Assembly: GCA_017964325.1 (NCBI GenBank)
Contig: JAGCSE010000290.1
Location: forward strand, 1 to 19,697
DNA length: 19,697 nucleotides
Source of the DNA: Victivallales bacterium
Lineage (GTDB): Bacteria; Verrucomicrobiota; Lentisphaeria; Oligosphaerales; Oligosphaeraceae
Reading direction: 5' to 3'
Positions 1 to 19,697 of this stretch are shown here, piece by piece (position 1 is the stretch's first letter; the number at the start of each line of letters is the position of its first letter). The position numbers and the translations under genes are program-made. Below the pieces are notes generated by a model, which saw nothing but the letters and a program-made list of their open reading frames with translations, searched no databases and was not told the origin of the DNA.

Positions 1-229
1 CTCCGGCCACCAGGATATCGACATCCTTGCGAATCGGCAGTTTTTCGACATGCTGAAGCACATCGCCCGTCAAAGCAGGAAGTTGCGCATCCGGCAACGA
101 AACGGGCGGACCATATTCAATCGGCTTCGCCGAAGCCGTCGCCGTCGTCAGTCCCATTGCCGTCGTCGCCAAAAAGCCAGCGCCAGCCGCACTGAGCCCA
201 AGAAAATCACGTCTGTTCATTTTATCCAT
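1..229 (-). CDS. Tat-exported FAD-dependent oxidoreductase, N-terminal fragment
   Basis: The frame runs off the left edge of the window, so only about 76 residues are visible. The protein begins MDKMNRRDFLGLSAAGAG, a twin-arginine (Tat) signal with an RRDFLG core and an alanine/glycine-rich hydrophobic stretch. After a linker comes RKDVDILVAGG, which is the first beta strand and opening glycine of an FAD/NAD Rossmann fold. This layout matches the FAD-dependent oxidoreductases (FAD_oxidored type) common in Lentisphaerota and Planctomycetota, predicted to be exported folded with cofactor. I chose the ATG at 229 because a GGAG lies 7 bases upstream; the ATG at 220 is in frame but about 16 bases from it. 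The substrate cannot be inferred. It is divergent from the RNase Z gene. Confidence 0.68.
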   Translation of the reverse strand, partial: MDKMNRRDFLGLSAAGAGFLATTAMGLTTATASAKPIEYGPPVSLPDAQLPALTGDVLQHVEKLPIRKDVDILVAG

Positions 230-324
230 CTAAAAACTCCTGTCTCTACATGGTCATTTTGCAATTTACATCAATTAACGTACCACCTGCGTGGAAATCT
301 TGCATGTTTAAACAAGCATCGGAT

Positions 325-352
325 TTGACAATCGTGTTTTTTCATCTATTCT
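325..352 (+). promoter_or_regulatory. sigma-70-like promoter for the RNase Z gene
   Basis: TTGACA (325-330), a 16-base spacer and TATTCT (347-352) lie 33 bases before the RNase Z ATG, in the AT-rich divergent intergenic region 230-385. The -35 box is a perfect consensus. No clear counterpart was found for the leftward oxidoreductase gene. Confidence 0.5.
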
Positions 353-385
353 TCTCTATGGATTACTATATATTATAAGAAAACC

Positions 386-1333
386 ATGACAAAATTCGAC
401 ATCACCATTCTAGGCTGCGGTGCCGCCCTCCCCACGCCGCGCCATTTCACGACCACGCAGGTCCTGAACGTCCATGAAAAGTTCTTCATGCTGGACTGTT
501 GCGAGGCCGCGCAAATCCTTTTCCTTAAAGCGGATCAGCTGAAATTCGGCAAGCTTGACCATATTTTCATCTCCCACCGCCATGGTGATCACTGCTTCGG
601 CCTGCCATGCCTCCTCTCCTCCATGAGCCTCATGGGGCGCATCGCCCCGTTGCATCTTTACATGACGCCTGATCTCGAACCGAACATGCGGCAGGTCATC
701 GATTTCTTCTGCCATATTCCGTTTGAAATCGTCTTCCATACGCTGAATCCAGACCAGCCAGAACGCATCTATGAAGACAAGGAGATGGTCGTCGAATCCA
801 TTCCCATGAACCACGGCGTGCCCTGCTGCGGATTTCTGTTCAAAGAAAAACAGAAGCCGAACCGCCTCCTACGTGATAAAACAGACGCATACAGCATTCC
901 CGTCACGCAACTTGCGAAGATCAAGGACGGAGCGGACTATGTTCTTCCAGACGGCACCGTCATTCCAAACAACGAACTGACGGAACCCATTGGCGAACTG
1001 CCGAAATCATACGCCTTCTGCTCCGATACGCTGTTCAATCCCAAGATGTTCGAACAGTTGCAGGGGGTTGATGTCCTCTACCATGAGGCGACATTCAGCG
1101 ACACCGACAAGGATCGCGCGGTTGAATGGAAGCATTCGACCGCAAAGCAGGCCGCCGAAACGGCCCGCGCCGTCAACGCCAAACAGCTCGTCATCGGACA
1201 TTATTCCACCCGTTATGACGAATCCGCCCTTCTCGCCGAAGCACAAGCCGTCTTTCCGAATACCGTCGCCGCATACGACGGCATGACAATCACTTTGCCG
1301 GAGAAAACAAAATCCAGCATTTTAGAAATCTAA
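386..1333 (+). CDS. rnz: Ribonuclease Z (metallo-beta-lactamase fold)
   Basis: A 315-aa protein with the full metal-site set of tRNase Z: the HxHxDH motif (H64, H66, D68, H69 in SHRHGDHCFGLP), H143 (MNHGV), D214 (FCSDT) and H272 (GHYSTRY). HEATF (233-237) and H250 are also typical. The middle segment CCGFLFKEKQKPN and the YVLPDG region resemble the RNase Z of Bacteroidota. The enzyme would cleave tRNA precursors 3' of the discriminator base in the cytoplasm. One oddity is DCCEAAQ at 37-43, where the family usually has DCGEGAQ or DCGEGTQ. Length is normal. The gene is preceded by a good promoter but a weak ribosome site, and the kinase gene follows 49 bases downstream with no terminator between, so the two may be co-transcribed. 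Confidence 0.86.
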   Translation: MTKFDITILGCGAALPTPRHFTTTQVLNVHEKFFMLDCCEAAQILFLKADQLKFGKLDHIFISHRHGDHCFGLPCLLSSMSLMGRIAPLHLYMTPDLEPNMRQVIDFFCHIPFEIVFHTLNPDQPERIYEDKEMVVESIPMNHGVPCCGFLFKEKQKPNRLLRDKTDAYSIPVTQLAKIKDGADYVLPDGTVIPNNELTEPIGELPKSYAFCSDTLFNPKMFEQLQGVDVLYHEATFSDTDKDRAVEWKHSTAKQAAETARAVNAKQLVIGHYSTRYDESALLAEAQAVFPNTVAAYDGMTITLPEKTKSSILEI

Positions 1334-1382
1334 TATTCTAGAAATCTACTCCTCCCCCAAAAAAACAAAAAAGAGACTACAA

Positions 1383-2861
1383 ATGCTTCTTGGAATAGAC
1401 ATCGGCACTTCCGCCTGCAAAACCACCATTCTGGATTCCTCCACGGGACACATCGTCGCCACGGTGCGCCATCCGCTCAACTATCTTTATCCGGACTCAG
1501 TCCGCGCGGAAATCGATGCGGAAGACCTCTGGCATTCCGTCAAGTCCGTCCTGCGCCAAATGTCCGCTCAATATCCAAAGGAAGTCGCGGCATTGAAAGC
1601 CGCCGCCGTCAGCATCGTCTTCCCGACGCTTCTGCCGTTGTCGGCTGACAACACGCCGCTTTGCAAAGCAATCCTCTACAATCACAGACGGTCTCAGCCA
1701 CAGGTCGATGAAATCAACCGCCGCCTGGGGTTGAAGACAGTGGAACGCATTACCGGCAACACACTTACGCCTGGAACCAGCATCCTGCCCGGCATCCTCT
1801 GGCTGAAGCAAAACATGCCGGAAATCACAAAGAAGACAAAAACTTACGCCACATTAGGCACCTTCATCATCCACCGTCTGACAGGCGTCATCGGCATGGA
1901 TCCCGCCCACGCCTCACTGTCCGCGCTATGCCCCATGGGGCGCGAACATGAATGGTCGGACGAACTGCTGCAAGCCGTCGGCATCACGGCCGAACAGCTT
2001 CCCATCGTGCATGAAGGTCTTTCCATAGCTGGAACACTGAAGCCAGAAGTTGCGAAGGAGACGGGACTTCCAGCAGATCTGCCCATCGTCTGGACAAACG
2101 GCGACTCCGTGTTGTCCGCATTCGGAGCGGGCGTTGCCTTCCCTGGGCAAGTCTTTGCCGCATGCGGCAGCACGGACAACATCATCGTCTGTGCGGACCG
2201 ACCGTCAGGCAATCCGATCTTCTGCAACGTCCGTCACATTCTGCCGGATGTGTGGTCCGCCACAGGCTCCATGAGCGCGGCCGGCGCATCCGTCAAATGG
2301 TTGTGCGAGAGCCTGTTGCAATGTTCTGTTGATGCCGCCATGGCGGATGCGAAAAACGCCGCCGCAGGCTGCGGCGGACTCGTCTTCCTCCCCTATCTGC
2401 TCGGTGAACGAACACCCGTGTGGGACGCCAACGCACGCGGCGTCTTTCTGGGCCTGTCGCTCGCGACTGGCCGTGCCGAAGCCACCCGCGCTGTTCTCGA
2501 AGGCGTGGCATGTGCATGGCGGCAGATGCTTGAACTGCTCGAAAAGGAGTTCGATTTCCGTCCTGCGGAAATCGTCACGGCGGGCGGCGGCAGCACAAAC
2601 CACCTCTGGAACCAGATCAAGGCGACCATGTTGAACCGACCTCTTATCGTATTGGATTTCAATGATGTCGGCAGCTTGGGAGCCTGCCTGACGGCAGGAC
2701 TCGGCTCAGGCATCTTCAAAACGCCGCAAGAAGCTTTCGCATTGACGACGCCATTGCGAAATTCGCACATTGTCGAACCAGTTCCTGAATGGAAGGACGC
2801 ACTGGATTCCGCATTCGACCGCTACAACCAGCTTTATCCCGCCGTGAAGCATCTTTTCTGA
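1383..2861 (+). CDS. FGGY-family carbohydrate kinase, xylulokinase-like
   Basis: A 492-aa sugar kinase of the FGGY/ASKHA fold. The N-terminal phosphate loop is GIDIGTSACKTTILD (4-18); the probable catalytic base is D241 in TNGDSVLSAFGAG; FLPYLLGERTPVWDANARG and the GGGSTNHLWNQIKA adenosine-site motif follow, then LGACLTAGLGSGIF. The C-terminal half aligns well by eye with xylulokinases. The xylulose-contacting SGQMHG segment is missing: the equivalent region reads SIVFPTLLPL, and the usual NDxR is NHRR. Substrate specificity is therefore open, and I withhold a xylB symbol. It would phosphorylate a ketose or polyol in the cytoplasm. It probably shares a transcript with RNase Z and ends in a strong terminator. 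Confidence 0.83.
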   Translation: MLLGIDIGTSACKTTILDSSTGHIVATVRHPLNYLYPDSVRAEIDAEDLWHSVKSVLRQMSAQYPKEVAALKAAAVSIVFPTLLPLSADNTPLCKAILYNHRRSQPQVDEINRRLGLKTVERITGNTLTPGTSILPGILWLKQNMPEITKKTKTYATLGTFIIHRLTGVIGMDPAHASLSALCPMGREHEWSDELLQAVGITAEQLPIVHEGLSIAGTLKPEVAKETGLPADLPIVWTNGDSVLSAFGAGVAFPGQVFAACGSTDNIIVCADRPSGNPIFCNVRHILPDVWSATGSMSAAGASVKWLCESLLQCSVDAAMADAKNAAAGCGGLVFLPYLLGERTPVWDANARGVFLGLSLATGRAEATRAVLEGVACAWRQMLELLEKEFDFRPAEIVTAGGGSTNHLWNQIKATMLNRPLIVLDFNDVGSLGACLTAGLGSGIFKTPQEAFALTTPLRNSHIVEPVPEWKDALDSAFDRYNQLYPAVKHLF

Positions 2862-2893
2862 ACATATCTTCTATAACCATTCCGTAAAGTACC

Positions 2894-2923
2894 CGCCGAT
2901 GAATCTTTCATCGGCGTTTTTTT
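2894..2923 (+). terminator. Rho-independent terminator after the FGGY kinase
   Basis: A perfect 10-bp stem (2894-2903 with 2907-2916, sequence CGCCGATGAA and its complement) with a TCT loop is followed by seven T residues (2917-2923). It lies 32 bases after the kinase stop codon. Confidence 0.93.
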
Positions 2924-2939
2924 ATTTCCACTAGGACAG

Positions 2940-2988
2940 TCATAAAGAATCATAATGACTTATTATGATTTATTATGATTCTTTATGA
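2940..2988. repeat. 17-bp perfect inverted repeat upstream of the Rpn gene
   Basis: The arms 2940-2956 and 2972-2988 are exact reverse complements (TCATAAAGAATCATAAT and its complement) around a 15-base spacer. The spacer carries another TATTATGATT copy, so this 10-mer occurs twice head to tail (2961-2970, 2971-2980). There is no U-tract. It lies about 120 bases before the Rpn start and could be an operator, a recombination site or the boundary of the AT-rich island. Confidence 0.75.
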
Positions 2989-3015
2989 TTTGTATATGCT
3001 AGCTATTTGAATTGC

Positions 3016-3043
3016 TTGAATATTCCTTTTTATGTGCTATAGT
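3016..3043 (+). promoter_or_regulatory. Candidate promoter of the Rpn-family gene
   Basis: TTGAAT (3016-3021), a 16-base spacer and TATAGT (3038-3043), about 66 bases before the GTG start. The geometry matches the promoters of the pseudopilin genes further along. Confidence 0.45.
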
Positions 3044-3109
3044 TTTTTCTTGTTAGAATGATTTGTTATTTTTAAATTTTAGTTTATACTATAAACACTT
3101 GGTAAAAAC

Positions 3110-4234
3110 GTGGGTAAAAAAGATAGTGCTACAAAAGTGATGATGAAGCGACGGGAGATGTTCGTGGATGCGTTCAACATACTGTTCCGACGCGCGGGCA
3201 TCACGGTTGACTTGGACAGTCTGGAAGAACGGGATCCGGCGTTGACAATACCTGTCAACATAGGAGACCAAGAAGGATGGGTGGATAGAGCCAATGATGT
3301 GGCGTTCGAGGCGGTAGTGCGTCGTATCGGAGAAACAGACTGCGTAATGCTGTGTGTGGAGAACCAGTCCGAGGTGGAGCATGATATGCCGTTGAGAAAT
3401 CTGATTACGTCAGGTTTTCAATGGTGGAAGTACAAAACTCAACTGTCGAAAACAAACAAGAAGACAAAGAAGCTGAAAAAAGGAGACTTTCTTTCAGGAT
3501 TTCTCAAGAATGACCGCCTTCCACCAGTTGTCATCATGGTGCTGTATCTGGGCTTGGAGCCATGGACAGGACCATCCCGCTTTCAAGAAATCGTTGATGC
3601 AAAGATTCCTGAAATGCGACATTTCATGGCGGACTGCCCGACAAATGTCGTATCGCTTGTCGATCTGACGGCAGAGGAACTGTCCCACATGAAATCGCCT
3701 CTTCGCATTCTGGCAAAGCTGCTGCAGACGCACGGCGACAAGGAGGCGATGCTACGTGTTGCACGGGAAGACCCTATGTTCCGCGACGCACCGGCCATCA
3801 TCTTCCGAGTTTTCAATGAACTGACCAATTCCAAATTAACCATACCAAGAAAGAAGGAGCATAACAACATGTGCAAGGCTTTGGACGATCTGAAAGAGGA
3901 AGGACGCCAACTGGGCCATAAGGAATCAGAAGCAAAAATCCGCAGAATAGAGGAAAAAGCAAAAGAGAAAATCCGCAAGGCAAATGACAAGGCCAAGGCC
4001 GAACGCGACAAGGCCAAGGCCGAACGCGACAAGGCCAAGGCCGAACGCGACAAGGCCAAGGCCGAACGCGACAAGGCCATTCATAGTCTGATCAATGTAT
4101 TTGAAGAACTTGGACAACCTTTCGAAAAAATACGCAAGTATCTTATGGAACGCTACAAACTCTCACAAAAACAGGTTGATGAGTATATCCAAAACCACAG
4201 GAGATTTGATTCCAATATCCTTTTCAACATCTGA
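3110..4234 (+). CDS. Rpn-family recombination-promoting nuclease / PD-(D/E)XK protein
   Basis: A 374-aa protein starting at GTG (MGKKDSATK, a start typical of this family; the ATGs at 3140 and 3143 have no ribosome site). Residues 13-240 form the Rpn/YhgA-like PD-(D/E)XK nuclease region, with D63 in RANDVAFEAV and the E-x-Q pair E84/Q86 in CVENQSEVEHDMPLR, followed by the WWKYKTQL helix. Residues 270-325 are a highly charged coiled coil containing four perfect DKAKAER heptads. A short helical tail follows (LGQPFEKIRKYLMERYKLS, then KQVDEYIQNH). Rpn proteins are DNA endonucleases that stimulate RecA-independent recombination; that activity is assumed here. The locus is AT-rich next to its neighbours, with a decayed duplicate just downstream, which suggests mobility or horizontal gain. 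Confidence 0.8.
   Translation: MGKKDSATKVMMKRREMFVDAFNILFRRAGITVDLDSLEERDPALTIPVNIGDQEGWVDRANDVAFEAVVRRIGETDCVMLCVENQSEVEHDMPLRNLITSGFQWWKYKTQLSKTNKKTKKLKKGDFLSGFLKNDRLPPVVIMVLYLGLEPWTGPSRFQEIVDAKIPEMRHFMADCPTNVVSLVDLTAEELSHMKSPLRILAKLLQTHGDKEAMLRVAREDPMFRDAPAIIFRVFNELTNSKLTIPRKKEHNNMCKALDDLKEEGRQLGHKESEAKIRRIEEKAKEKIRKANDKAKAERDKAKAERDKAKAERDKAKAERDKAIHSLINVFEELGQPFEKIRKYLMERYKLSQKQVDEYIQNHRRFDSNILFNI
3986..4078 (+). repeat. 21-bp coding tandem repeat, 4.4 copies
   Basis: The unit GACAAGGCCAAGGCCGAACGC occurs four times without a mismatch (3986-4069), followed by a 9-base partial copy. Each unit encodes DKAKAER, exactly one coiled-coil heptad, so copy-number changes keep both reading frame and heptad register. 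Confidence 0.96.
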
Positions 4235-4238
4235 TTGA

Positions 4239-4555
4239 ATCCGTGACGCACCAGTCTTCACCTTCCGAGTTTTCAATGAACTGACCAATTCAAAATTAAC
4301 CATACCGAGAAAGAAGGAGCATAACAATATGTGCAAGGTTTTGGATGATCTTTGGCAAGACGGAAGGAAGGAAGAATAGAGGGAAGAAAAGAAGAACGGA
4401 AAAGAGCACGTTTGCAAAGGAAAGAAAGCATTCGGAATCTTATACGATCATGTTGAAATCTAGGCGATTCCTTTGAACGAATTCACAAGCTTCTCATGGC
4501 AAGCTACCACCTTTCTGCAAAACAAGCAGAACGCTACATCCTTGCTTGCACTTAA
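4239..4555 (+). pseudogene. Decayed 3' fragment of a second Rpn-family gene
   Basis: Reading from 4239 gives IRDAPVFTFRVFNELTNSK and continues to DDLWQDGRKEE before a stop at 4377. This closely matches residues 224-265 of the intact gene; DNA 4262-4290 is identical to 3802-3830. Homology then resumes in another frame (from 4391): SIRNLIRSC, a TGA at 4454, then NLGDSFERIHKLLMASYHLS up to a stop at 4553, matching the intact C-terminal tail. So the copy has one frameshift and one in-frame stop, lacks the nuclease domain and lacks the DKAKAER repeat array. It is best read as what remains of a tandem duplicate after deletion. Confidence 0.82.
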
Positions 4556-4668
4556 TAAAACCCGAAAATCCATATTCAAGAACAAGTGTCATCACGTTGC
4601 CTAAAGATTATCCCATAAAAAATACCAGTTCTAATCAATAAAAATCCAGCCAATGGAGAGACAAAGAG

Positions 4669-5046
4669 ATGAACTTTACATTGAAACTGCGTAATGAAGA
4701 AGAACTAAAGGTTGCCATAGAAAAAGCGACCGCTAAATACGAAAAGCTATGTGACAAATCTGAAAAAGCATCTGCTGCATTTGAAAAAGCATGGGTGCGA
4801 GTAATGAATATAGATGATGATTTAGCACATATCCGTCATAAATTGAATCTACTCCAAGAAGAGTACAAGAGGACAAAAAAAGAAAGGAAGCAACGACTAC
4901 AAAAGCTAAAAAAAGATATCCTTAATTCCCTTCGTATATGCAAGGATGAAAAATGTTCTGATGATATAACCAAGTTACTTCTCTGCATCACTTATGACAT
5001 GTCTGAACAACAGGCATTGTCCTTTATTCAAAAATATGGTCATTGA
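4669..5046 (+). CDS. Small coiled-coil protein with an Rpn-like C-terminal tail
   Basis: A 125-aa protein, clearly AT-rich and lysine/glutamate-rich. Residues 10-90 are predicted helix/coiled coil (EELKVAIEKATAKYEKL and onward to KKERKQRLQKLKKDIL). The last 30 residues, DDITKLLLCITYDMSEQQALSFIQKYGH, share the pattern of the Rpn tail (FEKIRKYLMERYKLSQKQVDEYIQNH): a short helix, a Tyr, a Leu/Met-Ser pair, a Gln, then an aromatic-Ile. The start ATG has GGAGAG about 10 bases upstream. No catalytic motif is visible and I do not recognise a named family. It may be a partner or regulator of the Rpn nuclease, or a derivative that lost the nuclease domain. Confidence 0.66.
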   Translation: MNFTLKLRNEEELKVAIEKATAKYEKLCDKSEKASAAFEKAWVRVMNIDDDLAHIRHKLNLLQEEYKRTKKERKQRLQKLKKDILNSLRICKDEKCSDDITKLLLCITYDMSEQQALSFIQKYGH

Positions 5047-5072
5047 CGGCTTTTATCATTATAGTAATAAGC

Positions 5073-5109
5073 AAAAAACATCCGCTTCGCTCTTCGCGAA
5101 ACGGATGTT
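5073..5109 (-). terminator. Terminator of pseudopilin gene 1
   Basis: Outer stem AACATCCG (5077-5084) with CGGATGTT (5102-5109) and inner stem 5086-5090 with 5096-5100. On the minus strand it ends in a run of U (A residues 5073-5078). It could also slow rightward transcription from the 125-aa gene. Confidence 0.85.
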
Positions 5110-5163
5110 CTTGTATTCGCTTTAGACTTTCAGCTTTAAGCTTTTAGCTCTGCCGAATTGCTG

Positions 5164-5919
5164 TTAGTTGCCGCTCACTTCGTTCTTCTGGTAACGAAGG
5201 TTGCCGCCGTAACCGACCTTCTTCACGGAACGCCAATTGCGAAGCTCTACGTGGCCATCGTAGAACCCGAGGTTGACAGCGCCATTGTGGACGGCGGAAT
5301 CGGAATATTCGCCTTCTGCAGGGGAGGAACCAACAGAGCAGGCCAAAACACGGTAGAAATAGCCCTGAGGGGTCAAGCCGCCACCAGTCTGCCAGCTCGT
5401 GCCAGTGTGGCCGATGAGGGGTTCGCGGCAGTCAGCCATTTCAAGGCTTTCGCTCGGGTATTTGATGATGCTCAGGACCCAGCTCTCGTTCTGGCCGAGT
5501 TCGCTGTAGCCATAGTTCGGCATGAGATTGCTGCCGGAACCGCCGTCAACAGTCCAGTTGTCAATGTACCAGCCGTAGCAGGCACCGGTCTTCTTCTGGT
5601 TGCCGGGGCACTGGTAAGGCTTGACATCGCCGACATACGTATAGGCAGCCTGATGCCATGGCGTTGCTTCATGGACATTGGCGGCAGTACCGCCACTGAT
5701 GCGGTGCAGCCCCCAGTTCCAATACGGGAGGTGGTCTTCGTTGTCCGTCTTGTACATCATCAGGCCGGTGGCGATTTGCTTGCAGTTGGATGTGCAGGCG
5801 ATGGTGCGGGCCTTTGCACGTGCTTTTGCAAGCGCGGGCAGCAGCATGGCCGCCAGAATCGCGATAATTGCGATGACGACCAAGAGTTCAATCAGCGTAA
5901 AACTCACAATGCGTTTCAT
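5164..5919 (-). CDS. Prepilin-type H-X9-DG protein, paralogue 1 (subfamily A)
   Basis: A 251-aa pseudopilin-like protein. The class III signal is [25 protein letters not shown]: a short basic leader, then Phe with Glu at +5 and a hydrophobic N-terminal helix, but Ser instead of Gly before the cleavage site. The amphipathic helix [13 protein letters not shown] is followed by a globular domain rich in Trp, Tyr and Gly, closed by [12 protein letters not shown] (H211 to D221-G222), the H-X9-DG motif of processing-associated pseudopilins. Cysteines are at 42, 46, 104, 114, 164 and 194. After prepilin-peptidase processing it would sit in the inner membrane or assemble in a type II secretion/type IV pilus-like fibre. 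The ribosome site is AAGGAAA. It has its own promoter and terminator. Confidence 0.9.
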
Positions 5920-5984
5920 TTTGATTTCCTTTCCTTGTTTTTGATTGGTTGAGTAAAAAAAATTATCACGTGAATCTATAAATC

Positions 5985-6013
5985 AATATAATCTTAACAT
6001 TGACTTATTTCAA
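5985..6013 (-). promoter_or_regulatory. Promoter of pseudopilin gene 1
   Basis: On the minus strand TTGAAA (6013-6008), a 17-base spacer and TATATT (5990-5985). The following bases and much of the spacer (CAATG-TAAGAT) are shared with the promoter of gene 2, so an untranslated leader of about 60 bases is expected. The rest of the 5920-6121 gap is AT-rich with nothing else recognised. Confidence 0.7.
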
Positions 6014-6121
6014 TTTAATTTGTCATTTTTTTTAATATTTTGTTAAAAATCTATTCCATGCATTACATCGCCACAGCCTTTCAAAAAATACAATAAATCT
6101 AACAGCCACAAATAACTACAC

Positions 6122-6159
6122 AAAAAAACATCCGCTTCGATTAGCGAGAAACGGATGTT
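6122..6159 (-). terminator. Terminator of pseudopilin gene 2
   Basis: Stem AACATCCG (6127-6134) with CGGATGTT (6152-6159) around a partly paired loop, with seven A residues at 6122-6128 giving the U-tract on the minus strand. The outer stem is identical to that of gene 1, as expected if the whole cassette was duplicated. Confidence 0.82.
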
Positions 6160-6212
6160 CTTACACTTTCTTTAATCTTTCAGATTCAAGATCTTACATC
6201 TGCCAAAGGCAA

Positions 6213-6968
6213 TTAGTTGCCACTCACTTCGTTCTTGTTGTAACGGATGTTGCCGCCGTAACCAACCTTCTTGACTGAACGCCAGTTGCGGAACTCGACG
6301 TGCCCATCATAGAAACCAAGGTTGACGGAGCCGTTGTGGACAGCTGAATCGGCATACTGTCCTTCAGCAGGGGATGAACCGACGGCGCAGGCAAGCACAC
6401 GGTAGAAATAGCCTTGTGGGGTCAGACCGCCGCCGCCAGCCCAGTCCGTACCGGTATGGCCAATCTGGCTCCAACGGCAATCGGCGAATTCAAGGCTTTC
6501 GCTCGGATATTTGATGATGCTCAGGACCCAGCTCTCGTTCTGGCCTGGTTCGCTGTAACCGTAGTTCGGATACAGATTGCTGCCGGAACCTTGGTCAACG
6601 GTCCAATTGTCGATATACCAACCATAACATGCGCCAGTCTGCTTCTGGTTGCCTGGGCACTGGTAGGGCTTCACATCGCCAATGTAATTATAGGAAGCCT
6701 GATGCCAAGGCGTCGCCTCGTGGATGTTTGCGGCTGATCCGCCGGTGATGCGATGCAGCCCCCAGTTCCAGTACGGGATGTGGTCATCATTGTCACTCTT
6801 GTACATCATCAGGGCTGTTGCAATCTGCTTGCAGTTGGACGTGCAGGCGATGGCACGGGCCTTCGCACGCGCCTTTGACAGCGCGGGAAGCAGCATGGCC
6901 GCCAGAATGGCGATAATCGCGATGACGACCAGCAATTCAATCAATGTAAAACATACAATTCGTTTCAT
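6213..6968 (-). CDS. Prepilin-type H-X9-DG protein, paralogue 2 (subfamily A)
   Basis: A 251-aa close paralogue of the gene at 5164. The frame stays open further upstream to 7085, but that would put the methylation motif 45 residues in and read through the promoter. The ATG at 6968 has a strong AAGGAG site 7 bases away and gives [11 protein letters not shown] like its sisters. It keeps all six subfamily A cysteines (42, 46, 104, 114, 164, 194) and ends with the H-X9-DG motif [12 protein letters not shown]. Cys sits just before the cleavage point where Gly is canonical. Differences from paralogue 1 cluster near residues 125-135, 165-180 and 203-207. It has its own promoter and terminator. Confidence 0.9.
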
Positions 6969-7035
6969 TTTGATCTCCTTTTTCTTTGTTTTTGATTGAT
7001 TGCAAAAAACACTGTCTAAAGAATCTAAAGTAAAC

Positions 7036-7064
7036 AATATAATCTTACCATTGATATATTTCAA
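7036..7064 (-). promoter_or_regulatory. Promoter of pseudopilin gene 2
   Basis: TTGAAA (7064-7059), a 17-base spacer and TATATT (7041-7036), 68 bases before the ATG at 6968. It nearly duplicates the gene 1 promoter, including the spacer core. Confidence 0.7.
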
Positions 7065-7105
7065 TGCGAATTTGATAAAATACATTAGAATCTATTAATT
7101 TTTTT

Positions 7106-7139
7106 AAAAAAAAAGCACCATGGGAAAATCCCATGGTGC
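7106..7139 (-). terminator. Terminator of pseudopilin gene 3
   Basis: A perfect 11-bp stem (7115-7125 with 7129-7139, GCACCATGGGA and its complement), AAA loop, and nine A residues (7106-7114) that give the U-tract on the minus strand. The stem sequence is unrelated to the other four. Confidence 0.92.
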
Positions 7140-7169
7140 GTTGAAAACAAAGCTATGTCAATTCAACTT

Positions 7170-7925
7170 TTAATTGCCGCTCACTTCGTTCTTGTTGTAG
7201 CGGAGGTTGCCGCCATAACCAACTTTCTTGACGGAACGCCAGTTGCGCAGTTCAACGTGGCCATCATAGAACTCGAGGTTGACGGAACCGTTGTGGACAG
7301 CGGAATCTTCATACTGACCTTCAGCCGGAGACGAACCAACGGCGCAAGCCAAAACACGGTAGAAATAACCCTGCGGGGTCAAACCGGCACCAGCAGCCCA
7401 GTCCGTTCCGGTGTGGCCGATGAGGGATTCGCGGCAGTCGGCCATTTCAAGGCTTTCGCTCGGATATTTGATGATGCTCATGACCCAGCTCTCATTCTGG
7501 CCGGATTCGCTGTAGCCGTAGTTCGGCTTGACATTGCTGCCGGAGCCGCTGTCAACAGTCCAGTTGTCGATGTACCAGCCGTAGCAGTCACCGGTCTTCT
7601 TCTGGTTGCCGGGGCACTGGTAAGGCTTGACATCGCCGACATACGTGTAGGAGGCCTGATGCCACGGTGTGGCTTCATGGACGTTGGCGGATGTACCGCC
7701 GCTGATGCGGTGCAGACCCCAGTTCCAGTACGGAATGTGGTCGTCGTTGTCATTCTTGTACATCATCAAAGCTGTTGACAACTGCTTGCAGTTGGATGTG
7801 CAGGCAATGGTGCGGGCCTTTGCACGTGCTTTCGCAAGTGCGGGCAACAGCATGGCCGCCAGAATCGCTATAATCGCGATGACGACCAAGAGCTCAATCA
7901 ACGTAAAAGTCATTACTCGTTTCAT
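7170..7925 (-). CDS. Prepilin-type H-X9-DG protein, paralogue 3 (subfamily A)
   Basis: A 251-aa member of the array. The leader is [11 protein letters not shown] with Thr at -1; the hydrophobic helix and LAKARAKAR helix match the sisters. Six cysteines at 42, 46, 104, 114 (here GDCYGW), 164 and 194. The C-terminal motif is [12 protein letters not shown]; the Glu in place of Gly is shared with subfamily B, although the rest of the protein is clearly subfamily A ([19 protein letters not shown] end). This mosaic feature hints at gene conversion between copies. The ribosome site is the weaker GGAACC, the same as in paralogue 4. Predicted location is the inner membrane/periplasm after prepilin processing. 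Confidence 0.9.
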
Positions 7926-7985
7926 GATGGTTCCTTTTTTTGGTGGGCTTGGCTTTTTTCTTTCTCCTTAATCAAATTCTATTAC

Positions 7986-8013
7986 AATATAATGGTGAAC
8001 AATCAATATTCAA
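7986..8013 (-). promoter_or_regulatory. Promoter of pseudopilin gene 3
   Basis: TTGAAT (8013-8008), a 16-base spacer and TATATT (7991-7986), about 61 bases before the ATG. Reading TTTGAA as the -35 box would give a 17-base spacer. Confidence 0.62.
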
Positions 8014-8038
8014 AACATAAAATTCATCTTTTTTTAAT

Positions 8039-8075
8039 AAAAAACGCTTCGATGTCAGAAGCATCGAAGCGTTTT
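8039..8075 (-). terminator. Terminator of pseudopilin gene 4
   Basis: A 14-bp stem AAAACGCTTCGATG (8041-8054) with its complement at 8062-8075, 7-base loop, and A residues 8039-8044 as the minus-strand U-tract. Its core CGCTTCGATG is shared with the gene 5 terminator. Confidence 0.9.
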
Positions 8076-8109
8076 GATAATTAACTATTTATATCTATTA
8101 CAATCAATA

Positions 8110-8856
8110 TTATTTGAAATCATCGAGAACATAGCGGAGGTTGCCGCCGTAGCCGTGCTTTTTGACGCCGCGCCAGTTGCGGAACTCGACATGACCATCA
8201 TAGAATTCCAAGTTGACGCCACCGTTGTGAGCGCAGGAATTTTCATACTGGCCTTCGGAGGAGGTGCCGCCACCGCTCGTGCAGATGCGGTAGAAATAGC
8301 CCTGTGGGGTCAAACCGGCGCCGGATTCCCAGTTCGTGTTGGTATTGCCAAGGAGACCACTGGAGCAGTCCGCCAATTCGAGGCCTTCGCTCGGATATTT
8401 GATCTGGCTCAAGACCCAGCTCGCGTTCTGACCGTATTCACTGTAGCCGTAGTTCGGGCAGATATTGCTACCGGAACCCTTGTTGGCGTTCCAGTTGTCG
8501 ATGTACCAACCATAGACGGCGCCGGTCTTCTTCGTGTTACCTGGGCACTGGAAGGGCTTGACATCGCCAATGTAGTCGTATGCGGCCTGCTGCCACGGCT
8601 TTGCTTCGTTCAAATCAGCACGGGTACCACCAGAAATACGATGGTAGCCCCAGGAGAAATACGGCAGATGATCGTCATTGTCGCTCTTGTACATCAAGAG
8701 GGCTGTGGCCAACTGCTTGACATTGGACGTGCAGGAAATTTGGCGCGCTTTCGCACGAGCCTTCGCCAAGGCGGGCAGCAACATGGCTGCCAAAATCGCA
8801 ATAATCGCAATGACGACCAAAAGTTCTATCAACGTGAAAGTCAGTACTCTTTTCAT
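8110..8856 (-). CDS. Prepilin-type H-X9-DG protein, paralogue 4 (subfamily B)
   Basis: A 248-aa pseudopilin-like protein with [11 protein letters not shown] (Thr at -1), the same N-terminal helix, and [12 protein letters not shown] (H210 to D220-G221) near the C-terminus. It belongs with paralogue 5 by FSWG, DNWNAN, YRICTS and the shorter acidic/lysine end (DDFK). The core cysteines 42, 104, 164 and 192 are kept; the subfamily A cysteines 46 and 114 are both Val. Two cysteines are unique to this copy, C133 (SNICPNYGY) and C208 (ENSCAHNGG), which could form an extra disulfide. Own promoter and terminator. Confidence 0.9.
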
Positions 8857-8922
8857 GATGGTTCCTTTTGTTTTATGAGCTGCAATTACATTTTAACAAA
8901 AACTTAATAATTTATTTTTATC

Positions 8923-8950
8923 AATATAATTTCATTATTTCAATATTCAA
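8923..8950 (-). promoter_or_regulatory. Promoter of pseudopilin gene 4
   Basis: TTGAAT (8950-8945), a 16-base spacer and TATATT (8928-8923), 67 bases before the ATG. The architecture is the same as for gene 3. Confidence 0.62.
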
Positions 8951-8974
8951 ATATAAATTCTTCAATATTTTAAC

Positions 8975-9015
8975 AAAAAAAAACGCGCTTCGATGAAAAA
9001 ACATCGAAGCGCGTT
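8975..9015 (-). terminator. Terminator of pseudopilin gene 5
   Basis: A perfect 14-bp stem AACGCGCTTCGATG (8982-8995) with 9002-9015, an A6 loop, and nine A residues (8975-8983) that give the U-tract on the minus strand. Confidence 0.93.
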
Positions 9016-9052
9016 GAAAATCAAGAATTTATTGAATCAAACTACCATATCA

Positions 9053-9802
9053 TTATTTGACATCGGACGTGATGTAGCGGAGATTGCCGCCCATGGCATG
9101 CTTCCTAACGCCGCGCCAGTTGCGGAACTCGACATGGCCGTCGAAGAATTCGAGGTTGACACCGCCGTTGTGTGGGACCGAGTTCTCATACTGGCCTTCG
9201 GAGGAGGAACCGCCGCTCAAGCTGGTGCAGATGCGGTAGAAATAGCCCTGGGGGGTTAGGCCGGCGCCAGCTTCCCAGTTGGTATTGCCGTTGCCGATAA
9301 GGCCGCTGGAGCAGTCCGCCAGTTCGAGGCTCTCACTCGGATACTTGATCTGGGTCATGATCCAGCATTCGTTCATGGCGTATTCGCTGTAGCCGTAGTT
9401 CGGATAAACGTTGCTGCCAGAACCCGTGTTGGCATTCCAGTTGTCGATGTAGTAGCCATAGACAGAGCCAGTTTTCTTGAGGTTGCCGGGGCACTGGAAC
9501 GGCTTGATGTCGCCAACATAGTCATAAGCGGCCTGATGCCATGGTTTTGCTGCATTAGCAGCTGCATTCGTGCCGTCTGGAATACGGTTGGCGCCCCATG
9601 AGAAATACGGGACATGGTCGTCATTGTCGCCTTTGTACATCATCAGGGCGGTGGCGAACTGCTTGACATTGGACGTGCAGGAGATGGCGCGGGCTTTCGC
9701 ACGGGCCTTCGCCAAAGCAGGCAGCAACATGGCCGCCAAAATCGCGATGATGGCGATGACGACCAGCAATTCAATCAGCGTGAAGGTCAAAACACGTTTC
9801 AT
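9053..9802 (-). CDS. Prepilin-type H-X9-DG protein, paralogue 5 (subfamily B)
   Basis: A 249-aa protein and the most upstream member of the array. [25 protein letters not shown] starts the N-terminal helix; [12 protein letters not shown] (H211 to D221-G222) is the C-terminal motif. Core cysteines 42, 104, 164 and 192 are present, 46 and 114 are Val, and a lone extra C146 (NECWIM) gives an odd total of five. It is the most divergent copy in the 70-85 region ([19 protein letters not shown]). It has the strongest ribosome site after paralogue 2 (AAGGAG) and is the only array member without the TTGAA(A/T)-TATATT promoter. Predicted inner-membrane/periplasmic pseudopilin. Confidence 0.9.
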
Positions 9803-9834
9803 TTTTTACTCCTTTTTTGTTTTGGGTTGTTTGT

Positions 9835-9862
9835 TTTACAACACTTTTTTCGTTGTTGTCAA
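9835..9862 (-). promoter_or_regulatory. Possible promoter of pseudopilin gene 5
   Basis: TTGACA (9862-9857), a 16-base spacer and TGTAAA (9840-9835), 32 bases before the ATG. The -35 box is consensus but the -10 box is poor, and the layout differs from the other four. Confidence 0.32.
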
Positions 9863-10309
9863 TCCATTAATCCATTGAAAAACATATTAATTTTTTATTA
9901 AATTAATGATGGAATGAGAAAATGCAACCTTATTCTGCTTTTTATAACGAGAATTTACAAAAAAAATTATTTTATTTTTCAACTACATAAATACATATCG
10001 TTTTATATCTATTCATTTTTATGTATCACAATTTATCCCATCTCGCTCCTCTTTGCCAAAATAAAACACGTCTCGCGTCAATCTTGGACGTGTGCGAAAA
10101 GCCTTCCAAATGCCAAGCCGCCGGAGGCCAGCCGTTTCACGGAGCTAAAAGCTTGAAGCATAAAGTAAATGTAGATATTTCAGAAACAAGGCCGACGGCG
10201 GCGAGGCATTCTGTGAAAGAATCTGTTTAATCTGTGGTGCCAATATATTCTAGCTACAGTTTGACCGCTAAAATTTTTTCGTGGTTCAAAATCAATGGCA
10301 CTGACACCA
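9863..10309. other. Long intergenic region with a GC-richer island
   Basis: 9863-10060 is very AT-rich with nothing recognised. About 10070-10225 is distinctly more GC-rich; on the plus strand one frame opens at 10021 and reads CEKPSKCQAAGGQPFHGAKS, later ETRPTAARHSVKESV, stop at 10228. It has no ribosome site and no recognised domain, so it is not called as a gene; it may be a gene remnant or a copy of a dispersed repeat. 10230-10309, after the M28 stop, holds no convincing terminator, only a 5-bp AATGG/CCATT stem. Confidence 0.5.
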
Positions 10310-11602
10310 TTAGAATCCGCCATATACCTTATTAAATAAATCGTCGATTTCAGGCTTCAAATCGGCGGGAATCCCGCGATAAGCCGAAATATCATCGGCA
10401 TCCGCCAATGTCTCCATGATTTCAGCGGCAGCGGTCACGTATGTCGCCGCCACGTTGAAATCAAGCTTGTCGGGTGTGTTATCGACACGATGATGGAAGA
10501 ACAGCCCCGCGCTGCAATTCTTGCGGAAGAAGAGCATTCCCGCCACGCCGCAGGCTGCAAAGGGGAATTGGTCCGTATAGGGATCACAACCATGATATTC
10601 ATTATAATAGATATCATTCCCATTCAAGATTTTTCGAACCAAATCCTGCGTGACTGGTTGCGCGTTGACAATGAAAGATGCCCAACCCATCGCCGAGCCG
10701 CACGAGTCGAAATTGCACATGAAGACGCCTTCCTTTTCGATTTCGGCGCGATGACGGCGGATGTAGCTCGCACTGCCCAGCGACAACTGCTCCTCCGCTC
10801 CGAAACTCATGAGACGGAACGTCCGTTTGTGCGGCTTCTCCGAAAGCAGACGCGCCAATTCGACGACGGATGCGGATCCGATTGCGTTGTCATCTGCTCC
10901 AACCGTATCCGCCTGCGTGTCGTGATGCCCGCCCGCGTAGATGACGCCACCCTGCGGATCCGTTCCGGGCAAGTCCGCGACGACGACTGTCGTCATCGCC
11001 GGTCGCATTTCACTGACGACGTTGATCCTAGCCTTCACCGCTCCGTTTGTTTTCCATTTCCAGGCGTGCTGATAGGCCACGTTGAGGCTCGGCACGGCTC
11101 CGAATTTCTTCACATAAGCGGGAAAAAGTCCGTCTGCCAACTGGATGTCCGCTGGATAGCGCGTATCGACGAACAGCAGGAAGGCGGGCTCCGCCTCCAT
11201 CAGCCGCCGATAGGCGTCTTCGCTTTCGATGTGACAGCCAAGATGCACGACGGCTTTTCCTTTAAGGTATGACAAATCAGGCCGCTTGTAGCCTGTCGCT
11301 GTGTCGAAAAACACCAAATCGCCTTCGACATTCTTTCCATTCGTGCCTGGTGCGCTGCTGAAAAGCGAACATGGATACGATTTCCATTCACCGTCGATGA
11401 ACACATCCAGCTTCTCCGATTCCACGCAGCGTTCGAAGACAGGAAACTCCTCGATGCTGACGTGCGGCGTGTATTTTTTCATCTCCGCCGCCAGAAAATC
11501 CGCTGCCCGTCGTTCCTGCGTCGAGCCTGCCAACCGCACGCCGATGTCATCCGTCAATGTACAGACAATTCGCTTAAGTTCTTCAGCCGATGCTTGTTTC
11601 AT
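10310..11602 (-). CDS. M28-family zinc metallopeptidase
   Basis: A 430-aa protein with the M28 (aminopeptidase Y/S, PSMA-like) active site: H226 and D228 in GGHHDT, the bridging Asp in GADDNAIG (237-238), the E270-E271 pair in FGAEEQ, D299 in NFDSCG, and H371 in HHRVDNTPD. Residues 75-195 form an insert before the catalytic core that resembles a protease-associated domain. There is no signal peptide, so it is probably cytoplasmic, acting on peptides or another amide-linked substrate. The start has AAGGAA about 8 bases upstream. It lies 64 bases after the second U32-like gene with no terminator between, so it is probably the last gene of the arsR-U32-U32 operon. The order suggests a shared substrate, which is unknown. 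Confidence 0.87.
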   Translation of the reverse strand: MKQASAEELKRIVCTLTDDIGVRLAGSTQERRAADFLAAEMKKYTPHVSIEEFPVFERCVESEKLDVFIDGEWKSYPCSLFSSAPGTNGKNVEGDLVFFDTATGYKRPDLSYLKGKAVVHLGCHIESEDAYRRLMEAEPAFLLFVDTRYPADIQLADGLFPAYVKKFGAVPSLNVAYQHAWKWKTNGAVKARINVVSEMRPAMTTVVVADLPGTDPQGGVIYAGGHHDTQADTVGADDNAIGSASVVELARLLSEKPHKRTFRLMSFGAEEQLSLGSASYIRRHRAEIEKEGVFMCNFDSCGSAMGWASFIVNAQPVTQDLVRKILNGNDIYYNEYHGCDPYTDQFPFAACGVAGMLFFRKNCSAGLFFHHRVDNTPDKLDFNVAATYVTAAAEIMETLADADDISAYRGIPADLKPEIDDLFNKVYGGF

Positions 11603-11666
11603 GCTTTCTTCCTTGTTGATGTTGATTAGGGAGGGATGCGACCATACGCCTTTCCCATAATGTAAC

Positions 11667-12758
11667 CTACATCAGCAAAGTTGCATCCTGCCGCGCCTTG
11701 GAAACTTTCTCAAAAACGTTTTTGCAGTAATTACACGTGTCGCAATGGTGGCCGCAATGAGTCGTATGCTCGAACCAATCTTCTGGGAAGCGTGAATTCA
11801 TGATGAGCGGCATACCATCCACATTGGCATGGCCTGGCTCCAAAATGTCGAGAAGATTGCCGTTCCATTTTTCTTCACTATACGCTAGAAGCGTGTATTC
11901 AGGCTCGCTGCTTTCGCGCGTCGCCAGCTTGATCGTGTCAAATAAATCTGCATAATGATGGATGTCCTCAGGACGTATCCATGTGTTGCGCAAGACCCAA
12001 TGGCGGATGGATTCGTCCGTCAGCATACGGAAGCATGGCGCAAGCGTCCCCTTGTAGGCTGACTCCTGTGAGACGATTTCGTCGATGTGTGCCACCACGT
12101 TCTCATGGTAGTGATGGTGCGGACATTGGTAAATGCAACCACTGTTCGCCAACATATGCAGCGACTTGCCATGCTCATCGCACCATGTCCGCACTGATCG
12201 AATGTGCTCCAAATCGCGGTTGTAGTCGCGGTTCAAATAAAAGCCATCGAAATATTTCGACAACAGCTCCATCTGGCGAATGGTTCCAATGTGCATGTTA
12301 ATGGAGGAACGCACCTTAACATCTGGAAAAGAAATCTTGATCGCCTCTGCGAACGGCAGTGAAATCACCGTCGCGGCACGTAGATGGATGTGCTTTCCAG
12401 CATCTTCGATGCTTTTCCGCACGTGTTCCGCCAGTTCTTTCGCACCATACTCGCCGCCGTAGCAGGAGGAATTGAACAGCACGACACCCGGCAACCCCAT
12501 CTTATCCAATCGGTCCAAATCTGCGAACAGCCGTTCGCGCGCCTCATCCACCGCCATCCCGCCGCGCGAACCGACGGGCACTCGACCGCTTGCATCGCCA
12601 GGCATCGCGAAAAACACTTCAGAAATGCTTTTGCGGTACTGCCCAATCAAATCAACCATGTCATGACGGTTCATTTCGCCTGGCAACTGATACCCGACCG
12701 CGAACTGCAATCGTTTTCCCAACACTTTGTCTTTCAATTGCTTCCAAAATGATACCAT
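11667..12758 (-). CDS. U32-like TIM-barrel Fe-S protein, second paralogue
   Basis: A 363-aa protein resembling peptidase U32-family proteins: EVFFAMPGDASG near the N-terminus, SSCYGG, RSSINMHIG, YFDGFYLNRDYNRDLEHI, then NSGCIYQCPHHHYHENVVAH, WIRPEDI and GNLLDILEPGHA. The C-terminus has C335-X3-C339-X2-C342-X2-C345 (CGHHCDTCNYC). Cysteines 99, 193, 208, 212, 242 and the terminal four are all shared with the gene upstream, consistent with one or two metal clusters. Characterised U32 proteins (UbiU, UbiV, RlhA, TrhP) bind a 4Fe-4S cluster and act in oxygen-independent hydroxylation, so peptidase activity should not be assumed. I use the ATG at 12758: a GGAGGTG ends 6 bases before it, and the alternative GTG at 12767 lies inside that ribosome site. 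Confidence 0.68.
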   Translation of the reverse strand: MVSFWKQLKDKVLGKRLQFAVGYQLPGEMNRHDMVDLIGQYRKSISEVFFAMPGDASGRVPVGSRGGMAVDEARERLFADLDRLDKMGLPGVVLFNSSCYGGEYGAKELAEHVRKSIEDAGKHIHLRAATVISLPFAEAIKISFPDVKVRSSINMHIGTIRQMELLSKYFDGFYLNRDYNRDLEHIRSVRTWCDEHGKSLHMLANSGCIYQCPHHHYHENVVAHIDEIVSQESAYKGTLAPCFRMLTDESIRHWVLRNTWIRPEDIHHYADLFDTIKLATRESSEPEYTLLAYSEEKWNGNLLDILEPGHANVDGMPLIMNSRFPEDWFEHTTHCGHHCDTCNYCKNVFEKVSKARQDATLLM

Positions 12759-12763
12759 GATAT

Positions 12764-13801
12764 TCACCTCCCCTGCTCAGCAGCCGTTGCAGTCATTTTT
12801 CCAAAAACATCACGGCAATAGCCGCATCCGTCGCAGGCATGGCCGCATGTGGAGGTTTTCTCAAACCAATCGTCTGGAAACGCATTGTTGCGCAACGGCG
12901 GCATCCCCGCCAGCCCAGCATGGCACGGCTCTAAAAGTTCCAGCAAATCGCCGTCCCAATGATCATTGATATAGGCATCCAACACCTTCCGTGCCTGCGG
13001 TATGTCGTTGGATAGCAACGCAATCGTATCAAAATATTCTTCGACCTTCGCAATGTCTTCCGGTCGAATCCAACCTCCCTGTAATATTTGCACAGGGTTC
13101 TCGGCTTCAGACAGCGCTTCGCGGCACTGCATCTCCCGCTCCTTCCATGGAGTCTTCTTTGCCGCCAATTCCACTGCATGGCCCATCACGTTTAAATGCT
13201 CCAGCATAAACGGACATTCGTATAGGCAACCGTTGTTGGGAACTAGATGAAGCGTCTTCTTGTGTTCGTCACACCATTTGCGAACTTTCGTGATATGGGA
13301 CACATCCCTCGTCATGTCACGTTTCAGATAAAATCCGTCATAGTAACGTCCTGCATATTCCAATTGGTTCATGGAGCCAACCTGTTCGTTCACGGAGGCC
13401 CGTATCTCCAGTTCAGGAAACACGCCTTTCAAAAACTCCGCCATAGGCGGCGTCATCGTCACGACAGCCTTCAGGCGGATGTGCCGCTTCACTTCCTGCA
13501 CACTCCGCTTGATATGCTCGAAAAACGGTTTTGACACCATGCCGCCGCCATAGCACGACGCATCGAAAAGCAATACGCCAACAATTCCCATGTTGCGCAA
13601 TCGCTCCAGGTCGCGGAAAAACCGTGCGGATTTCTCCACCGATGGATGATCTGACTGGCGCACTCCTGCGGCGTCCCCTGGTATCGTGAAGAACACTTCC
13701 GCGACACTTTCCCTATACGCCGCCAAAACACTCGACCATGAACAGTCTATTTTATCGACTATGCCTGCATGATAACCTATCGCCAGTTTGCGACCTGTCA
13801 T
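12764..13801 (-). CDS. U32-like TIM-barrel Fe-S protein, first paralogue
   Basis: A 345-aa paralogue of the next gene. Shared blocks: EVFFTIPGDAAG (35-46), ASCYGGG, RASVNEQVG, YYDGFYLKRDMTRDVSHI, RKWCDEH, NNGCLYECPFMLEHLNV (189-205), WIRPEDI, GDLLELLEPCHA and the C-terminal C319-X3-C323-X2-C326-X2-C329 (CGHACDGCGYC). The RD-x-x-RD pair takes the place of the RELT-type motif of U32 proteins. Cysteines 83, 177, 192, 196 and 226 are conserved in both paralogues. It has no signal peptide. Its stop codon lies inside the ribosome site of the second paralogue, so the two are translationally coupled and probably made in equal amounts, which fits a heterodimer. It follows the ArsR gene by 21 bases. 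The reaction is unknown. Confidence 0.68.
   Translation of the reverse strand: MTGRKLAIGYHAGIVDKIDCSWSSVLAAYRESVAEVFFTIPGDAAGVRQSDHPSVEKSARFFRDLERLRNMGIVGVLLFDASCYGGGMVSKPFFEHIKRSVQEVKRHIRLKAVVTMTPPMAEFLKGVFPELEIRASVNEQVGSMNQLEYAGRYYDGFYLKRDMTRDVSHITKVRKWCDEHKKTLHLVPNNGCLYECPFMLEHLNVMGHAVELAAKKTPWKEREMQCREALSEAENPVQILQGGWIRPEDIAKVEEYFDTIALLSNDIPQARKVLDAYINDHWDGDLLELLEPCHAGLAGMPPLRNNAFPDDWFEKTSTCGHACDGCGYCRDVFGKMTATAAEQGR
12765..12773 (-). promoter_or_regulatory. Ribosome site overlapping the first U32-like stop codon
   Basis: On the minus strand GGGGAGGTG precedes AATATC and then ATG (12758). The TGA stop of the upstream gene (12766-12764) overlaps its end. This fixes the downstream start and implies translational coupling. 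Confidence 0.75.
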
Positions 13802-13822
13802 AAAAACCTCGTCTTCTTGCCG

Positions 13823-14113
13823 TTACGCGCCCTCCCCTGCCGAATTGAGCTGTCCCATGTAAGTACGTGCAATATCAAATCCGTTGGTCACCAACGAATA
13901 GTATGTCCATCGTCCTGCGCGTCTTCCGAGTATCAAGCCCGCTTCGCACAGTATTTTTATATGGTGCGACAATGTCGGCTGGGTAATCTTTAAACTCGTC
14001 AGTAAGTTCTGGGCGTTAGTTTCGCCAGATTTCAGGATATCCAGAATCTGGATGCGATTATCATCGCCCAACGCCTTGAATACAGCGGCTGCCCGCCTAG
14101 ACAAATCGTCCAT
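13823..14113 (-). CDS. ArsR-type winged-helix transcriptional regulator
   Basis: A 96-aa single-domain regulator. ALGDDNRIQILDILKSGETNA is the start of the wHTH, ITQPTLSHHIKILCEAGLI (43-61) is the recognition helix region, and GRRAGRWTYYSL is the wing. The length is normal for ArsR/SmtB proteins. The ELCVCDL-type metal site of the third helix is absent (here NAQNLLTSL) and the only cysteine is C56, so it probably does not sense arsenic or zinc by that route. The ATG has GAGGAG 8 bases upstream. It is the first gene of a run with two U32-like proteins and an M28 peptidase, so autoregulation of that operon is the simplest role. Confidence 0.9.
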   Translation of the reverse strand: MDDLSRRAAAVFKALGDDNRIQILDILKSGETNAQNLLTSLKITQPTLSHHIKILCEAGLILGRRAGRWTYYSLVTNGFDIARTYMGQLNSAGEGA

Positions 14114-14179
14114 TTTGATTGCTCCTCACTCAACTTGAACCCTTTGCTCTCTCTTTCATGATTCAATCTCGTGTTTGAA

Positions 14180-14195
14180 ACAAATGTTTATTTGT
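14180..14195. promoter_or_regulatory. Possible ArsR operator
   Basis: ACAAAT-GTTT-ATTTGT is a perfect 6-bp inverted repeat about 67 bases upstream of the arsR ATG. AT-rich dyads with CAAAT/ATTTG half-sites are common for this family. The surrounding gap 14114-14342 is AT-rich, with no clearly spaced -35/-10 pair and no other feature. Confidence 0.33.
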
Positions 14196-14342
14196 CATCT
14201 TTTATAAGATACTGCAATAAATCCCATGCGCAATGACCTTTACTAAAAAAAATCATAAAAAATCATCATTTATCCATTTTTTTATCTTATTATTGGAAAA
14301 TCACACGCCTTTGTGACCATTTGCGCAATGTGCAAACTACAC

Positions 14343-14387
14343 AAAAAAAGAGGCTGTTGCCCGCCATAAAGACTTTGCAACAGCCCC
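14343..14387 (-). terminator. Terminator of the DUF1080 gene
   Basis: A 9-bp stem GGCTGTTGC (14352-14360) with GCAACAGCC (14377-14385), and seven A residues (14343-14349) that form the minus-strand U-tract. It lies just after the stop codon at 14405. Confidence 0.86.
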
Positions 14388-14404
14388 TTATCAACTGCTA
14401 AACC

Positions 14405-15853
14405 TTATTTTTCCTTAAACCAAATGTTTCTGAACCACAACGTGTTGCCATGATCCTGCAACACGAGCGGACCTTTCGGCACGGCTGTGCCGCCCAGACC
14501 GCCGGGCGTCGGGCGGACACGGAGCTTGTCATGGATGAGAACGCCGTTCTGGCGAACCGTCAGGATGGCGTCTTCAATTACCTTGCCTTCGCCGTCGAAT
14601 TTCGCGGCCGTGTAATCGATGTCATAGGTCTGCCATGTTTCCGGCGGCAGGCACATGTTCACAATCGGAGCGCTCTGCTGGTAGATTCCGCCGCATTCGT
14701 TGTCGCGGCCTTCCAGGGCATAGCTGTCCAGAATCTGCATTTCGATGCGCCCCTGCGTATAAACGCCGCTGTTGCAACGGCCCTGGCCGCGGGCTTCAGG
14801 CATATAGGAGGTCTTGAACTCGACGTGCATGATGCAGGAGCCGTATTCCGGGCCGCTGATGATGGTGCCGCCGCCACGACGCACTTCCAGCGTGCCGCCG
14901 TCATCGCTTACGCCCCATTTCTCGCCGCCCGCGCGGCGGTCCTCAACATATTTCCATTCGACGGCCGCTCCAGTCTCCGGTGCGAAAGCCTCCTTCATGG
15001 CCTCGAAGCCGTTCTTGCCTTCTACTGTGTAGGGGCCGGCGATGTTCCATGCGAGAATGGCACCCGACTTCTCCATTTCCACGCCCTTCGGATGAAGCTT
15101 GTAGGTGACGCCGGGCACGGCCTTTCCGTCCACACCGCAGATGCGGGCGTGCGCCGCCCAGTCAACGGCGCCCTGCGAAATCTTCAGAAGCAGCGTGTTT
15201 TCGCCTTGTTTCAGGTTGAGGGCGATTTGGTCGTCATCCGCTACCAAGCTGCGCGGCACGTTCTTCTCATAGACTTTCTGACCGTTCAGGAAGACGGCGA
15301 TACCGTCATCCGAACCGGAACGCATGATGACGCTCTGGTCCTTGTCGCTGATAATCGTGTTCGTCAGATAACCGACGCAATTGTTCGTCCGAGCCAGACT
15401 TCTGTTCAAATTGACGATGCCTACCGTACGCATCGCATTGCGCCACTGCGACATACGCTTGCCTGGGCCAACCAATACGACCGCACCTTCTGGCGGTTGC
15501 TTCCCCAGCGTCGGAGATTCCAGCTTGAACGATTTCAAGTCAATGGCACCCAATGCGATATTGCCTTTGAACTCACCATTGGCGATGGTCGCGCCGCCAT
15601 CGTTAAACACAACTTTGTCACCTTCCACCATGCCATCGACCTTCAACAGGACTTTCGGCTTCGGCGCTTGATAAATCGTCTCCGTGAACACCGCCTGGTA
15701 ACCGCCTTTGCCAGTCGCCCAAACCTGTGCGCAGATTGCGCTTTCCTTGCCTTCAACATCCTTCAACGTGCCTTTGTAATCGCCCATGAACACATCCTGC
15801 GCCATCGCGCAGAGCGACACAAGCACCGCCATCGCCATGATTCTCCTGAACAT
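14405..15853 (-). CDS. Secreted DUF1080 (3-keto-disaccharide hydrolase-like) protein
   Basis: A 482-aa exported protein. The signal peptide is MFRRIMAMAVLVSLCAMA with cleavage before QD. Residues 20-130 are a beta-rich domain (GDYKGTLKD start); 145-255 look like a PA14-type or jelly-roll sugar-binding module (SGSDDGIAVFLNGQKVYEKN, then LKQGENTLLLKISQ); about 285-482 is the DUF1080 domain, with SGPEYGSCIMHVEFK, GRCNSGVYTQGRIEMQILDS, YDIDYTAAKF, the GGTAVPKGPLVLQDHG loop and the closing LWFRNIWFKE. DUF1080 proteins include hydrolases of 3-keto-glycosides. I start at the ATG at 15853 because GGAG lies 5 bases upstream; the in-frame ATG at 15868 precedes that site. The gene is monocistronic and divergent from the EEP-fold gene. 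Confidence 0.86.
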   Translation of the reverse strand: MFRRIMAMAVLVSLCAMAQDVFMGDYKGTLKDVEGKESAICAQVWATGKGGYQAVFTETIYQAPKPKVLLKVDGMVEGDKVVFNDGGATIANGEFKGNIALGAIDLKSFKLESPTLGKQPPEGAVVLVGPGKRMSQWRNAMRTVGIVNLNRSLARTNNCVGYLTNTIISDKDQSVIMRSGSDDGIAVFLNGQKVYEKNVPRSLVADDDQIALNLKQGENTLLLKISQGAVDWAAHARICGVDGKAVPGVTYKLHPKGVEMEKSGAILAWNIAGPYTVEGKNGFEAMKEAFAPETGAAVEWKYVEDRRAGGEKWGVSDDGGTLEVRRGGGTIISGPEYGSCIMHVEFKTSYMPEARGQGRCNSGVYTQGRIEMQILDSYALEGRDNECGGIYQQSAPIVNMCLPPETWQTYDIDYTAAKFDGEGKVIEDAILTVRQNGVLIHDKLRVRPTPGGLGGTAVPKGPLVLQDHGNTLWFRNIWFKEK

Positions 15854-15871
15854 CTTGACTCCTTTCATTTA

Positions 15872-15885
15872 CAATTTTCAAATTG
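15872..15885. repeat. 14-bp palindrome in the DUF1080 leader
   Basis: CAATTT-TC-AAATTG (plus strand) is a perfect 6-bp dyad, lying between the predicted -10 box and the DUF1080 start codon, where a repressor could bind. Confidence 0.35.
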
Positions 15886-15914
15886 AAAACACACAAGAAA
15901 ACAACACATTTCAT

Positions 15915-15942
15915 AGAATAACGTCATTTTGCCAAAAAGCAA
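15915..15942 (-). promoter_or_regulatory. Promoter of the DUF1080 gene
   Basis: On the minus strand TTGCTT (15942-15937), a 16-base spacer and TATTCT (15920-15915), about 62 bases before the start codon at 15853. Its -35 box abuts that of the divergent promoter. Confidence 0.45.
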
Positions 15943-15971
15943 TTGAATGACTTTTTTCCATTCCGTATTAA
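15943..15971 (+). promoter_or_regulatory. Promoter of the EEP-fold gene
   Basis: TTGAAT (15943-15948), a 17-base spacer and TATTAA (15966-15971), 87 bases before the chosen ATG at 16059. Confidence 0.5.
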
Positions 15972-16058
15972 ATTAACTTTCTAGCCTGTCAAATGGCTGG
16001 CAAGCTCATTGCATTGTTTTTCTTTTTTGTCTTCAAACATAACAACCGAGGCATTACC

Positions 16059-16856
16059 ATGAGCAACGTCCCTGAATCCTTCCTCCGACTCGCATCCTAC
16101 AACATCCGCACCCCATGCGACAAGCCGCCAAACGACTGGGTGTCCCGTCTGCCGCGTCTCCTTGCGCTCCTCAACCGCCATGACATCGCCATCGCTGGCC
16201 TCCAAGAGGCCATGAAGATGCAAATCGATGGCATCATGGCCGAAGGTTCATGGGCCTATACGGGAGTCGGCCGCGAAGACGGCATCGAAAAAGGCGAATA
16301 CTCCTGCATCATCTACAGGAAGGACCGCTTCATCTGCCATGGTTCCAAGACGTTCTGGCTTTCCGAAACGCCGGATGTCGCAGGCTCCCGCTCATGGGAT
16401 ACCGCCTGTACGCGAATCTGCACATGGGCGACGTTCACCGACAAGAAGACTGGCCTTGATTTCACCCATTTCAACACCCACCTCGACCACCGCTCGAAGC
16501 TCGCCCAAATCAACGGCATCAAGCTTATCTTCCAGAAGATGAAAGAAATCGCCCCGAAAGGCCCCATCGTTCTCACAGGCGACTTCAATGTCCTCCCCGA
16601 AGATGAAGTCATCGCACATGCGGAACAATTCATGCGCAATTCGACGAAAATCACGGAAAACCCGCTCGTCGGCCCGACCTACACCTTCACAGGCTACCGC
16701 GTCATGAAAGACGGTGTCGAGCCGCCACACAAAGGCCCTATTGACTACATCTTCGTCAACGACAATTTCACCGTCCGTCGTCTCTATGTCTTCGACGACA
16801 GCGAAAACGATCTCTACCCCTCCGACCATTTCCCACTTGTGGCGGATCTTTGCTAG
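16059..16856 (+). CDS. Endonuclease/exonuclease/phosphatase (EEP) fold hydrolase
   Basis: A 265-aa protein with the complete EEP signature: N15 (SYNIRT), E50 (GLQEA), H141 with D143 (THLDHRS), D175 and N177 (GDFNVLP), D229 (IDYIFV), and the S255-D256-H257 end motif (YPSDHFPLVADL). These residues bind the metal and the phosphate in a phosphodiesterase or phosphatase. The subgroup resembles the short bacterial EEP proteins near glycan-use genes; the substrate (nucleic acid, phospholipid or sugar phosphate) is not evident. The open frame extends to 15993, but the extra 22 residues lack a ribosome site, whereas GAGG lies 7 bases before 16059. With this start no signal peptide is present, so it would be cytoplasmic; the longer start would add a hydrophobic FFFFVF stretch. 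Confidence 0.87.
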   Translation: MSNVPESFLRLASYNIRTPCDKPPNDWVSRLPRLLALLNRHDIAIAGLQEAMKMQIDGIMAEGSWAYTGVGREDGIEKGEYSCIIYRKDRFICHGSKTFWLSETPDVAGSRSWDTACTRICTWATFTDKKTGLDFTHFNTHLDHRSKLAQINGIKLIFQKMKEIAPKGPIVLTGDFNVLPEDEVIAHAEQFMRNSTKITENPLVGPTYTFTGYRVMKDGVEPPHKGPIDYIFVNDNFTVRRLYVFDDSENDLYPSDHFPLVADLC

Positions 16857-16943
16857 TGTTCTAGCGTTTCTAGAAGCTCTGGCTTTTCTAGCCTAACTCA
16901 AGCTAGAAGCTCAGAGCTTCTAGAGCCACTGGCACTCCTAGAA
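16853..16943. repeat. CTAG-rich degenerate repeat and hairpin between convergent genes
   Basis: Seven CTAG tetramers (16853, 16861, 16870, 16888, 16903, 16920, 16938) are spaced 8, 9, 18, 15, 17 and 18 bases apart, as in a degenerate repeat of roughly 17 bp starting TAGAAGCTC. Within it 16869-16881 (TCTAGAAGCTCTG) pairs perfectly with 16912-16924. It fills the gap between the convergent EEP and GH78 genes and may act as a two-way terminator, although no long U-tract follows. Confidence 0.7.
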
Positions 16944-16959
16944 ATACTATATTATCCCC

Positions 16960-19383
16960 CTATTTCCGTCTTGGCTCCAATTGCACTTTCGGGAACAAAG
17001 ACTTGCCGTCCCACGTATATTTCATGGGGACCACTTCAAGAATCGGAAATTCCGGATACGATTCCATAACAAACGTCGTTGTGCTCGGATAGAACACCTC
17101 CACGTACAAGCCCATCTTGGTGGGATCGTCTTCGTTCCGCTTCTCCCACATCACTTGGATGTCGCCGTTGGGCGTGGGAATCATCCCGCCACATCTGCGC
17201 TGCCGACCTGGATACGGCTTCACTTCGAACTTCTTGAAACCAGGCTCCAACGGACGGACGCCCAAAATGTAACGGCCGATGTAATATGCTGCAATTGCGC
17301 TCCAGCCATGGCAGCAGGAGCCAGCCCAATAGAAATCATCGGGCCCTGTCGGCGTTTCCGGCATGGAGGTGAAGCCTTTCAGCAGCCAGACGCTGGCCTC
17401 GTTGTAGATGCGGTTGTACAGATGCATCCGTGCATCCTCCGTCTGCTCCATCATGCCGCGGAGCAGATACGGTTGCGAACTGTACGTGCAGGCTGTCAAT
17501 TTCCGTCCACGGACGGCTTCCACAACGGAATTCACCTTGTTGCTCGGCACCAAATCATTATACAGCATCAATGCCTGGACGTGCTCGTAATGCTCCTGTT
17601 CAGGATTCTCCGACGGCAGCAGATATGCGTAGCATCCATTCTTCTCATCCCAATACGATTTTTCAATGACATTTCCAAGTTTATGCGCCGCAACACCATA
17701 GCGACCTGCCGCATCCATGTCGTCATCCGCCTTCGCCAATTTTGACGCGGCTGACAACGCTTCGTATAAATAAATATTGTAAAGGGAATCGGGAAACGCA
17801 GGACAACGGTCCAGACGGCCCGTCCATTCATAGAAATTCCATATCCGCTTTTCACTGCCAGGCTCGTAAAGACCTTCCACGCGGGACTTTCTCGATAACG
17901 CAACTTCCAGAATCTTCTTGACCGTCTCCCGCTGCCGCTGGTATTCATCTAAACTGCCCGAATACATATAGTGCTCGAACAGCGACGAAATCCACACCAT
18001 CGTGAACGACGGAATCGTGATGGACGACTCCGCAGGTGCGCAGATTTCCAAATATCCATTGCCCAAATACGAACGCCCCAGCAACTCCAGTGAAGCCTTC
18101 GCAAAATCATAGTTGCCCCATACATAGTAACCGTACAACATCTGGTTGCGGGAATCATACGCATAAAGCGACTGTTCGCGCCATGGGCAGTCTTCGTAAT
18201 GGTCATGCATGCAACAATTAAGCGTGTTGATCGCCATATTTCGTATGCCTTGCAGCATTTGATCCGCCGTATCCATATACGTGTCGCCTGCGTGCGGATA
18301 GTAAACGCCGCAGATGCCCGCGTAATAGACGGCCGGGAGGTTTTCGCCGAAATCACTGAATATCAACTGCATATAGCGACCTCCAATCCGACGCAACGGA
18401 TACATGAACGTATTCCGCCCTGCACGGCAGATGTAACGGTCGATGAAATTGCGTGCCCCGATGACGGAGCGCGGATGACCGTCGTCAAGATGTTCGCCAT
18501 GATGGATTTCCAGCACTGTACCTTCCGCCGCTTCAACAATGAACGTCATGTATCCAGTCGATTCACGACCGAAATCAACGGTCAAGGCCACCCCCATGTC
18601 CGCTTGCGGCGGCTTCTTGAAACGCCAGACGGGACCGCCCAATTTGAGCATGGGCTTCTTGCGATTAACGCCCGCCCTTTCGGATTCAGGCACGTCAAAC
18701 GCCTCCTGCACAAAACGAGAACCAAAGAACGGTACGCCTCCCGATTTCATCGTCCAACCCTGCCAGACCATCGTCACGTCTTGCGGAGTTCCATCTGCAA
18801 GTTGCGCAATTGGACGTTTTTCCAGCGACGCCCAATGACCGTTCGCAGTCGGCCGCTGGTGAACCGTCGCCGACTCCCACCCGCTGTCATCGTAATCGAT
18901 CTCCATCCATTTGTCTTCTTTTCGTGCATCGTATTCAAACGTAAAGCCAAGCTGCGGACTGACGATGACGCGGCGATTCTGCGCAAAGCACGGATCGACG
19001 CTGCATTTCCATGTCCTGTCCGTCACAATGACTGGCTTTCCGTCCTGTGACACAACGGCCATCAACCCTGGATCGCATTTATAATGCGTGAAAAAGCTCT
19101 GCCCGATGTGATGGACGAGCACAGCAATCGAGTTATCGCCCTTCTTCACTTCATCGGAAATGTCAATGGTCGAAAACGTCTTACGATCAGGAAAATCAGG
19201 GAACTGCGTAACGGACATCCGCTTGCCGTTGATATAGACGACATAATCCGAATCCGCCGAAATCCGCAGCTCTGTCTTCTCCGTGCTTTTCAATTGAAAC
19301 GTCTTCCGAAAACGATAGTATGAATCCACGGGCGCGACCTGCTCGCCCAACCATATCAATGATGCCATCAATATCATATCCAT
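16960..19383 (-). CDS. GH78 alpha-L-rhamnosidase-like enzyme
   Basis: An 807-aa glycoside hydrolase. Residues 20-110 are an N-terminal beta-sandwich (YRFRKTFQL, YVVYINGKRM, VKKGDNSIAVLVHHIG); 110-360 include further beta modules with LTVDFGRESTGYMTF and LRRIGGRYMQL, typical of GH78; from about 370 is the (alpha/alpha)6 catalytic barrel, then a C-terminal beta domain (LEPGFKKFEVKPYPG). DCPWREQSLYAYDSRNQ places D398, E403 and D410 at the 0, +5 and +12 spacing of the D567/E572/D579 catalytic-site residues of Bacillus RhaB, so the general acid is kept. The later base-side Glu is uncertain (perhaps MPETP). No signal peptide is apparent, so rhamnosides may be cleaved inside the cell. AGGAG lies 7 bases before the ATG. 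The next gene upstream is outside the window. Confidence 0.85.
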   Translation of the reverse strand: MDMILMASLIWLGEQVAPVDSYYRFRKTFQLKSTEKTELRISADSDYVVYINGKRMSVTQFPDFPDRKTFSTIDISDEVKKGDNSIAVLVHHIGQSFFTHYKCDPGLMAVVSQDGKPVIVTDRTWKCSVDPCFAQNRRVIVSPQLGFTFEYDARKEDKWMEIDYDDSGWESATVHQRPTANGHWASLEKRPIAQLADGTPQDVTMVWQGWTMKSGGVPFFGSRFVQEAFDVPESERAGVNRKKPMLKLGGPVWRFKKPPQADMGVALTVDFGRESTGYMTFIVEAAEGTVLEIHHGEHLDDGHPRSVIGARNFIDRYICRAGRNTFMYPLRRIGGRYMQLIFSDFGENLPAVYYAGICGVYYPHAGDTYMDTADQMLQGIRNMAINTLNCCMHDHYEDCPWREQSLYAYDSRNQMLYGYYVWGNYDFAKASLELLGRSYLGNGYLEICAPAESSITIPSFTMVWISSLFEHYMYSGSLDEYQRQRETVKKILEVALSRKSRVEGLYEPGSEKRIWNFYEWTGRLDRCPAFPDSLYNIYLYEALSAASKLAKADDDMDAAGRYGVAAHKLGNVIEKSYWDEKNGCYAYLLPSENPEQEHYEHVQALMLYNDLVPSNKVNSVVEAVRGRKLTACTYSSQPYLLRGMMEQTEDARMHLYNRIYNEASVWLLKGFTSMPETPTGPDDFYWAGSCCHGWSAIAAYYIGRYILGVRPLEPGFKKFEVKPYPGRQRRCGGMIPTPNGDIQVMWEKRNEDDPTKMGLYVEVFYPSTTTFVMESYPEFPILEVVPMKYTWDGKSLFPKVQLEPRRK

Positions 19384-19608
19384 TCTTCTTCTCCTAGTTT
19401 TTTTAACTTTCTCGAAAATATTCCTGCCACCGCCAATGCGGTTCTGTGTGTTATTACCTGTTTTACCATGGGTTACGTTCGCGCTTTCGCGTTCGCTTCA
19501 CCCACGAACCAATTCCTGTCGCCCTTACGGAGCTAACTTCCCGTCGCCCCTACGGAGCTGAATTCCATCAAGTCTCTACAATATTAAAACCTTCCAAGAT
19601 CTCCATCC
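19384..19608. other. Intergenic region with a 25-bp tandem repeat
   Basis: The leader of the GH78 gene lies here; no confident promoter was found. 19513-19537 and 19538-19562 are two adjacent 25-bp units matching at 21 positions (core GTCGCCC-TACGGAGCT). 19466-19504 is rich in TTCGCG and CACCCA and can fold weakly (TGGGT with ACCCA). No gene is seen. Confidence 0.6.
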
Positions 19609-19697
19609 AATCATCAATCATCAATCATCAATCATTACTCAACACTCATTACTCAACACTCATTACTCAACACTCATTACTCAACACTCATTACTCA
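19609..19697. repeat. 7-bp minisatellite evolving into a 14-bp unit
   Basis: Four 7-mers (AATCATC three times, then AATCATT; 19609-19636) are followed by four perfect copies of the 14-mer ACTCAACACTCATT (19637-19692) and a partial fifth cut by the window edge. The 14-mer is itself two diverged 7-mers (ACTCAAC, ACTCATT), so the array is a higher-order repeat. No spacers, so not CRISPR. Confidence 0.95.

Follow-up and report, generated by a model that had tools for sequence, protein, structure and literature searches.

A tandem array of type IV pilin-like genes and an associated TTAA-N7-TTAA box in a Victivallales bacterium

The window analysed here is a stretch of 19,697 nucleotides from a Victivallales bacterium (contig JAGCSE010000290.1 of assembly GCA_017964325.1). 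Five pilin-like open reading frames (ORFs) lie in it head to tail, all on the minus strand and transcribed in the order g5 to g1, and their products of 248-251 amino acids are pairwise 66-89% identical:

5164..5919, minus strand: g1, pilin-like H-X9-DG protein, 251 aa, subfamily A
6213..6968, minus strand: g2, pilin-like, 251 aa, subfamily A
7170..7925, minus strand: g3, pilin-like, 251 aa, subfamily A, the protein used for the structure model
8110..8856, minus strand: g4, pilin-like, 248 aa, subfamily B
9053..9802, minus strand: g5, pilin-like, 249 aa, subfamily B, first transcribed

All five carry the H-X9-DG motif and a common 24-letter stretch near the N-terminus, bearing out the tandem H-X9-DG set that a preliminary description had recognized. 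The two subfamilies proposed there also stand, with amino acid identities of 88-89% within A (g1-g3) and 82% within B (g4-g5) vs. 66-73% between them. Calling the copies near-duplicates was an overstatement, since dS between paralogues reaches 0.52-1.7; the copies diverged long ago and have been kept under purifying selection (dN/dS about 0.08-0.23).

The signals that flank each gene are as follows:

5074..5112, minus strand: g1 terminator (terminator scan)
6128..6159, minus strand: g2 terminator (scan core 6132-6147, ends read from the sequence)
7115..7139, minus strand: g3 terminator (terminator scan)
8042..8074, minus strand: g4 terminator (scan reported 8043-8065, ends read from the sequence)
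8982..9015, minus strand: g5 terminator (terminator scan)
5985..6013, minus strand: g1 promoter-like site TTGAAA-17-TATATT (promoter scan)
7036..7064, minus strand: g2 promoter-like site TTGAAA-17-TATATT (promoter scan)
7986..8013, minus strand: g3 promoter-like site TTGAAT-16-TATATT (promoter scan)
8923..8950, minus strand: g4 promoter-like site TTGAAT-16-TATATT (promoter scan)
9834..9862, minus strand: g5 promoter-like site TTGACA-17-GTAAAA with a weak -10 (found by eye, not reported by the scan)

A terminator hairpin follows within 150 nt downstream of all five genes, compared to 5.5% of 400 random 150-nt windows. Counts over the whole region are weak when taken alone, at 14 promoter-like sites vs. 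8.9 (sd 3.3) and 11 terminator-like sites vs. 7.2 (sd 3.1) in shuffled sequence. Since g1 and g2 share one spelling and g3 and g4 a closely similar one, with g5 different, the earlier remark that four promoters are of one type was right. Judged from these signals, g1-g5 each appear equipped with their own start and stop, which supports the claim that every gene may form a separate and complete transcription unit. Moreover, the single-gene cassette is an ordinary arrangement, because in the window and its relatives a terminator occupies 25 of the 36 same-strand gaps of at least 120 nt between pilin genes and none of the 16 shorter ones. The set comprised 125 pilin-like ORFs, 114 of them used in the downstream count and 99 in the upstream count.

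All five products pass the cut-off of PF07596 (DUF1559, SBP_bac_10; 30.6-40.8 bits vs. 23.3), with a match confined to roughly the first 40-60 of the 268 positions in the profile, and all five exceed the cut-off of TIGR02532. For PF07963 (N_methyl, cut-off 21.2) only g1 exceeds the threshold, the other four scoring 20.9-21.0, and the GspG model TIGR01710 is failed, at 40.4-43.7 bits vs. an equivalog cut-off of 88.85. The hydrophobic N-terminal helix carries phenylalanine at +1 and glutamate at +5 in all five proteins, and both residues are kept in 96 of 97 lineage sequences (one gene of the lineage set and one of the order set are without them, probably owing to a shifted alignment). Proline 22, a residue linked to pilin assembly, does not vary across the alignment of 97 homologues. 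Glutamate at +5 is likewise linked to pilin assembly (PMC3244431). A structure model of g3 built from 25 sequences was poor (pLDDT 54.7), and the 97-sequence run was used; all six VIA entries listed are type IV pilins. In a PDB sequence search 17 of 19 matches stop no later than residue 62, leaving most of the head unmatched.

The residue before the predicted cleavage site departs from the pattern. Prepilins are described as having Gly or Ala at -1, with one curated set allowing G, A, or S (PMC3244431). The window proteins have T, T, T, S, and C, so that one of five falls within G/A/S and none is G or A, failing the Gly/Ala rule of type IV pilin-like proteins. Across the lineage, counted with a model starting at F, Gly occupies this position in 2 of 97 sequences and G/A/S in 13 of 97. 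Outside the order -1 Gly was found in 32 of 34, among 30 loci picked by a Gly-including model and hence biased to Gly. The missing Gly either questions the prepilin processing rule or means that the proteins stay unprocessed, and both outcomes are informative. In the latter case the products could be membrane-anchored binding proteins rather than fibre subunits, with an uncleaved inner-membrane helix and a periplasmic H-X9-DG head that binds solutes, as the rarity of Gly, the unmatched head, and the Pfam short name SBP_bac_10 would suggest. However, the near-complete conservation of F+1 and E+5, the invariant P22, the type IV pilin identity of the VIA entries, and the presence in four relatives of a prepilin peptidase that is full-length and shows cysteine pairs and GxGD argue against this reading, which we regard as somewhat unlikely.

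As previously described, the window holds no machine genes. All five relatives searched have matches, at other places in the genome, to the families of the ATPase, the platform, the secretin, and the prepilin peptidase. The contrast drawn with secretion pseudopilins made from one operon therefore holds as to the absence of machinery. It is less of an oddity than was suggested, given these matches and the even spread of N_methyl + SBP_bac_10 genes reported for one Planctomycetes genome (PMC8567305).

Genome-wide statements here cover relatives only, which are either draft genomes or assemblies of uncertain completeness; two are Victivallales from buffalo forestomach. In five relatives the N-terminal pilin model gave 52, 38, 48, 48, and 58 matches, a paralogue count of 38-58 per genome that supports the suggested repertoire, and the relatives hold further tandem clusters, contrary to the earlier refuting case of a genome devoid of others. 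The neighbours of the present cluster are kept in three relatives (G001, G002, and G003), with two copies at the same site in G003, at least three in G001 and in G002, and five in the window. Flanking orthologues compared with G001 give dS of 0.37, 0.39, and 0.97, and the dS of same-type paralogues (0.52-1.05) exceeds that of two of these three. In trees, A copies from different genomes form one supported group (98/99) and not one group per genome, and B copies are unresolved. All 47 order genomes scored have pilin model matches, numbering between 4 and at least 150 per genome, and large pilin-like families recur throughout the order as well as in further genomes of the phylum.

Such a variable copy number at one site, within families that are large in many other genomes too, would also fit a plain lineage-specific amplification. 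The five pilin genes would then be redundant and their promoters simply inherited, with no repertoire logic, and the box described below would belong to a common promoter type. We consider this unlikely, as it sits poorly with the age of the paralogues and the purifying selection on them, and with the distribution of the box.

A further proposal was that the copies act as silent donors for gene conversion, diversifying one expressed pilin, as their tandem layout and almost identical protein N-termini might suggest. However, in permutation tests identical silent-site runs were no longer than chance in any of the ten paralogue pairs (all p > 0.25), dS is high, the A tree mixes genomes, and every copy has a start and a promoter-like site of its own. 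When all polymorphic sites were used, the lowest of ten p values were 0.03 and 0.049, both within A and uncorrected, and a codon-match comparison by segment among the five genes gave no convincing conversion signal. The donor reading is thus disfavoured and in our view highly improbable. A similar 5′ leader of g3 and g4, noticed in the codon-match comparison, raised promoter shuffling between the two as a tentative idea.

Three of the cassettes share a further element, the TTAA-N7-TTAA box:

6032..6046, no strand assigned: box upstream of g1, 18 nt upstream of the g1 -35
8893..8907, no strand assigned: box upstream of g4, downstream of the g4 -10
9887..9901, no strand assigned: box upstream of g5, about 24 nt upstream of TTGACA (the automatic promoter call chose another site, placing the box over the -10)

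Against 0.19 expected, these are the three boxes of the window, and all of them precede pilin genes. In the lineage, 40 of 79 pilin genes examined have the box in their upstream region vs. 5 of 246 control genes called by greedy ORF choice; the five control boxes are pilin sites seen from the divergent neighbour, leaving 0 of 241 controls without them. At GC up to 0.34 it is still present in 34 of 63 pilin upstreams compared to 2 of 61 controls, and a spacing of 7 alone stands out (40 of 99), any other spacing from 0 to 30 giving at most 9. The box is tied to pilin genes in this lineage; it was found in 0 of 20 pilin upstreams of relative G005 and in 0 of 73 of seven other genomes of the order. 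Its absence from the control promoters, once the shared sites are removed, and its occurrence in 10 of 20 pilin clusters (45% identity clustering) also speak against the amplification account. In two draft genomes the boxed pilin genes number 17 and 18. Among 42 box sites, 11 lie upstream of the called -35, 10 of these at 7-9 nt, 18 lie over the spacer or -10, 7 further downstream, and 2 at the -35, with 4 of the 42 without a promoter call.

OmpR-family genes number one to three per relative genome. In a comparison of five of the eight (L116-L120, leaving out L113 of G005, L114 of G001, and L115 of G004), one regulator, 91-92% identical, was common to G001, G002, and G003 and was the only one found in all three. 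In G001 and G002 the box sits in the region between the regulator gene and a divergent YejM-like envelope gene; in G003 the divergent gene has the box, and the upstream region of the regulator is cut by the contig start. The candidate scores best under TIGR01387 (261.8 bits vs. a cut-off of 279.2). One CtrA model, NF045991, appears in the 25 NCBIfam matches listed out of 94; with it the candidate reaches 165.8 bits vs. a cut-off of 350, and by that threshold it would not qualify as a CtrA orthologue.

From these observations we propose, with about even confidence, that the locus encodes alternative pilin-like subunits in single-gene cassettes under one response-regulator switch. The five genes would belong to an extensive set of type IV pilin-like subunits, each cassette probably having a sigma70-type promoter and a terminator to itself and giving a single-gene transcript. 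The products, with their hydrophobic N-terminal helix (F+1, E+5, P22) and large head, would be inserted via the general export route; a pilus or secretion machine encoded elsewhere, as the machine families in relatives suggest, would then handle them. A box 7-9 nt upstream of the -35 would be an activator position and one over the -10 or further downstream a repressor position. By reading both, one OmpR-family response regulator, the candidate with the box beside its own gene, may raise some subunits and lower others, so that the composition of the fibre or surface would change, presumably in response to an envelope or surface signal. A bolder and more tentative extension, which we find possible though doubtful, is that a non-CtrA response regulator with an acquired CtrA-like box switches the repertoire (up from upstream of the -35, down from over the -10), together with a prepilin peptidase no longer needing -1 Gly, which would have freed that position across the expanded pilin families of the phylum.

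Among the nearest known cases is the expansion of N_methyl + SBP_bac_10 (PF07596, DUF1559) proteins in Planctomycetes, which like the window combines the same Pfam pair with tens of copies per genome. Planctomycetales genomes are reported to carry 41 or more such genes each, and T. immobilis 91 proteins with both domains (PMC8567305); R. baltica has 74 DUF1559 genes (PMC2754498). The T. immobilis genes are evenly spread, whereas those of the window form tandem single-gene cassettes with a non-Gly -1 residue and a lineage-specific TTAA-N7-TTAA. An identically spelled box lies at pilA of Caulobacter crescentus, where the single regulator CtrA is described as having activating and repressing sites (PMC11264516). 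That system belongs to another phylum and has one pilA, in contrast to the 17 and 18 boxed pilin genes of the two drafts and a regulator below the CtrA cut-off. GspG and PilA share the N-terminal helix and possibly the pilin-like fold; the window proteins differ from them in scoring below the GspG cut-off, in their large extra head, and in lying outside a machine operon. A possible analogue is the pili-like fibres of Planctopirus and Gemmata, which bind the polysaccharide dextran (PMC5394234), although the available part of that source does not name their protein and fibres or glycan binding would be conjectural for the window proteins. In bacteria of the superphylum such pilin-like proteins number from tens to well over a hundred per genome, twelve of the genomes considered having been picked for large candidate numbers, and we found no demonstrated role for them in the open-access literature consulted; the shared box and one candidate regulator turn this large unexplained family into a testable regulon.

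Two minor observations concern the surroundings of these genes. Of 96 nearest neighbours from G001 and G003, 82 were scanned, and among the families listed (25 of 88 Pfam families) none occurred in more than four proteins; the scan covered nearest neighbours, with 216 farther genes listed as a contrast, and is not an enrichment test. The same neighbours gave no hint of niche-specific use, as suggested earlier, or of a polysaccharide-utilisation context. At the promoters, a palindrome ATTGA-N6-TCAAT was found in 9 of 99 pilin upstreams vs. 2 of 288 controls, a weaker signal than TTAA-N7-TTAA.

Five head-to-tail frames of 248-251 codons apiece occupy the minus strand of the window at 5164-9802, all with a pilin-type N-terminus (profile search) and an H-X9-DG motif. 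Their proteins all exceed the PF07596 cut-off, with the match limited to the first part of the profile; one of the five exceeds that of N_methyl, and none reached that of GspG in the profile search. Amino acid identity is 88-89% within subfamily A (genes g1-g3) and 82% within subfamily B (g4 and g5), against 66-73% between A and B, and dN/dS among these paralogues is approximately 0.08-0.23. Each gene is followed at its 3′ side by a hairpin and T run, a predicted terminator; g1-g4 have predicted promoters of the form TTGAA(A/T)-16/17-TATATT, and TTGACA with a weak -10 was read by eye upstream of g5. The tandem of pilin-like genes claimed in the preliminary description is thus borne out by five frames and five hairpins, which predict separate units, and its idea of a repertoire is supported as well; what the present analysis adds is an upstream box with a candidate regulator, and a missing glycine. 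The cluster itself is unexceptional for its family, which is large, already known and poorly understood.

A protein search returned 26 relatives at E ≤ 0.001, and a genome scan gave 12 loci. Of the closest seven, one belongs to bacterium RUG12186 and one each to two Victivallales MAGs from the reticulum and omasum of water buffalo; a Lentisphaeria MAG and a MAG labelled Verrucomicrobia have two apiece. The N-terminal model matched 52, 38, 48, 48 and 58 times in the draft genomes of five relatives (G001-G005), and in 47/47 genomes of the order, with 4 to at least 150 matches each. PF00437 (ATPase), PF00482 (platform), PF00263 (secretin) and PF01478 (peptidase) were matched in all five relatives' genomes, and none of the four was recognised within the window. 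In G001, G003, G004 and G005 a prepilin peptidase could be read over its full length, CxxC pairs and GxGD included; in G002 a partial match was seen, near a contig start.

G001, G002 and G003 are syntenic with the window here (M28 peptidase, pilin cluster, an Rpn-like gene in two of the three, XylB, RNase Z), the two sides lying on separate contigs in G001 and G002. An Rpn/YhgA-like gene adjoining the cluster (3110-4234), without a Pfam match at 1e-5 in the window copy and with a weak PF04754 match in that of G001, has relatives in G001 and G002 and is absent from the complete G003 cluster. Two adjacent frames at 11667-13801, which we take to be U32-peptidase-like, gave no Pfam match at 1e-5; G001 and G003 retain the pair next to M28, and it was not seen in the G002 locus.

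The cluster holds five copies in the window, two in G003 (complete on one contig), three in G002 (on two contigs that overlap exactly over 141 bases) and at least three in G001, where two contig ends face each other without overlap. Contigs end inside tandem pilin genes at four fetched loci (L001, L002, L008, L009), and since assemblies break there, MAG copy numbers of such clusters are lower bounds. The fetched loci and the window contain 52 same-strand adjacent pilin pairs. The gap is 120 nt or longer in 36 of them, with a terminator in 25, and none was found in the 16 shorter gaps; single-gene cassettes and short operons thus coexist, the window being one instance of the former. G005 has a five-gene H-X9-DG pilin tandem as well (L104 4554-9806), with gaps of 395-489 nt and terminators in 3/4. 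G004 (C23:1415-1549) and G005 (C140:83757-83891; L105 8149-8874) each have a 257-codon pilin-like frame containing a single in-frame TGA; the two may represent one gene, broken or recoded, shared by both species.

In a tree whose bootstrap was not settled (6/32 inner branches starred), the A copies group together across four genomes (98/99), and the B copies of those genomes fall outside this group, their own branching being without support. Between window paralogues of one type dS is 0.52-1.05; between the window and G001 it is 0.37 for RNase Z, 0.39 for XylB and 0.97 for M28. No conversion was detected among the window paralogues, and the proposal that they act as gene-conversion donors was not borne out. 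Two G001 pilin genes (L008 9869, L001 678) share an MKKVLQ leader, a possible local exchange; the six others compared start MKR.

A dyad scan of 150-nt upstream regions placed TTAA-N7-TTAA far ahead of other dyads, at 40/99 pilin genes versus 6/288 controls, with TTAA-Nx-TTAA enriched at spacing 7 alone; Markov shuffles of the pilin regions gave a mean of 3.2 and a maximum of 10. The box precedes 3/5 pilin genes in the window (g1, g4, g5; three occurrences in all, 0.19 expected), 17/38 in G001, 2/3 in G002 and 18/33 in G003, that is, 40/79 in this lineage versus 5/246 controls, all five of which are pilin sites viewed from an opposite-strand neighbour. At GC up to 0.34 the lineage figures are 34/63 versus 2/61. 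The box was found in 0/20 pilin upstreams of G005 and in 0/73 of seven other genomes of the order, where the GC of these upstream regions is higher (0.41-0.57). Genome-wide it occurs 57, 73 and 22 times in G001, G003 and G005, the reversed pattern being commoner (103, 107 and 98). Of 50 listed G003 occurrences, a hand tally places 16 in front of listed pilin genes and another in front of a pilin fragment; the other 33 include four inside predicted genes, several at contig ends and one that precedes an additional pilin-like N-terminus (L218) by 191 nt. Box-bearing genes fall into 10/20 protein clusters (45% identity, exclusively-G005 clusters left out), which argues against one inherited promoter, and its uneven sharing across 21 reciprocal-best pairs (both members 8, one member 8, neither 5) speaks against a fixed role.

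OmpR-family genes number 2, 1, 1, 1 and 3 in G001-G005. One is common to G001, G002 and G003 at 91-92% identity, and the nearer of two compared from the three of G005 is 45-46% identical to it. The box is conserved in the corresponding region at three loci fetched from relatives:

L191, 6546-6747: conserved TTAA-N7-TTAA between the OmpR-family regulator and the YejM/PbgA-like gene
L192, 6542-6736: the same arrangement
L207, 1-211: the same arrangement

In G001 and G002 the far edge of the box ends 103-105 nt before the regulator ATG. The divergent gene, which encodes a sulfatase-family membrane protein of YejM/PbgA-like type, starts 107-112 nt from the same box; in G003 the box is retained upstream of the divergent gene, on another contig. 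This association makes the shared OmpR-family gene a candidate regulator of the box-bearing pilin genes.

The consensus of Caulobacter CtrA is the same as this box, and passages of PMC11264516 describe CtrA driving pilA from a site at -35, with other sites repressing, and repressing hemE through sites at -35 and -10. Relative to called promoters, which were taken by best score, so that individual calls may be wrong (g5 is an instance), 11 of 42 boxes lie upstream of -35 (ten of these at 7-9 nt), 18 over the spacer or -10, seven downstream and two at -35, and four have no called promoter.

Prepilin peptidase cuts at Gly or Ala, according to PMC3244431. Gly precedes F+1 in 2/97 pilin-like genes of the window lineage, 0/25 in G005, 2/74 in other genomes of the order and 4/31 in twelve further expanded genomes of the phylum; F+1 and E+5 are retained throughout each set or with a single exception. 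At loci outside the order, chosen with a Gly-containing model, it is present in 32/34, so that canonical pilins do exist in the phylum. The Gly-bearing copies of G001 and G003 start MRRVSGFTLVELLVV and appear GspH-like.
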